Assembly (NCBI RefSeq): GCF_002953255.1
Contig: NZ_CP026498.1
Coordinates: 1,783,291 to 1,847,290, forward strand
DNA: 64,000 bases
Source of the DNA: Streptomyces sp. CB01881
GTDB lineage: Bacteria; Actinomycetota; Actinomycetes; Streptomycetales; Streptomycetaceae
Direction: 5' to 3'
Part shown: one piece after another, positions 1 through 64,000 of the stretch
Layout of the letters: the number at the start of each line of letters is the position of its first letter
How positions within the stretch are numbered: position 1 is the first letter of the stretch
Position numbers and translations under genes: made by a program
The notes under the pieces: model-generated
Seen by the model: the letters and a program-made list of their open reading frames with translations, nothing else
The model's database searches: none
Told to the model about the DNA's origin: nothing

Positions 1-2
1 GC

Positions 3-611
3 GCGCTCTTCCTCTGGGCGTCCTGGGTGGTGGCCGGTGGCGGGCAGCGGGTCTTCCACAGCGGCGACACCGGCTACTTCCCCGGCTTCGCCGAGATCGG
101 CCGCCGGCTCGGCCCGTTCGACGCCACCATGATGCAGGTCGGCGCGTACAGCGATTTCTGGCCCGAGGTCCACATGACCCCCGAGGAGGGTGTCCAGGCC
201 CACCTCGACCTCGGCGGCGAACTGCTGCTGCCGATCCACTGGTGCACCTTCAACCTGGCCCCGCACCCGTGGGAGGAGCCCGCCGAGCGGGTGGTCGCCG
301 CCGCCCAGGCGTTCGGCGCGCACCTGGCCGTGCCCCGGCCGGGCAAGTCGTTCGAGCCGGCCTCCCCGCCCGCGCTGCGGCTCTGGTGGCGGGCGGTCGC
401 GGCGCCGCCGCAGGACGACGCGAAGCTGGTCGTCCCCGACGGCCTCGCCGCGGGGGACCGCCCGGCAACGGGCGGCACCGCGGCTGTCGCCACGGCGACG
501 GCCGGCCCGGCGGACGGCGGAGCGACCGCGGGCGAGCCCCTGGCATCCGAGCCCGCCCCCCGGCCCAAGGCGGCCGCCAGGACGACGGGGTCGCCGTCCG
601 ACGCGGCCTGA
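3..611 (+). CDS. MBL-fold metal-dependent hydrolase, NAPE-PLD/UlaG-like (5' partial)
   Basis: C-terminal part of a metallo-beta-lactamase-fold hydrolase. The reading frame stays open to the left edge of the window, so the N-terminus with the HxHxDH metal motif is missing. The visible part holds a strand ending in HSGDTGYF (metal-bridging Asp), a MTPEEG motif and a PIHWCTF motif (metal-binding His), in the order seen in N-acylphosphatidylethanolamine phospholipase D and its bacterial relatives. Members hydrolyse phosphodiester or lactone substrates in the cytoplasm; the substrate here is unknown. The last 80 or so residues are a low-complexity Ala/Thr/Pro/Gly tail not needed for the fold. A strong hairpin terminator lies 9 bases after the stop. 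Family assignment is confident, the specific activity is not. Confidence 0.85.
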   Translation, partial: ALFLWASWVVAGGGQRVFHSGDTGYFPGFAEIGRRLGPFDATMMQVGAYSDFWPEVHMTPEEGVQAHLDLGGELLLPIHWCTFNLAPHPWEEPAERVVAAAQAFGAHLAVPRPGKSFEPASPPALRLWWRAVAAPPQDDAKLVVPDGLAAGDRPATGGTAAVATATAGPADGGATAGEPLASEPAPRPKAAARTTGSPSDAA

Positions 612-619
612 CCTGCCGG

Positions 620-655
620 GAGGGGCCCGGAGTTCGCGTGAACTCCGGGCCCCTC
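620..655 (+). terminator. Rho-independent-type hairpin after the MBL gene
   Basis: Perfect 16-bp stem (620-635 with 640-655) around a 4-base loop GCGT, directly downstream of the MBL gene stop. There is no T-tract, as is usual in streptomycetes. Confidence 0.85.
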
Positions 656-1041
656 TCCGCGCTCCCGGCCGGGCCGTCGCCGTCACTCCTCAGGCAGACC
701 GTCCCCGCTCCACGGCGGCGGATCGGCCGTCAGGCACCCTGCCGTCCGGCGGCAACTGCGCTCCGGGGCCCCGGAACCGACGGAGGTCTCCGAACCCGGG
801 CCCGGCCGGCGCGTGGGAGGCGGCCGGCACCGTGGTCACCGGGACCGCGACGTCGACCGGCCTCCCGGCCTCCCGGCCTTCGAACAGGCCGTCGAGGACA
901 GCCCGGCAGTCCCGGCCCGGAGGGCCACCACGGACGAGGTCGCGTCCGGCTGCCGGGTGCACGAGGTGTCCGGGTGCACGAGGTGCCCGGGGCGGGGCAC
1001 GGCGGCGGACGACCCGCGTGCCCCGGCCCGCCGCCTCCGGC
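656..1041. other. Non-coding stretch between terminator and convergent gene
   Basis: About 385 bases with no reading frame of convincing codon use. It contains a 17-bp direct duplication (955-971 and 972-988, GGGTGCACGAGGTG plus TCC or CCC). I see no promoter-like pair or RNA gene. Confidence 0.5.
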
Positions 1042-1398
1042 TCACCCGGGGCAGCGGGCCAGCTCGACCAGGTCGACCGTCGCCCGCGGGTCGTCGACCT
1101 CGATCACCAGCCGGCTGTACCGCTCGTCGGCCAGCTCGATCACCACCGCCTTGGCCGGGTTCTTGACGTCCCAGAAGACCCATTCGCCGCCCGAGCGGAA
1201 GGTCCCGGCCGTGATCAGCCCCGGGAAGTGCGTGCCGCCGACCCGGATCCCCTTCGGCTCGCGGAGGATCCCCGGGTCCAGCGTGGCGCCCCGGACGTTG
1301 GCGAGCGGAATCTCGATCCGGCTCTTGATCGCCCAGAGCCGGTCGAGACCTGCGATCTCGACCACGAGGGTGCCGTCGGTGACGCTGACGTTGGCCAT
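1042..1398 (-). CDS. Small PH-like domain hypothetical protein
   Basis: 118-residue protein starting MANVSVTDGTLVVEIAG. The pattern of short beta strands ending in a helix (TVDLVELARC), with the phrase RIEIPLANVRGATLDP, resembles bacterial PH-like proteins of unknown function. No signal peptide or membrane segment is seen. The ATG is preceded by a GAAGGGA ribosome-binding site. It stands alone, downstream of a TetR gene on the same strand but separated by a tandem-repeat array. Function unknown. Confidence 0.7.
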   Translation of the reverse strand: MANVSVTDGTLVVEIAGLDRLWAIKSRIEIPLANVRGATLDPGILREPKGIRVGGTHFPGLITAGTFRSGGEWVFWDVKNPAKAVVIELADERYSRLVIEVDDPRATVDLVELARCPG

Positions 1399-1463
1399 GG
1401 ATGCGTTCCCTTCGTTCTTTCGACTGCGAGGAGGGTGGGGAGGGGGCCCGGATGGTGGGGACC

Positions 1464-1630
1464 GGGGCCGTCGGACCCGGGGCCGTCGGACCCGGGCGGT
1501 GGGGCTCTGCGCGGTGGAGTTCTGCGCGGTGGAGTTCTGCGCGGTGGAGTTCTGCGCGGTGGGGCTCTGCGCGGTGGAGTTCTGCGCGGTGGAGTTCTGC
1601 GCGGTGGAGTTCTGCGCGGTGGAGTTCTGC
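1464..1630. repeat. 15-bp tandem repeat array
   Basis: Two 15-bp copies of GGGGCCGTCGGACCC (1464-1493) are followed, after 2 bases, by nine head-to-tail 15-bp units (1496-1630) of type GCGGTGGAGTTCTGC or its variant GCGGTGGGGCTCTGC, in the order A B B B A B B B B. The minus strand would read AELHR repeated in one frame, but no start codon opens that frame. The array lies between the stop of the TetR gene and the start of the PH-like gene, both on the minus strand. Confidence 0.95.
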
Positions 1631-1652
1631 GCGGCGGGCCCCGGGCCGGGGC

Positions 1653-2183
1653 TCAGGCCGTGGGGCCGACCCGTTCGGCGAGGGCCAGCACGGCGTCGGG
1701 CGTGGGCGCGTCGGCCCCGGCCCGGGCCCGCACGCGCAGCCCGAGCACGGCCGCGGCGAGCACGCCCGCCGCCCGGTCGTCGCCGAGCACCTGACCGATC
1801 GCCCGGTCGAGCGCGGCCACGCCCTCCGCCACGAGGGCGGCGACCTCCGGGTCGCTCCCGGCCCGCTCGACCGCCGCGGACAGCAGCAGCCCGGCGGCCG
1901 GTCCGCCGTCGAACCCTGCGGCGGCCCGGGTCAGCACGGCGGACAGGTCGGGTGCTTCGGACAGGGCGGCCGCGACGGGCAGCACCTCCAGGTCGAGGTG
2001 CCGGCGCAGGGCTGCCAGATAGAGGCCGCGCTTGCTCCCGAACACCTTGTAGAGGCTCCCCCGGTGCACCCCCAGCCCCGTGACCAGGTCGTCCACCGAG
2101 GTGCCTTCATAGCCCCGGGTGGCGAACAGCCCTGCTGCCGACTGAACGGCCTCGTCCTCGTCGAAGGCGCGTGGTCTTCCCAT
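1653..2183 (-). CDS. TetR/AcrR family transcriptional regulator
   Basis: 176-residue one-domain DNA-binding repressor. The N-terminal helix-turn-helix is clear (AAGLFATRGYEGTSVDDLV, then LGVHRGSLYKVFGSKRGLY), followed by an alpha-helical ligand domain. The reading frame could begin 12 codons earlier, but I chose the ATG at 2183. A promoter with -10 TACGGT (2191-2196) would start transcription almost on this ATG, giving a leaderless mRNA, and no ribosome-binding site supports the longer form. A 10-bp inverted repeat covers that promoter, so autorepression is likely. Its target genes are not obvious, because the neighbour on the other side is the convergent DUF6493 gene. Confidence 0.9.
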   Translation of the reverse strand: MGRPRAFDEDEAVQSAAGLFATRGYEGTSVDDLVTGLGVHRGSLYKVFGSKRGLYLAALRRHLDLEVLPVAAALSEAPDLSAVLTRAAAGFDGGPAAGLLLSAAVERAGSDPEVAALVAEGVAALDRAIGQVLGDDRAAGVLAAAVLGLRVRARAGADAPTPDAVLALAERVGPTA

Positions 2184-2190
2184 GCCGATG

Positions 2191-2237
2191 ACCGTAGGGG
2201 TTTGAGAACGGCCAGTCAAGAACGAGTGTTCTCAAAC
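2191..2237 (-). promoter_or_regulatory. Leaderless promoter and palindromic operator of the TetR gene
   Basis: On the minus strand there is a -35 TTGACT (2213-2218), a 16-base spacer and a -10 TACGGT (2191-2196), placing the start near 2184. The perfect inverted repeat GTTTGAGAAC / GTTCTCAAAC (2200-2209 and 2228-2237) brackets the -35 box and enters the spacer, the usual layout of a TetR self-operator. Confidence 0.7.
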
Positions 2238-2343
2238 ACCGGCGGGCAGGCCACCGGTGACGGTCCGGTCCGCCGGGCCCCGGGTCGACCGGCTGGACGG
2301 CCGCCGGCCCGGACCGGGCGTGACCGGCCCGGGCGGGCGCCCC

Positions 2344-5028
2344 TCAGCCGGCCAGCACCTCGCGCAACGACCGCGCCTCCTTCACCAGGCGGCCCGACCC
2401 CGCCCGGGCCGCCACCGCGCTCACCTCGGGTATCGGGCCGCGGGCCGCGCAGCGGCGCGCCGCGTCCGTCGCCACGGCGACGAGGTCGGCCGTGCCCCGG
2501 ACGGACTCGCCGGCCAGGAGCGCCGGCAACGCCGGGGCGAGGACGGACCAGACGGTGGCGTAGGCGCCGGTGCCGGCGGCGGTGGTGAGGGCCGCGAGGA
2601 GACGGTTCGGTTTGACGGTCCCGCAGGAGAGCAGCTCGCCGAGTTCGCGGCCGAGCAGGGCGCCGTCGAGGTCACCGCGGGCGGCGAGGACCAGCAGGGC
2701 GTCGACCGCGGCCGTGCGGTCCTCGGGGAAGCGCGCGCCCAGGCCGTAGGCGACGGCCAGGTGGAGCGCGAGGCCGGCCCGGCCGCCCGCCTCGGCGAGG
2801 ACGGGGAGCAGGGCGGCCGCGCCGCGCCGCTCGCGGTCCGCACTGTCGGCGAACCAGTCGAGCCAGCGGGCGGCCTGTTCCTCCCGGTGGTGCGGGAGCA
2901 TGGCGGCCCAGTGCCCGGTCGGCCGCCAGAGCCACTCGTTCTGCTTCCGGGCCCGGGCCACACTGGGCTCGGTGGCGTCGAGCAGGGCCCGGAACTCCGC
3001 GCCGAGCCGCTGCCCGGCCGGGCCCTCGGGGCCGGCACCGAGGCCGGGCTGGGCGACGGAGACCCGCGTGAGCTCCTCCCACCAGCGGTCCCAGAAGGGA
3101 CGGCCGCCGCCTCCGCCCCGGCCGGGCGCGAAGACCGCCCGCTCCGAGGGCAGTGCGGGCACTCCGCCGTCGCGCAGCCACCGCGCCACCCAGCGTCCGG
3201 CCGGCGAGGCCAGCCGCCCGGCGGCGGCGAGGACGGCCTCGTCGGTGGCCGGGGCGAGCCGCAACAGGGCCGCGTGGAGGTCGGCCTGACCGGGCGTCGA
3301 GCCCGCTGCCTCGTACACGGCCAGCCGCTCGACCAGGGCCGCGGCGGCCAGCGCACCCGTCGCATCGGTCGGGGTGGCGAGGAGCAGCGGCGGGCGGTCG
3401 GCGGTGACCCGCTCGGCGGCCTCGGCGAGGCGGGCGGCCAGCACGTTGCCGTACGGCGTGTTGTGCTCGCCGCGCAGCGGGTTCCGGTCCTTCTTGCGGA
3501 GGACGAAGCCGCGCTCGTGCGGGTGGACGTGACCGGCGACGGCGGCCGCGACGTACAGGACGTCGCCCGGCCCGCAGTCGTGCCAGCGGCCCACGCCGCT
3601 CCACCGGTGCACCCGCAGGACCGGCTCCAGCGCCTCGGCCAGCGCCGCCCGGTCGCGGTGGGCGTGCCGGACCAGGCCGTCCAGGGTGCGTTCGAAGACC
3701 GCGACGTCCGGCTGTGCGGCGGCCATCAGCGCGGACAGCTCCTCGGCGACCTCCGCCGCGGTGGCGATCGGCCCGCCCAGCGGTGTCGGCAGCGGGGCGG
3801 GCGGCAGCATGTCGCTCCACCCGGTATCCGGGTCGTCGCCGCCGACCGGCGCGCCCAGCAGCTCCCCGGCGCGCGCGTGGTGGGCCGGGTTGAGCCCCTC
3901 GGCGGCGGAGCGCAGCTCGGACAGCACCGCCTCGCCCGCCGCCCCGAGGTGACGCGCCACCACGTTGAGCGCCCGCTCCTGGACGGCGGTGTCGGGGTGG
4001 CCGAACGCCTCGGCCACCGCCAGCACCACCGGCCCGGCCTGCTCCGGCGAACGCTTCGCCGTCCTGTCCAGCCAGCCCAGCTGGGCGCGGACGAGCTTCT
4101 TCTCCGTCCGGAACAGCACCACCGACGAGGCCTCCACCAGCACCTCGGGCCCGACCAGCCCGGCGGCGTCCAGTTCGGCCAGCGTCCGCTGGGCGTGGCC
4201 GGCCGCCGCGGAGAGCCCGTCCAGCAGGGCGACCAGGCTGCGCGCCCGGGCGGCGTACTCCTCCGGGGTGGGCGCGAGGGCGGTCAGGACGGCGAGGAAG
4301 GCCCGCTGGTCCCCGGGCTTGCCGCCGCGCACCAGCCGGGCGAGGCACCGCTCGATCAGGTCGGCCCGGTCCAGCCCGCCGTCGGCCGCGAGCACGGCCA
4401 CCGCCTCCGGCCAGCAGTCACCGGGCCGGTCGGTGAACCTGAATTGGAGCTGCCAGCCGATGTCGGCGAGCTCGAACACCCGGGGCACCAGCACCGGCGT
4501 GAAGGCGTCCTCGCGCATGCGCTCCAGCAGCGTCCGGACGCGGCCGCGGGTGCCGTCCCCGTCCGCCAGCCGCCGCAGCCACTCGGCGGTGAACGCCTCC
4601 GTGTCGGGCACCGGGCAGCCCGTCCGGCGGACCACCTGCTCGATCAGCGGGTAGAGGTCCCAGCTCCAGCCCGATCCTCGGCGCGCCGCGAGCCGGGTGA
4701 CCACCTCGACCTGCCACTCGGCCGGCTGCGCCGAGACCACCTGGGCGAGCGCCGGGTGGCGGGCCCAGGAGCGGCCGGCGAAGTCCCGCCCGCCGATCCA
4801 GGTGGCGGCGCCGGCCGGCCCGGCGTGGCAGCCCGCGCCGGCGACCAGGAGTGCCCCGGACTGCGCCGACGCCTCCTTCGACCACTCCCCCCGGACCTGC
4901 TTGCGCAGCTCCTTGAGCGCGGGCAGGCAGGCCCGCCGCTCGGCCGGGCCGAGCGCCGCCACCAGGGCCGGCAGCTGCGGCGTCCGGCCCTCGCGGACCG
5001 CCGTCACCAGTTCCTCGACGCCGTTCAT
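2344..5028 (-). CDS. DUF6493 family protein
   Basis: Large 894-residue protein without signal peptide, rich in Leu/Ala helical repeats reminiscent of HEAT-type solenoids. It matches proteins annotated DUF6493 that stand next to SWIM zinc-finger genes in streptomycetes. A conserved-looking core includes WSWDLYPLIEQVVRRTGCP near the N-terminus, a central RWHDCGPGDVLYVAAA stretch and FWDRWWEEL near the C-terminus. The ATG at 5028 overlaps the stop of the upstream SWIM gene as ATGA, which fixes the start and implies coupled translation. A longer frame would begin inside the SWIM gene and is not needed. Function is unknown; the pairing suggests a shared complex. Confidence 0.75.
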   Translation of the reverse strand: MNGVEELVTAVREGRTPQLPALVAALGPAERRACLPALKELRKQVRGEWSKEASAQSGALLVAGAGCHAGPAGAATWIGGRDFAGRSWARHPALAQVVSAQPAEWQVEVVTRLAARRGSGWSWDLYPLIEQVVRRTGCPVPDTEAFTAEWLRRLADGDGTRGRVRTLLERMREDAFTPVLVPRVFELADIGWQLQFRFTDRPGDCWPEAVAVLAADGGLDRADLIERCLARLVRGGKPGDQRAFLAVLTALAPTPEEYAARARSLVALLDGLSAAAGHAQRTLAELDAAGLVGPEVLVEASSVVLFRTEKKLVRAQLGWLDRTAKRSPEQAGPVVLAVAEAFGHPDTAVQERALNVVARHLGAAGEAVLSELRSAAEGLNPAHHARAGELLGAPVGGDDPDTGWSDMLPPAPLPTPLGGPIATAAEVAEELSALMAAAQPDVAVFERTLDGLVRHAHRDRAALAEALEPVLRVHRWSGVGRWHDCGPGDVLYVAAAVAGHVHPHERGFVLRKKDRNPLRGEHNTPYGNVLAARLAEAAERVTADRPPLLLATPTDATGALAAAALVERLAVYEAAGSTPGQADLHAALLRLAPATDEAVLAAAGRLASPAGRWVARWLRDGGVPALPSERAVFAPGRGGGGGRPFWDRWWEELTRVSVAQPGLGAGPEGPAGQRLGAEFRALLDATEPSVARARKQNEWLWRPTGHWAAMLPHHREEQAARWLDWFADSADRERRGAAALLPVLAEAGGRAGLALHLAVAYGLGARFPEDRTAAVDALLVLAARGDLDGALLGRELGELLSCGTVKPNRLLAALTTAAGTGAYATVWSVLAPALPALLAGESVRGTADLVAVATDAARRCAARGPIPEVSAVAARAGSGRLVKEARSLREVLAG

Positions 5029-6419
5029 GCGCCCGCCTCCACCGTGTCCGACGCGTTCGTCGCGTTCTCCCGGACCATCCCGACCGCCAGCGCGTGCTTG
5101 CACGGTCCGCGCCCGCCCCGGTACTTGGCCCACCAGAGGCAGGTGCAGCTCACCGCCCCCGCCCGGTCCGTCCGGACCCGCTGGATGTGGTCGTCCACCG
5201 TCACCGTGGCGAGCTCACCGCCCGCCTCCAGCCGGACCGCGCCCGCCGCGACCAGCGCGTGGGCGGCCCGCAGCCGCGGGTTGCGCGCCTCGGCCCGGCC
5301 GGCCTCATAGGGCAGCTGCCGGTGGAAGTACGCGGCCTCGGCGGTGTCGTAGCCGATCTGCCCGGCGGTGCCGAGCCGGGTGAGCGCGGCCCGCACCCGG
5401 GCCGGGGTGAGCCCGGACTGCTCGGCGAGCTCGGCGATCTCGATCCGCGGCTCCCAGGCCAGCAGGACGGCGACCAGCTCGGCGTCCTGCTCGGCGGTGC
5501 CGGTGGCCAGCGCTCCGAGCACCCCGCCCTCGCCGGAGAAGCCGCGCGAGACGTCGGGCGACAGGGTGAGGGTGAGCCGCATGCCGGGCAGCACCACCTC
5601 CCAGGCCGAGGCGGCCGGGCCGTCGCCCGCCACCGGCCCGTAGACCCGCAGCGCCGACGCGTGCCGCAGCACCCGCTGCAGGGCGGCCAGCCGCTCCGGC
5701 CCGGGCAGGCAGACCGCCCCGGGAACCGGCCGGGTGGTCGGGCGCAGCGTCCGCCCGGCCGGGACGATCCACTGGACGGTGCGCGCGCCGCCCCGGCCGC
5801 CGCGCGGCAGCGAGCGCAGGAAGCGGACGGCCTCGGCGGCGGGCAGCTCGGCGCGCAGGTCGAACCCGGCCGCCGTCACCTGGGTCTCGGCGAAGCCGCG
5901 CAGCCAGCGTTCGGGCAACGGCACCTTCTTCTCGACGACCGGCCCGTCGAAGGTGGTGACCTCCAGGGCGTCCGGGCCGACGGCGAGGTGCAGCGGGTCA
6001 CCCGGGCCGATCCGGGTGAGCGCCTCGCGCAGCGGGTTGTTGACGTCGACGTTGGTGGTGCCGTGGCCGATCTCGTCCCCGTCGAGCCCGGCCCCGAGCA
6101 CGTCGAGCCGGGCGTAGACGCCGCAGCAGCCGGAGAAGGACTCGAACCGCAGCCGGTCGCCGTTGGCGGTCACCACGGGGTCGAGCGAGGCGCGCAGCCG
6201 GGGCTGGTAGTAGCGGGCGGCGGCGACGTCGGCGACCGCGAGCAGCGCGGCGGCGGCCGGCGCCGGGTCGGCCAGGAAGCCCGCGAAGAAGCGCGGGTTG
6301 GCGACCGCCCCGAGGGGCGTGACACCACCGGAGGTCTCCAGGGCGAGGCGCGGGCCGTCGGCACCGTCGAGGACGGCGGACGGGCGCAGATAGGCGTACG
6401 CGTATGCGGCTTGCGACAT
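5025..6419 (-). CDS. SWIM zinc finger family protein
   Basis: 464-residue protein with a C-terminal SWIM motif, CTC followed by PCKH (C-x-C-xn-C-x-H), in SCTCLWWAKYRGGRGPCKH. SWIM fingers bind DNA or proteins. The N-terminal two thirds have no domain I can name, although a winged-helix-like stretch (EIAELAEQSGLTPARVRAAL) precedes the finger. I chose the ATG at 6419 (MSQAAYAYAYLRP); a TAGCGT -10-like box at 6427-6432 would give a leaderless transcript. It is coupled by ATGA to the DUF6493 gene. In other bacteria SWIM proteins accompany MoxR ATPase and VWA genes; those partners are not seen here. Confidence 0.85.
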   Translation of the reverse strand: MSQAAYAYAYLRPSAVLDGADGPRLALETSGGVTPLGAVANPRFFAGFLADPAPAAAALLAVADVAAARYYQPRLRASLDPVVTANGDRLRFESFSGCCGVYARLDVLGAGLDGDEIGHGTTNVDVNNPLREALTRIGPGDPLHLAVGPDALEVTTFDGPVVEKKVPLPERWLRGFAETQVTAAGFDLRAELPAAEAVRFLRSLPRGGRGGARTVQWIVPAGRTLRPTTRPVPGAVCLPGPERLAALQRVLRHASALRVYGPVAGDGPAASAWEVVLPGMRLTLTLSPDVSRGFSGEGGVLGALATGTAEQDAELVAVLLAWEPRIEIAELAEQSGLTPARVRAALTRLGTAGQIGYDTAEAAYFHRQLPYEAGRAEARNPRLRAAHALVAAGAVRLEAGGELATVTVDDHIQRVRTDRAGAVSCTCLWWAKYRGGRGPCKHALAVGMVRENATNASDTVEAGA

Positions 6420-6555
6420 GCCGAGGACGCTAGGAGGCGGTACTGACAATCCGTCGGGAGAACCCCGTCACTGGAACAGGTTCTACACCGATGTTCGCCC
6501 GAAAGGGTTACCCAGGTCACACCATCGGACCGTTGGCTTCTGCCACTATGGGCCG

Positions 6556-7467
6556 GTGACCGACGTGACCGAACAGGAGAGACGGGCCAGCGACACCGCA
6601 GGCCCGTTCGCCGAGCTGCTGCGGATCGAGCGGCTGGACGAGAACACGTTCCGGGGCCGGTGCCATGCCGGCGCCCCGATGCGCGCCTTCGGCGGCCAGG
6701 TCGCCGCGCAGGCGCTGACAGCCGCCGGGCTCACCGTCGGGCCCGACCGCCCGGTGCACTCGTTGCACGGCTACTTCCTGCTCCCCGGCGACCCGACCCG
6801 CCCGATCCGCTACGAGGTCGACCGGGTCCGCCAGGGCATGTCGTACGTCACCCGCCGGGTGACGGCGGTCCAGGGCGGCGATGCGATCTTCACGCTCTCC
6901 GCCTCCTTCAAGCGGCCCGAGCCCGCGGCCGACCGCCACCGGGAGATGCCGCTGCTGCCCGGCCCCGAGGAACTGCCGGACGCGCTCTCGCTCTGGGACG
7001 AGGCGGCCCGCGCCGAGCTGACCCGCTCCAGCGGCTTCGGCTCCCTGGAGCTGCGGTTCGTCCCGCCGGACGCGCCCGGCGTGCCCGCCGCCGTGCCCGG
7101 CATGCCGCAGCAGTTCGTCTGGCTGCGCACCGACTCCCCGCTGCCCGACGACGACCCGCTGCTGCACGCCTGCGCGCTCACCTACCTCTCGGACCTCACG
7201 CTGGCCTCGACGGCGGGGCTGCACGTCCAGCCGAACTTCTTCCAGCGTGCCGAGGCGCCGAGGCTGATCATGGCCTCGCTGGACCACGCGATGTGGTTCC
7301 ACCGTCCGTTCCGGGCCGACGAGTGGCTGCTGTTCGCCCAGCGCAGCCCCTCCTCCTCGGACGGCCGGGGCCTGGCGCTCGGCGAGTTCTACGACCGGGA
7401 GGGCCGGCTGGTGGCCTCCGCCGTCCAGGAGGCGCTGCTCCGCGACCGCTCGGCCCGGAAGCGCTGA
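6556..7467 (+). CDS. tesB: Acyl-CoA thioesterase II (TesB-like)
   Basis: 303-residue double-hotdog thioesterase that hydrolyses acyl-CoA to free fatty acid and CoA in the cytoplasm. The first hotdog has AFGGQVAAQAL and SLHGYFLLPGDP. The second has LTYLSDLTLAS, whose Asp is the TesB catalytic residue, and ASLDHAMWFHRP, and the C-terminal VASAVQEALLR supplies the catalytic Gln. The usual length for the family is 280-300. The GTG at 6556 (VTDVTEQE) was chosen because the homologous region starts just after it. The gene diverges from the SWIM gene with about 136 bases between starts. Confidence 0.92.
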   Translation: MTDVTEQERRASDTAGPFAELLRIERLDENTFRGRCHAGAPMRAFGGQVAAQALTAAGLTVGPDRPVHSLHGYFLLPGDPTRPIRYEVDRVRQGMSYVTRRVTAVQGGDAIFTLSASFKRPEPAADRHREMPLLPGPEELPDALSLWDEAARAELTRSSGFGSLELRFVPPDAPGVPAAVPGMPQQFVWLRTDSPLPDDDPLLHACALTYLSDLTLASTAGLHVQPNFFQRAEAPRLIMASLDHAMWFHRPFRADEWLLFAQRSPSSSDGRGLALGEFYDREGRLVASAVQEALLRDRSARKR

Positions 7468-7561
7468 CCGGCGCCTCCACCGGGCCCGGAGCCCGGTGGA
7501 CGGCGGGCGAACGAGGGGCGACCGGTCGGCGTCATACTCCTGAGCGGCCCAGAGCCGTATC

Positions 7562-8221
7562 ATGGTGCGGGTGACCAAGGTTGACCTGTCACCACGGCCG
7601 GTGGAGACGATGTCTCCGCGTCAGCTCGAACGCCGCGAGTCCCTGATCGCGGCCGCACTCGCCCTGGTGAACGAGATCGGCGTCGAGCGGCTGCAGATGA
7701 AGCAGGTCTGCGAGCGGTCCGGAGTCGCCCTGGGGACGGCGTACCGCTACTTCTCCTCCAAGGACCATCTGTTGGCGGCGGCGATCGCCGAGTGGCACCG
7801 GCTGCTCCTGGCCGACCTGGTGGCGGAGCTGCGCGGCCCTCGGGCCGGGCCGGCCGCCACCGACCGGGTGGTGCGCTTCGTCCGCGGCGGCATGCGCGCC
7901 TACCAGCGCCAGCCCGAGCTGGCCCGGCTCCGGGTGGCCGTCGCCGCCTCCACCGACCCCTTCGCCAGCGAGGCGCTCCAGGGCATGGCCCGCGCCGACA
8001 GCACCGCGCTCCAGGCGGTGATGGGCGAGGTCCCGGCCGCCGCGAGCGACCTGGTGCGGCACATCGTCGGCCACGCCTGGCAGGGCGAGCTGACCGCCTG
8101 GGTGACCGGCCGCACCACGCTCGGCGACGCCCGGCGGCGGCTGGAGGACGTGGTGCGGCTGGTGCTGGCCCCGTACGAGACGCCGTACCCGGCCCCGTAC
8201 GAGGTCCAGCCCGCCGGCTGA
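7562..8221 (+). CDS. TetR family regulator, KstR-like architecture
   Basis: 219 residues with an N-terminal TetR helix-turn-helix (ESLIAAALALVNEIGVERLQ, then RSGVALGTAYRYFSSKDHL) and a helical effector domain with the WLxxxLAW-like phrase HAWQGELTAWVTGRT. The layout resembles mycobacterial KstR, the cholesterol and fatty acid repressor, but this is a loose likeness. Given the acyl-CoA thioesterase just upstream and the alpha/beta hydrolase downstream, a role in lipid metabolism is plausible but unproven. The C-terminal tail has an unusual run of Tyr-Pro repeats. Confidence 0.88.
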   Translation: MVRVTKVDLSPRPVETMSPRQLERRESLIAAALALVNEIGVERLQMKQVCERSGVALGTAYRYFSSKDHLLAAAIAEWHRLLLADLVAELRGPRAGPAATDRVVRFVRGGMRAYQRQPELARLRVAVAASTDPFASEALQGMARADSTALQAVMGEVPAAASDLVRHIVGHAWQGELTAWVTGRTTLGDARRRLEDVVRLVLAPYETPYPAPYEVQPAG

Positions 8222-8648
8222 GCGGCCGGCCGCCCGCCCGGGCCGCCGTGATCAGGTGCCGTGGAGTCGTCGCGCGGGCGCGCAGCTCGTTGGGGGCCCG
8301 GCCGCTCGGGCGCCAGTCGGTGCTCCAGCGTGTCCGGTTGTCGGCCCGCGGCTCGTCGCGGAGCCCGGCGCAGCGCCCGGCGCGGGGCTGTGGACGAGAC
8401 CCGGGCGGCGCGCCGCCCGGGCGGCCTCTCGGCGCGGAATCCCCCGGTCACGCCCCGGATCACCGGGCAGTCGCGCACCCCGCGTCAGCCGTTCCGGAGG
8501 TTCGCCGGGGCGACACCGCGTTCCCGTCGAGGCGTCATCACGGCTTCCTGCGAACGGAGTTGATCCGGAATGTTGACCTTCACATCGGTGTGAACACGTA
8601 CTGTCGTGAGCGAAGGAAAAACCAACGGCCGTTGAGGAGCCACCCGTC
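8222..8648. other. Non-coding stretch between TetR and hydrolase genes
   Basis: About 425 bases whose open frames have no credible coding character. The distal end (8573-8604) holds a TTGACC box, a palindrome and a TACTGT box upstream of the hydrolase gene; the rest shows nothing specific. Confidence 0.5.
8579..8594 (+). promoter_or_regulatory. Palindromic candidate operator upstream of the hydrolase gene
   Basis: Perfect inverted repeat TTCACA-TCGG-TGTGAA lying between TTGACC (8573-8578) and TACTGT (8599-8604), about 55 bases before the hydrolase start. The 20-base spacer between the boxes is long. The palindrome is placed where a repressor or a spacer-twisting activator, such as the MerR protein encoded nearby, could act. 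Confidence 0.45.
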
Positions 8649-9437
8649 ATGACCGAGAAGCCCGCCACCCCCGCCCCGCTCGCCCGGACCGTCGTCGGCT
8701 CCGGCCCCGGTCTGCTGCTCGCCCACGGCGCCGCCGGCAGCGGCGTCAACAACTGGGGCCCGCTTCTGGAGGACCTCGCCGCCCACCGCACCGTCGTCGC
8801 CCCGGACTTCCCCGGCTCCGGCGACTCCCCGTTCGAGCCGGTGGCGCCCACCCTGGACGAGCTGGCGGACCGGCTCGTCGCGGCCGCCGTCGAGGAGGGC
8901 CTGGAGACCTTCGACCTGGCCGCCTACTCGCTGGGCGCCGCCGTGGCCGTCCGCGCCGTGAACCGCCACCCGCAGCGGGTCCGCTCGCTGCTCCTGGTAG
9001 CCGGGGTGGCCGGCGGCGACCACCGCCTGCGGATCACGGCCGAGCTGGCCGTCGGCCTGGCCGACCAGCCGGAGCTGATGGCACGCTTCCTGCTCTCGGT
9101 GGTCTTCGGGTCGAGCTGGGTCAGCTCGCTCACCCCCGAGCAGCTCGCCGGCCTGCACGCCAACCTGCTCACCCCCCTTCCGGCCGCCTCCCGGCAGCAG
9201 TTCGAACTGGTGGGTTCGCTGAACGTGCGGGACGAGCTGGGCTCCATCGCGGTGCCGACGCTGGTGATCAGCCCCACCGAGGACATGCTGGTGCAGCCCA
9301 GCCAGCACCGCGCCCTGGCCGACGGCATCCCGGGCGCCCGGTTCACGGAGCTGGCCGCCGGCCACATGGCCGTCGTCGAGCAGCTGCCCGAACTGCGCAA
9401 GCTGATCCTGGACTTCCTCACCGGCCCCGCGGAGTAA
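8649..9437 (+). CDS. Alpha/beta hydrolase
   Basis: 262-residue serine hydrolase of the alpha/beta fold with all expected elements in order. These are the oxyanion loop LLAHGAAGSG, the nucleophile elbow AAYSLGAAVAV (Ser), the acidic residue in SPTEDMLV (Asp) and the catalytic His in AAGHMAVVE. There is no signal peptide, so it is cytoplasmic. The substrate is unknown; esters or lactones are typical for the family. A GAGGAGCCACCCGTC leader gives the ATG a good ribosome-binding site. Confidence 0.9.
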   Translation: MTEKPATPAPLARTVVGSGPGLLLAHGAAGSGVNNWGPLLEDLAAHRTVVAPDFPGSGDSPFEPVAPTLDELADRLVAAAVEEGLETFDLAAYSLGAAVAVRAVNRHPQRVRSLLLVAGVAGGDHRLRITAELAVGLADQPELMARFLLSVVFGSSWVSSLTPEQLAGLHANLLTPLPAASRQQFELVGSLNVRDELGSIAVPTLVISPTEDMLVQPSQHRALADGIPGARFTELAAGHMAVVEQLPELRKLILDFLTGPAE

Positions 9438-9537
9438 CCGGCCCGCCGGGAGCCACCTCAGCCGCCGGAACCACCGGGAACGACCCCGGCCCCGGCCCGG
9501 AGGGAACAGCGTCGGGCGGGCGGGCGTTCCGGTGATC

Positions 9538-9936
9538 ATGCGCATCGGAGAACTCGCCCGCCTGACCGGGGTGTCCACCCGCCTCCTGCGGTACTACGAG
9601 GAGCAGGGCCTGCTCCACCCGGAGCGGTCTGCCGCCGGCTACCGCGAGTACGGCGAGGACGCCCTGGTCCGGGTGCGACAGGTCCGCGGCCTGCTGGCGG
9701 CGGGCCTGTCCACCCGGGTGATCGCCGAGATCCTGCCGTGCGCCACCGGCCCCCTCCCCGCCCTGGAGGCCTGCCCCGACCTGCTCGGCACCCTGCGCGG
9801 CGAACTCTCCGATCTCGACGCCCGCATCGGCGAGCTGACCCGCAGCCGGCAGGCGCTCGCCCGCTACCTCGACACCGCCGTCCCCACCACACACGTGGCC
9901 GCCGAACAGGCGCCGCCGGTGTACGCCGCCGCCTGA
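9538..9936 (+). CDS. MerR family transcriptional regulator
   Basis: 132 residues. The N-terminus MRIGELARLTGVSTRLLRYY is a textbook MerR winged helix, followed by EEQGLL and a dimerising coiled coil (LRGELSDLDARIGELTRSRQAL). It lacks the Cys set of metal sensors, so it is probably a small-molecule sensor. A GTG two codons upstream is an alternative start. It follows the alpha/beta hydrolase by 100 bases on the same strand. MerR proteins activate promoters with over-long spacers, and the hydrolase promoter region has a 20-base spacer with a palindrome. Confidence 0.9.
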   Translation: MRIGELARLTGVSTRLLRYYEEQGLLHPERSAAGYREYGEDALVRVRQVRGLLAAGLSTRVIAEILPCATGPLPALEACPDLLGTLRGELSDLDARIGELTRSRQALARYLDTAVPTTHVAAEQAPPVYAAA

Positions 9937-10102
9937 CGGGCCGCCACGGGACCGCGCGGGCGCGCCTCCTCCCGGCGTGCCCTCCGCCGTCTCCCCCGTC
10001 TCCCCCTGCGAGCTGGACGCAGTACGACATGTCTCAATCTTCCGATCGTGTCGCCGGCCACCCAGTACGCCGTGGGAGGGCCCCCGTGCCACCATCCCGC
10101 AG

Positions 10103-10525
10103 GGCGCCGAGGCCTCGCTGTTCGAAATGCTGCGCCCCCTGCCGGGCGGCCCGGTCACCGGCGTGGTCGCGGTGCTGATGGTGATGACCTTCTTCATCAC
10201 CAGCGCCGGCTCCGCCTCGCTCGTCCTCGGCTCGCTCTCCCACCGCGGCCCGCTGCACCCGCGCCCCAGGCCGGTCGCGGCCGCACTGCTGCCGACCGGC
10301 GGGCTCACCGCGCCGCAGCACGCCACCGTCCTGGTAGTCCTGCCGTTCGTCGTGGTCATGCTGCTGCTCTGCGTCTCCCTGCTGAAGGAGCTCCGCAAGG
10401 ATCCGGCGGCCGGCCCGTCCCGCCTCCACCCCGTGCACGGCCTGCGCGACGCCGTCCGGGTCGCCGTCGGCGAGGCCATGGCCGACGCCGGCGCCCGGCG
10501 TGGCGACCGCCCTCCGTCGGAATGA
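10103..10525 (+). pseudogene. Remnant of a BCCT-family (betaine/choline) transporter
   Basis: The frame encodes ASLFEMLRPLPGGPVTGVVA, a membrane segment VLMVMTFFITSAGSASLVLG, then GGLTAPQ and LPFVVVMLLLCVSLLKELRK. These match, in order, the last helices of BCCT transporters (consensus VTSxDSGSLVL, GGLTALQ, SLLKALR). Only the C-terminal quarter is present. The region between the two helices is shortened and made of Pro/Arg-rich sequence, and the functional Ser-Asp-Ser motif is changed to SAGSAS. The reading frame extends upstream to 9977, but that part has no homology. I read it as a decayed gene rather than a functional short protein. Confidence 0.6.
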
Positions 10526-10530
10526 CGGCC

Positions 10531-10560
10531 GCGGCCCCACTCCGCACGGCGTGGGGCCGC
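10531..10560 (+). terminator. GC-rich hairpin after the BCCT remnant
   Basis: Ten-base arms GCGGCCCCAC and GTGGGGCCGC (10531-10540, 10551-10560) with a 10-base loop, just beyond the stop at 10525. Probably the original terminator of the transporter gene. It is followed by short ACACCGGCCCGCGC direct repeats. Confidence 0.55.
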
Positions 10561-10697
10561 ACACCGGCCCGCGCACACCGGCCCGCGCGACCGGCCCCGC
10601 GCACGCGGGCCCTCCCGGGACGAACCGACGCCCGCCCCCCATCCGGACTTCACCCACGCGTAGCGATCGTTCACACCGCCCTGGAACGCTCCCTGAC

Positions 10698-10877
10698 ATG
10701 AACGCCAACCCTCCGGCGACCCTCCAGGATCCGCGCTTCCCGCTCCCCCAGCGCCACCGCCGATTCCTGGCCTGCGCCGCCGTCCTCGCTTCCGTCGCCC
10801 TCGGCACCTTCGGCGTCGGCGCCACCGTCGAAACCGTCCAGCACGCCCCCGTGGCCGCGGCACCGGCCAGCCGGTGA
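10698..10877 (+). CDS. Small single-span membrane or exported peptide, hypothetical
   Basis: 59 residues from ATG 10698. A polar, basic N-terminus (PQRHRR) precedes one hydrophobic segment, FLACAAVLASVALGTFGVGA, and a short Ala-rich tail. It could be a small membrane protein or a signal peptide with a very short mature part. No ribosome-binding site is convincing and no family is recognised. It ends only 40 bases before the antitoxin gene. Confidence 0.4.
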   Translation: MNANPPATLQDPRFPLPQRHRRFLACAAVLASVALGTFGVGATVETVQHAPVAAAPASR

Positions 10878-10898
10878 TGTGATCCGGGCCACATTCGA

Positions 10899-10921
10899 CC
10901 GTGGTATGGTCCGTGGTATGG
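10899..10921 (+). promoter_or_regulatory. Direct-repeat operator candidate at the toxin-antitoxin promoter
   Basis: CCGTGGTATGG occurs twice, at 10899-10909 and 10911-10921, a 12-base period. The first copy contains a TATGGT -10-like box (10905-10910) and the second contains the ATG of the antitoxin. Ribbon-helix-helix antitoxins bind such tandem sites to repress their own operon. Confidence 0.5.
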
Positions 10922-11199
10922 CTACGACCAAGAAGTACACCGTGACCCTGCCTGAGAAGCTCGCGGAGCAGATCCGCGCCCAGGTCGGCCCGGGCGAGTT
11001 CAGCCGGTATGTCACGCAGGCCATAGAGCGCCAGGCCGAGCGGGACAGACTGAACGAACTGGTGGGCTGGTGGGAGTCCGAGTACGGCCCGGTCCCCGAC
11101 GAAGCGCTGCGTGAGGCCGAGGCCGAGCGGCACGAACACGACGCCTGGTTCGCCGCCCGCGAGGCGCGCGTACTGGAACAGGAACGGCGGGCCAGTTGA
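10918..11199 (+). CDS. Ribbon-helix-helix antitoxin (VapB-like)
   Basis: 93-residue protein. The N-terminal strand KKYTVTLPEKLAEQI followed by FSRYVTQAIERQ is a ribbon-helix-helix DNA-binding fold. The C-terminal half is acidic and helical (EALREAEAERHEHDAWFAAR), suited to wrapping the toxin. I start at ATG 10918 rather than 13 codons earlier because the fold begins there and a -10-like box lies just before it. Its stop overlaps the TTG start of the PIN-domain gene, the usual arrangement for a coupled antitoxin-toxin operon. Confidence 0.85.
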   Translation: MATTKKYTVTLPEKLAEQIRAQVGPGEFSRYVTQAIERQAERDRLNELVGWWESEYGPVPDEALREAEAERHEHDAWFAAREARVLEQERRAS

Positions 11200-11594
11200 A
11201 CACCGACCTCGTCTACGTTCTCGACTCCGAGGGCCTGTCCCAGGGGGCACTGGGCACCACATCCATGGGTGCGCGACTCAAGGACGCAGCACGGAGCGGA
11301 ATCCGAGTCGTCACCAGCTCGATGACCATGATCGAGGCGCATCATGAGCGCATCAACAAGGCCGCCTGGAACTGGACCCTCTCCCGCATCGTCGTCGAGC
11401 CGGTCACCCAGGAGGTCGCCGAGGAGGCGGTCGTCCTCCTCCGGGACGCCGGGTTGCACGGCCACAAGTACGCGATCGACGCCGCACTGGTCGCCGTCGC
11501 ACTTCGGCAGTCCGGCAGGGTCGTCGTCTACACGTCCGACGTCGACGACATCGAACGCATCTCCGGCGGACGCCTGAGAGTCGCCCGACTCTGA
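11196..11594 (+). CDS. PIN-domain ribonuclease toxin (VapC-like)
   Basis: 132 residues. The four acidic positions of a PIN nuclease appear in order: Asp in VYVLDSEG, Glu in SSMTMIEAH, Asp in HKYAIDAALVAVA and Asp in VVYTSDVDDI. Such toxins cleave RNA in a metal-dependent way and are neutralised by the adjacent antitoxin. The start is TTG 11196, overlapping the antitoxin stop as TTGA, so translation is coupled and the weak start may keep toxin below antitoxin. The gene is convergent with the Wadjet-type gene, with 3 bases between stops. Confidence 0.85.
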   Translation: MNTDLVYVLDSEGLSQGALGTTSMGARLKDAARSGIRVVTSSMTMIEAHHERINKAAWNWTLSRIVVEPVTQEVAEEAVVLLRDAGLHGHKYAIDAALVAVALRQSGRVVVYTSDVDDIERISGGRLRVARL

Positions 11595-11597
11595 CCC

Positions 11598-13319
11598 TCA
11601 GGCCCGCTGTTCCTCGCGCGGCCCGACCGGGGTGGGGATGGTGACCGTGGCGTCCCGGCGGGAGTGCCGGCCGGTGCCCGGGGCCGGGAGGAGGTCGGCG
11701 GCCGGGGCGTAGCGGGCGGCGGGGGCGCGGAGGAGCCAGCCCGGGGGGCGGGTGCCGCGGGGGGTGGGTGCGAGCAGGCCCATCCGGTGGAGCAGGTCGA
11801 GGGTGTCGCGGCGCAGGGCGGTGCGGTCGGCGAGGTAGTCGCGGCGCCAGCCGGCCGGGAGGCCGTACTCGTCGGCGAGGTCGCCCAGGGCGCCGTCTAT
11901 CAGCGCGTCCGGGACGGGGACGTCCGCGCCGGTGGCCTCGCCGGGGAGCGGTCGGACCTCCTCGACGAGACGCTCGACCAGCAGCAGGGCCGCCTGGGCC
12001 ACGGTGCCGGCCCCGGGCAGGGCGAGGTCGGTGAGCTCGTCGGCGGGGTCGACCAGGGCGACGCCCTCGGCCCGGATCTCGGCCTCCAGGCCGAGGAAGT
12101 CGGCGAGGGCGGCGGGGCCCGTGTGGCCGTGGTCGCGGAGCCAGGCGCGCTGGTCCTCGGTCAGGTCGGCGGCGAGGACGGCCGGGGTCTCGGCGAGGCG
12201 GCGGCGGACGGCGGTGCCGGGCTCGGCCTCGCCGGCGCGGCGGATCAGGCCGGCGGCGTCGGCGGCGAGGGCGGGTGTCCCGGCGGGGACGGCGCGGGCC
12301 AGCTCGCGGTCGACCGTCAGGACGGCGCCCTCCTCGGCGAGGTCCACGGGTATGTCCGCGAGCACCTGCCAGTCGGCGAGGGTGGCGAACGCCATGGCGA
12401 GGTCGGCGGGGACGTCGGCACGGTCCTGCACGGATGCGGCGGCGCGCATCGCGGCGAGCAGCCGGCCGAGCGGGAGCTGCTCGGGCGCGTCGACCAGCAG
12501 GGCCAGGGCGAGGGCGAGTTGGGCGTAGCCACCGGGGGTGAACGGGGCGCCCGTGCCGGGGTGTTCGAGCCGGCGGGCGGCGCCCGGGCCGAGGCCCGCC
12601 TTGCAGAGGCGGGCGTGCCAGGGGCCGACCACCAGGCGGTAGCCGAGCAGGGTGTCGAACCGCTCGGTGAGCCAGTCGCGGTGACGGCGGATTAGTGGGA
12701 ACCCGTCGGCGTGCGGCCCGGAGGCGGTCACCAGTGGGTGGGCCAGCAGCAGGCGGGCGGCGATCCGGCGCTCGGCGGCGGCGGAACGGTCCTGCGTGCC
12801 GGCCGCGGAGGAGCGCGACTGCTCGGGCTTGCGGTGCTTGCCGGGCGTGCCCGGCTTCGCACCCGAGGGGACGACGGTCGACGCGCCCGTGTCGCGCCGG
12901 GCCCGGCGCAGGCCGCGCGCCGCGCGGGCCTCGCGGGCGCGCAGCGCGGCGGGCGCGTGCGCGGTGGGGCCGTGCCACCAGCTGATCTCGGCCCCGGGCG
13001 GGCCGGGTGCGGGGCCGGCGGCCGGCTCCGCGGGGACGCCGAAGTGGCGGGCGGGGTAGAGGCCGAAGGAGGCGGTGCAGAGGTCGTCGGCGGCGCCGGG
13101 GCCGGCCTCGGCGAACCACCGGGCGAGCCGGAGCAGTCCCGGGTCGGGCGAGAGTCCGGCGGCCTCCGCGGCCGGGCCGGCCTCCTGCGGAGTGTCAAGC
13201 CCGGCTTCGCGTACGGCGACGACGGCGTCGGTGGTGCCCCGCCCCGCCCCGCCCGCGCGCCCGTCCGACGTGCCGCCGGCCACCTGCGTGGCGCCGGCCG
13301 CGTACTCCTGCTGCTCCAT
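11598..13319 (-). CDS. Wadjet-type component: DUF2398 (TIGR02678) with a DUF2397-like N-terminal remnant
   Basis: 573 residues. Residues about 182-560 match DUF2398: AARLLLAHPLVTASG, FPLIRRHRDWLTERF, GYRLVVGP, FTPGGYAQLALALALL and the C-terminal LLVERLVEEVRPLPG. That family normally has about 400 residues and belongs to four-gene Wadjet (JetABCD) plasmid-defence operons with DUF2397, DUF2399 and an SMC-like ATPase. Residues about 60-143 (LRLARWFAEA, SFGLYPARHFG, ISWWHGP, ALRAREARAARG) resemble the end of DUF2397, joined by a Gly/Lys/Ser linker. Neither the ATPase nor DUF2399 is nearby, so this looks like a fused remnant, or a domesticated orphan. The ATG at 13319 is nearly leaderless behind a TAGTCT box (13330-13335). 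Confidence 0.75.
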   Translation of the reverse strand: MEQQEYAAGATQVAGGTSDGRAGGAGRGTTDAVVAVREAGLDTPQEAGPAAEAAGLSPDPGLLRLARWFAEAGPGAADDLCTASFGLYPARHFGVPAEPAAGPAPGPPGAEISWWHGPTAHAPAALRAREARAARGLRRARRDTGASTVVPSGAKPGTPGKHRKPEQSRSSAAGTQDRSAAAERRIAARLLLAHPLVTASGPHADGFPLIRRHRDWLTERFDTLLGYRLVVGPWHARLCKAGLGPGAARRLEHPGTGAPFTPGGYAQLALALALLVDAPEQLPLGRLLAAMRAAASVQDRADVPADLAMAFATLADWQVLADIPVDLAEEGAVLTVDRELARAVPAGTPALAADAAGLIRRAGEAEPGTAVRRRLAETPAVLAADLTEDQRAWLRDHGHTGPAALADFLGLEAEIRAEGVALVDPADELTDLALPGAGTVAQAALLLVERLVEEVRPLPGEATGADVPVPDALIDGALGDLADEYGLPAGWRRDYLADRTALRRDTLDLLHRMGLLAPTPRGTRPPGWLLRAPAARYAPAADLLPAPGTGRHSRRDATVTIPTPVGPREEQRA

Positions 13320-13641
13320 GTCGTTGACCAGACTAGACGGTGGGCCCGGCCCCCGCTGGCAGCAAGGGGACCCGGTACCGAATTGGCCGGCCGTGCCCCG
13401 GTGCGACGTCGCCCAGCCGGTCACCACGCCGCCCCGCCCGTCACCTCGGCGCCCCGTCCACCACCGCGGCGCCCCGCCCGCCGCCGCGTCACCCCGCGGG
13501 CCCGACGGCCGCTACGCGCCGGTAACAAGCCCCTTCCCCCACTCGGGCCCGGTCGCCTAGGGTGCGAACGAACAGGCCGGCCCGCCGCGCCACGTCCGCA
13601 GCACCGCCCGCCCCGCCCGAACTCCCGGAGGACACCGCCGC
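13320..13641. other. Divergent intergenic region
   Basis: Lies between the Wadjet-type gene and the lysoplasmalogenase gene. It holds -10-like boxes for each direction (TAGTCT on minus at 13330-13335, TAGGGT on plus at 13558-13563). From about 13425 to 13500 there is a run of degenerate repeats of CGGCGCCCCG(C/T)CC. No coding sequence is seen. Confidence 0.5.
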
Positions 13642-14406
13642 ATGAGCATCCGCACCACCACCCGCGCCGTTCTCGGCGGGCGCCTGCGCAGCGCCACCGG
13701 GCTGCTCACCGGCTTCGCCGCCACCTCGGCCGCCCACCTGGGCGCACTCCTCACCGACACGCCCGTACTGCGGCACGCCACCAAGCCGGCGCTGATGCCG
13801 CTGCTGGCCGCACACAGCGTCACGGCCGCCGCCACGGCGGGCCGGGAGGCTCCGAAGCTGCTGGCGCCCGCGCTGCTGCTCAGCGGGGGCGGCGACGTGC
13901 TGCTCCAGCTCGGCGACGACACCGCGTTCCTGGCCGGCATGGGCTCCTTCGCGGCGGCACACGTCTGCTACGTGACGATGTTCGTCCGGCAGGGGGCGCT
14001 GAGCGACCGGCGGCGGGCGCTGGTCGTCGCCGCCGCGTACGCGACGGCCTGGGCGGCGATGGTGGGGCGGCTCTGGCCGGATCTCGGCGACCTCCAGGCC
14101 CCGGTGGCCGGGTACAGCCTGCTGCTCGCCTCGACGGCGGTCACCTCGGCGGGGCTGGGGTGGCGGACGGGCGTGGGCGGGGCGCTCTTCCTGCTCTCCG
14201 ACACGCTGATCGCCACCAAGCTGGCGAAGTGGCGGGAGCTGCCGGGGCATCAGTTCTGGATCATGGCCACGTACATCCTGGCCCAGTACCTGCTCGCCAC
14301 CGGCGCCCTGCGCGCCGCGGAGGCCTCCGGGTCCGCGGAGGTCTCCGGGCCGGGAGGGGCCGCCGACGCCCCGCAGTGGCCGGGGGCCCGCGCCGTCACC
14401 GCCTGA
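13642..14406 (+). CDS. YhhN family integral membrane protein (lysoplasmalogenase-like)
   Basis: 254 residues with about eight membrane helices. Typical YhhN phrases are HATKPALMPLLAA, LLLSGGGDVLLQLGDD, FLAGMGSFAAAHVCYV and GGALFLLSDTLIATKL, the last two carrying the acidic and polar residues thought to form the active site. Animal members (TMEM86) cleave the vinyl ether of lysoplasmalogens; the bacterial substrate is unknown. A Ser/Ala/Pro-rich tail of about 30 residues follows the last helix. GGAGGACACCGCCGC gives a good ribosome-binding site. A perfect hairpin separates it from the convergent surface protein gene. Confidence 0.88.
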   Translation: MSIRTTTRAVLGGRLRSATGLLTGFAATSAAHLGALLTDTPVLRHATKPALMPLLAAHSVTAAATAGREAPKLLAPALLLSGGGDVLLQLGDDTAFLAGMGSFAAAHVCYVTMFVRQGALSDRRRALVVAAAYATAWAAMVGRLWPDLGDLQAPVAGYSLLLASTAVTSAGLGWRTGVGGALFLLSDTLIATKLAKWRELPGHQFWIMATYILAQYLLATGALRAAEASGSAEVSGPGGAADAPQWPGARAVTA

Positions 14407-14426
14407 GGCTCCTCCCGGAACAGGAC

Positions 14427-14457
14427 GGTGCCGCCGGGCCATCGGCCCGGCGGCACC
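14427..14457. terminator. Bidirectional hairpin terminator
   Basis: Perfect 14-bp stem (14427-14440 with 14444-14457) and a 3-base ATC loop between two convergent genes. Confidence 0.85.
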
Positions 14458-14510
14458 AGACGGCCGACCGCACGACCACCGGCGCGCTCGGCCTCGCCGG
14501 CGGCGGCTCT

Positions 14511-15122
14511 TCAGGCGGAGCCGGCACCGGTCCGCCGCCGCAGCAGCCAGAAGCCGCCGATGCCGCCGACGACCAGCGCCGCACCGCCGGCCAGCTCCGC
14601 CGGGTTGGAGGCGACCGAGCCGCCGAGGCCGGTCTTCACCGCGCCGTGCGGGGCGATCTGCTGGCTGCCCGCGCCGGACTGCCCGAGCGAGCCCGCCCAC
14701 TCCCCGGCGGCCTGTCCCCACTCGCCGAGGCTCCCGGCCGGCGACGAATCGGTCGTCGACGCGGACACGGTGGTCACCGTGACGCTGGTGGAGAAGGCGG
14801 CGCCGTCGGGGCAGGTGCCGTCGACCTTGTTGTCGCCGCTGTACTTGCCCGCCAGCCGGGCCGAGCCGGTGTGCTTGCCGTCGGAGCCGAGCGTGAGGGT
14901 GGCCGGGCCGCCCTCGAACGCCTGGGAGTTGGCGGTGATGGTCTTGCCGTCGGGCTTGTCGGACTTCTCGCAGGAGACCGTGACCGTCACGGTCTGGCCC
15001 GGTGCGGCCTGGGATGGGCTGACCGTGGCGGCGCCGTCCTTGGCCAGCGCGATGGGGGCCGTCAGGCCGGTCAGCACTGTCGCGCCGATCAGGGCGGCGG
15101 CGGCCGTACGCGTGGGGCGCAT
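14511..15122 (-). CDS. Secreted, cell-surface-anchored hypothetical protein
   Basis: 203 residues. An N-terminal signal peptide (MRPTRTAAAALIGATVLTGL, ending near APIALA) is followed by an all-beta, Ig-like region with Val/Thr alternation (QTVTVTVSCEKS) and two Cys. Then come a Ser/Gly linker, the phrase VKTGLGG, a hydrophobic span (ALVVGGIGGFWLL) and RRR at the end. That tail is typical of actinomycete surface proteins handled by membrane anchoring or sortase, though a clean LAxTG is not seen. The start at 15122 has a GGAGG site; an upstream in-frame ATG at 15197 would spoil the signal peptide. Confidence 0.8.
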   Translation of the reverse strand: MRPTRTAAAALIGATVLTGLTAPIALAKDGAATVSPSQAAPGQTVTVTVSCEKSDKPDGKTITANSQAFEGGPATLTLGSDGKHTGSARLAGKYSGDNKVDGTCPDGAAFSTSVTVTTVSASTTDSSPAGSLGEWGQAAGEWAGSLGQSGAGSQQIAPHGAVKTGLGGSVASNPAELAGGAALVVGGIGGFWLLRRRTGAGSA

Positions 15123-15275
15123 GCCGGAACCTCCGGGATTCTCGGGCGTAGCCGGGGACTCCGATGTCCTCGTGATCGAACAACCACACCCAGTCATTCA
15201 CCGACGCTAGGCACCCCTCCCCCGCCCGGCCACCGCTCTGGACCGTTCGAGGGAGGACCCGCTACCGGGAGTGCG

Positions 15276-16079
15276 TCAGAGGTCCAGGTCGACCACGACC
15301 GGGGCGTGGTCGGAGGTGCCCTTGCCCTTGCGGGCCTCGCGGTCGACGTAGCTGTCGGTCACGGCGTCGGCGAAGGCCTTGTTGCCGTAGGTGAGGTCGA
15401 TCCGCATCCCCCGGTTCTTCGGGAAGGCCAGCTGGCGGTAGTCCCAGTAGGTGTAGGGGCGGTCGTACTTGAGCGGGCGGGGCACGACGTCCTGGAGGCC
15501 GGCCTCGGCGAGGGCGGCGAGGGTGGCGCGCTCGGCGGGGGTGACGTGGGTGAGGCCCTCGAAGGCGGCGACGTCGAAGACGTCCTCGTCGGCCGGGGCG
15601 ATGTTGAAGTCCCCGAGGACGGCGAACGGGCGCGGCCCGGCGGCGTCCTCCAGCGCGGCCTGGCGCAGGGCCTCCAGCCACTCCAGCTTGTAGCGGTAGT
15701 GGGCGTGGCCGACCTCGCGGCCGTTGGGCACGTAGACCGACCAGACCCGGACCGGGCCGCAGGTGGCGGCGATGGCGCGCGGCTCGACGTCGGGCAGCAG
15801 GGCGTCGTCGGCGAGGTAGCCGGGCTGGCCGGGGAGGTCGCGCACGACGTCGTCCAGGCCGATCCGGGAGACGACGGCGACGCCGTTCCACCGGCCGGTG
15901 CCGTGCGCGGCCGTCTCGTAGCCCAGCTCGCGCACGGCCTCGTACGGGAAGGCGTCGGCGGCGCACTTGAGCTCCTGGAGGCAGAGCACGTCCGGCTTGG
16001 CGCTCTCCAGCCATTCGAGGAGCTTGGGCAGCCGCGCGGTGACGGAGTTGATGTTCCAGGTGGCGATGCGGACGGTCAC
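15276..16079 (-). CDS. xthA: Exodeoxyribonuclease III (AP endonuclease family)
   Basis: 267 residues, normal for the family. It removes abasic sites and 3' blocks during DNA repair. All metal and catalytic motifs are present: TWNINS (Asn), CLQELK (metal-binding Glu), VYVPNG, LGDFNIAP (Asp-x-Asn) and the terminal TSDHAPVV (Asp-His). The start is GTG 16079. It is flanked by unrelated genes on the same strand and appears to be transcribed alone or with the gamma-glutamyltransferase gene upstream, 138 bases away. Confidence 0.95.
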   Translation of the reverse strand: MTVRIATWNINSVTARLPKLLEWLESAKPDVLCLQELKCAADAFPYEAVRELGYETAAHGTGRWNGVAVVSRIGLDDVVRDLPGQPGYLADDALLPDVEPRAIAATCGPVRVWSVYVPNGREVGHAHYRYKLEWLEALRQAALEDAAGPRPFAVLGDFNIAPADEDVFDVAAFEGLTHVTPAERATLAALAEAGLQDVVPRPLKYDRPYTYWDYRQLAFPKNRGMRIDLTYGNKAFADAVTDSYVDREARKGKGTSDHAPVVVDLDL

Positions 16080-16217
16080 GGCGGGCGGCCTTCCCGGTGG
16101 TTCGGACGGTGGTTCGTCGGGTCGTGCGGACGACGGGTGGGCGCCCGCAGGACGCCCACCCCGAATCTACCGCCGCCCACCGACAAACCGGCCCGGCCCC
16201 GGGCGCGGGCCGGCGCC

Positions 16218-18020
16218 TCAGGGGGCGGGCCGCACCACCGCCGCCGCGCCGCCGCCGCGGCGGACCGGTTCGGCGGCCGCCACCCAGCGGCCGTCCGGCA
16301 GCCGTTCGACGCCGGTCGCGGCGCCGATCTCGGGCGTGCTCGCGAACACGTGGCCGAGCGCCTCCAGCCGGGCCCGCTCGGGCAGGGCGAGGAAGGCCGG
16401 CTCGGCCTGCGTGGCGGCCGTGTTGCGCTGGCTGGCGCGAGGCGCGGCGATCGCCTGCTCCAGGCTCAGCCCCCGGTCGAGGCGGCCGAGCAGCACCTGG
16501 AGGGTGGTGGTGATGATGGTCGCGCCGCCGGGCGAGCCCGCTGCCAGCACGGGCTCGCCGTCGCGCAGCACGATGGTCGGCGAGAGCGAGGAGCGGGGAC
16601 GCTTGCCCGGGCCGGGCAGGTTGGGATCGGGCACCCCGGGGGTGAGCGGGGTGAAGTTGAAGTCGGTCAGCTCGTTGTTGAGCAGGAACCCGCGGCCGGG
16701 GACGGTGATGCCGCTGCCGCCGGTCTGCTCCAGCGTGAGCGTGTAGGAGACGACGTTGCCCCACCGGTCGGCCACGGTCAGGTGGCTGGTGCTGAGGCCC
16801 TCGTACGGCTCGGCGGCGGGCGCGGGGCCGGCGCTCGCGCAGGCGGCCGGGTGGCGCGGGTCGCCGGGGGCGAGCGGGCTGGTGAGGGCGCGGTCGGGGC
16901 TGATCAGGCAGGCCCGGGACGCGGCGTAGCGCTCGGAGAGCAGCTCCTTCACCGGCACGTCGTTGAAGGCCGGGTCACCGACCCAGCGGTTGCGGTCCGC
17001 GAAGGCGATCCGGGAGGCGTCCAGGAAGTGGTGGTAGTACTGCGTGCCGTCGTACCGGCCGACCTCGCCGTCCTCCAGGATGCCGAGCGCCTCGCCGACG
17101 GTGGTGCCGCCGGAGCTGGACGGGGCGATCGAGTACAGGTCGTAGTCGCGGTAGGCCACGTGGGTGGGTTGCTGGCGCTTCGCCTGGTAGCCGGCCAGGT
17201 CGGTGGCGTCCACCCGGCCGGGGCGGGCGTTGCGCCCGGAGGCCGGGTCGACCGGCGGGTGCTGGATGGTCCGGACGATGTCGGTGGCGAGGTCGCCCTG
17301 GTAGAGCGCCTTGGTGCCCTCCTTCCCGAGCTGCCGGTAGGTGGCGGCCAGGTCGGGGTTGCGGAAGGTGGAGCCGACGACGGGGAGGTCGCCGCCGGGG
17401 AGGAAGAGCTTCGCCGTGTCGGGGAAGTCCTTGAACCTGGCCTGGTTGAGCGCCGTCTGGTCCTGGAAGGTCTGGTCGACGGTGAAGCCCTGGTCGGCGA
17501 TCCGCTGGGCGGGCTTCAGCGCGTCGGCGAAGGAGCGCCTGCCCCAGAGCCGGACGGCCGTCTCCCAGGTCGCCGGGGAGCCGGGCACGCCGACCGACAG
17601 CCCGCTGGTGACGGCGTCGGCGAACGGCAGCGGCTTGCCGCCCTCCAGGAAGAGCCCCTCGTCGGCCGTCCGGGAGGCCGTCTCCCGGCCGTCGATGGTG
17701 GAGACCCGCCCGGTGGCGTGGTCGTAGTAGACGAAGTACCCGCCGCCGCCGATCCCGGCCGAGTACGGCTCGGTGACCCCGAGCGCCGCCGCGACGGCGA
17801 CCGCGGCGTCCACCGCGTTCCCGCCCTTGCGCAGCACCTCGATCCCGGCGGCGGTGGCGTCGGCGTCCACGCTGGCGACCGCGCCGCCCCACCCCACCGC
17901 CTCCGGCACCTTGGGCGGCGACTGCACTGGTGGCCCCGCCGCGGTGGCCGGCCCCGCGACGGAGCAGACCAGGGCGGTGGCAAGCAGGAGCGGCGGGGCG
18001 ATGCGGGCCAGGGCTCTCAT
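16218..18020 (-). CDS. ggt: Gamma-glutamyltransferase, secreted
   Basis: 600 residues. A cleavable signal peptide (LLLATALVCSVAGPATA) sends it outside the membrane, where it hydrolyses or transfers gamma-glutamyl groups from glutathione and related peptides. The precursor self-cleaves before the nucleophilic Thr in GLSTSHLTVAD, giving large and small subunits. Other family marks are GIGGGGYFVYYD, FLLNNELTDFNF, RPRSSLSPTIV and GSPGGATI. The ATG at 18020 has a GGAGG site 8 bases upstream. The length is as expected. Confidence 0.95.
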   Translation of the reverse strand: MRALARIAPPLLLATALVCSVAGPATAAGPPVQSPPKVPEAVGWGGAVASVDADATAAGIEVLRKGGNAVDAAVAVAAALGVTEPYSAGIGGGGYFVYYDHATGRVSTIDGRETASRTADEGLFLEGGKPLPFADAVTSGLSVGVPGSPATWETAVRLWGRRSFADALKPAQRIADQGFTVDQTFQDQTALNQARFKDFPDTAKLFLPGGDLPVVGSTFRNPDLAATYRQLGKEGTKALYQGDLATDIVRTIQHPPVDPASGRNARPGRVDATDLAGYQAKRQQPTHVAYRDYDLYSIAPSSSGGTTVGEALGILEDGEVGRYDGTQYYHHFLDASRIAFADRNRWVGDPAFNDVPVKELLSERYAASRACLISPDRALTSPLAPGDPRHPAACASAGPAPAAEPYEGLSTSHLTVADRWGNVVSYTLTLEQTGGSGITVPGRGFLLNNELTDFNFTPLTPGVPDPNLPGPGKRPRSSLSPTIVLRDGEPVLAAGSPGGATIITTTLQVLLGRLDRGLSLEQAIAAPRASQRNTAATQAEPAFLALPERARLEALGHVFASTPEIGAATGVERLPDGRWVAAAEPVRRGGGAAAVVRPAP

Positions 18021-18278
18021 CCGGAAATGCCTCCTGAGTCGACGTCAACTCCGTTGTTTCACAGGAGCCATGGCCGCGACAACAGGTCCGCATTGCTACC
18101 AACGGGTAGTTGACGTACGGCCACCGGAGACGGGCGGGACGGGAGACCGCGTTCCGGGTGCGGTGCCACGGGAAAGGGCGCGCTGGTGCGGTGCCCGGGC
18201 GGCCCGGTCGCGCGGCCTGACCCGGAGCGGGAAGTCGGACCGGCCGACTTCCCACTCCGCCGCGCGCCGGGACAGGCC

Positions 18279-19385
18279 CTACGGGACGCTGCGCTCCACC
18301 CGGCGGCGCTTGATGGTGCGGAAGCGGCGGGCGACCTGGCGGGCGAGGTCGGCGGCGCCGACCAGGCCGGCCTCGTTGCCGAGGGCGGCGTGCACGATGG
18401 TCGCCTCGGGGCGGAAGCCGCGGCCGGTGAGGGTGCGGCGGAAGGTGTCGCGGGCGGGGGCGAGGAGGAGGTCGCCGGCCTCGGAGACGCCGCCGCCGAT
18501 GACGAAGCGGCCGGGGTCGAGGGCGGCGGCCAGGTTGGCGATGCCGACGCCGAGCCAGGTGCCGACCTCGTAGAGGAGCTCGGTGGCGGTCGGGTCGCCG
18601 GCCCGCGCGGCCTCGGTGACCAGCGGGCCGGTGATGCCCTCGACGGTGCCGCCGGCCCGGGCGAGCAGCGGCTGGACCACCGGGGACTCCTCGGCGACCA
18701 GTTCGCGGGCGTCGCGCACCAGGGCGTTGCCGGAGGAGTACTGCTCCCAGCAGCCCCGGTTGCCGCAGGGGCAGCGGTGGCCGCCCGGCACCACCTGCAT
18801 GTGCCCGAACTCGCCGGCCAGCCCGTACTTGCCGCGGTCGACGTGGCCGTCGCGGACGACGGCGCCGCCGATGCCGGTGCCGAGGGTGAGCATCACCATG
18901 TGGTCCTCGCCGCGCCCGGCGCCGAAGCGCCACTCGGCCCAGGCCGCGGCGTTGGCGTCGTTCTCGACGATCACCGGGAACCGCAGCCGCTCGCTGAGCA
19001 CCTCCTGGAGCGGCTCGTTGCGCCAGTTGAGGTGCGGGGCGAAGAGCACCTTGGAGCGGTCGGCGTCGACCCAGCCGGCCGCGCCGATGCCGACCGCGTG
19101 GACGTCGTGCCGGTCGGCGAGCTGGAGCACCAGCTCGACGATGACGTCCTCGACGACCTTGGCGCTCTTGCTCTTGTCGGGGGTGTCGGTGCGCAGCTTC
19201 TCCAGCACCTTGCCCTCGCCGTCCACCACGCCCGCGACGACCTTGGTGCCGCCGATGTCGACGCCGATGGTGGGCAGCCGCAGGAGGCCCGCGGGCAGGG
19301 CGCGGCGGCGGCGCTCGGCGCGCGGGCCGAGGCCGAGCAAGGTGGGCAGGACCGGCGGCCGGGTGGCGGCGTTGGGGCTGGTCAC
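18279..19385 (-). CDS. ROK family sugar kinase (glucokinase-like)
   Basis: 368 residues. ROK sugar kinase with the ATP-binding start [30 protein letters not shown] with the catalytic Asp, [11 protein letters not shown], and the zinc-binding ROK signature [20 protein letters not shown] (three Cys and a His) continuing CWEQY. The fold begins near residue 38, so there is an unusual N-terminal extension of about 37 residues. The GTG start is nevertheless supported because it overlaps the ATPase stop as GTGA. It is the last gene of the sugar transport operon and should phosphorylate the imported sugar, as FrcK is thought to do in fructose uptake operons. Confidence 0.92.
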
Positions 19386-20236
19386 GGCTGCGGGCGCTCC
19401 TCAGGGGGGTCGACGGGCTGCGGGCGGGCGAGTTCGTGCGAGAGTTCGGCGAGGTCGGAGCCGCCGGCCATCTCGGTGGTGAGCTGTTCGAGGCCGATCT
19501 CGGCCCTGGGGTGGCTGCCGGCCATCCGGCCCCGCTTGAGCAGGGTGAAGTGGTCGCCGACCAGGTACGCGTGGTGCGGGTTGTGGGTGATCAGCACGAC
19601 CCCGAGCCCGGCGTCGCGCGCCGCGGTGACGTACTTGAGCACCACACCGGACTGCTTGACGCCGAGCGCGGCGGTCGGCTCGTCCAGGATCAGCACCCTG
19701 GCGCCGAAGTGCACGGCACGGGCGATGGCGACGCACTGGCGCTGGCCGCCGGAGAGGGTGCCGATGGGCCGGTCGACGTCGTGCAGGTCGATGCCCATCC
19801 TGGCGAGGGCCTCGCGGGTGGTGGCGCGCATCCCGTCGGCGTCCAGCCGCAGGCCGCCCCACCGCTTGTACCCCTGCTCGGAGCCGAGGAAGAAGTTCCG
19901 CCATACGGGCATCAGCGGCACCACGGCGAGGTCCTGGTAGACGGTGGCGATGCCGCGGTCGAGGGCCTGGCGCGGGGAGTCCAGGCGGACCTCCTCGCCG
20001 CCGATGGTGTAGGTGCCCTCGTCGTGCCGGTGCAGCCCCGCGATGATCTTGATCAGGGTGGACTTGCCGGCGCCGTTGTCGCCGAGCACGCAGCTGATCT
20101 CGCCGGCCCGCAGGGTGAGCGAGACGTCCTCCAGCGCGCGGACGGTCCCGTACGTCTTGCCGACGCCCCTGAGGGAGAGCAGCTCGGACGGGAGCGGCTC
20201 GGTGGCGAGCGGCTCGGGGGAAGGCAGGCCGGTCAT
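19382..20236 (-). CDS. Sugar ABC transporter ATP-binding protein (single-domain, CUT2 class)
   Basis: 284 residues with one nucleotide-binding domain: Walker [14 protein letters not shown]-loop VYQDLAVV, signature LSGGQRQ, Walker [11 protein letters not shown] and switch ITHNPHH. Ribose-type importers usually have a double-length ATPase. A single-domain form with ROK kinase matches the FrcBCA(K) type of fructose importer. The ATG at 20236 overlaps the permease stop as ATGA. It should form a homodimer beneath the permease and power uptake. Confidence 0.92.
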
Positions 20237-21276
20237 CGCGGTCCCCTCTCGGCGCGGCGCTTGACCCAGGAGTTCAGCAGGGCCGCGAGCAGAAGCATCG
20301 CGCCCAGGAAGAACTTGAACCAGTCGGGGTTCCACTGGGCGTAGATGATGCCCTTGCTGGCCATGCCGAAGATCAGCGCACCGAGCGCGGAGCCGGCCAC
20401 CGATCCGTAGCCGCCGGTGATCAGGCAGCCGCCGATGACGGCCGCCACGATGTAGATCAGCTCGTTGCCGACGCCCTCGCCGGACTGCACGGTGTCGAAG
20501 GAGAACAGCAGGTGCTGGCCGAGCACCCAGGCGCCGAAGCCGACGCCGAGGTAGAGCACGGTCTTGGTCCGGGCGACCGGCACGCCGACCGCGCGGGCCG
20601 CGGCCGCGTCGCCGCCGACCGCGAAGATCCAGTTGCCGAAGCGGGTGCGCAGCAGCACCCAGCTGCCGACCACCAGCAGGCCGAGCCACCACCAGACGGT
20701 CGCCTTGATCGTCAGCCCGCCGACGGTGACCTCGGAGGCGAACAGCCAGCGGCAGGAGCCGAAGCCCTCCATGTCGGAGATCGGCTTGGTGGAGACGGTG
20801 CCGGAGACCAGCTTGGTGATGCCCAGGTTGGCGCCGGTGAGCATCAGGAAGGTGCCCAGCGTGACGATGAAGCTGGGGAGCTTCGTCCGGCTGAGCATCC
20901 AGCCGTTGAAGCCGCCGACGGCCAGCGTGACCAGCAGCGAGACCAGCACGCCGACCCAGGTCACCGCGGTGAGCTGGTAGCTGACCATGGACGAGGTCAG
21001 CGCGGCGGTGGTGACCAGCACGCCGGCCGAGAGGTCGAACTCGCCGCCGATCATCAGCAGGGAGACCGGCACCGCCATGATCCCGATGGTGGACGCCGCG
21101 TAGAGCACGGTGCCCAGCGAGGAGACCTGCAGAAAGGGTTCGGCAACGGCGGAGAAGACCAGGAAGACGGCGGCGGCGGCGATCAGCGCGCCCAGCTCGG
21201 GCCGGGCGAGCAGCCGCCGAAGGGCCGCCGGGCGGTCCTGGGCGGGGTCCTGCACGAGCAGGTCGGGGGTGCTCAA
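20233..21276 (-). CDS. Sugar ABC transporter permease (CUT2 class)
   Basis: 347 residues, eight to ten membrane helices. Typical CUT2 permease phrases are [20 protein letters not shown] (the conserved GxxDLSVG-like motif), [17 protein letters not shown] and [14 protein letters not shown]. The reading frame has no ATG near the N-terminus. The TTG at 21276 overlaps the stop of the binding-protein gene as TTGA, so the start is taken there and translation is probably coupled. It forms the membrane channel of the importer. Confidence 0.92.
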
Positions 21277-22298
21277 CGCGTCCCCCTCGCGACGTACTCG
21301 GCGAGCGCGTCGGCGTTGTCCTTGGTGAGGATCTGCGGGCCGGTCAGCACCGGCTTGCCGCCACCGAGCATGTCGAGGTTGGAGCGGTAGAGCCAGAGCA
21401 GGTCGACGCCCTCGTAGCCCTGGAGGTAGGGCTGCTGGTCGACGGCGAAGCCGACGCTGCCGGCCTTGAGCCCGGAGACCACCTGCGTCCCCAGGTCGAA
21501 GGTGTCCAGCTCGACGGTGCGGCGGGCGTCCTGGATCGCCTGGAGGCCGGTGGCGGCCATCGGGCCGGAGAGCGTGAGCACCGTGTCGATGGCCGGGTCG
21601 GCCTGGAGCTTGGCGGCGAGGGCGGCCCGCGCGTCGGGCATGTTCACGCCGTCCACGTAGAGCACCTGAAAGGCACCGCCGGCCTTGGCCTGGGCACCGG
21701 AGCAGCGCTGTTCCTGGCCGACGTTGCCCTGCTCGTGGATCACGCAGAGCACGCTCTTGCGCCCGCGCGTCGCCAGCTCGGCACCGGCGGCCTGGCCCGC
21801 GGTGGACTCGTCCTGGCCGATGTGGGTGAGGGCGCCGAACTTGGCGGAGAACTCCTGGCCCGAGTTGATGGTGATCACCGGGATGCCGGCGGCCTTGGCC
21901 TTGCCGAGGACGTCGCCGAGCGCGTCGCCCTTGGCGAGGGTGACCAGCAGGCCGTCGACCTTCTGGTCGATGGCGGCCTGGACGAGCTGGACCTGGTTCT
22001 GGGTCTGCGCGTCGTTGGAGTACAGGAAGGTGATGTTGTCCTTGGCGGCGGCCTGCTCGGCCCCCTTGCGCACGGTGTCCCAGAAGGCGTCGCCGGCGCC
22101 CGCGTGGGTCACCATGGCGACCTTCCAGCGCGGGGTCGTGACGGCGCTGCCGGCGGCGGCCGAGGCCTTGGCTCTGGCCTGCTCGGCGCGCAGGCCTCCG
22201 GTACTGCTGCAGCCGGCGACGGCGGCCAGCAGGACCAGGGCGGCGCAGACGGGCCGGATCCGGTGGGAAGGTCGGAAGCGCGTAATGCTCATGACCAT
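21273..22298 (-). CDS. Sugar ABC transporter substrate-binding lipoprotein
   Basis: 341 residues. The lipobox LAAVAGC marks a lipoprotein anchored on the outer face of the membrane. The mature part is a periplasmic-binding fold of the ribose/fructose type ([20 protein letters not shown], then [24 protein letters not shown]). First gene of a four-gene operon, so its promoter controls all. Two ATG codons, 22298 and 22292, are both possible. The sugar cannot be read from the sequence; fructose is suggested only by operon order and the single-domain ATPase. Confidence 0.92.
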
Positions 22299-22604
22299 AG
22301 TCTCGCTGCACGCCGTAGCGGCCTGTGCACCGCCTCGCCTGCCACCGCGCTCCGTCCGGGCGGTATCGTGCCCTGCCGGGGGAAATCCCGGGAGTCGGCT
22401 GGGCGCATCGTCAGGGCGCGGGCCGCCAGGGTGGCAGACTAGGGCGGACCCGAAAAGGGATCATCACGGAAACGTGATGTTCCTCTCAGGTTCCACACAG
22501 ATTCGGACGGCAACCGATCCCCGTTCCTGGCCGTCCGATGTCATTGGAGCGAGTTCCGGGCGAGTGGGGCCCCGGACGGCTTTGAACCCGGATACGAGAA
22601 CTTG
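22299..22604. other. Divergent intergenic region with tetraloop hairpin
   Basis: Lies between the sugar operon (minus) and the esterase gene (plus). At 22462-22479 a perfect 7-bp stem CATCACG / CGTGATG closes on a GAAA tetraloop, about 125 bases upstream of the esterase start and probably in its leader. No clear -35/-10 pair could be assigned on either strand. Confidence 0.5.
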
Positions 22605-23750
22605 ATGCAACTGACAGGCACGCCATTCTTCCTCTGCACGGTCATTCTCGTGCCGATCTCCATCGCAGTGGCCCTGCTGCTCTGGGGCAAGGTGCGCGGG
22701 CCCCGGCCGGTTCAGATCCTGTCCAGGCTCGCGATGATCGTCTTCTGTCAGGTCACGGCCGTGCTGATGGTCTTCATCATGGTCAACAACGCCAACCTGA
22801 TCTACGGCAGCTGGGACGACCTGCTCGGCACCGGCAAGCACGTGCGGGCGGTGCCCTCGGTGCCGCCGGCCGACCCGGGCGCCGGTGGCACGGCCGGCGG
22901 CCAGGGCGGCAGCGGGGACGCCAAGCAGCCGCCCAAGGTGGCGCAGCAGTTCCGCGGTGTGGACGACCCGAAGGTGCCGAACGACGTCCAGAAGACCGAC
23001 CTCAAGGGCCAGCTGTCCGGCGTGGACGGCGAGGTCCTGGTCTGGCTGCCGCCGCAGTACCACGACCCGGCGTTCAAGGACAAGAAGTTCCCGGTCGTCG
23101 AGCTGATCCCGGGCTTCCCGGGCTCCTCCTCCACCTGGTACGGCACGCTGAAGGTCTCCGAGCAGCTCAAGCCGCTGATGCAGCAGGGCAAGGTCGCCCC
23201 GTTCATCCTCGTCTCCCCGCGCACCCTGCTGCTGGGCAACAGCACCGACGCCGGCTGCACCGACGTGCCCGGCAAGGTCAACGCGGACACCTGGCTGACC
23301 CGGGACGTCCCGCAGATGGTGCTGGACAACTTCCGCGCCGACGCCTCCCCCGACCGCTGGGCGGTCGCCGGGTACTCGGCCGGGGCCCACTGCGCCACCA
23401 AGCTGTCCCTGGCCCACCCCAACCGCTACCGGGCCGGCGTCAGCCTCTCCGGCTACAACGACCCCGCGACCGAGAAGGACTCGCTGGTCGGCAAGGACCC
23501 GAAGCTGCGCGAGGCGAACAACCCGGTCAACATCGTCAAGACCGCCGCCCAGCCGCCGAAGGTCGCCCTGTACATCTCCGGCAACAAGGGCGACGGCTAC
23601 GAGGACGGCCAGGCGATCGCCGCGGCCGCGAAGGCGCCGACCACCGTGCAGGTCCAGGAGACCACCGGGCCGCACTCCAGCGACGTCTGGAAGAACATGG
23701 TGCCGGGCGTGTTCGAGTGGATCACCAGTGTGATCCCCGCCCAGCCCTGA
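22605..23750 (+). CDS. Membrane-anchored esterase, antigen-85/esterase D type
   Basis: 381 residues. Two membrane helices at the N-terminus (FFLCTVILVPISIAVALLLW and MIVFCQVTAVLMVFIM), a Gly/Pro-rich linker, then an alpha/beta esterase domain outside the membrane. Catalytic features are the nucleophile elbow VAGYSAGAHCA and a late His in TTGPHSSDVW; HDPAFKDKKFPVVELIPG is the usual family start. Relatives include mycolyltransferases and trehalose ester hydrolases. Streptomycetes lack mycolic acids, so another envelope ester is the likely target. ATG 22605 is chosen, with TTG directly before it as an alternative. A 19-bp hairpin ends the gene. Confidence 0.85.
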   Translation: MQLTGTPFFLCTVILVPISIAVALLLWGKVRGPRPVQILSRLAMIVFCQVTAVLMVFIMVNNANLIYGSWDDLLGTGKHVRAVPSVPPADPGAGGTAGGQGGSGDAKQPPKVAQQFRGVDDPKVPNDVQKTDLKGQLSGVDGEVLVWLPPQYHDPAFKDKKFPVVELIPGFPGSSSTWYGTLKVSEQLKPLMQQGKVAPFILVSPRTLLLGNSTDAGCTDVPGKVNADTWLTRDVPQMVLDNFRADASPDRWAVAGYSAGAHCATKLSLAHPNRYRAGVSLSGYNDPATEKDSLVGKDPKLREANNPVNIVKTAAQPPKVALYISGNKGDGYEDGQAIAAAAKAPTTVQVQETTGPHSSDVWKNMVPGVFEWITSVIPAQP

Positions 23751-23758
23751 CCGGTTGA

Positions 23759-23803
23759 GACGAAGGGCCCCGCCGCGATCCGCTCGCGGCGGGGCCCTTC
23801 GTC
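23759..23803 (+). terminator. Long hairpin terminator
   Basis: Perfect 19-bp stem (23759-23777 with 23785-23803) and a 7-base loop, 9 bases after the esterase stop. The minus-strand pucR-like gene ends nearby at 23874, so it may stop transcription from both sides. Confidence 0.9.
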
Positions 23804-23873
23804 GTCCGGCCGGCCTGCCGGACGCCCGACCCGCCGGACGGTCAGCCCGGCGTAGGGTCAGCCCGCCGGGCGG

Positions 23874-25466
23874 TCAGGCCAGTTCGAGGGCCAGGTAGAA
23901 GTCCACCCGGTCCTCCAGCCGGGAGAGGTCCCGGCCGGTCAGCTCCTCGATCCGGCCGATCCGGTAGCGCAGCGTGTTGACGTGGACGTGCAGCTGGGCC
24001 GCGCACCTGGTCCACGAACCGTCCGAGCGCAGGAACGCCTCCAGGGTGCGGACGAGGTCCGCCTGGTGCTCGATGTCGTAGGCGATCACCTTGTCGAGCA
24101 GCCGGCTGCGGAACGCCCGGCGGACCTCGTCCGGGACGGCCGCCAGCAGCAGCACGTGCGAGGCCAGCTCCTCCGGGCCGGCCACGCAGACCCGGCCGAC
24201 GCGGGCGGCGGCGATCCGGCGGGCGTGCCGGGCCTCCTCCAGGGCGCCGCGCAGGCCGCCCGCCTCGGAGGCGGGGGCGGAGACGCCCAGGGTGATCCGG
24301 CCCTCCGAACCGAGGCCGGCCTCCAGCGGGGCGAGCAGCTCGCGCAGGGTGTCGGCGGGCACCGCGCTGTCCAGCGCGGGCAGCACCACGACGGCGCCGG
24401 TGCCGGCCCCGGCGATCAGCGCGCGGTCGGTCGTCCCGCCCAGGGCCTCCTCCAGGACCGAACGCACCGTCCCCTCCGGCAGGCCCGTCCCCTCAGCACT
24501 GAGCACCAGCCAGGAACCGTCCTGCGCCTGGGGTTTGGGCTCGTGGCCCTCGTAGCGGGCGGCCATCGCCGAGGAGGCGTAGAGGGTGCGGCTGATCTCG
24601 GCCGGGTCGGCGTCGCGCTGGAGCAGGGTGAGCACCTCGTCGGCGAGGCGGCGGCGCAGCCGGCGGCCCTCGTCGCGGCGCTGCCGCTCGGCGGCGACCA
24701 GCCGGGCCAGGTTCTCGGCGAGCTGCTGGCGCTTGCCGGTCCACTCGGTGACGTCGCCGGCCACCGCGAGCACCCAGTCGGCGAGCGGCGACTCGGCGTC
24801 GGGGGTGGCGGGGGCGGGCAGCAGCGAGTAGGAGCCGGTGACCAGCCGGGCCCGGTGCGGGGGGCGGCGGCGCTGGCGCTGGGCGCCCAGGTGGGCGCGG
24901 ACCAGCTGGTCGCGGTCCTCGGCGGAGAGCCGGTCGGCCGGGCCCGCGATCACCGCGCCGGTGGGGGTGAGCACCCAGCAGTCGAGGTCGAGGTCGCCGC
25001 CGAGCAGGTCGAGGACGGCGTCCAGGCCGCCGCCGCCGGCCGCGGAGACCAGCAGGCGGTGGCGGTCGACCAGGGCGGCGAGGTCGGCCGCGCGGTCGGC
25101 GGAGACCTGCCGGCCGATGAACTCGGTGACGGTGCCGAAAGCGATGTCGTCGGGTACCGCCAACAGGGGCATGCGGTGGCGGCGACAGGCGTCGACGAGG
25201 TCCTCGGGGACGGGGCCGACCTCGGCCTCGCCGGCCGCGAGGGCGACGGCGCCGCCGGCCACGATCGTCCGCACGAACCGCTCGGAGTCGGCGGGCCCGG
25301 TGCGCCAGAGCATGCCGGTGAGCACCAGCTCGCCGCCGTGCAGGTAGCGGCCGGGGTCGTGCAGGTCCGTGGTCATGACGCCGCTGACCTGGCGGTCAAG
25401 CTCTTCCTCCGCCGCGAGCAGGCGCAGTCGCGGGGCTCCGGGGGCGAGCAGGTCACGGACACGCAT
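23874..25466 (-). CDS. pucR: PucR family transcriptional regulator of purine catabolism
   Basis: 530 residues. Residues about 1-120 form the N-terminal purine-catabolism (PucR) domain (MRVRDLLAPG, GGELVLTGMLW). The middle is a GGDEF-like region (ITLGVSAPA, ARHARRIAA). The C-terminal helix-turn-helix WTRCAAQLHVHVNTLRYRIG followed by RIEELTGRDL is the hallmark of the family. PucR proteins activate or repress purine degradation genes in response to purines or allantoin. The gene diverges from xanthine dehydrogenase across 423 bases, so it probably controls it and itself. TTAGGAG precedes the ATG. Confidence 0.92.
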   Translation of the reverse strand: MRVRDLLAPGAPRLRLLAAEEELDRQVSGVMTTDLHDPGRYLHGGELVLTGMLWRTGPADSERFVRTIVAGGAVALAAGEAEVGPVPEDLVDACRRHRMPLLAVPDDIAFGTVTEFIGRQVSADRAADLAALVDRHRLLVSAAGGGGLDAVLDLLGGDLDLDCWVLTPTGAVIAGPADRLSAEDRDQLVRAHLGAQRQRRRPPHRARLVTGSYSLLPAPATPDAESPLADWVLAVAGDVTEWTGKRQQLAENLARLVAAERQRRDEGRRLRRRLADEVLTLLQRDADPAEISRTLYASSAMAARYEGHEPKPQAQDGSWLVLSAEGTGLPEGTVRSVLEEALGGTTDRALIAGAGTGAVVVLPALDSAVPADTLRELLAPLEAGLGSEGRITLGVSAPASEAGGLRGALEEARHARRIAAARVGRVCVAGPEELASHVLLLAAVPDEVRRAFRSRLLDKVIAYDIEHQADLVRTLEAFLRSDGSWTRCAAQLHVHVNTLRYRIGRIEELTGRDLSRLEDRVDFYLALELA

Positions 25467-25889
25467 CCGGGACTCCTAACGGGCAGGGGGGAGGGTGAAG
25501 GGGGCCCGAGCGCTCGGTCCGGGGAGACAGTGTGCCCGAACATCTGTGCTCGGTGTTACGTACCGACCGGCGCCCGGATCACGGGGCCATAGCTTGGGAA
25601 TCACGGCCGGATTACGGTCGTAGGTAGCGCCCGGTAAACGGCTGGGCTGCGAAATTGTCCGCCTTAGAGGAACGTACAGGATGCCGGGCGGGACCACAGC
25701 CGGGGCTTCATGCCATCGGTGACTGCCAGTGGGCCCCGTCACAGCGGTTCACTGGCCACACGCCGCCGGACACATCCCGGTGACCAGGATCCGACGCCGA
25801 GGCAACGAAGCGGTTTGCACGGTCCGAACACCGAGTTCCGGGCACTGTGCCCAACAGTCCGGCCGGCAACGACTTGAGGAGACACCCGC
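25467..25889. other. Divergent control region between pucR and xanthine dehydrogenase genes
   Basis: 423 non-coding bases. On the plus strand TTGTCC (25655-25660) and CAGGAT (25677-25682) with a 16-base spacer form a weak promoter candidate. I do not see a strong palindrome, nor a copy of the TTCAAC-N5-GTTGAA site found at the allantoin genes. Confidence 0.5.
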
Positions 25890-26777
25890 ATGGAGTTCCT
25901 TCGGCCCGCTACCTGGGACGAGGCACTCGCGGCGAAGGCTGAGTACCCGACCGCGCTGCCCATCTCGGGCGGCACGGACGTCATGGTCGAGATGAACTTC
26001 GACGTGCACCGGCCATCCGCGATTCTCGACCTGAACCGCATCACCGAGCTCACCGAATGGTCGAACGACGGCGACGTCGTCAAGCTCGGCGCCTCGGTCC
26101 CCTACACCCGGATCATCAACGAGCTGTCCGGACCGCTGCCCGGCCTGGCGCTGGCGGCCCACACCGTCGGCTCGCCGCAGATCCGCAACCGCGGCGGCGT
26201 CGGCGGGAACCTCGGTGGTGCCTCCCCGGCCGGCGACGCGCACCCCGCGCTGCTGGCGGCGGGCCGGGACGTCCTCGTCGAGGCGGCCTCGGTGCGCGGC
26301 ACCCGGATGATCCCGATCGACGAGTTCTACGTCGGCGTGAAGCGCAACAGCCTGGAGGCCGACGAGCTGATCCGGGCCGTGCACATCCCCGTCGCGGACG
26401 GCCCGCAGCAGTTCTCGAAGATCGGCACCCGCAACGCCATGGTCATCGCGGTCTGCGCCTTCGGTTTCGCCCTCCACCCGAAGAACGGCACCGTCGGCAC
26501 CGGTATCGGTTCGGCTGCCCCCACGCCGCGCCGCGCCGTGGAGGCCGAGGAGTACCTGCAGGGCGTGCTGGCCGAGCGCGGCCTCTGGGAGTCGGGCGAC
26601 CTGCTGGGCGCCGAGGTGATCCAGCGGTTCGGCGAGCTGGTCAAGGCCGCGGCCTCGCCCATCGACGACGTCCGCGGCACCGCCGACTACCGGCGGCACT
26701 CGCTGGCCGTGATGGCCCGCCGCACCCTCACCTGGTGTTGGAACGACTACAGCAAGCAGATCAGGAGCGCGGCATGA
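25890..26777 (+). CDS. Xanthine dehydrogenase, FAD-binding subunit
   Basis: 295 residues. Starts MEFLRPATWDEALAAKAE and carries the FAD-binding motifs LPISGGTDVMVEM and RNRGGVGGNLGGASPAGDAH typical of medium subunits of the xanthine dehydrogenase/CO dehydrogenase family. It passes electrons from the iron-sulfur subunit to NAD or another acceptor. A GAGGAG site precedes the ATG. Its stop overlaps the next start as ATGA. The order FAD, 2Fe-2S, Mo subunit in one operon beside a PucR gene makes a purine role very likely over other molybdenum hydroxylases. Confidence 0.92.
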   Translation: MEFLRPATWDEALAAKAEYPTALPISGGTDVMVEMNFDVHRPSAILDLNRITELTEWSNDGDVVKLGASVPYTRIINELSGPLPGLALAAHTVGSPQIRNRGGVGGNLGGASPAGDAHPALLAAGRDVLVEAASVRGTRMIPIDEFYVGVKRNSLEADELIRAVHIPVADGPQQFSKIGTRNAMVIAVCAFGFALHPKNGTVGTGIGSAAPTPRRAVEAEEYLQGVLAERGLWESGDLLGAEVIQRFGELVKAAASPIDDVRGTADYRRHSLAVMARRTLTWCWNDYSKQIRSAA

Positions 26778-27271
26778 GGGTCACTTTCACCGCCAACGGC
26801 AAGCCGGTCGAGGCCGACGACGTGTGGGAGGGCGAGAGCCTGCTGTACGTGCTGCGCGAGCGGGTCGGCCTCCCGGGCTCGAAGAACGCCTGCGAGCAGG
26901 GCGAGTGCGGCTCCTGCACGGTCTACCTGGACGGGACGCCGGTCTGTTCCTGCCTGGTCGCCGCCGGCCAGGTGCAGGACCGCGAGGTCCGCACCGTCGA
27001 GGGCCTGGCCGACGAGAACGGTGAGCTGGGCCTGGTCCAGCAGGCGTTCATCGACGCCGGCGCCGTCCAGTGCGGCTTCTGCACCCCCGGCCTGCTGGTG
27101 CAGACGGACGCGCTGCTGGAGAACGACGCCCAGCCGAGCGACAACGACATCCGCGAGGCGCTGTCGGGCAACCTCTGCCGCTGCACGGGCTACGAGAAGA
27201 TCATGGACGCGGTGCGGCTGGCTTCCGCCCGCAAGTGCGCCGGTAACGCCGGTAAGGGGACTGCCGAATGA
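26774..27271 (+). CDS. Xanthine dehydrogenase, 2Fe-2S subunit
   Basis: 165 residues. The N-terminal plant-type ferredoxin domain has CEQGECGSC followed by VCSCLVAAG. The C-terminal helical domain holds the second cluster in CGFCTPGLLVQ and LCRCTGYEKI. These two 2Fe-2S centres carry electrons from the molybdenum site to FAD. The gene overlaps its neighbours by 4 bases at both ends (ATGA twice), which fixes start and stop and suggests stoichiometric translation. Confidence 0.95.
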   Translation: MRVTFTANGKPVEADDVWEGESLLYVLRERVGLPGSKNACEQGECGSCTVYLDGTPVCSCLVAAGQVQDREVRTVEGLADENGELGLVQQAFIDAGAVQCGFCTPGLLVQTDALLENDAQPSDNDIREALSGNLCRCTGYEKIMDAVRLASARKCAGNAGKGTAE

Positions 27272-29640
27272 GCACTCGTACCATCCAGGGGCAGAAGAAC
27301 CTCCAGAACATCAACCAGGCGTCCAAGGACGGCATCGGCGGCTCGCCGCTGCGCCCGGACGGCAACCTGAAGGTCAAGGGCGAGTTCGCGTACTCGTCCG
27401 ACATGTGGCACGAGGACATGCTCTGGGGTATGGCGCTGCGCTCGCCGCACCCCCGCGCCAACATCCTCTCGGTGGACATCTCCGAGGCGCTCAAGGTGCC
27501 GGGCGTGTACGCCGTCCTCACCCACGACGACATCCCGGGCTCGAAGTTCTACGGCCTGGAGATCCAGGACCAGCCGGCCCTGGCGATCGACAAGGTCCGC
27601 TACCACGGTGAGGCGATCGCGCTGGTCGCGGCCGACCACCCGGAGACGGCCCGCCGCGCGGTGAAGAAGATCAAGGTCGAGTACGAGGTGCTCACCCCGA
27701 TCGTCACCGAGGAGCAGTGCCTCGACCCCGAGACCCACGGCTACGTGCACGAGCCGCACGAGTTCAAGTCGCACGGCTACGGCAACATCTGCCACGAGCA
27801 GAAGCTGGTATCCGGTCTCGGCGTTACCGACGAGGTGCGGGCGATGGCGGACGTCATCGTCAAGGGCACCTACGAGGTCGGGATGCAGGACCAGGCCTTC
27901 CTCGGTCCGGAGTCCGGCCTGGCCGTGCCGGCCGAGGACGGCGGCATCGACCTCTACGTCGCCACCCAGTGGCTGCACGTGGACCGCCAGCAGATGGCGC
28001 CCGTGCTGGCCCTGCCGGAGGAGAAGGTCCGCCTCACGCTGGCCGGTGTCGGCGGCGCCTTCGGCGGCCGCGAGGACATCTCGATGCAGATCCACGCCTG
28101 CCTGCTCGCCCAGCACACCGGCAAGCCGGTCAAGATCGTCTACGCCCGTGACGAGTCCTTCTACGGCCACGTGCACCGCCACCCGGCCAGGATGCAGTAC
28201 GAGCACGGCGCCACCCGCGACGGCAAGCTGGTCTTCGCCGACGCCCGGATCGTGCTGGACGGCGGCGCGTACGCCTCGGCCTCGCCCGCCGTGGTCGGCA
28301 ACGCGGCCTCGCTCGGACACGGCCCGTACGTGATCCCGAACGTCAAGATGCACGCCATCGCGCTCTACAGCAACAACCCGTCCTGCGGCGCGATGCGCGG
28401 CTTCGGCGCCGTCCAGGCCGCGTTCGGCTACGAGACGCAGATGGACCGGCTGGCCGCCGAACTGGACATGGACCCGGTCGAGCTGCGGCAGCTGAACGCC
28501 ATGGCGGAGGGCGACCACATGCCCACCGGCCAGCAGATCGACTCGCCCGCCCCGGTCGCCGAGCTGCTCCAGCGGGTCAAGGACATGCCGCTCCCGCCGC
28601 CGCTGGACACCGAGCACCTGGACGTCCGGCAGGTCCCCGGCGCGCTGTCCAACACCTCGCACGGCGAGGGCATCGTGCGCGGCGTCGGCTACTCGGTCGG
28701 CATCAAGAACGTCGGCTTCTCCGAGGGCTTCGACGACTACTCCACCGCCCGGGTCCGCCTGGAGGTCATCGGCGGCGAGCCGGTCGCCATGGTGCACACC
28801 GCGATGGCCGAGGTCGGCCAGGGCGGCGTCACCGTGCACGCCCAGATCGCCCGCACCGAGCTGGGCGTCGAGCAGGTCACCATCCACCCGGCCAACACCG
28901 AGGTCGGCTCCGCCGGTTCGACCTCCGCGTCGCGCCAGACCTACATGACGGGCGGCGCCGTGAAGCTGGCCGCCGAGGCGGTGAAGCAGGCGCTGATCGA
29001 GAAGGGCCGCCGTCGTTACGGCTGGACCCGCAACGACCTGTCGCTGGCCGGCGGCAAGGTCGTCTCCGAGTCGGCCGGCGCGCTGGTCTCCATGGTGGAC
29101 CTGCTCGGCGACGAGGCGATCGACCTCACCCGCGAGCACCACCACCGCCCGACCGTCCCGTTCGACAAGGAGACCGGGCAGGGCTTCGGCCACGTCCAGT
29201 ACACCTTCTGCGCCAACCGCGCGGTCGTCGACGTGGACGTCGAGCTGGGCCTCGTCAAGGTGGTCGAGCTGACCGCCGTCCAGGACGTCGGCAAGGCGCT
29301 CAACCCGCTCTCCGTGGTCGGCCAGATCCAGGGCGGCTGCACCCAGGCCCTCGGCCTGGCCGTGATGGAGGAGATCGTGGTCAAGGACGGGAAGGTCCGC
29401 AACGCGTCCTTCACCGACTACCTGATCCCCACCATCCTGGACACCCCGCCGATCCCGGTGGAGATCCTCGAACTGCCCGACCCCCACGCCCCGTACGGGC
29501 TGCGCGGGGTCGGTGAGGCCCCGACCGTCTCGGCGACGCCGTCGATCGTGGCCGCCATCCGCAACGCCACCGGCCTGGCGCTCACCCGGATCCCCGTCCG
29601 GCCCGAGCACCTGACCACCGAGACCCCCGGCCCGCTGTAG
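27268..29640 (+). CDS. Xanthine dehydrogenase, molybdopterin-binding subunit
   Basis: 790 residues, the catalytic subunit that oxidises hypoxanthine to xanthine and xanthine to urate. Family marks include GSPLRPDGNLKVKGEFAY, VGGAFGGREDISMQIHACLL, CGAMRGFGAVQA, AMAEVGQGGVTVHAQIART and GLRGVGEAPTVSATPSIV, the last with the catalytic Glu. The start overlaps the 2Fe-2S gene stop. A dedicated XdhC-type factor is encoded 2 kb downstream. The gene is followed by a repeat-bearing stem-loop region before the purine permease. Confidence 0.95.
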   Translation: MSTRTIQGQKNLQNINQASKDGIGGSPLRPDGNLKVKGEFAYSSDMWHEDMLWGMALRSPHPRANILSVDISEALKVPGVYAVLTHDDIPGSKFYGLEIQDQPALAIDKVRYHGEAIALVAADHPETARRAVKKIKVEYEVLTPIVTEEQCLDPETHGYVHEPHEFKSHGYGNICHEQKLVSGLGVTDEVRAMADVIVKGTYEVGMQDQAFLGPESGLAVPAEDGGIDLYVATQWLHVDRQQMAPVLALPEEKVRLTLAGVGGAFGGREDISMQIHACLLAQHTGKPVKIVYARDESFYGHVHRHPARMQYEHGATRDGKLVFADARIVLDGGAYASASPAVVGNAASLGHGPYVIPNVKMHAIALYSNNPSCGAMRGFGAVQAAFGYETQMDRLAAELDMDPVELRQLNAMAEGDHMPTGQQIDSPAPVAELLQRVKDMPLPPPLDTEHLDVRQVPGALSNTSHGEGIVRGVGYSVGIKNVGFSEGFDDYSTARVRLEVIGGEPVAMVHTAMAEVGQGGVTVHAQIARTELGVEQVTIHPANTEVGSAGSTSASRQTYMTGGAVKLAAEAVKQALIEKGRRRYGWTRNDLSLAGGKVVSESAGALVSMVDLLGDEAIDLTREHHHRPTVPFDKETGQGFGHVQYTFCANRAVVDVDVELGLVKVVELTAVQDVGKALNPLSVVGQIQGGCTQALGLAVMEEIVVKDGKVRNASFTDYLIPTILDTPPIPVEILELPDPHAPYGLRGVGEAPTVSATPSIVAAIRNATGLALTRIPVRPEHLTTETPGPL

Positions 29641-30038
29641 CCGCGGATCCCCGCACACCTCCCCGGGGCGGCGGCCGTTCTCTCCGAGCGCAGGCGAGGA
29701 GAAGATCGGGAACAGTTCTCCGAGCGCAGGCGAGGAGAAGATCGGGAACAGTTCTCCGAGCGCAGGCGAGGAGAACACCGAGAACAGCCCCGCCGCCCCG
29801 GGGCAGCACCACCAGAGCAGTGAAGAGCACCATCGATGCACCACCTGAAGCAACGTGAACGCACCATCCCGCTGCCTCTCCCACGCCGGGGTTCCGCAGC
29901 GGTGCGCACCACCTACGCACCGCAGGCACTGCCACAGAGTGCGCCCAGTGAGTCGAATCGTCCCCCTGTGCCAACCTCGTTGACTGGCTCTCAGGTCGGC
30001 TCGCCCACCCCAACCCCCTTTGACACTTGGGAGTGGAC
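29641..30038. other. Intergenic region with repeat-loaded stem-loop, upstream of the purine permease
   Basis: 398 bases. The first part (29661-29803) is the inverted-repeat/36-bp repeat structure listed separately. From 29804 to 30038 I see no gene; TTGACTGG at 29979-29986 is a possible -35, without a convincing -10 partner. Confidence 0.5.
29661..29803. repeat. Three 36-bp tandem repeats enclosed by a 14-bp inverted repeat
   Basis: Arms CCCCGGGGCGGCGG (29661-29674) and CCGCCGCCCCGGGG (29790-29803) are exact complements. Just inside them GTTCTC and GAGAAC also pair across a small internal loop. The enclosed segment holds three head-to-tail 36-bp units at 29681-29716, 29717-29752 and 29753-29787, the last diverged at its end. 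Each unit has its own short inverted repeat TCTCC/GGAGA. Transcribed, it would fold into a long stem with a repetitive loop. Confidence 0.9.
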
Positions 30039-31520
30039 ATGACCAGGATCCCCACGGAGCCCGGCACCACTGAAGACAGACCCGCCGAGGACGACGCCCC
30101 CACGTCGGTCCCCGCGACACCCTCGAAGAACGCGCTGGACACGTACTTCAAGATCTCTGCCCGGGGATCGACGCTCGCCAACGAGCTGCGTGGTGGCCTC
30201 ACCACCTTCATGGCGATGGCGTACATCATCCTGCTCAACCCGATCATCCTGAGCGGGGCCGACGTCAACGGCCTGAAGCTGGACCACGCCCAGCTCACCA
30301 CCGCGACCGCGCTGGCCGCCGCCGTCACCACGATCCTCATGGGCGTGGTCGGCAACGTGCCGCTGGCCGTCGCCGCCGGCCTCTCGGTCTCCGGTGTGAT
30401 CTCCGCACTGGTCGTCCCGCACACCACCTGGCCACAGGCCATGGGTCTCTGCGTGATCTACGGCCTGCTGATCGTCCTGCTGGTGGTCTCCGGCCTCCGC
30501 GAGAAGATCATGAACGGCATGCCCCTGCCGCTCAAGCACGCGATCACCATCGGCATCGGCCTCTTCGTCGCGCTGATCGGCCTGGTCAAGGCCGGCTTCG
30601 TGCACACCGGCGGTCCCACCCCGCTCGCCCTCGGCCCCTTCGGCGAGCTGGCCGGCTGGCCCGTCCTGATCTTCTGCCTCACCCTGCTCACGATCTTCGT
30701 CCTGCTGGCCCGCAACGTGCGCGGCGCGATCCTGATCGGCATCGCCGGCGGCACCGTGGTGGCCTTCGTCGTCAACGCGGTCGCCGACCTGCCGGCGAAG
30801 ACCTGGATCAACTCCGCCCCGGTCTGGCCGGGCAGCCCCGTCGCCTCCCCGGACTTCGGCCTCTTCGGCCACGTCGACCTGTTCGGCGCCTTCGGCGGCC
30901 ACGGCCTGGGCGCGATCAGCGCCACGGTCGCCGTCTTCACCCTCGTCCTGGCCGGATTCTTCGACGCGATGGCGACCATCATCGGCGTCGGCACCGAGGC
31001 GGGCCTGGCCGACAAGCAGGGCCGGATGCCCGGCCTCTCCAAGGCGCTGTTCATCGACGGCGCCGGCGGTGCCATCGGCGGCGTCGCGGGTGCCTCCGGC
31101 CAGACCGTGTTCGTCGAGTCCGCCACCGGCGTCGGCGACGGCGCCCGGACCGGCCTCGCCTCCACCGTCACCGGCGGCATGTTCGCCCTGATGCTCTTCT
31201 TCTCGCCGATCGCGGGCATCGTCCCGACCGAGGTCGCCTCCGCCGCCCTCGTCGTCATCGGCTCGATGATGATGAGCCAGGCCCGGCACATCGACTGGTC
31301 GGACCGCGAGGTCGCCATCCCGGCCTTCCTCACCAGCGTCCTGATGCCGTTCACCTACAGCATCACCGCCGGTGTGGCCGCCGGTGTCATCTCCTACACG
31401 GTCATCAAGGCCGGCCAGGGCAAGTGGCGCGAGCCCGGCACCCTGATGTGGCTCCTGACCGCCGTGTTCGTCGTCTACTTCGCGCTCACGCCCATCAAGT
31501 CCTGGCTGGGCGTCCACTAG
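30039..31520 (+). CDS. NCS2 purine permease, AzgA (adenine/guanine/hypoxanthine) type
   Basis: 493 residues, about 12 membrane helices after a 30-residue polar N-terminus. AzgA-type phrases are NELRGGLTTFMAMAYIILLN, GNVPLAVAAGLSVSGVISA, GMPLPLKHAITIGIGLFVAL, FDAMATIIGVGTEAGL and GASGQTVFVESATGVGDGAR. It should take up hypoxanthine, guanine or adenine by proton symport for the adjacent xanthine dehydrogenase. The ATG at 30039 is preceded by GGGAGTGGAC. The downstream gene is an XdhC-type factor, so the three-part group is devoted to purine entry and oxidation. Confidence 0.92.
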   Translation: MTRIPTEPGTTEDRPAEDDAPTSVPATPSKNALDTYFKISARGSTLANELRGGLTTFMAMAYIILLNPIILSGADVNGLKLDHAQLTTATALAAAVTTILMGVVGNVPLAVAAGLSVSGVISALVVPHTTWPQAMGLCVIYGLLIVLLVVSGLREKIMNGMPLPLKHAITIGIGLFVALIGLVKAGFVHTGGPTPLALGPFGELAGWPVLIFCLTLLTIFVLLARNVRGAILIGIAGGTVVAFVVNAVADLPAKTWINSAPVWPGSPVASPDFGLFGHVDLFGAFGGHGLGAISATVAVFTLVLAGFFDAMATIIGVGTEAGLADKQGRMPGLSKALFIDGAGGAIGGVAGASGQTVFVESATGVGDGARTGLASTVTGGMFALMLFFSPIAGIVPTEVASAALVVIGSMMMSQARHIDWSDREVAIPAFLTSVLMPFTYSITAGVAAGVISYTVIKAGQGKWREPGTLMWLLTAVFVVYFALTPIKSWLGVH

Positions 31521-31600
31521 CAGCACCGCCGCCGTACGGGAATCGTTTCCCGTACGGCGGCCCCTCCCGTTCCCGTCCGTTTCGTAAGGAGCTCCCCGAC

Positions 31601-32872
31601 ATGCAGGACATCGCCGAGCAGCTGCAGGCCTGGCACGCGTCCGGGCGCTCCTTCGCCGTGGCCACGGTGGTCGGCGTCTCCGGCAGCGCGCCGCGCGACC
31701 CGGGCGCCGCGCTCGCCGTCGACACGTCCGGCGAGGCGATCGGCAGCGTCTCCGGCGGCTGCGTCGAGGGCGCCGTGTACGAGCTCTGCCAGGCCGCCAT
31801 CGAGTCCGGCGAGCCGGTGCTCGAACGCTTCGGCTACAGCGACGAGGACGCCTTCGCCGTCGGCCTGACCTGCGGCGGCATCCTGGACGTCTTCGTCCAG
31901 CCGGTCGTCCCCGGCACCGACCCCGCGCTGGACGCGGGCATCACCTACATCGCCTCCGGCACCCCCGTCGCACTCGCCCGGGTGATCGCCGGCCCCGGCG
32001 GGCTGGTCGGTGCCACCGTCGCCGTCACCGCCGACACCCACCACGGCGCCCTCTCCCCCGCACCGGCCCGCCCGTCGCCCGCCACCACCCTTGCGACGGC
32101 GCTCCCCCAGCCCTCGGCCGGAGGGACCCCCATCGCGCGGCGCCTCATCGCCGGGCTGGAGCGCGCGATCGTCGCCGAGACCCGGGCCATGCTGGACGCC
32201 GGGCGCACCGGCCAGGTGGTGCTCGGCCTGGACGGGCGCCCCTGCGACGAACGCGAGCAGGGCACCGTCACCTTCTTCGTCGAGGCCTACGTGCCCGCGC
32301 CGCGGATGCTGGTCTTCGGCGCCATCGACTTCGCCGCCGCCGTGGTGCGGATCGGCAAGTTCCTCGGCTACCACGTCACCGTCTGCGACGCCCGCCCGGT
32401 CTTCGCCACCGGCCGGCGCTTCCCCGAGGCCGACCAGGTCGTGGTCGACTGGCCGCACCGCTACCTGGACTCGCAGCTCGACCGGCTCGACGGCCGCACG
32501 GTGCTCTGCGTGCTCACCCACGACGCCAAGTTCGACATCCCGCTGCTGGAACGCGCCCTGCGCCTGCCGGTCGGCTACGTCGGCGCGATGGGCTCGCGCC
32601 GCACCCACCGCGACCGCGAGGAGCGGCTGCGCGAGGTCGGCCTCACCGAGACCGAGATCGGCCGGCTGCGCTCGCCCATCGGCCTGGACCTCGGCGCCCG
32701 CACGCCCGAGGAGACGGCCGTCTCGGTCGCCGCGGAGATCGTCGCCCACCGGCGCGGCGGCAGCTGCCTGCCGCTGAGCGCCGGCAACGGACCGATCCAC
32801 CACGACCTGGCGCGCGCCGAGGACGCCCCCGCGCAACGGGACGCCGGGGACCCGCGGCCGCACGCGGCCTGA
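31601..32872 (+). CDS. xdhC: XdhC/CoxI family molybdenum cofactor insertion protein
   Basis: 423 residues. XdhC proteins carry and sulfurate the molybdenum cofactor for xanthine dehydrogenase. The N-terminal domain has ATVVGVSGSAPRDPGAA and SVSGGCVEGAV. The C-terminal Rossmann-like domain has MLVFGAIDFAAAVVRIGKFL, VLTHDAKFDIPLLERAL and VGAMGSRRTHRDREERL. Between the domains a Pro/Ala-rich insert of about 35 residues, including LPQPSAGGTP, is encoded by a palindromic repeat typical of streptomycete chromosomes; the frame is kept. AAGGAG precedes the ATG at 31601. Its stop lies inside the hairpin shared with the convergent gene. Confidence 0.92.
   Translation: MQDIAEQLQAWHASGRSFAVATVVGVSGSAPRDPGAALAVDTSGEAIGSVSGGCVEGAVYELCQAAIESGEPVLERFGYSDEDAFAVGLTCGGILDVFVQPVVPGTDPALDAGITYIASGTPVALARVIAGPGGLVGATVAVTADTHHGALSPAPARPSPATTLATALPQPSAGGTPIARRLIAGLERAIVAETRAMLDAGRTGQVVLGLDGRPCDEREQGTVTFFVEAYVPAPRMLVFGAIDFAAAVVRIGKFLGYHVTVCDARPVFATGRRFPEADQVVVDWPHRYLDSQLDRLDGRTVLCVLTHDAKFDIPLLERALRLPVGYVGAMGSRRTHRDREERLREVGLTETEIGRLRSPIGLDLGARTPEETAVSVAAEIVAHRRGGSCLPLSAGNGPIHHDLARAEDAPAQRDAGDPRPHAA
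32100..32132. repeat. Palindromic repeat element inserted within xdhC
   Basis: The stretch contains CTCCCCCAGCCCTCGGCCGG then AGGGACCCCC. Its core CCCTC-GGCCG-GAGGG is an inverted repeat. Sequences of this kind recur in streptomycete genomes and are recognisable in proteins as LPQPSAGGTP, or GVPPAEGWG from the opposite strand. Recognition is from memory of the family, not a search. Confidence 0.6.
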
Positions 32873-32899
32873 GCCCGGCCCGGTCCGCGGCCGGGCTCA
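32870..32899. terminator. Hairpin containing both convergent stop codons
   Basis: TGAGCCCGGCC (32870-32880) and GGCCGGGCTCA (32889-32899) form a perfect 11-bp stem with an 8-base loop. The TGA of xdhC and the TGA of the convergent small gene are the ends of the two arms, so the genes share one compact bidirectional terminator. Confidence 0.8.
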
Positions 32900-33190
32900 G
32901 TGCACCACGTTGTAGGCCTCGCAGACGAGGGGCGGGGTGGTCGGGATGCCGACCTCCTGGAGGATCGGCATCAGCACGGCCGCGAAGTGCTCGAACGCCT
33001 CCCGGGACTCCCAGACGTCCGTGACGTGCCACCCGCCGTCCGGCGTCGGGCCCGCCGCGTGCAGGACCAGCCCGCGCACCGGCCAGTCGGACGGCCGGTT
33101 CAGCCCGGCGCCGCCGGTCAGCCGGTCCACCGCCTCGTCGTACTGGGCCTGGCCGACGCCGGCCAGCTCGAAGGTGATGATGATCGCCAT
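32897..33190 (-). CDS. Small dimeric alpha/beta-barrel protein (ABM-like)
   Basis: 97 residues starting MAIIITFELAGVGQAQYDEA. The pattern of strand, helix, then HVTDVWESREAFEHFAAVL fits the ferredoxin-like fold of the antibiotic biosynthesis monooxygenase/dimeric alpha-beta-barrel superfamily, in which two chains form a small cavity. Enzymatic function cannot be deduced. A GGGAGCACCCC leader gives the ATG a ribosome-binding site. It diverges from another 97-residue gene. Confidence 0.75.
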   Translation of the reverse strand: MAIIITFELAGVGQAQYDEAVDRLTGGAGLNRPSDWPVRGLVLHAAGPTPDGGWHVTDVWESREAFEHFAAVLMPILQEVGIPTTPPLVCEAYNVVH

Positions 33191-33364
33191 GGGGTGCTCC
33201 CGTTCACGGTGGAGTGTCGCCTCCAGTGCAGCCCCGGTCCGCCCGGCGCGGCCATCGCTGGCCACCAGCCGGGTGACATTGCGGGCACCGGACGGCGGCG
33301 GGACGCTGGAACCCGGGGCCCGCCCCCGCGGGCCCGCCACGAGTCCGGGAAAGGAGCACCGGTC

Positions 33365-33658
33365 ATGCGTGCCCTGCTGGAGATCGAGATCGACACCGCG
33401 ACCACCAACAAGCTGATCAGCGACGGCGAGGTCGCCGCGAAGTTCGAGCGGATCATGGGAGACCTCAAACCCGAGGCCGCCTACTTCTTCGCCCGCAACG
33501 GCAGGCGCTGCCAGGTCATCGTCGTCGACCTCGCGGACGAGGCCTCGCTGCCGTCCGTCTGCGAGCCGTTCTGGCTGGAGTTCAACGCCACCGTCGAGGT
33601 GCACGTCTGCATGAACGCCGAGGAACTGCGCGAGGGCCTCGGCCGGCTCGCGCGCTGA
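33365..33658 (+). CDS. Small hypothetical protein, alpha/beta-barrel-like
   Basis: 97 residues, MRALLEIEIDTATTNKLISD onward, with alternating strands and helices (QVIVVDLADEASLPSVCEPF, then TVEVHVCMNAEELREGL). It looks like a single ferredoxin-like domain related to muconolactone isomerase-type folds, but I do not recognise the family. The ATG has a strong GGAAAGGAGC site. It diverges from the ABM-like gene across about 170 bases; the two have identical length and may be distant relatives. Confidence 0.75.
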   Translation: MRALLEIEIDTATTNKLISDGEVAAKFERIMGDLKPEAAYFFARNGRRCQVIVVDLADEASLPSVCEPFWLEFNATVEVHVCMNAEELREGLGRLAR

Positions 33659-33687
33659 GCCCCCGCCGCCCCCGGCACGCCGGCCCC

Positions 33688-34308
33688 CTACTGGGCGGCC
33701 GCCAGCTTCACTCCGAACCCGACCACGACCGCCCCGGTCACCCGGTCCATCAGGCGGCGCGCGGACGGCCGGCGCAGCCAGCCGCGCACCGCCTGCGCGA
33801 ACGCCACCAGCACGGCCGACCAGACCAGACCCTCCAGGAGGTGCACGCAGGTCAGTGCCACGCCGGCGGCGAAGTGCGGGGCGCCGGCCGGGATGAACTG
33901 CGGCAGCACCGCCATGTAGAAGACGCCGACCTTGGGGTTGAGCAGGTTGGTCGTCGCGCCGCGCCGCCAGCCGTGCCGGAAGCCGCCGGCCGCCGGACCG
34001 GCCTCGGCCGCCGCCTCGTCGCCCCGGCTGCGCAGCAGCTTCACGCCCATCCAGATCAGGTAGGCGGCGCCCGCCCAGCGCAGGACCTCGTACGCCGGCT
34101 GGGAGGCGGTGAGCAGCGCCGTCACCCCGGCCGAGCTGAGGACGCCCCAGGTCAGGGTGCCGGTCTGCACGCCGGTGATCACGCCCCACGCCTGGCGGCG
34201 GTGGCCGAGGGCGGCGGTGCGCAGGATCAGGGCGGTGTCCACGCCGGGCGCCAGCGTGAGCACCCCCACCACGAGGGCGAAGGACCACAGAGCGGTTGTC
34301 ATCTCCAT
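33688..34308 (-). CDS. LysE/RhtB family amino acid exporter
   Basis: 206 residues, six membrane helices. LysE-family marks are LTLAPGVDTALILRTAALG near the start, WAGAAYLIWMGVKLLRSR and NLLNPKVGVFYMAVLPQFIP in the middle. The family exports amino acids such as lysine, threonine or homoserine lactones by proton exchange; the substrate is unknown. The start could also be the ATG two codons in. It stands alone behind a large hairpin that ends the cold-shock gene. Confidence 0.9.
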   Translation of the reverse strand: MEMTTALWSFALVVGVLTLAPGVDTALILRTAALGHRRQAWGVITGVQTGTLTWGVLSSAGVTALLTASQPAYEVLRWAGAAYLIWMGVKLLRSRGDEAAAEAGPAAGGFRHGWRRGATTNLLNPKVGVFYMAVLPQFIPAGAPHFAAGVALTCVHLLEGLVWSAVLVAFAQAVRGWLRRPSARRLMDRVTGAVVVGFGVKLAAAQ

Positions 34309-34318
34309 GGGCCTGATC

Positions 34319-34381
34319 GTAGGGCCCGCCCGTCCAACTCCCTCCCGCCCGGCGGGGGGACGGGAGTTGGACGGGCCCTAC
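34319..34381 (-). terminator. Long imperfect hairpin after the cold-shock-like gene
   Basis: A 20-bp stem with a 4-base bulge pairs GTAGGGCCCG and TCCAACTCCC on the left with GGGAGTTGGACGGGCCCTAC on the right. The GC-rich loop can fold further. It lies between the stop of the cold-shock-like gene and the start of the LysE gene, both on the minus strand. Confidence 0.75.
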
Positions 34382-34396
34382 GCCCTCCGGCAGACC

Positions 34397-34447
34397 CGCT
34401 CGGAGCGGGCGGATACTCGGAGCGGGCGGACGCTCAGAGCGGGCGGA
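34397..34447. repeat. Three 17-bp tandem repeats overlapping a stop codon
   Basis: Units CGCTCGGAGCGGGCGGA, TACTCGGAGCGGGCGGA and CGCTCAGAGCGGGCGGA follow head to tail. The last unit contains the final codons and the TGA of the cold-shock-like gene; the other two lie just beyond it and carry CGA in its place, so they do not repeat the stop. Confidence 0.9.
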
Positions 34448-34637
34448 CCCGTTCCGCCACCGGGCGGCCCTCCTGCTCGGTCGGGTCGTACTCCACCCGC
34501 TGCCCCTCGTCGAGGGCCCGGTCTCCCTCGCCCACGATCGAGTCGAAGTAGACGTAGAGCGCGGGCCCCTCGTCGTCGGGGGTGATCGTGCCGTAGCCGT
34601 GGTGGGCGTTGTACGTGCTCACGGTGCCGGTGGCCAT
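34434..34637 (-). CDS. Divergent cold-shock-domain protein
   Basis: 67 residues, the normal length of a CspA-type protein. MATGTVSTYNAHHGYGTITP aligns with the GTVKWFNxxKGFGFI start of cold-shock proteins and LYVYFDSI with the VFVHYSAI strand. The nucleic-acid-binding aromatic and basic residues are partly replaced: KWF becomes STY, KGFGFI becomes HGYGTI and the FVHY His is lost. It may therefore bind RNA weakly or bind something else. GAGGAGCACCC precedes the ATG. Confidence 0.82.
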   Translation of the reverse strand: MATGTVSTYNAHHGYGTITPDDEGPALYVYFDSIVGEGDRALDEGQRVEYDPTEQEGRPVAERVRPL

Positions 34638-34737
34638 GGGTGCTCCTCGCTGGTGTCGGCCCCCTCCTCGTGGCACCCATGATCGGGGCTGGGGCCCGGC
34701 GGCGCGCGTCCTAGGATCAGGTGACCGGCCCGACGGA

Positions 34738-34806
34738 GGACGGTCCGACGGAGGACGGTCCGGCTGGGGACGGTCCGGCTGGGGACGGTCCGGCTGGGGA
34801 CGGTCC
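34738..34806 (+). repeat. Five iterated 15-bp units with GGAC-N-GTCC palindromes
   Basis: GGACGGTCC occurs at 34738, 34753, 34768, 34783 and 34798, exactly 15 bases apart, separated by GACGGA or GGCTGG spacers. Each is a palindrome around its middle base. The array follows a TAGGAT -10-like box (34712-34717) and precedes the ribosome-binding site of the WYL regulator gene. If translated from GTG 34721 it would encode GPTED/GPAGD repeats. Confidence 0.85.
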
Positions 34807-34828
34807 GGCTGCGGAGGGTGGTGGGCCT

Positions 34829-35866
34829 GTGCGGGCGGCGCGTGCCATCTCGCTGCTGTTGCTGCTCCAGGCGCGGCGGAGCTTGACCGGGGCCGAACTG
34901 GCCGCGGAGCTGGAGGTGTCCGAGCGCACCGTCCAGCGGGACGTCCTGGCGCTGGCGGAGGCCGGGGTGCCGGTCTACGCCGACCGCGGCCGGGCCGGCG
35001 GCTACCGGCTGCTCGACGGCTACCGCACCCGGCTGACCGGGCTGGACCGGGCCGAGGCCGAGGTGCTGCTCCTCGCCGGACTGCCCGGGCCGCTCGGCGA
35101 CATGGGCCTCGACGGCCCGGCCCTCGCCGCCCGGCTGAAGGTGCTGACCGAGGTCGGCGAGGCGCCCTCCGCCGGTGCCCGGCGGTTCCACCTGGACGCC
35201 CCCGGCTGGTTCCGTACGGCGCCCGTGCCGCCGCTGCTCGCCGAGGTCTCCCAGGCCGTCTGGGGCGAGCGGCTGCTGCGGGTCCGCTACCCGCGGCGCG
35301 ACACCGAGGTGGAACGGACGCTGCGGCCGTACGGGCTGGTGCTGAAGGCGGGCACCTGGTACCTGGTCGCCGGTCCGGGCCGGTCCGGGGTCCCGCTGGT
35401 GTACCGGGTGGACCGGCTGGTCGCCGCCGAGCCGCTGGACCAGCCGTTCGAGCGGGACGGGCAGTTCGACCTCGCCGCGTTCTGGGAGGCGAAGGCGGAG
35501 GAGTTCGCCCGCTCGCTGCTGCGGGAGAGCGTGCTGGTGCGGCTCAGCCCGCTCGGCGCCGAGCGGCTGCCGCTGCTGCTGGAGCCGGTAGCCGCCCGGC
35601 AGGCACTGGCGACCGCCGGGGAGCCGGACGGCGACGGGTGGGTCACCGTCCGGCTCGGGGTCGAGTCGGCGGACGTCGCCTACGACGAGCTGCTCAGGCT
35701 CGGGCCCGAGGCCGAACTGCTCGAACCCCCGGCGCTACGGCGGCGGTTGGCCGAGGCGGCGGCCCGCACCGCGGCGCTGTACGGCGCGGCGGACCGGAAC
35801 GGCGAGGACCGGCCGGGCGAGAACCGGCCGGGCGACGACCGGAACGGCGGGGACGTTCAGCGGTAG
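34829..35866 (+). CDS. YafY-type HTH and WYL-domain transcriptional regulator
   Basis: 345 residues. The N-terminal winged helix reads VRAARAISLLLLLQARRSLT then GAELAAELEVSERTVQRDVL. The middle WYL domain has RTLRPYGLVLKAGTWYLVAG and VYRVDRLVAAEPLDQPF, and a C-terminal WCX-like part follows. Such proteins sense a ligand or nucleic acid through WYL. I start at GTG 34829, with GGAGGG 10 bases upstream, because the domain begins there; the frame stays open to GTG 34721 through a 15-bp repeat array. The last 30 residues are a repetitive NGEDRPGENRPGDDR tail. The 3' end overlaps the convergent SDR gene by 10 bases. Confidence 0.88.
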   Translation: MRAARAISLLLLLQARRSLTGAELAAELEVSERTVQRDVLALAEAGVPVYADRGRAGGYRLLDGYRTRLTGLDRAEAEVLLLAGLPGPLGDMGLDGPALAARLKVLTEVGEAPSAGARRFHLDAPGWFRTAPVPPLLAEVSQAVWGERLLRVRYPRRDTEVERTLRPYGLVLKAGTWYLVAGPGRSGVPLVYRVDRLVAAEPLDQPFERDGQFDLAAFWEAKAEEFARSLLRESVLVRLSPLGAERLPLLLEPVAARQALATAGEPDGDGWVTVRLGVESADVAYDELLRLGPEAELLEPPALRRRLAEAAARTAALYGAADRNGEDRPGENRPGDDRNGGDVQR

Positions 35867-36771
35867 CCGGCCGGGTCCAGCGGGCCGTCCGCCCCCTCGG
35901 CGTCCACCAGGTAGCTCCAGGCGTCCGGGCGGCTGCCGTCCAGGTCGGTGAAGCCGTACTCCCCGGCCAGCGCGCCGCTGGAGAGCGAGGTGCCGTTCCA
36001 GCGCGCCACCTCAAGGTCCGCGGCCAGCGCGACCACCGCGCGGCCGACGTACGCGGGCGACTCCGAGATGCCGAAGTCCGGCTGCCGCCGCGTGGCGTCC
36101 CGCCAGGTCTCCTCGGTGACCTCGAAGTGCTCCAGCATCATCTCGGAACGCATCCAGCCGGGCGTCAGCGCGACCGCCGTCGCCCCGCGCGGGGCCAGCT
36201 CGTGCCCCAGGGCGAAGGCCATCCGCAGCACCGAGGACTTGGCGACGTCGTAGAAGAAGGAGTTCCGGTAGCGGGTCGCGTTGTACTCGGCGGTGCCGTC
36301 CGTCATCTCCACCACCAGCCCGCCCGGCCGGCGCAGCAGCAGCGGCAACAGGTGGTGGCTGGTGATCGCGTGCGTCTCCACGGCCAGGCGCAGCAGGCGC
36401 AGCCCGTTGTCGAGGTCGTGCTCCCAGACCGGGCTCTCCCACTCGAAGAGCTGTTCGCCGCCCCAGATGTCGTTCACCAGGATGTCCAGCCCGCCCTGCT
36501 CGGCCTCGATCCGCTTCGCCACGGCCGCCACCTCGGCGGGCACCAGGTGGTCCGCCCGCACGGCGATCCCCCGGCCGCCGGCCGCCGTCACCAGTGCGGC
36601 CGTCTCCTCCAGGGTCTCCGGCCGCCCGTACTCCGACCGGTGCCCGCCGGCGCTGCGCCCCGTCCCGTACACCGTCGCCCCCGCGGCTCCGAGCTGCACC
36701 GCGATCCCCCGTCCGGCCCCCCGCGTCGCCCCGGCGACCAGCGCGACCTTGCCCTTGAGCGGCTGTGCCAT
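35857..36771 (-). CDS. SDR family oxidoreductase
   Basis: 304 residues, NAD(P)-dependent short-chain dehydrogenase. The cofactor motif is GATRGAGRGIAVQLG, and the catalytic Tyr-Lys pair is in FFYDVAKSS. It also has VTAAGGRGIAVRADH, and NDIWGGEQ in place of the usual NNAG. The replacement of NNAG by NDIW and a long C-terminal half are features of a subgroup with unknown substrates. ATG 36771 gives the expected N-terminus MAQPLKGKVALVAG. Convergent with, and slightly overlapping, the WYL regulator gene. Confidence 0.9.
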   Translation of the reverse strand: MAQPLKGKVALVAGATRGAGRGIAVQLGAAGATVYGTGRSAGGHRSEYGRPETLEETAALVTAAGGRGIAVRADHLVPAEVAAVAKRIEAEQGGLDILVNDIWGGEQLFEWESPVWEHDLDNGLRLLRLAVETHAITSHHLLPLLLRRPGGLVVEMTDGTAEYNATRYRNSFFYDVAKSSVLRMAFALGHELAPRGATAVALTPGWMRSEMMLEHFEVTEETWRDATRRQPDFGISESPAYVGRAVVALAADLEVARWNGTSLSSGALAGEYGFTDLDGSRPDAWSYLVDAEGADGPLDPAGYR

Positions 36772-37019
36772 GTCCTGACCTTCCGTCGTGCTTCCTTCGG
36801 CACCACCGATGCTGCCGTGCAATCCCGACACCTGCTGTCGTGATTGCACCGGAAGAAGGGGGAGCGCGTCGGGTGGCGCGGCTCGCGGGTCGTCAGGGTG
36901 GCGGTTGGTGGGCGACCAACCGGGACGCGCGTTCACCCGGCGCTCGAAAATCGATTCGATCACGACCCGGCCGGTGTGACAGGATGCCCCGATCTGTTCG
37001 TCCCGTTGGGGGGCCCTTC

Positions 37020-37865
37020 TTGACTGTGCGTCGTACCACCGTGTTCGCCACCACCATCGCGGTCGCCTCCCTCGTCGGCCTGGTGGGCTGTGACGACGAC
37101 ACCGCTCCTGCGGCGCCCGCCGGTGCGACCGCCGCCACCGCATCTCCCGACGCTTCACCGACCGCGTCCGCCGCGGCCACGGCCGGGAGCACGGCCACCA
37201 CCCCCGCCTCGCCCCCGGCCACCACCGCGCCCGCCGCCCCGCCCGCGGCCACCGGGGCGGGTGGGGTGATCGACCCGGAGCAGGCGCTCGCCCTGGCCGG
37301 GAGGACGCCGTACGCGGCCACCCAGGAGTTCCGCTCCGAGGGCGGCCCGCTCACCGCGATTACCACGGCCCGGGTCAACCTCAACGGCCCGGTCCGCAGC
37401 GGACGCCTCACCCAGTCGATGAGCGCGGGCGGGGAGGACCTGCTCGGAGACGGCGGCGCCGGTCCCACCGTCGTCGTCACCGAGGACGGGACCACCTACA
37501 TCAGGAGTGGCGGCAGTTGGCGGACGTCCCCGCTGGGGGACCGGATCGCCGACTACCACGGCTACGCCAAGGCGCTTCTCGCTCTCGGCCCGGCCGCGCG
37601 CAAGGGGATGGAGGACTGCGCCGGCACCCCGTGCTTCCACCTCGCCGGCACCGTCGACCTGGAGCAGATGCGGACGTTGGAAGCCGAGCAGTACAAGATC
37701 CTCAAGGGCAAGAACGTGACGTCCTTCCAGCTCGACCAGTGGATCGACGCCCAGGGCCGTACCGTCCGCTACGACCGGCGCACCGACTTGAAGGGCGTCG
37801 CCATGCGAACCCATGGCACCTTCAAGGACTTCGGCCCGGTCGAGAAGATCGCCCCACCGGCCTAG
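37020..37865 (+). CDS. Secreted lipoprotein, LppX/LprG-like fold suspected
   Basis: 281 residues. A short signal sequence (VFATTIAVASLVGLVGC) ends in a lipobox LVGC, so it is exported and lipid-anchored. An Ala/Thr/Pro linker of about 65 residues follows, then a domain of about 180 residues. Its end, WIDAQGRTVRYDRRTDLKGV and FKDFGPVEKIAPP, is typical of actinomycete lipoproteins with a lipid-carrying half-barrel fold. One Cys pair (DCAGTPC) may form a disulfide. The start is TTG 37020, with GGGGGG 6 bases upstream; GTG 37026 is an alternative. Confidence 0.8.
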   Translation: MTVRRTTVFATTIAVASLVGLVGCDDDTAPAAPAGATAATASPDASPTASAAATAGSTATTPASPPATTAPAAPPAATGAGGVIDPEQALALAGRTPYAATQEFRSEGGPLTAITTARVNLNGPVRSGRLTQSMSAGGEDLLGDGGAGPTVVVTEDGTTYIRSGGSWRTSPLGDRIADYHGYAKALLALGPAARKGMEDCAGTPCFHLAGTVDLEQMRTLEAEQYKILKGKNVTSFQLDQWIDAQGRTVRYDRRTDLKGVAMRTHGTFKDFGPVEKIAPPA

Positions 37866-37943
37866 CGTCCGTCCGGCGGACCGTCCGGCGCCGAGGCAGC
37901 GGTCACTCACCACGGGCCACGGTCGCCGGGCAGGGCCGGGGCT

Positions 37944-39665
37944 TCAGGTCACGTTGAGCCGGGCCGCCAGGCGCAGCAGGCCCGGGGAGAGGCGGCTCAG
38001 GAAGCGGGCCGCCTTGGCCTCGGGGGTGACCGGGACGACGGGCTTGCCGGTGCGCACCGCGTGCAGGATGGCGGCGGCGACCTTCTCGGGCGGGAAGCCG
38101 CGGCGGGCGTAGAGCTTGGCGGCGCGGGCCTGCTTGGCGGCCTGCTGGGCGGCGCTGGTCGCGGAGAAGGTCGAGGTGCGGGTGATGTTGGTGTTGACGA
38201 TGCCGGGGCAGATGGTGGAGACGCCGATGCCGTGGCCGGCGAGTTCGGCGCGCAGGCAGTCGGAGAGCATGAAGACGGCGGCCTTGCTGGTCGCGTAGGC
38301 GGTGAGCGCCTTGGACGGCAGGTAGGCGGCGGCCGAGGCGAGGTTGACGATGTGGCCGCCGGCGCCGCGGTCGGCCATCAGGGTGCCGAAGGCGCGGCAG
38401 CCGTGGATGACGCCCCAGAGGTTGACGTCCAGGACGCGCTGCCACTCCTTCTCGGTGGTCTGCAGGAACGTCCCGGAGTGGCCGATGCCCGCGTTGTTGA
38501 CCACCACGTCGGGGACGCCGTGGGCGGCGGCGACCTCCTGCGCGAAGGCGTCGACGGCGGAGCCGTCGCTGACGTCGACCCGGTAGGCGTGGGCCTGCGG
38601 GCCGATCAGGGAGGCGAGTTCGGCGGTACGGCGGGCCGCGTCGAGGTCGAGGTCGCAGACGACGACGCGGGCGCCGTCCTCGGCGAAGGCCAGTGCGGTG
38701 GCGCGGCCGATGCCGCTGCCGCCGCCGGTGACGACGACCAGCCGGCCGAGGCCGGCCTCCTCGGTGCCCCGTCCGGCGTCGACGGAAGCGGTGAACTCAC
38801 GGACCATGCCGGCCACGGCGGATCCCTTCTCCAGCAGGGCGGACCAGTGGGTGGCGTGCAGCGAGCGGCGGGTCAGCCTGGGCACCCAGCGCTCCAGGCC
38901 CTCGGAGAGGAACCCGCCGACGTAGTGGTCCTTGGTCAGGGTGATCAGCTGCACCGGCACCTCGGTGGGCCGCTCGCGCGGGTTGCGCAGGGTGGGCCGC
39001 ATGTTGGCGCGGTACAGCTCGATGCCGCGCACCGCGTCCCGGCGCAGGGTGGGCTGCGGGTGGCCGGGGCGCGGGGTGACCTCCTCCAGGTCGCGCAGCA
39101 CCCGGCCCCAGGCGCGGGCCAGGCCGAGCCGCCATATGCCGGGGGCGAGGTAGGGCAGGTGGAAGGCGGTGATGTACCAGGAGTGGACGCCCTGGGAGAG
39201 CAGCTGCTTCAGGTGGCGCGGGGTGGGACGGCGGTAGCGGTCGCGCAGCCAGTGCCCCATGTGGTCGAGGCAGGGCCCGGACATGGTGGTGTACGACGCG
39301 AGCCGCTGCTCGGCGCCGGGCGAGGTGACGGCCTCCCAGGACTGCAGCGAGCCCCAGTCGTGGGCGACCACGTGCACCGGGCGGTCCGGGCTGACGGCGT
39401 CGGCGACCGCGAAGAGGTCGGCGGCGAGGTGCTCCAGCCGGTAGCCCTCGCGGGAGGCGGGCACGCCGGACTCGCCGGCGCCGCGCACGTCGTAGCGGAC
39501 GACGTGGTGGTCGCGGGCGAGGTCGGCGGCGACGTCGTCCCAGACCACGTGGGTGTCCGGGTAGCCGTGCACCAGGAGGACGGTGGGTGCGGCCGGGTCG
39601 CCGTCCTCGAAGACGGCGAGCGGGAGCCCGCCGGAGTGGACGGTCCGGCGGCGGGTGGTCGTCAT
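37944..39665 (-). CDS. Epoxide hydrolase-like/SDR fusion protein (EphD-type)
   Basis: 573 residues with two enzymes in one chain. Residues about 1-270 are an alpha/beta hydrolase of the epoxide hydrolase type: LLVHGYPDTHVVWDDV, the nucleophile Asp in VAHDWGS and the catalytic His in HATHWSALLEKG. Residues about 300-573 are a complete short-chain dehydrogenase: VTGGGSGIGRATALAFA, VVNNAGIGHSG and the Tyr-Lys pair in AYATSKAAV. Mycobacterial EphD has the same build. A natural sequence would be opening an epoxide to a diol or alcohol and oxidising it. The start overlaps the M24 gene stop as ATGA. Last gene of a four-gene operon. Confidence 0.9.
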   Translation of the reverse strand: MTTTRRRTVHSGGLPLAVFEDGDPAAPTVLLVHGYPDTHVVWDDVAADLARDHHVVRYDVRGAGESGVPASREGYRLEHLAADLFAVADAVSPDRPVHVVAHDWGSLQSWEAVTSPGAEQRLASYTTMSGPCLDHMGHWLRDRYRRPTPRHLKQLLSQGVHSWYITAFHLPYLAPGIWRLGLARAWGRVLRDLEEVTPRPGHPQPTLRRDAVRGIELYRANMRPTLRNPRERPTEVPVQLITLTKDHYVGGFLSEGLERWVPRLTRRSLHATHWSALLEKGSAVAGMVREFTASVDAGRGTEEAGLGRLVVVTGGGSGIGRATALAFAEDGARVVVCDLDLDAARRTAELASLIGPQAHAYRVDVSDGSAVDAFAQEVAAAHGVPDVVVNNAGIGHSGTFLQTTEKEWQRVLDVNLWGVIHGCRAFGTLMADRGAGGHIVNLASAAAYLPSKALTAYATSKAAVFMLSDCLRAELAGHGIGVSTICPGIVNTNITRTSTFSATSAAQQAAKQARAAKLYARRGFPPEKVAAAILHAVRTGKPVVPVTPEAKAARFLSRLSPGLLRLAARLNVT

Positions 39666-40609
39666 CGGGTCGCCTCCTGGGCGGTCTCGGGGTCGGCGGC
39701 CGCTGCCGCGGTCAAGGGATCCGCCGCGGTTCCGGCCGCTGCCGCCGCCGTCCAGCGGCGGACGTGCGGCAGGTCGTCGTCGAGCCAGTAGGCGTCGTCT
39801 TCGGTGACCACGAGCAGCTCCTCGAACTTGATGCCCACCTCGCGGAACCCGATGTGCGGTTCCACCGCCCACAGGCCCGGGGTCGGCGCGTGCCGGGACG
39901 CCCGTCCGTCCGCCCAGAGCGGCGAACGGCCGTGCAGGCGCTCGCTGATCAGCTCGCGGCCGAGCGTCTGGAGTGTACGCACACCGAAGCCGAAGAGGTT
40001 GACCCCGGCCGGGCCGCGGGCGGTCGTCCGGGTCACCTGGTGACCGATCACCCGGCCCGGGTAGACCTGGTGGCGGTTGTCGTAGCCGTGCGCGGCGATC
40101 TGCGCGTCCACCGCCGCGTACACCTCGTCGAGCGGCCTGCGGGCGCGGACCTCGGCGAGGATCAGTTCGCGGTACACCCGGAGGTCGGCGGCGAGCCGGT
40201 CCCAGACCCGGTTCTCGCCGACCTTGCCGCCGTAGCCGATGTCGGCGGTGTAGCCGTCCACGACCGGGGCGCAGTCCAGCACGTACGGCATGCCCTCCTC
40301 CAGCCGGCGGCCGCCGGCGAAGAACTGGAGCGGGGTGTGGAAGTGCCGGAACGCCGTCCGGTCGCCGAACCAGGCGAACGGGACGTGGAAGAAGTCCTGC
40401 ACGCCGGCGGCGACCAGGCAGCGGCGCAGCTTGGCGGTGGCCTGGCGCTCGGTGACGCCCGGTTCGATCCAGGCGGCGACCTGCTCGGCGCAGTGGTAGG
40501 CGAGCTGCTGGGTCTCCCGGAACCGGGCGAGGTCGTGGTCGGTGTACGGGAAGGCGGGCCGGGCCGTGGCCGTGGCCGACCTCCCCGCCGTCGCGGGCTT
40601 CGTGGTCAT
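39662..40609 (-). CDS. M24 family metallopeptidase-like protein
   Basis: 315 residues of the creatinase/aminopeptidase P fold. The five expected metal ligands are visible: the two Asp in LDCAPVVDGYTADIG, His in RVIGHQV, Glu in AVEPHIG and Glu in KFEELLVV. An N-terminal creatinase domain is absent, so it is a stand-alone catalytic domain. The residues around the usual substrate-binding His (FFHVPFAWFGDRTAFRHFH) are unusual, so it may act on something other than an Xaa-Pro peptide. GGAGCCCCCG precedes the ATG at 40609. Coupled by ATGA to the EphD-type gene. Confidence 0.85.
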   Translation of the reverse strand: MTTKPATAGRSATATARPAFPYTDHDLARFRETQQLAYHCAEQVAAWIEPGVTERQATAKLRRCLVAAGVQDFFHVPFAWFGDRTAFRHFHTPLQFFAGGRRLEEGMPYVLDCAPVVDGYTADIGYGGKVGENRVWDRLAADLRVYRELILAEVRARRPLDEVYAAVDAQIAAHGYDNRHQVYPGRVIGHQVTRTTARGPAGVNLFGFGVRTLQTLGRELISERLHGRSPLWADGRASRHAPTPGLWAVEPHIGFREVGIKFEELLVVTEDDAYWLDDDLPHVRRWTAAAAAGTAADPLTAAAAADPETAQEATR

Positions 40610-40619
40610 CGGGGGCTCC

Positions 40620-41708
40620 TTAGACGTCGAGCACGAGGGTCTCGCCCTCGGCGGCCCGGGAGACGCAGGGCAGCAGGGCGCCGGCGGCGCGCTGCTCGGG
40701 GGTGAGGCGGCGGTCGCGGTGGTCGGGGGTGCCGGCCAGCAGCCGGACCTCGCAGGTGCCGCAGAACCCCTGGTGGCAGGAGTACGGGAGGTCGGGGCGG
40801 GCCTCGCGGAGCACGTCCAGGGCGGGACGGTCGGCGGGCACGTCGAGCGCCGGGCCGTCCGCGCCGAGGCGGACGGTGAACGGCTCGCCGCCGGTGACCG
40901 GGGCGGCGCCGAACCGCTCGAAGTGCAGGGCGGTGGCGGGCGACCCGTCCAGCGCCCGCTGGACGGCGGCCAGCATCGGTGCCGGGCCGCAGCAGTAGAC
41001 GGCGGCGCCGCGCGGGGCGTGCGCGAGCAGCTCGGCGCCGGTCGGCACGCCGCCGTGCTCGTCGTCGGTGCGCAGGTGGACCCGGCGGGGGTCGAGGGCG
41101 CGCAGCTCGTCCGCGTACGGGAGGGTGCCGGCGCTGCGGCCGACGTGGACGAGCCGCCAGTCCAGGCCGTGGCGCTGCGCCTCGCGGGCCATCGGGAGCA
41201 GCGGGGTGACGCCGATGCCGCCGGCCAGCAGCAGGACGGCCGGCTCGGCGCAGAAGGCGAAGCCGTTGCGCGGGCGGCGGGCGGTGAGGCGGGTGCCGGG
41301 GTGCAGCGTGTCGTGGATCTCGACCGAGCCTCCGCCGCCCTCCGGCAGCCGGCGTACGGCGATCCGGTAGGCGGTGTGGTCGGCGGGGTCGCCGCAGAGC
41401 GAGTAGTGGCGTTCGCGGCCGGACGGGAGCGCGAGGCGCAGGTGCGCACCGGGCTGCCAGGCCGGGAGCGGGCCGCCGGAGGGGTCGGACAGTGTCAACT
41501 CGACGACGCCGGCGGCGACCTGGCGGCGGGCGGTGACCACCAGTTGCAGCGGCGGGGTGGGGCGGCCGGGCGGGCGGCGGGGGCTGCGGCGCAGCAGCGG
41601 GGCGCCGAGGGCGGGGCTGTAGCGGTCGCCGAAGGCGGTGAGGCGCTGCATGAACCGGTCGGCGCGGGGGCGGCCGTAGAGGTCGGGGGGCGGGTTGTGC
41701 AGGTCCAT
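40620..41708 (-). CDS. Ferredoxin reductase of the PDR/VanB class (flavin, NAD and 2Fe-2S domains)
   Basis: 362 residues. Order of domains: a 50-residue leader, a flavin-binding barrel with RHYSLCGDP, a NAD-binding domain with LLAGGIGVTPLLPMA and AAVYCCGPAPMLAAV, then a C-terminal plant-type 2Fe-2S domain with CHQGFCGTCEVRLLAG and a final Cys. This is the layout of reductases that feed Rieske or diiron oxygenases. Its neighbour upstream has a diiron motif, and I infer that it delivers electrons to that protein. Only 10 bases separate it from the M24 gene. Confidence 0.92.
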   Translation of the reverse strand: MDLHNPPPDLYGRPRADRFMQRLTAFGDRYSPALGAPLLRRSPRRPPGRPTPPLQLVVTARRQVAAGVVELTLSDPSGGPLPAWQPGAHLRLALPSGRERHYSLCGDPADHTAYRIAVRRLPEGGGGSVEIHDTLHPGTRLTARRPRNGFAFCAEPAVLLLAGGIGVTPLLPMAREAQRHGLDWRLVHVGRSAGTLPYADELRALDPRRVHLRTDDEHGGVPTGAELLAHAPRGAAVYCCGPAPMLAAVQRALDGSPATALHFERFGAAPVTGGEPFTVRLGADGPALDVPADRPALDVLREARPDLPYSCHQGFCGTCEVRLLAGTPDHRDRRLTPEQRAAGALLPCVSRAAEGETLVLDV

Positions 41709-41767
41709 CCGGCGGGGTCCTTGGGGTCCTGGGGCGACGGGCGGGGGCGGGGGCGGGCTGCGGTCCG

Positions 41768-42682
41768 TCAGCGGCCGGCGGCGGCGCGGGCGGCCGGGGA
41801 GGTGGCGAGGTAGCCGAGGGCCTGGCTGGAGGAGCCCTCCTGGGTGGGGTGGTAGCCGGGCCGCAGGTAGCGCAGGCCGGAGCGGACCGACCTGAGCGGG
41901 TCGGGCAGCAGGCCGCGCCGGGCGATCCGGCCGGCCTCCCGCCAGCTGGGCCGCAGCCGGCCGTCCAGGGTCGGGTCGGCGGCCAGCAGGAAGCGGGCGC
42001 CACGCACCCAGAGGTGGACCAGCAGCGGGCCGGAGACCGCCATGCCGCGGACCCGCCGCAGGTAGCCCGGGTCGAGGTGGACCATCAGGTCGAAGGCGAC
42101 GCTGCGGTGCTCGACCTCCTCCGCGCCGTGCCAGCGCAGCAGGTCCAGCATGGTCGGGTCGGCCTTGGCCCGGTCCAGGCCCGGGGAGTTGAGCGCCCAG
42201 TTGCCGAGGAAGGCGGTGAAGTGCTCGATCGCTGCGACGAAGGCGACCCGCTCGATGATGTTCTCGCGCCGCCGGGCCGGTGACAGCCCGGGCTTGTCGC
42301 CGAGCACGCGGCGGAACAGCCAGGAGACCTGGCGGACGTACGGGCGCGGGTCGAGGCCCTGGCCGAGCAGGTGGTCCAGCACCTCCTGGTGCGCCTCGGC
42401 GTGGATCGCCTCCTGCCCGATGAAGCCGAGCACCTCCTCGCGCAGCTGCTCGTCGCGGATCAGCGGCAGTGCCTCCTTGAACACCTTGACGAACCAGCGT
42501 TCGCCCTCGGGGAGCAGCAGGTGGAGGACGTTGACGATGTGGGTGGCCATCGGCTCGTCCGGGATCCAGTGCAGCGGCAGCCCGGCCCAGTCGAAGCGGA
42601 CGTCGCGGGGCTCCAGGACGAGGGCGTCGTGCACGCGCGCGGCGGGGGCGGCGACGGCGGGGACGGGGGTGGTGCTGGACAT
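41768..42682 (-). CDS. PF10118-type 'metal-dependent hydrolase' with ferritin-like diiron motif
   Basis: 304 residues. Automatic annotation calls the family a predicted metal-dependent hydrolase. The sequence shows E61, the pair E91-H94 in GQEAIHAEAH, E153 in AIEHF and the pair E189-H192 in EEVEH. That spacing, E then ExxH then E then ExxH, each on a predicted helix, is the signature of four-helix-bundle diiron proteins such as AurF, acyl-ACP desaturases and ribonucleotide reductase R2. With a 2Fe-2S reductase as the next gene, an oxygen-activating role is more likely than hydrolysis. First gene of the operon, behind a good promoter at 42726-42754. Confidence 0.85.
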   Translation of the reverse strand: MSSTTPVPAVAAPAARVHDALVLEPRDVRFDWAGLPLHWIPDEPMATHIVNVLHLLLPEGERWFVKVFKEALPLIRDEQLREEVLGFIGQEAIHAEAHQEVLDHLLGQGLDPRPYVRQVSWLFRRVLGDKPGLSPARRRENIIERVAFVAAIEHFTAFLGNWALNSPGLDRAKADPTMLDLLRWHGAEEVEHRSVAFDLMVHLDPGYLRRVRGMAVSGPLLVHLWVRGARFLLAADPTLDGRLRPSWREAGRIARRGLLPDPLRSVRSGLRYLRPGYHPTQEGSSSQALGYLATSPAARAAAGR

Positions 42683-42725
42683 GGGAGGGCCCTCCTGACC
42701 TGCGGTGGCGGCTCGGCTCAGGGGA

Positions 42726-42754
42726 AACGTACTCGCGGGTAGCGGTGGCGACAA
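42726..42754 (-). promoter_or_regulatory. Promoter of the diiron/reductase operon
   Basis: Minus-strand TTGTCG (42749-42754), a 17-base spacer and TACGTT (42726-42731). Predicted start about 37 bases before the ATG. Upstream, CTTAT/ATAAG arms (42769-42773, 42788-42792) flank a TCGA-CA-TCGA palindrome, a possible regulator site. Confidence 0.65.
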
Positions 42755-42827
42755 GGGTTTCGGCACCCCTTATCGACATCGAGTCTAATAAGTGATGTGC
42801 ACCGGGCGGCACCCCGGGAAACGCGCG

Positions 42828-42863
42828 GGCCCCGCCGAATCCCGGAGCGGGTTCGACGGGGCC
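42828..42863 (-). terminator. Hairpin after the IclR gene
   Basis: Arms GGCCCCGCCGAA (42828-42839) and TTCGACGGGGCC (42852-42863), 12 bp with one mismatch, downstream of the IclR gene and upstream of the operon promoter. Confidence 0.55.
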
Positions 42864-42927
42864 TGCGGTCGGCCTGCCGTACGGCGGGACCTGCGGTTTC
42901 GGCGGGGCCCGCGACGCGGGCCGGCGG

Positions 42928-43707
42928 TCAGACCGCCATCGCCAGCATCAGCGGCGCCGCCCGGGCCGCCAGCAGCTCGGCGGCCGCCTTCAGCCGGTGC
43001 ACGTTGTCCACCGGCATCGAGGTGGCCAGGCAGCCGACCGTGCTGCCGGCCATCACCGGGACGGCCGCGCAGACGGTGCCGAGCGCGTACTCCTGGATGT
43101 CCAGCACCGGCACGGTGGCGGGCTGGCGCTCCAGCCGGTGCATCAGCTGGTCGGCGTCGGTGACCGTCCGCGAGGTGAGCCTGGCCACCGGGTGCCGGGA
43201 CAGGTGGTCCCGGCGGGCGTCGTGGTCGAGCTGGCTCAGCAGGCACTTGCCGATCGCACTCGCGTGCGCGGTGGCCCGGAAGTCCACCCACTCCTGCACG
43301 GCCGGCGCGTGGTCGGCGGCCGAGACCGCCTCCACCGACAACTCGCCGTCGTGGTACCGGGTGAAGTACACTGCGGCACCCAACTCGTCGCGCAGATCGG
43401 CGAGTTTGCGGTCCAGCCGGGCGCGCACCAGCTGCTCCCGGTTGTACTGCCCGAGCAGCGCGAAGGTGCCGCCGAGCACCCAACCGCCGTCCTGGCACTG
43501 GAGATAACCCTCGATCTCAAGGATCTCGGCGAGCCCGCGAACCGTCGACAGGCTCAGGGACGTCTCCCTGGCGAGGGAGACCAGGGTGGCACCGCCGGGG
43601 TGCCGGTCGACGGCCTCCAGCAGTCTGAGGGCGTACTGCAAGGAGGTGAACGGACCGGGCGTGCCCCGGTCCAGTGCGGCGTGACGACCCGGGGCTGGTG
43701 TCGACAT
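42928..43707 (-). CDS. IclR family transcriptional regulator
   Basis: 259 residues. The N-terminal winged helix reads ALRLLEAVDRHPGGATLVSL then ARETSLSLSTVRGLAEILE. The C-terminal effector domain contains the family phrases AHASAIGKCLLSQL, YALGTVCAAVPVM and GCLATSMPVDNV. It differs from the AllR-like protein at 62.8 kb. It precedes the diiron/reductase operon on the same strand and is the most likely local regulator of it, but this is inferred from position only. Confidence 0.9.
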   Translation of the reverse strand: MSTPAPGRHAALDRGTPGPFTSLQYALRLLEAVDRHPGGATLVSLARETSLSLSTVRGLAEILEIEGYLQCQDGGWVLGGTFALLGQYNREQLVRARLDRKLADLRDELGAAVYFTRYHDGELSVEAVSAADHAPAVQEWVDFRATAHASAIGKCLLSQLDHDARRDHLSRHPVARLTSRTVTDADQLMHRLERQPATVPVLDIQEYALGTVCAAVPVMAGSTVGCLATSMPVDNVHRLKAAAELLAARAAPLMLAMAV

Positions 43708-44038
43708 GTCGTCCCCTTCCGATGTCCGCCCGCGGAGCGACCTGCGGGCGCCTCCAGCCTAGCCACCCCGGGGGCCCGGCAGTTGCCGTCCGCGAATATT
43801 CGGTGAAGGTGCTGGACGGGCCCAAGGGCCGCGTGCTTCGCACGGGACCGGCGGACGCCCCCGGGGACTCCCGCGAACGGCGCCCGTCGGCCCCTGAACG
43901 CGGACCGGCGGGCCCCGACCGGCGGCACCGTCCCGGACGACGGAACGGGCCCCTCCCCCACTGCCCTGGGGGGAGAGGCCCGGTCGCGCCCGCCGGGGTA
44001 CGGGCCCCGGCGGCCGGTGAGGGTGGCCAGGCGGGACG
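43708..44038. other. Intergenic region between catalase and IclR genes
   Basis: 331 bases without a credible gene. The catalase-side part contains its terminator (listed separately); nothing else specific is seen. Confidence 0.5.
43946..43982 (-). terminator. Catalase gene terminator
   Basis: CGGGCC-C-CTCCCCC on the left pairs with GGGGGAG-A-GGCCCG on the right, 13 bp and one mismatch, about 55 bases beyond the catalase stop. Confidence 0.7.
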
Positions 44039-45499
44039 TCAGCCCTCGTCGCCGGAGCGCAGCTTGGCGACGGCGGCCTCCAGGCGGGCGCCGTACTCCT
44101 CGTCGGCGGCGTGGAAGTGGGCGAGGTTCTTCTCGACGATGTCGTCGCGCGAGACCTGCGCCAGGAAGCCCGCGATGTTGTTGATCAGTCGGGTCTTCTC
44201 TCCGGCCGACATCAGGCGGTAGAGCTCACCGGCCTGGAAGAAGTCGTCGTCCTTGGTGTGCGCCGGCGTGGTGTAGGTGCCGGTGTAGCCGTCCAGCCCG
44301 ACCGGCGCGGCGAGCGCGCTGTCGGTCTGGGCGGGGCCGTCGTACGAGTTGGGCTCGTAGTTCTTGCCGCGGCCGGACTTGTTGACGGCGGAGAAGCCGT
44401 CACGGCCGTAGTTGTTCGCCTCGGTGGCCCGGGGGGCGTTGACGGCGAGCAGGGTGTGGTTGACGCCGAGGCGGTAGCGCTGGGCGTCGGCGTAGGCGAA
44501 CAGGCGGCCCTGGAGCATCTTGTCCGGGGACGGGCCGATGCCGGGCACGAAGTTGTTCGGCGAGAACGCGGACTGCTCGACGTCGGCGAAGACGTTCTCG
44601 GGGTTGCGGTTCAGCACCAGGCGGCCGACCTTCACCAGCGGGTAGTCGGCGTGCGGCCAGACCTTGGTGAGGTCGAACGGGTTGAAGCGGTAGTCCGCGG
44701 CCTCCGCGACCGGCATCAGCTGGACGTAGAGGGTCCAGGACGGGAAGACACCGCGCTCGATGGCCTGGTGCAGGTCGCGCTGGTGCGAGTCGGCGTCGGC
44801 GCCGAGCACCTCGGCGGACTGGTCGCCGTCCAACGAGCGGACGCCCTGGTTGGTCTTGAAGTGGTACTTCACCCAGAAGGCGTCGCCCTGCTCGTTGACC
44901 CACTGGTAGGTGTGCGAGCCGTAGCCGTTCATGTGGCGGTACGAGGCCGGGATGCCGCGGTCGCCGAAGAGCCAGGTGATCTGGTGGGTGGAGGCCGGCG
45001 AGTGGGCCCAGAAGTCCCAGACGTTGTCGGCCTCCTGGATGCCGGTGTACGGGTCGCGCTTCTGCGAGTGGATGAAGTCGGGGAACTTGATCGGGTCCTT
45101 GATGAAGAACACCGGGGTGTTGTTGCCGACGAGGTCGTAGTTGCCCTCCTCGGTGTAGAACTTCACCGCGAAGCCGCGCGGGTCGCGGACGGCGTCGCTG
45201 GAGCCCAGGTTGCCGGCCACGGTGGAGAAGCGGAGGAACAGCTCGGTGCGCTTGCCGACCCCGGAGAGGAAGGCGGCCTTGGTGTACTGCGAAACCTCGT
45301 CGGTCACCTCGAAGTAGCCGTACGCGCCGGAGCCGCGGGCGTGCACGACGCGCTCCGGGATGCGCTCGCGGTTGAACCGGGCGAGCTTCTCCAGGAGCTG
45401 CTGGTCCTGGATGAGCAGCGGGCCGTACTCGCCGGCCGACGCCGAGTTCTGGTTGTCGGCGACGGGCGCGCCGGACTCCGTGGTCAGGATCTTGGACAT
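44039..45499 (-). CDS. katA: Monofunctional haem catalase (clade 3 type)
   Basis: 486 residues, small-subunit catalase. The distal catalytic His53 is in RVVHARG, the Asn in [10 protein letters not shown], and the proximal haem Tyr in [23 protein letters not shown] and [11 protein letters not shown] are further family marks. It decomposes hydrogen peroxide. It lies 85 bases behind allantoicase in an allantoin operon, and the peroxide produced by urate oxidase and possibly xanthine oxidation is its obvious source. Its own GAAGGA site precedes the ATG. Confidence 0.96.
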
Positions 45500-45553
45500 G
45501 GGGGGTCCTTCGGGTGTCGATAAAGGCGTTGCGTGAAGGGTGAGGTGGCTGGC

Positions 45554-45598
45554 CTCAGGTGACGGATGCTCAGATGACGAATGCTCAGATGCCGAGCA
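45554..45598. repeat. Three 15-bp tandem repeats across the allantoicase stop codon
   Basis: CTCAGGTGACGGATG, CTCAGATGACGAATG and CTCAGATGCCGAGCA follow head to tail (plus-strand reading). The last contains the allantoicase stop (minus-strand TGA at 45585-45587). The other two put further in-frame TGA codons at 45570-45572 and 45555-45557, so three stops stand 15 bases apart. Confidence 0.9.
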
Positions 45599-46850
45599 GG
45601 CGCCAGGTGGCGGAGCGGCGGCGGGAGGAGTGCTCGCCGTCCGGGCCGTCGGCCGGCCGGAGCGCGGCGACGGCGGCGGCGGCCGTGGCCTGGTCCGCCA
45701 GCGGGCGGGCGGCGGCCAGTGCGGCGGCCTCGTCGGCGGCCAGTCCGGCCTCGGCGAGCGCCGCGACGGCCTCGGCGGCCGGGACGGCGTTGAACCAGCG
45801 CAGCGCGAGGGCGGCGCGGCCGGCCTCGGTGAGCCGGCCGGTGAGGCGGAGCCGGGCGAGGCCGCCGTCCGGGTGGACGTTGATCCGGACGTGCGTGACG
45901 GGGCGGCCGACGTCGAGCCGGAAGCGGTGGCGGGTGTCGGGCTGGAGGCGGGTGCGGGGCAGGATCTCGAACCAGCCCTCCCGGTCCTCGGACGGGTCGC
46001 CGCCCGCCGAGGCGTCGTAACCGGTCAGGTCGGCCCAGCCGGGGGCGTTGGCGACGAAATGGGTGGTGTCCACCTCGGCTGCCAGGACCTCGCCGCCCCC
46101 GGCCAGGGCGATCTGCACCCAGTCGTTGGCCTTGTCGCGCCGACGCCGGGTCTCCCAGCCCTCGCCCATGACGGAGGCGCGACCGGGAGCGTTCAGGTTG
46201 TGCGGGGAGGAGAAGTAGCGGTCGGACGCCGCCTCGGCCACGCCGCCGTACTCCTGGGCGGCCAGGTCGAAGGTGAGGCCGTCCAGTTCGCGCGGGTCGG
46301 GCAGCACCTCGCCGTGCACGCGGAGCCGGGCGACGCCGCCGTCCGGGAAGATGTTGAGGCGTACGTGCGTGAAGCGGGTGCCGTTGTCGACGGCGAACTC
46401 GTGCGCGGTGTCGCCCTGGAGCGGGGTGCGCGGCAGCAGTTCGACCCACTCGGCCGCGGCCAGCTCCTCCGGCGACGGGTGCCCGGGGACGGCCGCGGCC
46501 TCGACCGAGGCGCTCTCCGGGTAGTTGCCGGTGAAGTGCGCGGTGTCGACGACCAGCCCGCGGACGACGCCGCCGACGCCGAGCCGCACGATCGTCCAGT
46601 CGTGGTCCTCGTCGGTGGGGTGCGGCTGCTCGGCGCTGACGCCGCGGCGGCGCTTGGACTCCCAGCCGTCCATGATCTGGCCCTTGTGGCCGAAGGTGTG
46701 CGCGCGGAACTCGGCGGGCTTGGCGACCAGCAGGTTCTCCGCGTCCGCGAAGGTGTCCTCGTTGGTGGCGACGACGCCGGCGCCGAGCAGCCGGGAGGCC
46801 AGGTTGACCAGCTCGGTGAACGGAGCGCTCGGGGTGTTGACGGTGCTCAC
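45585..46850 (-). CDS. alc: Allantoicase
   Basis: 421 residues, two tandem allantoicase repeats. Each repeat shows the same phrases: [10 protein letters not shown] and [29 protein letters not shown] and [30 protein letters not shown] and [16 protein letters not shown]. It hydrolyses allantoate to ureidoglycolate and urea. The last 75 residues are an extra Ala-rich tail ([19 protein letters not shown] and on) that recalls the start of OHCU decarboxylases. GTG 46850 overlaps the allantoinase stop as GTGA, fixing the start. Confidence 0.93.
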
Positions 46851-48235
46851 TGAGACTCCTCGTGACGGGTGACCGGGCGGGTGACCGGGTGGGTGATCTG
46901 GCGGCCGAACGGCTCGGCCGTGACGTCGACGACCCGGCCGCGGAGCCAGGTCGTGCGCACGGCGCCGGTCAGCGTCCGGCCCGCGTACGGGGTGACGGGG
47001 TTGCGGTGGTGCAGCTCGGCGGCGTGCACGGCGAAGTCGGCGTCCGGGTCGAAGGTGACCAGGTCGGCGTCGTGACCGACGGCGATGGCGCCCTTGGTCC
47101 CGGTGAGGCCGACCAGGGAGGCCGGGCCGCTCGCCATCCAGCGGACGACGTCGCCGAGCGTGTGGCCGCGGCGGCGGGCCTCGGTCCAGATCGCCGGCAG
47201 GCCGAGCTGGAGGGAGGCGATGCCGCCCCAGGCGGCGGCGAAGTCGCCGCTGCCGCCGAGTTCGGGCAGCAGCTTGAGCTCGGGGGTGGACGGCGAGTGG
47301 TCGGAGACGACCGCGATGAACTCGCCGGCGGCCAGGGCCGCCCAGAGCGCGTCGCGGTTGGACTCGTCGCGGATCGGCGGGCAGCACTTGAAGGCGGTGT
47401 CGCCGTCCGGGACCTCCTCGGCCGCGAGGGTGAGGTAGTGCGGACAGGTCTCGGCGGTGACCCGGACGCCGTCCTCGCGGGCCTGGCGCAGCAGCGGCAG
47501 CACGGCGGCGGAGGAGACGTGCAGGATGTGGACGCGGGCGCCGGTGCGGCGCGCGGTGTCCAGCAGCCGGGCCACGGCCGCGGTCTCCGCGTCGGCGGGG
47601 CGGGAGGCGAGGAAGTCCCGGTAGTGGACGCCGGGCTGCTGCGGGGCGGCGGCCAGGACGGCCGGGTCCTCGGCGTGGATGATCGCCAGTGCGCCGATCC
47701 GGGCCTGCTCGGCCAGCGCGGCCTCCAGGTCGGCCTGCTCGACGTGCGGGAACTCGTCCACGCCGGAGGGCGCGAGGAAGCTCTTGAAGCCGAACACGCC
47801 CGCGCGGTGCAGCGGTTCGAGGTCGGGGACGTTGCCGGGAACGGCGCCGCCCCAGAAGCCGAGGTCGATCCAGGCCTGGCCCTCGGCGACCTTCCGCTTG
47901 GCCTCCAGGCCGTCCACCGTGGTGGTGGGCGGGACGGAGTTGAGCGGCATGTCGATCACGGTGGTGACACCGCCGGCGGCAGCGGCCCGGGTGGCGGTGG
48001 CGAAGCCCTCCCACTCGGTCCGGCCGGGCTCGTTCACGTGCACGTGGGTGTCGACCAGGCCGGGGAGCAGGGCGGTGTCGCCGAGGTCGGTCAGGTGCTG
48101 GTCGCCGGCCAGGAGGGAGCCGTGCTCGGCGATCTGCTCGATCCGCCCGTCCCGGATCAGCACGTCCGCGGGACGCTCGCCGTCCGGCAGGACCACCCGG
48201 CGGGAGCGGATCACCACGGTGTCACTGAAGGGCAT
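46847..48235 (-). CDS. allB: Allantoinase
   Basis: 462 residues of the amidohydrolase superfamily. Metal ligands are visible in [10 protein letters not shown] (HxH), [10 protein letters not shown] (carbamylated Lys), [18 protein letters not shown] and SDHSPS (Asp). It opens the hydantoin ring of allantoin to give allantoate. First gene of an operon with allantoicase and catalase, behind a strong promoter whose -35 box is covered by the shared TTCAAC-type operator. CGGAGGTCCCC precedes the ATG. Confidence 0.96.
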
Positions 48236-48305
48236 GGGGACCTCCGAAACCTGGAAGAGGGGTTGCCAGAAGAAGAGTTGAGGACTTCGTCGAAGGATTG
48301 CCCGG

Positions 48306-48336
48306 AGCCTAGGGCCGCCTTCAACAAAACGTCAAT
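48306..48336 (-). promoter_or_regulatory. allB promoter with AllR-type operator
   Basis: Minus-strand -35 TTGACG (48330-48335), an 18-base spacer and -10 TAGGCT (48306-48311). The plus-strand sequence TTCAAC-AAAAC-GTCAAT (48320-48336) covers the -35 box and is one of four similar sites at allantoin and glyoxylate genes. Confidence 0.7.
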
Positions 48337-48365
48337 GGAGGAACGTACGAGAGGCGTACGGGTCG

Positions 48366-49523
48366 TCACCGGCCCAGGAGCGCGGCCGCGAGCCGCTCCC
48401 CCGCGACCTCGGCCAGCTCGGCCGCCTTGGTCATGCTGTCCCCAGGCTGTTCGGCCAGGTCGGTGAGGGCGTAGGCGGCGGCGAACCCCGCCGCCCGCCA
48501 CTCACGCTCCGACAGCTCCAGCCGTCCTGCCACAGCGGCCACCCGAACCCCCGCCCGGGCGGCCGCCGCGGCAACTCCGGCGGGTGCCTTGCCATGGAGC
48601 GTCTGAGCGTCCAGGCAGCCCTCGCCGGTCACGACGAGGCGTGCCCCACGCACGGCCTCGTCGAAACCCAGCAGTTCGAGCATGAGCTCGATGCCGGGTC
48701 GCATGGTGGCGCCGAGCAGGGCGAGGGCGGCGAAGCCCACCCCGCCCGCGGCCCCGGCGCCGGGGGCGTCGCGGAAGTCCCGTCCGACGGCCTCGCCGAC
48801 CACGTCGGCGAAGCGGGTCAGGCCCTCCTCCAGGATCACCAGGTCGTCGCCGTCGGCGCCCTTCTGCGGGCCGTAGACGGCGGTCGCGCCGCGCGGGCCG
48901 AGCAGCGGGTTGTCCACGTCGCAGGCCACCACGACCTCGACCCCGGTGAGCCCCGCCGCCGGTGTCCCGGCGGCCAGCGGGCCGAGGTCCAGCCGGGCCA
49001 GCCGGCGCAGCGCGGCGCCGCCGGGCGGCAGCTCGGCGCCGTCGGCGTCCAGCAGCGAGACGCCCAGCGCCTGGACCATGCCCGCGCCGCCGTCGGTGCA
49101 GGCGCTGCCGCCGAGGCCGAGCACGATCCGCTTGGCACCCAGGGAGACCGCCCGACCGATCAGCTGGCCGACGCCGTAGGAGCCGGCCGCGAGCGGGGCG
49201 GCCCGGCCGCCGGGGAGGCGGGCGAGCCCGGAGGACTGCGCCAGCTCGACCACGGCGGTGTCGCCCCGGACGGCGAGCGCGGCGGCCACGGGCAGGCCGG
49301 TGGGGCCGGCCACCTTGGCCGGGATCCGGGTGAAGCCGGCCGCCAGCGCGGCGGCCAGGGTGCCCTCGCCGCCGTCGGCGACGGGCAGTTCACGGACGTC
49401 GGCGCCGGGCGCGGCGCGGCGGATGCCGGCGGCGATCCGGGCGGCGACCTCGGCTCCCTCCAGGGTGCCCTTGAACTTGTCGGGAGCTACGACCACATGG
49501 CCCTGGGCGGGGGTGGCGGGCAT
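48366..49523 (-). CDS. Glycerate kinase (GarK/GlxK family)
   Basis: 385 residues. Family marks are VVVAPDKFKGTLEGAEVA at the start, LPVADGGEGTLAAAL, IVLGLGGSACTDGGAGMVQA, VVACDVDNPLLGPRGA and GARLVVTGEGCLDAQTLHGK. It phosphorylates glycerate, the product of tartronate semialdehyde reductase, to 2- or 3-phosphoglycerate for glycolysis. It lies downstream of glxR on the same strand but 436 bases away behind a chain of hairpins, so it may have its own promoter. The ATG at 49523 begins MPATPAQGHVVV. Confidence 0.92.
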   Translation of the reverse strand: MPATPAQGHVVVAPDKFKGTLEGAEVAARIAAGIRRAAPGADVRELPVADGGEGTLAAALAAGFTRIPAKVAGPTGLPVAAALAVRGDTAVVELAQSSGLARLPGGRAAPLAAGSYGVGQLIGRAVSLGAKRIVLGLGGSACTDGGAGMVQALGVSLLDADGAELPPGGAALRRLARLDLGPLAAGTPAAGLTGVEVVVACDVDNPLLGPRGATAVYGPQKGADGDDLVILEEGLTRFADVVGEAVGRDFRDAPGAGAAGGVGFAALALLGATMRPGIELMLELLGFDEAVRGARLVVTGEGCLDAQTLHGKAPAGVAAAAARAGVRVAAVAGRLELSEREWRAAGFAAAYALTDLAEQPGDSMTKAAELAEVAGERLAAALLGR

Positions 49524-49959
49524 GGCGTGGGCCTCACTTCCGGACGGGTCTGGCGATGGTTCGTCAAGCATGTGCCCTGGCGGCCGTGGCGGCCCGGGTT
49601 CGGATGGGGGCAGCCCCCTCCCCGCCGTTCCCCTCGTCCCGCTTCCGACGTACGAGGGGCTCCCCTCGGCGAAGGAGGGGGCCGGGCGACGCGCAACGGC
49701 ACGACCGAAGTGCCCCCGACAGGGAGTGCGCGTCACCGGCTTGGACGATCGGCAGGAGGCGGATGAGCCCCAGCCCGCCTGCCGATCGGGCCTGGCCTCC
49801 TGGTGGCGCGGGCACGACCGGATAGGTACACGCCACCAGGAGGAGTCTGTGGGGCCGGGGCTTCAGCGCCCCGGCACGGGGCCGGGGCCTCACCACCCCG
49901 GCCCCGGAGGGTGTCGCGCACCGCGCGCCCGGGAAGGGCGGCGGCGGGCGACGCGTGGG
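49524..49959. other. Hairpin-rich intergenic region
   Basis: 436 bases with no credible gene and at least three strong inverted repeats in series: 49746-49756 with 49778-49788 (11 bp), 49796-49808 with 49831-49843 (13 bp, CCTCCTGGTGGCG and its complement) and 49878-49887 with 49896-49905 (10 bp, GGGGCCGGGG and its complement). They follow the glxR stop and may act as terminators, or as a structured leader of the glycerate kinase mRNA. Confidence 0.6.
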
Positions 49960-50847
49960 CTACTTGACCTCGCGGCCCGACAGCCGCTCGACGCCGCGCA
50001 GCAGCGCCGAGTGGTCCAGGGAGCCGTCGCCGTTGGCACGGGCCGAGGCGACCAGCTGGGCGACGACCGCGCCGACCGGCAGGGCCGCGCCCACGGCGCG
50101 GGCGGCGTCGGTGACGATGCCCATGTCCTTGTGGTGCAGGTCGATGCGGAAGCCGGGGGCGAACTCGCGGCCCAGCATGTTCGCCTTCTTGCGGTTGAGC
50201 ACGGTGGAACCGGCCAGGCCGCCGCCGAGCACGTCCAGCGCGGCGGCGAGGTCGACGCCGGCGTTCTCCAGGAAGACCACGGCCTCGGCCAGGACCTGGA
50301 TGTTGACGGCGACGATCAGCTGGTTGGCGGCCTTGACGGTCTGGCCGGCGCCGGCCGGGCCGACGTGGACGACCGTGGTGCCCAGCGCGTCGAACAGCGG
50401 CTTCGCCTCGGCGAAGTCCTCGGCGGCGCCACCGACCATGATCGACAGCACGGCCTCGACGGCACCGGCCTCGCCGCCGGAGACCGGGGCGTCCAGGGTG
50501 CGGACGCCCTTCTCCTTGGCGGCGGCCTCGACCTTGATCGAGGTCTGCGGCGTGATGCTCGACATGTCGATCACGAGGGTGCCGGCCTTCACGTTCTCCA
50601 GCACACCGCCCTCGCCCAGGATGGCCTGCTCGACGTGCGGGTCGGCGGGGACCATCGTGATGACGACCTCGGCGTCCTTCACCGCGTCCGCGATGCTGGT
50701 CGCACCGTGGCCGCCGGCCGCGACCAGGGCGTCGATCTGCGGCTGGGTGAGGTTGTAACCGGTGACGTGGTGACCGGCCTTGACCAGGTTGGCGGCCATC
50801 GGGCTGCCCATGATGCCGAGGCCGATGAAGGCGATCTTGCGGCTCAT
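49960..50847 (-). CDS. glxR: 2-hydroxy-3-oxopropionate (tartronate semialdehyde) reductase
   Basis: 295 residues of the beta-hydroxyacid dehydrogenase family. The NAD(P) motif IAFIGLGIMGSPMAANLV opens the protein. DAPVSGGEAGAVEAVLSIMV is the substrate loop, and GQTVKAANQLIVAVN holds the catalytic Lys. It reduces tartronate semialdehyde to glycerate in the branch that recycles glyoxylate. It follows hydroxypyruvate isomerase by 61 bases. Glyoxylate carboligase, which makes its substrate, is not in this window. Confidence 0.94.
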   Translation of the reverse strand: MSRKIAFIGLGIMGSPMAANLVKAGHHVTGYNLTQPQIDALVAAGGHGATSIADAVKDAEVVITMVPADPHVEQAILGEGGVLENVKAGTLVIDMSSITPQTSIKVEAAAKEKGVRTLDAPVSGGEAGAVEAVLSIMVGGAAEDFAEAKPLFDALGTTVVHVGPAGAGQTVKAANQLIVAVNIQVLAEAVVFLENAGVDLAAALDVLGGGLAGSTVLNRKKANMLGREFAPGFRIDLHHKDMGIVTDAARAVGAALPVGAVVAQLVASARANGDGSLDHSALLRGVERLSGREVK

Positions 50848-50908
50848 CGCGTGGTTCCTTTGTACGTGGAGGGGTGTGGGGTACCGAGGGCCGGTTCGGC
50901 GGCGCGCG

Positions 50909-51745
50909 TCAGCGGGACGGGCGCAGCTCGCGCGGGAGCCACTCGAAGCTGTCGGCGCTGACGCCGGTGGAGGGGCGGTACTCCAGGCCGATCCGGCCGG
51001 TGTAACCGGCGGCCGTGAGGCGGGCGAAGAGGTCCTCGAAGTCCAGCCCGCCGGTGCCGGGCTCGTTGCGGCCCGGGTTGTCGGCGATCTGCACGTGGCC
51101 GAAGCGGTCGGCGTAGGTGTCGATGACGGCCGCCAGGTCCTCGCCGTTCTTGGCCAGGTGGTACAGGTCGCAGAGGAACTTCGCGTTGCCGAGGCCGGTC
51201 GCGGCGTTCACCTTGTCGACGACCTCGACGGCGGCGGCGGCGGAGACCAGCGGGTAGTCCGGGGACTCCGGTGCGTTCAGCGCCTCGATCAGCAGGACCG
51301 CGCCGATCTCGTGGGCGGCCCGGGCGGCGAGGGCGAGGTTCTCCAGCGCGAGCGCGTCCTGCCCGGCCGGGTCCGCACCCTCGACCCGGTTGCCGTAGAG
51401 GGCGTTGAGCGCCCTCGTGCCGAGGGAGGAGGCCAGCCCGGCCGCGACCGGGACGTTGGCCCGGAAGCGCTCCCGCTCGGCCGGCACGGAGACGGTGCCG
51501 CGGGCGCCCTTGCTCAGGTCGTCCAGGAAGTTGAGGCCGGTGAGCTGGACGCCGGCGTCGGTGAAGGCCTTGCGGAGCGCGTCCTGCTCGGCCTCCGACG
51601 GGGCGTGCTCCTCGCCGAACGGCCACCACAGCTCGGCGGCGGTGAAGCCGGCGGCGGCGGCTGCGGCCGGACGCTCCAGGAGCGGCAGCTCGCCGAACAG
51701 GATCGACAGGTTGACCGTGAAGCTGTGCTGGGCGGCGGCCGTCAC
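50909..51745 (-). CDS. hyi: Hydroxypyruvate isomerase
   Basis: 278 residues, a TIM-barrel metal-dependent isomerase that interconverts hydroxypyruvate and tartronate semialdehyde. Family marks are FTVNLSILFGELPLLERPAA at the start, LLIEALNAPESPDYPL with the metal-binding Glu, FLCDLYHLAKNGED, GHVQIADNPGRNEPGTG and IGLEYRPS with a second Glu. I take GTG 51745, with AGAGGTG just upstream; an in-frame GTG at 51754 is possible. First gene of the hyi-glxR unit, with an AllR-type operator upstream. Confidence 0.93.
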   Translation of the reverse strand: MTAAAQHSFTVNLSILFGELPLLERPAAAAAAGFTAAELWWPFGEEHAPSEAEQDALRKAFTDAGVQLTGLNFLDDLSKGARGTVSVPAERERFRANVPVAAGLASSLGTRALNALYGNRVEGADPAGQDALALENLALAARAAHEIGAVLLIEALNAPESPDYPLVSAAAAVEVVDKVNAATGLGNAKFLCDLYHLAKNGEDLAAVIDTYADRFGHVQIADNPGRNEPGTGGLDFEDLFARLTAAGYTGRIGLEYRPSTGVSADSFEWLPRELRPSR

Positions 51746-51840
51746 GTCAATCACCTCTCACTCTCTTCCTTCATCCGCAACTTCCACGATCCGGAAGAGG
51801 GATTCTGCTTGGTGGAAGCATGTCCGGAGCGCCGATCGGG

Positions 51841-51869
51841 TGTCAAGACCGTCGCAACAATTTGTTGAA
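51841..51869 (-). promoter_or_regulatory. hyi promoter -35 with adjacent AllR-type operator
   Basis: A perfect minus-strand TTGACA (51841-51846) lies 7 bases from CGCAAC-AATTT-GTTGAA (51853-51869), whose core CAACAA-T-TTGTTG is a perfect palindrome. The -10 is weak (ACATGC or CATGCT near 51817-51823). Confidence 0.6.
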
Positions 51870-51922
51870 GCCTCTCCGGAGTGCTCCACCGCAGGCCCGG
51901 TCACTGTTCGATCGACCAGCCC

Positions 51923-51952
51923 CTGACCCCGCCCGCACCCGCTCGCTAGAGT
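51923..51952 (+). promoter_or_regulatory. Leaderless promoter of the thiamine-binding-type gene
   Basis: CTGACC (51923-51928), an 18-base spacer and TAGAGT (51947-51952). Transcription would begin at or next to the GTG start codon at 51959. Confidence 0.55.
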
Positions 51953-51958
51953 GAGCGG

Positions 51959-52213
51959 GTGCGATTGATGGTGGAGTTCACGACAGAACCGTTCGAACTG
52001 GACACGTTCCCGGAGCACGCGGTGGCGGCCCGGAAGGTGGTCGACGAGGCCGGCCTGGCCGTCTCGGTCGGCCCCTTCGGCACCGGCGCGGAGGGCGAGG
52101 CCGAGGAGGTCCTGGCCGCCGTGACCAAGCTGCTCCGGAACACCCTGGACGCCGGCGCGACCCGGATCTCCGTCCAGGTCAGCGTTCTCGGCGAGGAGGG
52201 CGGTACGCCATGA
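51959..52213 (+). CDS. MTH1187/YkoF-family thiamine-binding-type protein
   Basis: 84 residues. The ferredoxin-like fold reads VEFTTEPFELDTFPEHAVA, VSVGPFGTGAEGEAEEVLAA and AGATRISVQVSVLGE. Family members bind thiamine or related compounds and form tetramers; a role next to purine genes is not established. The GTG at 51959 seems leaderless. Its stop overlaps the next start as ATGA, so the two proteins are probably made together. Confidence 0.82.
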   Translation: MRLMVEFTTEPFELDTFPEHAVAARKVVDEAGLAVSVGPFGTGAEGEAEEVLAAVTKLLRNTLDAGATRISVQVSVLGEEGGTP

Positions 52214-52590
52214 CCGAGCACCTGGAACACCCGCTCTCCGCGGCGATAAAGCCGCTGCTGGCCGCCGTCGGCGCGACGCCCGTCCCGCTGGACGAGGCCA
52301 AGGCCGAGGACGTCGTCCTGGAGTGGGAGGGCGTCCCGGCACTGGCCGTCCGGCTGCCCCACCTGAGCAGCGCGCTGGACCGCCTGCTGGCCGAGATGAC
52401 CCGCCAGTTCGACGGCCGCCCGCTGTCCGAGCTGGACCGCGGGGAGAAGCAGCGGGTGGTCGCCCTGCTGGAGGAACGGGGCGCCTTCACCGTCCGCCAC
52501 GGGGTGGAGACGGTCGCCACGGCGCTGGGCGTGAGCCGCTTCACCGTGTACAACTACCTCAACCGCCAGGACGGCTCGAAGTCCGGCTGA
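52210..52590 (+). CDS. Small helix-turn-helix protein (DauR/YheO C-terminal HTH type)
   Basis: 126 residues. The C-terminal part GAFTVRHGVETVATALGVSR then FTVYNYLNRQ is a clear helix-turn-helix of the kind that ends DauR/YheO regulators. The N-terminal 60 residues lack the PAS-like domain of those proteins and have no recognised fold. Translationally coupled to the thiamine-binding-type gene and followed by a terminator, just before the urate operon promoter. It may sense through its partner. Function unknown. Confidence 0.75.
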   Translation: MTEHLEHPLSAAIKPLLAAVGATPVPLDEAKAEDVVLEWEGVPALAVRLPHLSSALDRLLAEMTRQFDGRPLSELDRGEKQRVVALLEERGAFTVRHGVETVATALGVSRFTVYNYLNRQDGSKSG

Positions 52591-52597
52591 GTACGAA

Positions 52598-52623
52598 CGG
52601 ACGCGCCCCTGCGGGCGCGTCCG
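52598..52623 (+). terminator. Hairpin after the HTH gene
   Basis: Perfect 11-bp stem CGGACGCGCCC / GGGCGCGTCCG (52598-52608, 52613-52623) with a 4-base loop, 8 bases after the stop. Confidence 0.85.
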
Positions 52624-52738
52624 GGGGTGCCCCTGCCGGTCCGGCCAGTCTTCACCAGCCCCCGGCGGGGCACACTTGTCTCATCGCACACGAAACGGCC
52701 TGGTAACCGGGGGCCGCTCAAAACGTAACCACCAACCG

Positions 52739-52779
52739 TTAAACAAAGTGTTGACGGCCCGGGTGGGTGGATCTAGCTT
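52739..52779 (+). promoter_or_regulatory. Urate operon promoter with AllR-type operator
   Basis: -35 TTGACG (52751-52756), a 17-base spacer and -10 TAGCTT (52774-52779). The operator-like TTAAAC-AAAGT-GTTGAC (52739-52755) overlaps the -35 box, as at allB and aceB. Confidence 0.75.
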
Positions 52780-52813
52780 GTGCGGGTGGCACCACTCTTC
52801 AGGAGGTCCACCC

Positions 52814-53317
52814 GTGACCAACCACCCCCACGCCCTTGACGCCCTGGCGGCGGCCGACGCCGCCGAGCTGAGGACGATCCTGCTGGAGGTCTGCTCCAGC
52901 CCCCGTTGGGCCGACGCCGTCGCGGCGGCCCGCCCGTGGTCCGACCGCGCGGCCCTGCTCGACGCCAACGCGTCGGCCATGGCCGCGCTCGCGGCCGACG
53001 ACCTGCACGACGCGATGGCCGGCCACGCCCGGATCGGCAAGCCCAGGACGGGCGACGCCACCTCCGAGCGCGAGCAGGCCGGCATCAGGGGAGTGGACAC
53101 CGCACTCCTCGACGAACTGCACGAGGCCAACGCCGCCTACGAGGCCAAGTTCGGCCACGTGTTCCTGATCTGCGCGACCGGCCGCACCGCGGACACGATG
53201 CTCGCCGCCCTGCGCGAGCGCTTCCCCAACGACGCCGCCACCGAGGCGGAGATCGTCCGGGGCGAGCTGCGGAAGATCAACGACATTCGCATCAACCGCC
53301 TGCTCGACGAGGCCTGA
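52814..53317 (+). CDS. uraD: OHCU decarboxylase
   Basis: 167 residues, 2-oxo-4-hydroxy-4-carboxy-5-ureidoimidazoline decarboxylase, which gives S-allantoin in the last step of urate breakdown. The catalytic His is in AGHARIGKP; SEREQAG and FGHVFLICATGRTADTMLA are the other family motifs. GTG 52814 has a perfect AGGAGG 7 bases upstream; longer in-frame starts upstream would run through the promoter and are rejected. First gene of the urate operon. Confidence 0.95.
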   Translation: MTNHPHALDALAAADAAELRTILLEVCSSPRWADAVAAARPWSDRAALLDANASAMAALAADDLHDAMAGHARIGKPRTGDATSEREQAGIRGVDTALLDELHEANAAYEAKFGHVFLICATGRTADTMLAALRERFPNDAATEAEIVRGELRKINDIRINRLLDEA

Positions 53318-53391
53318 CGCCGCGCGCCTGACGTAGCGTCAGTTCCTTCCGACGTAAAGTCACATCTGCCATCAGTAAGGTCACTTCACCC

Positions 53392-53727
53392 ATGACTGGC
53401 ATCTCCACCCACGTGCTCGACACCAGCCTCGGCCGCCCGGCCGAGGGTGTCCCGGTCGAGCTCGCACTGCACACCGAGGGTGGCTGGAAGGTGCTCGGCA
53501 CCTCCGCCACGGACTCCGACGGCCGGGCCAAGGACCTGCCGGCCGTGGAGGCGGGCTCGGTCGTCCGGCTGCTCTTCGACACCGCCGCGTACTACGCGGC
53601 GACGTCGGACGAGACGCCGTTCTTCCCCGAGGTCTCGATCGTCTTCACGGTCGCGCCCGCGCAGCACCACTACCACGTGCCGCTGCTGCTCAACCCGTTC
53701 GGATACTCGGTCTACCGCGGAAGCTAG
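53392..53727 (+). CDS. uraH: 5-Hydroxyisourate hydrolase (transthyretin-like)
   Basis: 111 residues. Starts MTGISTHVLDTSLGRPAEGV with the active-site His in STHVLD and ends with the diagnostic YRGS. Hydrolyses 5-hydroxyisourate, the product of urate oxidase, to OHCU. The length is exactly that of the family. It sits between uraD and urate oxidase, 74 bases after the former and 27 before the latter. Confidence 0.96.
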   Translation: MTGISTHVLDTSLGRPAEGVPVELALHTEGGWKVLGTSATDSDGRAKDLPAVEAGSVVRLLFDTAAYYAATSDETPFFPEVSIVFTVAPAQHHYHVPLLLNPFGYSVYRGS

Positions 53728-53754
53728 ACCGCCTCATTGATTGGGAGCCATGTC

Positions 53755-54675
53755 ATGGCCCACGTGCTCGGTCAGAACCAGTACGGCAAGGCGGAGAACC
53801 GCATCGTCCGGATCTACCGTGACTCGACCCGTCACGAGATCAAGGACCTGAACGTCTCGGTCTCCCTCCAGGGCGAGTTCGAGGACGTCCACCTCACCGG
53901 GTCGAACGCCAACTGCCTGCCCACCGACACGACGAAGAACACCGTGTACGCCTTCGCGAAGGAGTACGGGATCGAGTCGGCGGAGCAGTTCGGCATCACC
54001 CTGGCGCGGCACTTCGTGGACGACACCGAGCGCGGTGTGGTGCACAGCGCCCGGATCCGGATCGAGGAGTACGCCTGGGACCGGATCAAGACGCCGGACA
54101 ACTCGGCCCGCTTCATCGGCTCCGAGGAGGTCGGCCACTCCTTCGTCCGCAACGGGCAGGAGACCCGCACCACCGAGATCGTCTACGACGGCGAGAACGT
54201 CCAGGTCATCTCGGGCCTCAAGGACCTCATCGTGATGAACTCCACCAACTCGGAGTTCTGGGGCTACATCAAGGACAAGTACACCACCCTCCAGGAGGCG
54301 TACGACCGCATCCTCGCCACCCAGGTGACGGCGCGCTGGAAGTACGGCTTCAACGGGCGTGACGGCGAGGCCCAGCCCAACTGGAACCGCTCCTACGCCC
54401 ACGTGCGGCGCCACATGCTGGAGGCCTTCGCGGAGACCTACTCGTACTCGCTGCAGCAGACCCTGCACGCGATGGGCACCCGCGTCCTGAACAACCGCGC
54501 CGAGGTGGACGAGGTCCGCCTCGAACTCCCCAACAAGCACCACTTCCTCGTCGACCTGGAGCCGTTCGGCCTCAAGAACGACAACGAGGTCTACTACGCC
54601 GCCGACCGGATGTACGGCCTGATCGAGGGCACCGTGCACCGCGAGGGCGTCGTCCCGGTCATCCCGGTCGCCTGA
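53755..54675 (+). CDS. Urate oxidase (uricase)
   Basis: 306 residues, cofactor-free oxidase converting urate and O2 to 5-hydroxyisourate and peroxide. Family marks are GQNQYGKAENRIVRIYRD with the catalytic Lys, LPTDTTKNTVYAFAKE with the catalytic Thr, ARWKYGF and the C-terminal NKHHFLVDLEPFGLKNDNEV. ATG 53755 is preceded by GGGAG; an in-frame TTG at 53737 is less likely. The peroxide formed explains the catalase in the neighbouring allantoin operon. Confidence 0.96.
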   Translation: MAHVLGQNQYGKAENRIVRIYRDSTRHEIKDLNVSVSLQGEFEDVHLTGSNANCLPTDTTKNTVYAFAKEYGIESAEQFGITLARHFVDDTERGVVHSARIRIEEYAWDRIKTPDNSARFIGSEEVGHSFVRNGQETRTTEIVYDGENVQVISGLKDLIVMNSTNSEFWGYIKDKYTTLQEAYDRILATQVTARWKYGFNGRDGEAQPNWNRSYAHVRRHMLEAFAETYSYSLQQTLHAMGTRVLNNRAEVDEVRLELPNKHHFLVDLEPFGLKNDNEVYYAADRMYGLIEGTVHREGVVPVIPVA

Positions 54676-54730
54676 CCTCCCCACCCTCATGACCCCGCCC
54701 GGCACCGCTGCACCCTCCGGCCCCCACGGG

Positions 54731-54752
54731 CCGGCCGCTGCCGGGCGGCCGG
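54731..54752 (+). terminator. Short GC hairpin after urate oxidase
   Basis: CCGGCCGC and GCGGCCGG (54731-54738, 54745-54752) with a 6-base loop in the 280-base gap between urate oxidase and the permease. It may partly separate the two. No other feature is seen in the gap. Confidence 0.4.
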
Positions 54753-54955
54753 AAACACCCGCTGCACCCGCACCACCTGTTTCTCCACCCCCCACCCACC
54801 GGAGATCGTGCCCGCCTCACGGCGGCCGGCCCGGGGCGCCGGGGAGGCCGGCCGAGGGACCCTTGCACCGCCGTCCCGCCCTCGGCCAGGGCATTGCCAG
54901 CCAGTCTCCAGCGCCACGGGCGCGCCGCGAGCCACGGGTACAAGAGGGGCTCGAC

Positions 54956-56419
54956 ATGGCACCCAGCAACACCAGCAGCACAGACGGCGGTTCCACCCCT
55001 GCAAGATCTTCTGGTCCGGACGGTGCGTCAAGCAGCCTCCCCGGCAGGCCGTCCGGACCGGAAACCCACCCCGTGGACGAGTTGCTGCCACCGGTGAAAC
55101 TCATCACCACCGGCCTGCAGCACGTCGCCGCGATGTACGCGGGAGTCGTCGCTCCCCCGCTCATCGTCGGTGCCGGCGTGGGGCTCTCCCCCACCGAGCT
55201 CGCCCTGCTCATCTCGGCCAGCCTGTTCACCGCCGGGCTGGCCACCCTGCTCCAGACCCTCGGCTTCTGGAAGATCGGAGCGCGGCTGCCGTTCGTGAAC
55301 GGCGTCTCGTTCGCGGGCGTCGCGCCCATGATCGCCATCGCCGAGGAGCACGGGCCGAAGGACGCCCTCCCGGTGATCTTCGGCGCGGTGATCGTCGCGG
55401 GGGTCCTGTGCTTCCTCGCGGCACCGTACTTCTGCAAGCTCATCAGGTTCTTCCCGCCGGTCGTCCAGGGCACCGTGATCACCCTCATCGGGGTGTCCCT
55501 GCTCCCGGTGGCGGTGAACTGGGCGCGCGGCGGCTCGCCGGGCGCCCCCGGATACGGCTCCGTGCGGGCCATCGGCCTCGCCGCGATCACCCTCGTCGCG
55601 GTGGTGCTCTGCAACCGGCTGCTGCGCGGCTTCTGGCAGCAGCTCTCGTTGCTCATAGGACTGGCGATCGGCACCCTGCTCGCCTTCCCGCTGGGCCTGG
55701 CCGACTTCGGCCCGGTCCAGGACGCGAAGGTCTTCGCGCTCCCCTCCCCGTTCCACTTCGGCGCACCCGTGTTCGACGCGGCCGCGATCGCCTCGCTCTG
55801 CATCGTCATGGTGGTCTCGATGACCGAGTCCACCGCCGACATGCTGGCGCTCGGCAGGATCGTCGACCGTGAGGCCGACGAGCCCGTCCTCGCCGCCGGC
55901 CTGCGGGCCGACGGACTGGCCACCGCGCTCAGCCCGGTCTTCAACGGCTTCGCCGCCAGCGCCTTCGCCCAGAACATCGGGCTGGTGGCGCTGACGAAGA
56001 TCCGCAGCCGCTTCGTGGTCGCGGCCGGCGGAGGCATCCTGATCGTGCTCGGGCTCTTCCCCGTGCTCGGTTCGGTCGTCTCCCTCGTACCGCAGCCCGT
56101 CCTCGGCGGCGCCGGGATCGTGCTCTTCGGCACGGTCGCGGCGAGCGGGATCCGCACCCTCGCGGAGGCCGGGATGGAGTCCAGCTCGAACACCATCCTG
56201 GTGTCCGTCTCGCTCGGCGTCGGCATCATCCCGATCGCCGTCCCGGCCTTCTACGACGCGTTCCCGGAGGCCGTCCGCACCCTCATGCACTCCGGGATAT
56301 CGGCCGGCTGCGTGATGGCCGTCCTGCTCAACCTGCTCTTCCACCACGTCGGGGTCGCCCGCCGGTCGCCGGCCGACGGAACACCCGGCACGACGGTGCC
56401 GACGGCGACACCGTCCTGA
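54956..56419 (+). CDS. NCS2 nucleobase permease (uracil-xanthine/urate type, NAT family)
   Basis: 487 residues. About 14 membrane segments follow a 45-residue Ser/Gly/Pro-rich N-terminus. TTGLQHVAAMYAGVVAPPLI opens the fold, MTESTADMLALGR is the helix-8 motif with the proton-coupling Glu, and QNIGLVALTK is the NAT signature (QN-x-G-x4-T-K). It should import xanthine or urate by proton symport; placement next to urate oxidase favours these over uracil. It differs from the AzgA-type permease at 30 kb. AAGAGGGGC precedes the ATG. Confidence 0.93.
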   Translation: MAPSNTSSTDGGSTPARSSGPDGASSSLPGRPSGPETHPVDELLPPVKLITTGLQHVAAMYAGVVAPPLIVGAGVGLSPTELALLISASLFTAGLATLLQTLGFWKIGARLPFVNGVSFAGVAPMIAIAEEHGPKDALPVIFGAVIVAGVLCFLAAPYFCKLIRFFPPVVQGTVITLIGVSLLPVAVNWARGGSPGAPGYGSVRAIGLAAITLVAVVLCNRLLRGFWQQLSLLIGLAIGTLLAFPLGLADFGPVQDAKVFALPSPFHFGAPVFDAAAIASLCIVMVVSMTESTADMLALGRIVDREADEPVLAAGLRADGLATALSPVFNGFAASAFAQNIGLVALTKIRSRFVVAAGGGILIVLGLFPVLGSVVSLVPQPVLGGAGIVLFGTVAASGIRTLAEAGMESSSNTILVSVSLGVGIIPIAVPAFYDAFPEAVRTLMHSGISAGCVMAVLLNLLFHHVGVARRSPADGTPGTTVPTATPS

Positions 56420-56475
56420 CCCACCGGGCGGGCATGCGCCCCATGCCCGCCCGGCCTCCCCCATAGGAGTTCCCC

Positions 56476-57861
56476 ATGGCAGTCCAGCCTCCGCCCGCCG
56501 ACCAGCGGATCGTCATCGAGAACGTCGCGATCGCGACGGTCGACGCCAACGACACCGAGTACGCCCGCGGCCACGTGGTCATCCTCGGCAACAAGATCGA
56601 GTCGGTCGGCGACGGCCCCGCCCCGCAGTGGCTGGACAACGTGGTACGGCGGATCAACGGCGAGGGCCACCTCGTCACCCCCGGCCTGGTCAACACCCAC
56701 CACCACTTCTACCAGTGGATCACCCGCGGCCTCGCCCAGGACAACATCCTCTTCGACTGGCTGGTCGCCCTCTACCCGACCTGGGCGCGGATCGACGACA
56801 AGCTCGTCCACGCCGCCGCGCAGGGCTCGGCCGCCGCGCTGCTCAAGTCCGGTTGTACGACCGCCTCGGACCACCACTACGTGTTCCCCGAGGACGGCGG
56901 CGACATCCTCGGCGCCGAGATCGAGGCCGTCCAGGAGCTCGGCATGCGCTTCACCGCGCTGCGCGGCTCGATGGACCGCAGCAAGAAGGACGGCTTCCTG
57001 CCGCCCGACCACGCCGTCGAGAAGACCGAGGACATCCTCATCGCCTCCGAGGAGGCCGTCGCCCGGTACCACGACGCCTCCGCCGACTCGATGCTGCAGA
57101 TCGCCCTCGCGCCCTGCTCCCCCTTCTCGGTCTCCACCGAGCTGCTGCGCGAGTCCGCCGTGCTGGCCCGCCGCCTGGGCGTGCGGCTGCACACCCACGG
57201 CTCCGAGACCGCCGAGGAGGAGGCGTTCTGCAAGGAGCTGTTCGGCATGGGCCCGACCGACTACTTCGAGTCGGTCGGCTGGCTGGGCGAGGACGTCTGG
57301 ATGGCGCACTGCGTCCACATGAACGACTCCGACATCGCCAAGTTCGCCGAGACCGGCACCGGCGTCGCCCACTGCCCGTCCTCCAACGCCCGCCTCGCCG
57401 CCGGCATCGCCCGCGTCCCCGACATGCTCAAGGCGGGCGTCCCGGTCGGCCTCGGCGTGGACGGCACCGCCTCCAACGAGTCCGGCGAGCTGGGCACCGA
57501 GCTGCGCAACGCGCTGCTGATCAACCGCCTGCACGGCTACCCGACCGCGCTCACCGGCCGGCAGGCGCTGCGCCTGGGCACCATGGGCGGCGCCCGGGTG
57601 CTCGGCCGGCAGAACGAGATCGGCTCCATCGAGGTCGGCAAGCTCGCGGACCTCGCGCTCTGGAAGGTCGACGGGATCATGCACTCCTCGATCGCCGACC
57701 CGGTCGCCGCCCTCACCCTCGGCGCGCTGCCGCCGCTGGCCACCCTCTTCGTCAACGGCAACGCCGTGGTCGAGAAGGGGCAGCTGACCACGGTGAACGA
57801 GGACCGGATCGCCCAGGCCTGCGCCCGCGCCGCCAAGGAGCTGGCCGCCCGCCCGGTGTAG
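56476..57861 (+). CDS. 8-Oxoguanine deaminase-type amidohydrolase
   Basis: 461 residues of the amidohydrolase superfamily. Metal ligands lie in PGLVNTHHHFYQW, VRLHTHGSETAEEEAFC, MAHCVHMNDSDIA and GVDGTASNESGELG (Asp). The triple-His NTHHHFYQ and the HCPSSNARLA motif are typical of the group with Pa0142 8-oxoguanine deaminase. Substrates in that group include 8-oxoguanine, guanine and isoxanthopterin. Deaminating guanine-type bases would supply urate or xanthine to the pathway. TAGGAG precedes the ATG, 56 bases after the permease; a 15-bp hairpin ends the unit. Confidence 0.9.
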   Translation: MAVQPPPADQRIVIENVAIATVDANDTEYARGHVVILGNKIESVGDGPAPQWLDNVVRRINGEGHLVTPGLVNTHHHFYQWITRGLAQDNILFDWLVALYPTWARIDDKLVHAAAQGSAAALLKSGCTTASDHHYVFPEDGGDILGAEIEAVQELGMRFTALRGSMDRSKKDGFLPPDHAVEKTEDILIASEEAVARYHDASADSMLQIALAPCSPFSVSTELLRESAVLARRLGVRLHTHGSETAEEEAFCKELFGMGPTDYFESVGWLGEDVWMAHCVHMNDSDIAKFAETGTGVAHCPSSNARLAAGIARVPDMLKAGVPVGLGVDGTASNESGELGTELRNALLINRLHGYPTALTGRQALRLGTMGGARVLGRQNEIGSIEVGKLADLALWKVDGIMHSSIADPVAALTLGALPPLATLFVNGNAVVEKGQLTTVNEDRIAQACARAAKELAARPV

Positions 57862-57972
57862 CGCCGGACCCCTTTGGAGGGCCGCTCCGCAGTACCCCCG
57901 AACTCCGGGCCGCCCAGGGACGGTGCGTCACCCGGACTCCGCCCGCCGCCCCCCTCGGGACGGCGTGCGGAA

Positions 57973-58009
57973 CACAGCCCCGGACCCACGGCGAGGGTCC
58001 GGGGCTGTG
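57973..58009 (+). terminator. Hairpin ending the urate/deaminase unit
   Basis: Perfect 15-bp stem (57973-57987 with 57995-58009), loop ACGGCGA, between convergent genes. Confidence 0.88.
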
Positions 58010-58068
58010 GCGTGCCCGCGCACACCCGCCGGCCCGCTCCCACCCCCGTGGGGCGCGGGCCGGCCGGG

Positions 58069-59307
58069 CTACCCGGCGCGCCCCGGCCCGCGGACGGCCG
58101 CCGGCAGGGCCAGCCCCGCCAGGGCGAACAGCCCCGCCAGCACCACCCAGCCGGCACCGCCGTGGTCGACGGCCGTCACGGTGATCACCAGCGGGCCGAT
58201 CACGTGGGCGGCTGCCTGCCCGCTCATGAACACCCCCTGGTACTCGCCGTGCGCCCGCGGATCGGCCAGCTCCAGACTGAGTGTCCAGCCGCCGGCCGAG
58301 GTCAGCAGCTCACCCAGGCTGTGCACCAGGGCCCCCGCGAGGATCACCCCGGCCGCCAGGGCCGCCGGCCCGGACTGCGCCGCCGCGTACACCAGGCAGG
58401 CGCCCGCCAGCAGCAGCGCGCCCCGCGCACAGGCCGACGCCGCGCTCGCCACGTCCGTCACCCCCCGGCTCGCCCGGACCTGGAACAGCACCACCAGCAG
58501 GCAGTTGGCCACGTTCACCGCGGAGACCACCCCCGGCGGCGCGTCCGTGCCCAGCACGATCCAGAGCGGGAGACCCACCGTGAGCACCGCGAGCTGGAGC
58601 TCCAGCACCGCGTGCAGCCCGGTGACCAGCAGGTACCGGCCGTCCCGCAGCGCGGTGCGCCGCTTCACCGGCCCGCCGGCGGCGCCCGCCGCCCGGCCCG
58701 GCCCGGCCGGCACGGGCAGGCCGGCCAGCAGCGCCGTCACGCCCAGGAAGCTCGCCGCGTCCAGCACCATCATCGTCACGTACCCGGCGTACGCATCGGC
58801 CTGCAGCGCGAGGGCCGCACCGCCGGAGCCGACGACGAGGCCCGCGTTCATCACCGAGCGCAGCAGCGCCCGGGCGCGGACCTGGCCCTCGGCGGGCAGC
58901 GCCCGGGCGATCAGGGCGCTGCGCACCGCCACCGCACCGCGCTCCAGCACCGTCGCCGCACAGGCCAGTGCCACGAAGGCCGCGAAGGAGTGCACGAACG
59001 CGTAGCCGAGCACCGCCACGGCCTCCAGCGGCCCGACCACCAGCAGCAGCCGCTTGCTGCCGACCCGGTCGGCCAGCCGCCCCATCGGCACGCCGGCGAG
59101 CACGCCGCAGATTCCGGCCACGGTGAGGCCGAGTGCCACCCGGCCGGGCGTCAGGCCGACGGAGCGGGTGAAGAACAGGACGCTCACCGTCACGAAGAGC
59201 CCGTCCCCGACGGTGTTCACCAGACTCATCAGGACGAGCCGGCGCAGGAGCGGATCGTCCGGCAGCAGGCGGCCGAGAGCAGCGGGGCGCACCGCGGTGG
59301 AGGTCAT
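58069..59307 (-). CDS. MFS transporter
   Basis: 412 residues with 12 predicted membrane helices. The loop motif GVPMGRLADRVGSKRLL between helices 2 and 3 is the major facilitator signature A. It is probably a drug or metabolite exporter. ATG 59307 is chosen because upstream codons are charged and non-homologous. It diverges from a DUF5937-like regulator with only 55 bases between starts, the usual arrangement of an exporter and its repressor. Confidence 0.88.
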   Translation of the reverse strand: MTSTAVRPAALGRLLPDDPLLRRLVLMSLVNTVGDGLFVTVSVLFFTRSVGLTPGRVALGLTVAGICGVLAGVPMGRLADRVGSKRLLLVVGPLEAVAVLGYAFVHSFAAFVALACAATVLERGAVAVRSALIARALPAEGQVRARALLRSVMNAGLVVGSGGAALALQADAYAGYVTMMVLDAASFLGVTALLAGLPVPAGPGRAAGAAGGPVKRRTALRDGRYLLVTGLHAVLELQLAVLTVGLPLWIVLGTDAPPGVVSAVNVANCLLVVLFQVRASRGVTDVASAASACARGALLLAGACLVYAAAQSGPAALAAGVILAGALVHSLGELLTSAGGWTLSLELADPRAHGEYQGVFMSGQAAAHVIGPLVITVTAVDHGGAGWVVLAGLFALAGLALPAAVRGPGRAG

Positions 59308-59362
59308 GACAGAAGGACAGCGGGGTTCCCGGGCGGGCGGAATTCTTTTACCGTTGCGGTCA

Positions 59363-60397
59363 ATGTTCGAGTTCCGCTTCGATGTCGACGACCTCGCCGC
59401 CACCTGGTTCGCGTACTCGCCGCTCCAGGAGACCGTGCTGAGCCTTCGTCTCCGCCGGTTCGCCGCCCGCTACCCGGAGCACCAGCCGTGGATCGCGGCC
59501 TGGCGGTCCCGGTACGAGACGCTGGACACCGCGCTGCTGGAGTCGCTGATCGCGCCGGTCGGCTTCGTGCCGGACTTCCTCACGCCCCGTCCGGCGGCGC
59601 CCCGTCCGGAGTTCACCGCCGAACTCGCCCGGCTGGCGGCCACACCGCCAGAGGTGGTGCGCGCCGACGTGCTCGCCGCGTACCGGGGCGACGGGAGCCC
59701 GCTGCCGCCCGTGCTCGTGGGGCTCGTCGACGACCCGGCGGCGCTCACCGCCCGGGTGGCCGAGGCGCTGGAGGCGTACTGGCTGCGCTGTCTCGCCCCC
59801 GGCTGGTGGCCGCGGGCGCGGTCGGTGCTGGAGGCGGACATCGCGTACCGGGGCCGGATGCTCTCGGAGCGCGGCGCGGAGGGGCTCTTCGCCGACCTCG
59901 ACGCGCGGCTCTCCTGGTGCGCTGGGGTGCTGCGGCTCACCGATCCCCATCCGGCCGTGCAGGCCGTGGGCGCCTCGGTGGACGTCGCCGGGCGGGGGCT
60001 GGTGCTGATCCCGACGCTGTTCGGGCTCGGCGCGCAGACCGACATCACCCAGGTGGGGCCGCCGCTGATCACGTACCCCGCACGCGGGAAGGCCACCATG
60101 GCCGAGGGTCTGGGCGGCGGCCACCGCGGGGAGCCGGCGGGGGCGGCGGCCGGGCCGCTGACCGGGCTGATCGGCGCGCCGCGGACCAGGCTGCTCCTCC
60201 TGTTGGAGTCCCCCGCCAGCACCACCGAACTCGCCCACCGGCTGGGGGTCACGCCGGGCGCGGTCAGCCGCCACCTCGGTGCGCTCGCCGCCGCCGGCCT
60301 GCTGGAGCGCACCCGGCACGGGCGCAGTGTCCTGTACCGCCGCAGCCGTCTCGGCGACGCCCTGGTCGGGCGGGGGCCGCAGACCGGGGACGGCTGA
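59363..60397 (+). CDS. DUF5937-type protein with C-terminal ArsR HTH
   Basis: 344 residues. The N-terminal 240 residues (MFEFRFDVDDLAATWFAYSP, LEAYWLRCLAPGWWPRARSV) match proteins annotated DUF5937 and look mostly helical. The C-terminal 90 residues contain an ArsR-like winged helix, LLLESPASTTELAHRLGVTP then GAVSRHLGALAAAGLL. It probably represses the divergent MFS gene. The start is ATG 59363, apparently with a very short leader. The inserted segment GGGHRGEPAGAAAG just before the HTH is a flexible linker. Confidence 0.85.
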   Translation: MFEFRFDVDDLAATWFAYSPLQETVLSLRLRRFAARYPEHQPWIAAWRSRYETLDTALLESLIAPVGFVPDFLTPRPAAPRPEFTAELARLAATPPEVVRADVLAAYRGDGSPLPPVLVGLVDDPAALTARVAEALEAYWLRCLAPGWWPRARSVLEADIAYRGRMLSERGAEGLFADLDARLSWCAGVLRLTDPHPAVQAVGASVDVAGRGLVLIPTLFGLGAQTDITQVGPPLITYPARGKATMAEGLGGGHRGEPAGAAAGPLTGLIGAPRTRLLLLLESPASTTELAHRLGVTPGAVSRHLGALAAAGLLERTRHGRSVLYRRSRLGDALVGRGPQTGDG

Positions 60398-60436
60398 CGG
60401 GCCCGGGGCCGGCTGACGGGGGCCGGCGGGACGGGC

Positions 60437-60823
60437 TCAGGCCGTGCGGCCCAGGGTGGCGAGGTAGGCGCGCCAGCCGCCGTGGTGGGTGATCTCACGG
60501 TGCACGCCGCGGTCGGCCTCGCCGCGGGCCAGCAGCATCGAGAGGCAGGCGGAGCCGTCGTCCAGCTCGATGACGCCGAGTTCGAGCTCACGGGGCTCGC
60601 CCGGCAGGATGACGTCGCGGAGGTGTTCGAGGGTGATGTCGTACAGCTCGCCCTCGATCGCGGTGTCGGCGGCCGGGTCCGGGTGCAGGCCGGGACAGAC
60701 GTCGCCGATGGAGAAGAAGCGGTAGCCGGGCGCGGTGCGGACGGGGCCGACCAGGGCGTCGGCGACGGAGGCGTGGAACGGGCCGCCGACCATGGCCTGG
60801 CCGTTGAAGAAGATGCGGGGCAC
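60437..60823 (-). CDS. Allophanate hydrolase C-domain-like (gamma-glutamylcyclotransferase fold) protein
   Basis: 128 residues. IFFNGQAMVGGPFHASVADA, APGYRFFSIGDVCPGLHP and AIEGELYDITLEHLRDVILP match the C-terminal domain of AtzF-type allophanate hydrolases, which shares the gamma-glutamylcyclotransferase fold. The amidase domain is absent. In AtzF this domain decarboxylates the intermediate of allophanate hydrolysis. A stand-alone copy between purine genes may act on a ureide or urea-derived intermediate. Substrate unknown. It is followed on the same strand by no close gene. Confidence 0.8.
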   Translation of the reverse strand: MPRIFFNGQAMVGGPFHASVADALVGPVRTAPGYRFFSIGDVCPGLHPDPAADTAIEGELYDITLEHLRDVILPGEPRELELGVIELDDGSACLSMLLARGEADRGVHREITHHGGWRAYLATLGRTA

Positions 60824-60964
60824 GGGGGTCCTCGGGGGGAGAGGCCGTTCCGCACGGCGACGGGAAGACGGTGGATTCGTCGCCGTACGGAACGGAGCAA
60901 TGGAGCGGGAGGAGTGCTACAGCCTGGCAGGCGGCAGCCTCTTCCGTACTGGATAGATTGGGGC

Positions 60965-62617
60965 TCAGCCCAGCAGGGGAAGCGCGGGGAGGGTCAGGAA
61001 GTCCGCGAACTCCTCGGCCAGGGCGACCTGTTCGAAGAGCTTGGCGGCCTCGCGCCAGCGCCCACCGGCGTAGGCCTCGTCGCCCAGCTCGGCCCGGAGC
61101 CCGGCGAGCTCCTCGGCCACCAGGCGGCGCACGAGCTCGGCGGTGGCCTTCTCCCCGGTGTCGGAGAGCACGACGCCGTTGTTGATCCACTGCCAGATCT
61201 GCGAGCGCGAGATCTCGGCGGTGGCGGCGTCCTCCATCATGTTGAAGATGCCGACGGCGCCGAGGCCGCGCAGCCAGGCCTCGATGTAGCGGACGCCGAC
61301 CTGGACGGCGTTGTGCAGGCCCGCGTGGGTGCAGGTGCCGCCGGCGCCGGCGATGTCGAGCAGCTGGGCGGCGGTGACGGGCTCGGCCGGGCCGGGGTTG
61401 TCCTTCTGGTTCGGGCGGTCGCCGAGGACGGCGTCGAAGCAGGCGCGGGCGACGGGCACGAGGTCAGGGTGGGCGACCCAGGAACCGTCGAAGCCGTTGC
61501 CGGCCTCGCGGTCCTTGTCGGCCTTGACCTTCTCCAGGGCGGCCGCGTTGACCGCGGGGTCCTTGCGGCTGGGGATGAAGGCGGCCATGCCGCCGATCGC
61601 GTGGGCGCCGCGGCGGTGACAGGTCTGCACCAGCAGCCGGGTGTAGGCGGCCATGAAGGGGGACGCCATGGTGACGGTGTTGCGGTCCGGCAGGATGTAG
61701 TGCTCGCCGGCGTCGCGGAAGTTCTTGACGATCGAGAACAGGTAGTCCCAGCGGCCGGCGTTGAGCCCGGCGGCGTGGTCGCGCAGCTCGTAGAGGATCT
61801 CCTCCATCTCGAACGCGGCCGTGATGGTCTCGATCAGCACGGTGGCGCGGACGGTGCCGTACGGGATGCCGAGGGCGGCCTGGGCGTGCGTGAAGACGTC
61901 GTTCCAGAGCCGGGCTTCGAGGTGGCTCTCGGTCTTCGGGAGGTAGAAGTACGGGCCGGAGTTCGGGTCCTCGGCGCCGCGGGCGGTCAGCCGGGCCACG
62001 TTGTGGAAGAAGTAGAGCCCGAAGTCGAGGAAGGCGCCGGCCACCGGCTTGCCGTCGACCAGCAGGTGGTTCTCGTCCAGGTGCCAGCCGCGCGGGCGGA
62101 CCACGACGGTGGCGAGTTCGGCGGCGGGCCTGAGGGTGTAGGCCTTGCCGGCCGGGGAGGTGAAGTCGATCCGGCCCTCGAAGGCGTCGATCAGGTTGAT
62201 CTGGCCGCTGACCACGTTCTCCCAGGTCGGGGAGGTGGCGTCCTCGAAGTCGGCGAGCCAGACCCTGGCGCCGGAGTTCAGCGCGTTGATGACCATCTTG
62301 CGGTCGGTGGGGCCGGTGATCTCGACCCGGCGGTCCTGGAGCGCGCGCGGGGCCTCGGCCACCGTCCAGTCGCCTTCGCGCACGGCGGCCGTCTCGGGGA
62401 GGAAGTCCAGGACGCCGGCGCGGGCGATCTCCGCGCGGCGGGTCTTGCGGCGGGCCAGGAGCTCCTGTCGGCGGTCCTCGAAGGCGCGGTGCAGCCCGAC
62501 GACGAAGGCGACCGCCTCCGGAGTGAGCACCTCCTCCGCCCGATGGACACGCGGACCGGCGACAGTGACGACCGGAGCGGCGGGGGAGGCGCCGGCGGGT
62601 CCCTGATCTGTAGCCAT
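60965..62617 (-). CDS. aceB: Malate synthase A
   Basis: 550 residues, as expected for the A form. Condenses glyoxylate and acetyl-CoA to malate, so it drains the glyoxylate released from purines. Family marks are [20 protein letters not shown] then [17 protein letters not shown] with the catalytic Arg, [18 protein letters not shown] and [16 protein letters not shown] 62617 has TAGGAG upstream. It diverges from the AllR-like gene; its -35 box lies inside an operator. No isocitrate lyase is nearby, so it serves ureide catabolism rather than the glyoxylate shunt as such. Confidence 0.95.
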
Positions 62618-62715
62618 GAGCAGGACACTCCTAAGACGGTTGAGCATGGCGAAGGCAGTTCCGGTGGGAACTTCCTTGATCTGAACCGATCTGAACCCAC
62701 CTACCGGAGGGTTCG

Positions 62716-62770
62716 ATTCTGTAAGGTGGAGACTAGTTTCCGCGATACAGAATTTCAACGGTTTGTTGAG
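62716..62770. promoter_or_regulatory. aceB promoter with two operator candidates
   Basis: Minus-strand -35 TTGAAA (62753-62758), a 17-base spacer and -10 TAGTCT (62730-62735). The plus-strand TTCAAC-GGTTT-GTTGAG (62754-62770) covers the -35. A second inverted repeat, ATTCTGTA / TACAGAAT (62716-62723, 62746-62753), brackets the -10. The leader adds two tandem GATCTGAACC copies (62678-62697). Confidence 0.7.
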
Positions 62771-62817
62771 GTGATCGCAGGGACTCTACTCCTCCCCCGA
62801 CAGCGAAGGGAACGCCG

Positions 62818-63615
62818 GTGGTTGCGACCCCCGACACAGCATCGACGACGGGCACGGACCGCGCGAGCGGCGGTGTGCAGTCCGTCGAGCGCGCCTTCCA
62901 GCTGCTGGAGGCGCTGGCCGACTCCGGCGGCGTGGCCACGCTCAGCGAGCTCTCCACCTCCTCCGGGCTGCCGATGCCCACCATCCACCGTCTGGTTCGT
63001 ACCCTCGTCCAGCAGGGCTATGTGCGCCAGGACACCGCACGCCGCTACACCCTCGGCCCGCGGCTGATCCGGCTCGGCGAGACGGCCGGCCGGCTGCTGG
63101 GCAGCTGGGCCCGCCCCTACCTGGCCGAGCTGATGGAGGCCACCGGCGAGACGGCCAACCTGGCCGTACTGGAGGGCGGCGAGGTGGTCTACGTCGGGCA
63201 GGTGCAGTCGCGGCGCTCGATGCGGATGTTCACCGAGGTCGGCCGCCGGGTGCAGCCGCACTGCACCGGCGTCGGCAAGGCCCTGCTGGCCCAGCTGCCC
63301 GAGGAGGAGGCCCGTGCCGTCCTCGGCCCCAACCCGCTGCCCGCGCACACCGAGTTCACGGTGACCGACCCGCAGGAGCTGCTGAACCAGCTGGCCGAGG
63401 CGCGCGAGCGCGGCTACGTGGTGGACGACCAGGAGCAGGAGATCGGGGTGCGCTGCATCGCCCTCGCGGTACCGGGCGCGCCGACCCCGACGGCCCTCTC
63501 GGTCTCCGGTCCGGAGGCCCGGATCCGGGCGCTGGAGGAGCAGGCCGGCGCGGCCTCGCTGGTACCGGTGATGCACCACATCGCGGCCCGGCTGGGGCAG
63601 GTCCTGGCCCCCTGA
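62818..63615 (+). CDS. allR: IclR family regulator, AllR-like
   Basis: 265 residues. N-terminal winged helix: SVERAFQLLEALADSGGVAT then LSELSTSSGLPMPTIHRLVR. The effector domain has LAVLEGGEVVYVGQVQSRRS, QPHCTGVGKALLAQLP and VDDQEQEIGVRCIALAVPG. The divergent position beside malate synthase and in an allantoin gene region matches AllR of Streptomyces coelicolor, which represses allantoin genes. Four TTCAAC-type sites in this window are its likely targets. GTG 62818 is the start; the leader has GAAGGGAACGCC. Confidence 0.9.
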   Translation: MVATPDTASTTGTDRASGGVQSVERAFQLLEALADSGGVATLSELSTSSGLPMPTIHRLVRTLVQQGYVRQDTARRYTLGPRLIRLGETAGRLLGSWARPYLAELMEATGETANLAVLEGGEVVYVGQVQSRRSMRMFTEVGRRVQPHCTGVGKALLAQLPEEEARAVLGPNPLPAHTEFTVTDPQELLNQLAEARERGYVVDDQEQEIGVRCIALAVPGAPTPTALSVSGPEARIRALEEQAGAASLVPVMHHIAARLGQVLAP

Positions 63616-63639
63616 CACGGCGCCACCGGCGCTTTCCCG

Positions 63640-63670
63640 CGCAGGAGGCCGACCCGGTCGGCCTCCTGCG
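63640..63670 (+). terminator. Hairpin after the AllR-like gene
   Basis: Perfect 14-bp stem (63640-63653 with 63657-63670) closing on a CCG loop, 24 bases after the stop. Confidence 0.85.
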
Positions 63671-63801
63671 GAAGCGTTCGCCCGTTCGAGCGGCCCGAGG
63701 GCGGGTTGCCCCGGCCGCGACGGGCCGGTCGGTCACGCTGAATGCGGACGCGCCCCGCGACGGTGCGGGGCGCCGGAACGCGAAGGACAGGGTGAGCGGC
63801 G

Positions 63802-64000
63802 ATGTCGCGCAGAGGGTCCGTACGGGGTTTCTTCGGCAGGTCGGCGGAGGCCGGGGCGCCGGAGGCCGGGGCGCCGGTGGTCGGGCGGGCGGCGGTCAGG
63901 CCGTCGGCAGGCCGGTCGCTGGCCGTCAGGTCGCTGACGGTCGGGTGTGCACTGGCGGCGCTGGCCGCCGGTCCCGCGTGGGCGTGCCCGGACGCCGATC
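63802..64000 (+). CDS. Exported protein, N-terminal part only
   Basis: 66 codons are visible before the window ends. The translation is basic (MSRRGSVRGFFGRSAEAG), then Ala/Gly/Val-rich with a small repeat EAGAPEAGAP. It contains a hydrophobic segment, LTVGCALAALAAGPAWA, followed by CPDAD. This looks like a long twin-basic signal peptide cleaved after AWA. The identity of the mature protein is unknown. A GTG at 63792 is in another frame. Confidence 0.55.
   Translation, partial: MSRRGSVRGFFGRSAEAGAPEAGAPVVGRAAVRPSAGRSLAVRSLTVGCALAALAAGPAWACPDAD

Follow-up and report, generated by a model that had tools for sequence, protein, structure and literature searches.

Several described systems resemble parts of the locus analysed here. 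The arylamine N-oxygenases AurF and CmlI (PF11583) have a ferritin-like diiron fold with ligands in the order E, ExxH, E, HxxxExxH, and related folds occur in R2 and in R2lox, for which we know of no dedicated reductase. In the BMMs and in PaaABCE, a diiron oxygenase is fed by a flavin/2Fe-2S reductase. Members of the phthalate dioxygenase reductase family combine flavin, NAD and 2Fe-2S domains in that order, and their known partners are Rieske oxygenases or fused P450s. M24 enzymes usually cut a C-N bond, and the family also has members that are not peptidases (creatinase, DoeA and DddP, for example). The bifunctional mycobacterial enzyme EphD (Rv2214c), a target of urea drugs, joins an epoxide hydrolase (EH) domain to a short-chain dehydrogenase (SDR), and the EH domain of the M. 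tuberculosis enzyme hydrolyses 9,10-cis-epoxystearic acid (PMC7998700).

Operon layout and upstream region

The window that we analysed is a 64,000-nucleotide stretch of contig NZ_CP026498.1 from Streptomyces sp. CB01881, a Kitasatospora-like soil bacterium. Its minus strand carries four genes (g1 to g4) between positions 37944 and 42682, listed here after two upstream elements:

42769..42792, minus strand: putative operator, a 24-bp interrupted palindrome, CTTATTAGACTCGATGTCGATAAG, kept 5' of g1 in Kitasatospora-type loci
42726..42754, minus strand: promoter TTGTCG-N17-TACGTT, with parts of both hexamers invariant in six aligned Kitasatospora-type upstream regions
41768..42682, minus strand: g1, 304 aa, PF10118 "Metal_hydrol", a ferritin/R2-like diiron protein and proposed oxygenase component (Pfam, ligands, model)
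40620..41708, minus strand: g2, 362 aa, PDR/VanB-type reductase with flavin, NAD(P) and C-terminal 2Fe-2S domains (2pia match, motifs)
39662..40609, minus strand: g3, 315 aa, M24-family (pita-bread) metallohydrolase without an N-terminal domain (PF00557, ligands, model)
37944..39665, minus strand: g4, 573 aa, EphD-type fusion of an N-terminal epoxide hydrolase and a C-terminal short-chain dehydrogenase (NF004514)

The spacing is 59 bases between g1 and g2, 10 between g2 and g3, and -4 between g3 and g4 (an ATGA overlap); gene ends and gaps were re-derived and are identical to those of an earlier sequence-only reading of this DNA. That reading had also placed one good promoter before g1. A strict sigma-70 consensus scan did not list this promoter, but its hexamers are present and partly invariant as listed above. 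The palindrome lies upstream of the conserved promoter and g1, in that order, and no other site in the 11.3-Mb genome matches it when up to 3 mismatches are tolerated.

The IclR gene at 42928-43707 was weighed as a candidate regulator of the operon and rejected. In another locus, L056, the palindrome stays with g1 and the IclR homologue lies about 3 kb off, separated from both by unrelated genes. The IclR gene is probably a member of the upstream glyoxylate/allantoin-type cluster.

The diiron protein and its reductase

The g1 product matches PF10118 at 256.7 bits (cut-off 33.2) over profile positions 2-246 of 247. This family, named "Predicted metal-dependent hydrolase" or "Metal_hydrol", has members in the actinobacteria as well as in Burkholderia, Acinetobacter and Caulobacter. 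In g1 we found the pattern that the sequence-only reading had reported (E, ExxH, E, ExxH), and its proposed ligands (E61, E91, H94, E153, E189 and H192) are invariant in 22 divergent PF10118 proteins with identities down to 22%. A seventh ligand candidate, H185, completes an HxxxExxH motif (H185-E189-H192) that is invariant across the PF10118 alignment. The earlier list of motifs did not contain it.

In the AlphaFold model of g1 (pLDDT 91.7), the candidate ligands sit on four core helices, 44-74, 78-107, 135-164 and 176-203. VIA Z scores for the model are 14-15 over 230-254 residues, the matches listed being R2, R2lox and CmlI; Foldseek E-values are weak, at about 0.01-0.1 (best 0.014). The earlier expectation that the predicted fold would bring the six ligands together thus has a favourable outcome, judged by their placement on the four core helices of a confident, R2/CmlI-like model. 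Profile alignments place the g1 ligand motifs on those of AurF and R2, with low probabilities (R2 35%, AurF 5%). PF10118 was the only Pfam match, and neither PF11583, the AurF family, nor PF00268 matched g1. A PDB sequence search with the g1 profile returned nothing but a match to 4-chloro-allylglycine synthase (BesC; E=1.3) and one to lysozyme, which is spurious. From its conserved residues and the predicted fold, PF10118 looks like a family of ferritin-like diiron enzymes that is mislabelled as hydrolases in public databases.

The sequence-only reading took the second gene for a 2Fe-2S reductase of the kind that supplies oxygenases, and our searches agree. Fer2 and NAD_binding_1 domains were found by Pfam, the match to phthalate dioxygenase reductase (2pia) has E=5e-59, and the motifs of that reductase type are intact: the RxYS flavin motif (R100, Y102, S103) and cysteines C311, C316, C319 and C348 are invariant in the g2 alignment. 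Profile searches also showed similarity to PaaE.

A g2-type reductase adjoins g1 on the same strand in all 80 close relatives, which represent about 16 genera, and stands beside g1 in 12 of 16 subfamily loci in a class-wide sample picked regardless of closeness. The pair is present in most Streptomycetaceae sampled, and other PF10118 clades lack the reductase. The prediction of an oxygenase, g1, with a dedicated reductase, g2, is well supported by sequence and by linkage. An apparent in-frame g1-g2 fusion of 650 aa in Streptomyces shenzhenensis (L094) was set aside as evidence; its g1 end diverges as if frameshifted.

The M24 protein and the EphD-type fusion

The profile PF00557 matches g3 at 1.6e-21, confirming that the third gene is M24-like, as had been proposed. 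All five M24 metal ligands are kept (D112, D123, H190, E250 and E263/E264, invariant). The g3 model, built without plasmid-derived alignment rows and with a pLDDT of only 60, matches prolidase/MetAP folds at E of about 1e-10 in Foldseek (Xaa-Pro peptidase, 1.8e-10).

The last gene had been read as an epoxide hydrolase-like domain joined to a dehydrogenase. Its product scores 827.8 bits (cut-off 455) with the EphD/PRK05855 model NF004514, over its full length (residues 6-571). Leaving aside one SDR sequence (L165) wrongly included in the alignment, the epoxide hydrolase residues are conserved, namely D103 (in HDWG), H33-G34-x-P36, the cap tyrosines Y164 and Y218, D246 and the HW histidine, and the SDR half carries TGxxxGIG and YxxxK. 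That the predicted epoxide hydrolase active site is genuine is well supported by these residues.

Distribution of the gene set

Co-occurrence elsewhere had been suggested as a check, and co-conservation of the four families proved strong, extending over two phyla and several gene orders. Among 150 Streptomycetaceae genomes, the M24 gene occurs with g1 in 93 and without it in none; it is clustered with g1 in 77 of the 93, in two different orders. EphD or a lone hydrolase domain adjoins g1 in 29 of the 80 close relatives. All four genes are present on a mobilizable Dietzia plasmid and on an Embleya megaplasmid, and Burkholderia has an M24-EphD-g1 set. Some Streptomyces have EphD-like genes without g1. 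In two mycobacteria, a fatty-acyl-AMP-ligase-like/reductase protein lies directly 5' of the gene trio. Because only 2 of 101 Mycobacteriaceae genomes have this arrangement, we regard it as a lead and not as general substrate evidence.

Proposed pathway and alternatives

We favour, with moderate confidence, the reading of this operon as a two-component diiron oxygenase pathway followed by epoxide opening and alcohol oxidation. The reductase g2 would take electrons from NAD(P)H and relay them, by way of its flavin and 2Fe-2S centre, to a carboxylate-bridged diiron site in g1. Once reduced, g1 would activate O2 and put oxygen into a hydrophobic substrate, most likely by turning a C=C bond of a fatty-acyl-like chain into an epoxide. 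The epoxide hydrolase half of g4 would hydrolyse this epoxide, giving a vicinal diol, one alcohol of which the SDR half would oxidise to a ketone. The M24 protein may act hydrolytically on a precursor of the substrate or on the product, probably at a C-N bond. The sequence-only reading was similar. What is well supported in it, by sequence and linkage, is an oxygenase with its own reductase and an epoxide hydrolase site; we infer the order of steps, with epoxidation first, the lipid or aromatic substrate, and the release of product by the M24 protein.

The module could instead serve the breakdown or detoxification of hydrophobic foreign compounds rather than the building or remodelling of cell lipids, a possibility that we consider real but unlikely. 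KshA-like Rieske oxygenase and FMO/BVMO-like genes near mycobacterial g1, the mobilizable Dietzia plasmid and the variety of local regulators near g1 loci (IclR, TetR, MerR) all fit such a role. However, g1 was found in all 39 same-genus genomes listed, the present one included, and such near-universal presence in the genus is unusual for an accessory catabolic trait; moreover, the operon has no uptake or ring-cleavage genes.

Rather unlikely, too, is that g1 and g2 form a diiron hydroxylase or desaturase, with the SDR oxidising the alcohol and the epoxide hydrolase handling a side product or an epoxide made by another enzyme. Loci with g1 and g2 but no hydrolase are common, and many Streptomyces have g1-g2-TetR alone. 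In some loci FMO/BVMO-like proteins stand beside g1-g2, one FMO being adjoined by an SDR, which fits hydroxylation, ketone formation and Baeyer-Villiger oxidation; ferritin-like acyl-ACP desaturases are in the Foldseek list for g1, at rank 50. Against this, the hydrolase domain retains a nucleophilic Asp and the pair of cap tyrosines that are typical of an epoxide hydrolase, and g1 is repeatedly found with this domain next to it, in Burkholderia as well as in actinobacteria.

We think it very improbable that g1 is an N-oxygenase of the AurF/CmlI kind whose substrate is an amine that the M24 protein frees from an amide or peptide. H185-E189-H192 matches the HxxxExxH of AurF relatives, CmlI (Z 14.0) is among the top structural matches, and C-N cleavage would suit an M24 enzyme, but PF11583 does not match g1 and such a scheme offers no obvious role for an epoxide hydrolase. 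Least credible of all is a metal-dependent hydrolase with neighbours placed by chance, which has in its favour only the Pfam name and annotations derived from it (e.g., in PLSDB), against the R2-like fold and ligand set, the reductase adjoining g1 in 80 of 80 relatives, and an M24 gene that never occurs without g1 (93 versus 0).

Comparison with known systems

The sequence-only reading knew of no described pathway with this gene set, and our literature search, by PF10118, by COG3687 and by the family names in combination, likewise found none; the one paper there that names PF10118 deals with lanthipeptide proteases. The proposed oxidation pathway of these four genes appears to be undescribed. 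We see a roughly even chance that PF10118 is an unrecognised family of ferritin-like, single-chain, two-component diiron oxygenases which, with EphD and a non-peptidase M24 protein, makes up a new conserved pathway and supplies the missing partner of EphD-type fusions. If g1 is an oxygenase, the entire Pfam family is misleadingly named, the soluble diiron oxygenases gain a new class, and EphD would gain a candidate upstream partner.

The proposed g1-g2 system would resemble the BMMs and PaaABCE in how the oxygenase is fed, but g1 is single-chain and the operon encodes neither a beta or gamma subunit nor an effector protein. R2 and R2lox are the best structural matches of g1 (Z up to 15 across about 245 residues), and five of the six ligand positions align with R2 by profile, but g1 is outside PF00268. 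Compared with AurF and CmlI, whose ligand order also aligns by profile, g1 belongs to another Pfam family with weak profile similarity, has its own adjoining reductase gene, and has neighbours that suggest epoxide chemistry and not N-oxidation. The domain order of g2 is that of the phthalate dioxygenase reductase family, but its partner is a ferritin-like diiron protein. To our knowledge, mycolic acids are absent from streptomycetes. Work on EphD, whose architecture g4 shares, has looked at that enzyme by itself, in the context of mycolic acid metabolism, whereas g4 is accompanied by a diiron protein and an M24 protein.

Operon organization and a putative control element

The window spans 1.78-1.85 Mb of a genome of 11.3 Mb. 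Judged by the closest relatives of the window in the genome collection, which are Kitasatospora and Streptomyces, the source organism is a Kitasatospora-like streptomycete. The features discussed are as follows.

42792-42769, minus strand: 24-bp interrupted palindrome CTTATTAGACTCGATGTCGATAAG, just upstream of the promoter
42754-42726, minus strand: promoter TTGTCG-N17-TACGTT, named in the sequence-only reading
42682-41768, minus strand: g1, PF10118 diiron-type protein
41708-40620, minus strand: g2, 2Fe-2S reductase
40609-39662, minus strand: g3, M24-family protein
39665-37944, minus strand: g4, EphD-type epoxide hydrolase-short-chain dehydrogenase (SDR) fusion

The spacings first reported (59, 10 and -4 bases) were read again from the sequence, the last being an ATGA overlap of g3 and g4, typical of coupled translation. 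The proposed promoter was missed by a strict sigma-70 scan, but both of its hexamers are partly invariant when six upstream regions of Kitasatospora type are aligned. The palindrome is also conserved in these loci, and no second copy was found genome-wide with up to three mismatches allowed. The operon thus seems to have a control element of its own.

Upstream on the same strand (42928-50847, minus) is an apparent allantoin/glyoxylate cluster encoding an amidohydrolase, a glycerate kinase, a 3-hydroxyisobutyrate/tartronate-semialdehyde-type reductase, a catalase, and an IclR protein akin to glyoxylate regulators; this cluster and the four-gene operon are probably separate. A further SDR of PRK08303 type (35857-36780, minus; 514.7 bits), past a convergent lipoprotein-like gene, is outside the operon.

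PF10118 as a predicted ferritin/R2-like family

The only Pfam family matched by g1 is PF10118, "Predicted metal-dependent hydrolase" (256.7 bits, cut-off 33.2). Among 22 PF10118 proteins with identities down to 22%, 13 residues are invariant: E61, F87, Q90, E91, H94, H98, E153, W184, H185, E188, E189, E191, and H192. These include all six residues picked out by the sequence-only reading (E61, E91, H94, E153, E189, and H192). Once H185 is counted, the last motif becomes HxxxExxH, as in the AurF-family N-oxygenases. An AlphaFold model built from this alignment (mean pLDDT 91.7) places the ligand candidates on helices 44-74, 78-107, 135-164, and 176-203. Foldseek against the PDB gave R2 proteins and CmlI as top matches, with weak E-values (0.014 and up). 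A finer structural aligner gave Z scores of 14-15 over 230-254 residues, above the value of about 13 that it warns any helical bundle can attain, and its 50 listed matches are made up of R2, R2lox, and CmlI. Profile alignments pair E91/H94, E153, and E189/H192 with their R2 ligand counterparts at a low probability of 35%, and the full set of seven candidates with AurF-family ligands at one of only 5%. From the invariant residues, model, fold matches, and profile alignments together, we conclude that PF10118 is a predicted ferritin/R2-like dimetal family, for which "hydrolase" would be a misnomer.

Many Acinetobacter plasmids carry a more distant PF10118 gene (30% identity); in one example (L157, 6983-10472) it lies beside genes for a TetR regulator, two PaaI thioesterases, and a protein with a BtrH domain, with a P450 system nearby.

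The partner proteins

The reductase g2 belongs to the phthalate-dioxygenase-reductase type (2pia, E=5e-59); neither its RxYS motif nor its four cluster cysteines vary. The fusion proposed for g4 was recovered as EphD/PRK05855 (827.8 bits against a cut-off of 455). Because its first half retains HGxP, the nucleophilic Asp in HDWG, the Asp/His pair, and two tyrosines in the cap, its active site is predicted to be that of an epoxide hydrolase, not an esterase; TGxxxGIG and YxxxK are present in the sequence of the second half. In M. tuberculosis EphD the epoxide-hydrolase half hydrolyses 9,10-cis-epoxystearic acid (PMC7998700). In the M24-like g3, the ligands of M24 enzymes (D, D, H, E, E) are all retained. 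The model of g3 is of low confidence (pLDDT 60); the folds it matches are those of Xaa-Pro peptidase and MetAP.

Conservation of the gene set

The 80 GTDB-species relatives closest to g1 (from about 16 genera, a sample biased to close relatives) all have the reductase next to g1 on the same strand; 29 have an epoxide hydrolase there, with or without the SDR half, and seven have M24. A class-wide draw not picked for closeness yielded 16 g1-subfamily loci, 12 with the reductase, eight with the hydrolase, and only two with neither; the reductase is absent from PF10118 clades further away. In Streptomyces shenzhenensis (L094, 10001-11953), g1 and g2 share a 650-aa open frame, either a true fusion or the result of a frameshift where g1 ends.

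Among 150 Streptomycetaceae genomes, 118 have g1 and 93 the specific M24, which is never present in a genome lacking g1 (Fisher p=8e-13 with the window's own genus excluded, optimistic owing to relatedness). In 77 of these 93 genomes, M24 and g1 share a strand and are no more than 6 kb apart, with M24 downstream as in the window in 47 and 2.6-2.9 kb upstream, in the order M24-EphD-g1, in 30. M24 is unlinked in the other 16; in the three inspected (G057, G101, and G039), an M24-EphD pair is found elsewhere in the genome. The association proposed from the window also recurs on the Dietzia kunjamensis plasmid pDK313-58 (M24, EphD, g1, g2, and TetR consecutively), on an Embleya megaplasmid with the window's gene order, and in Burkholderia stagnalis (M24-EphD-g1); by coordinates, EphD adjoins g1 in 4/4 matched Burkholderia replicons. 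Such re-linking, repeated in different gene orders and across phyla, is what would be expected of a shared pathway.

A TetR regulator carrying a TetR_C_46 domain lies downstream of g1-g2 in L058 and about 40 other loci, many from Streptomyces; Streptomyces M24-EphD pairs instead have a MerR regulator after them.

Proposed pathway and comparison with known systems

To the families, active sites, predicted fold, and linkage observed here we add an inferred electron transfer, epoxidation, step order, and substrate. Electrons from NAD(P)H would pass through g2 to g1, which would activate O2 and most likely epoxidise a C=C bond; the epoxide-hydrolase half of g4 would form a diol, its SDR half would oxidise the diol, and g3 may hydrolyse a bond in a precursor or product. 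A fatty-acyl substrate is hinted at by the EphD literature and by a fatty-acyl-AMP-ligase-like/reductase protein (multidomain AMP-binding and NAD_binding_4, thioester reductase) directly upstream of the g1-hydrolase-g2 trio in two Mycobacterium species (L128, 8310-12920; L130, 8879-12118). This neighbour is rare (2/101 genomes); the arrangement suggests a small lipid biosynthetic cluster. FMO/BVMO-like and KshA-like genes adjoin g1 in mycobacteria and Haloechinothrix, hinting at a catabolic role.

Neither an oxygenase assignment for g1 nor the four-part pathway was found in the literature searched. The operon's parts are known families, and the proposed mode of working of g1-g2 is that of a two-component diiron monooxygenase. 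Since g1 has no PF11583 match, it falls outside the AurF family, and since no extra subunits accompany it, it is not a multicomponent monooxygenase. The genomic case for PF10118 as a candidate new oxygenase family is strong.
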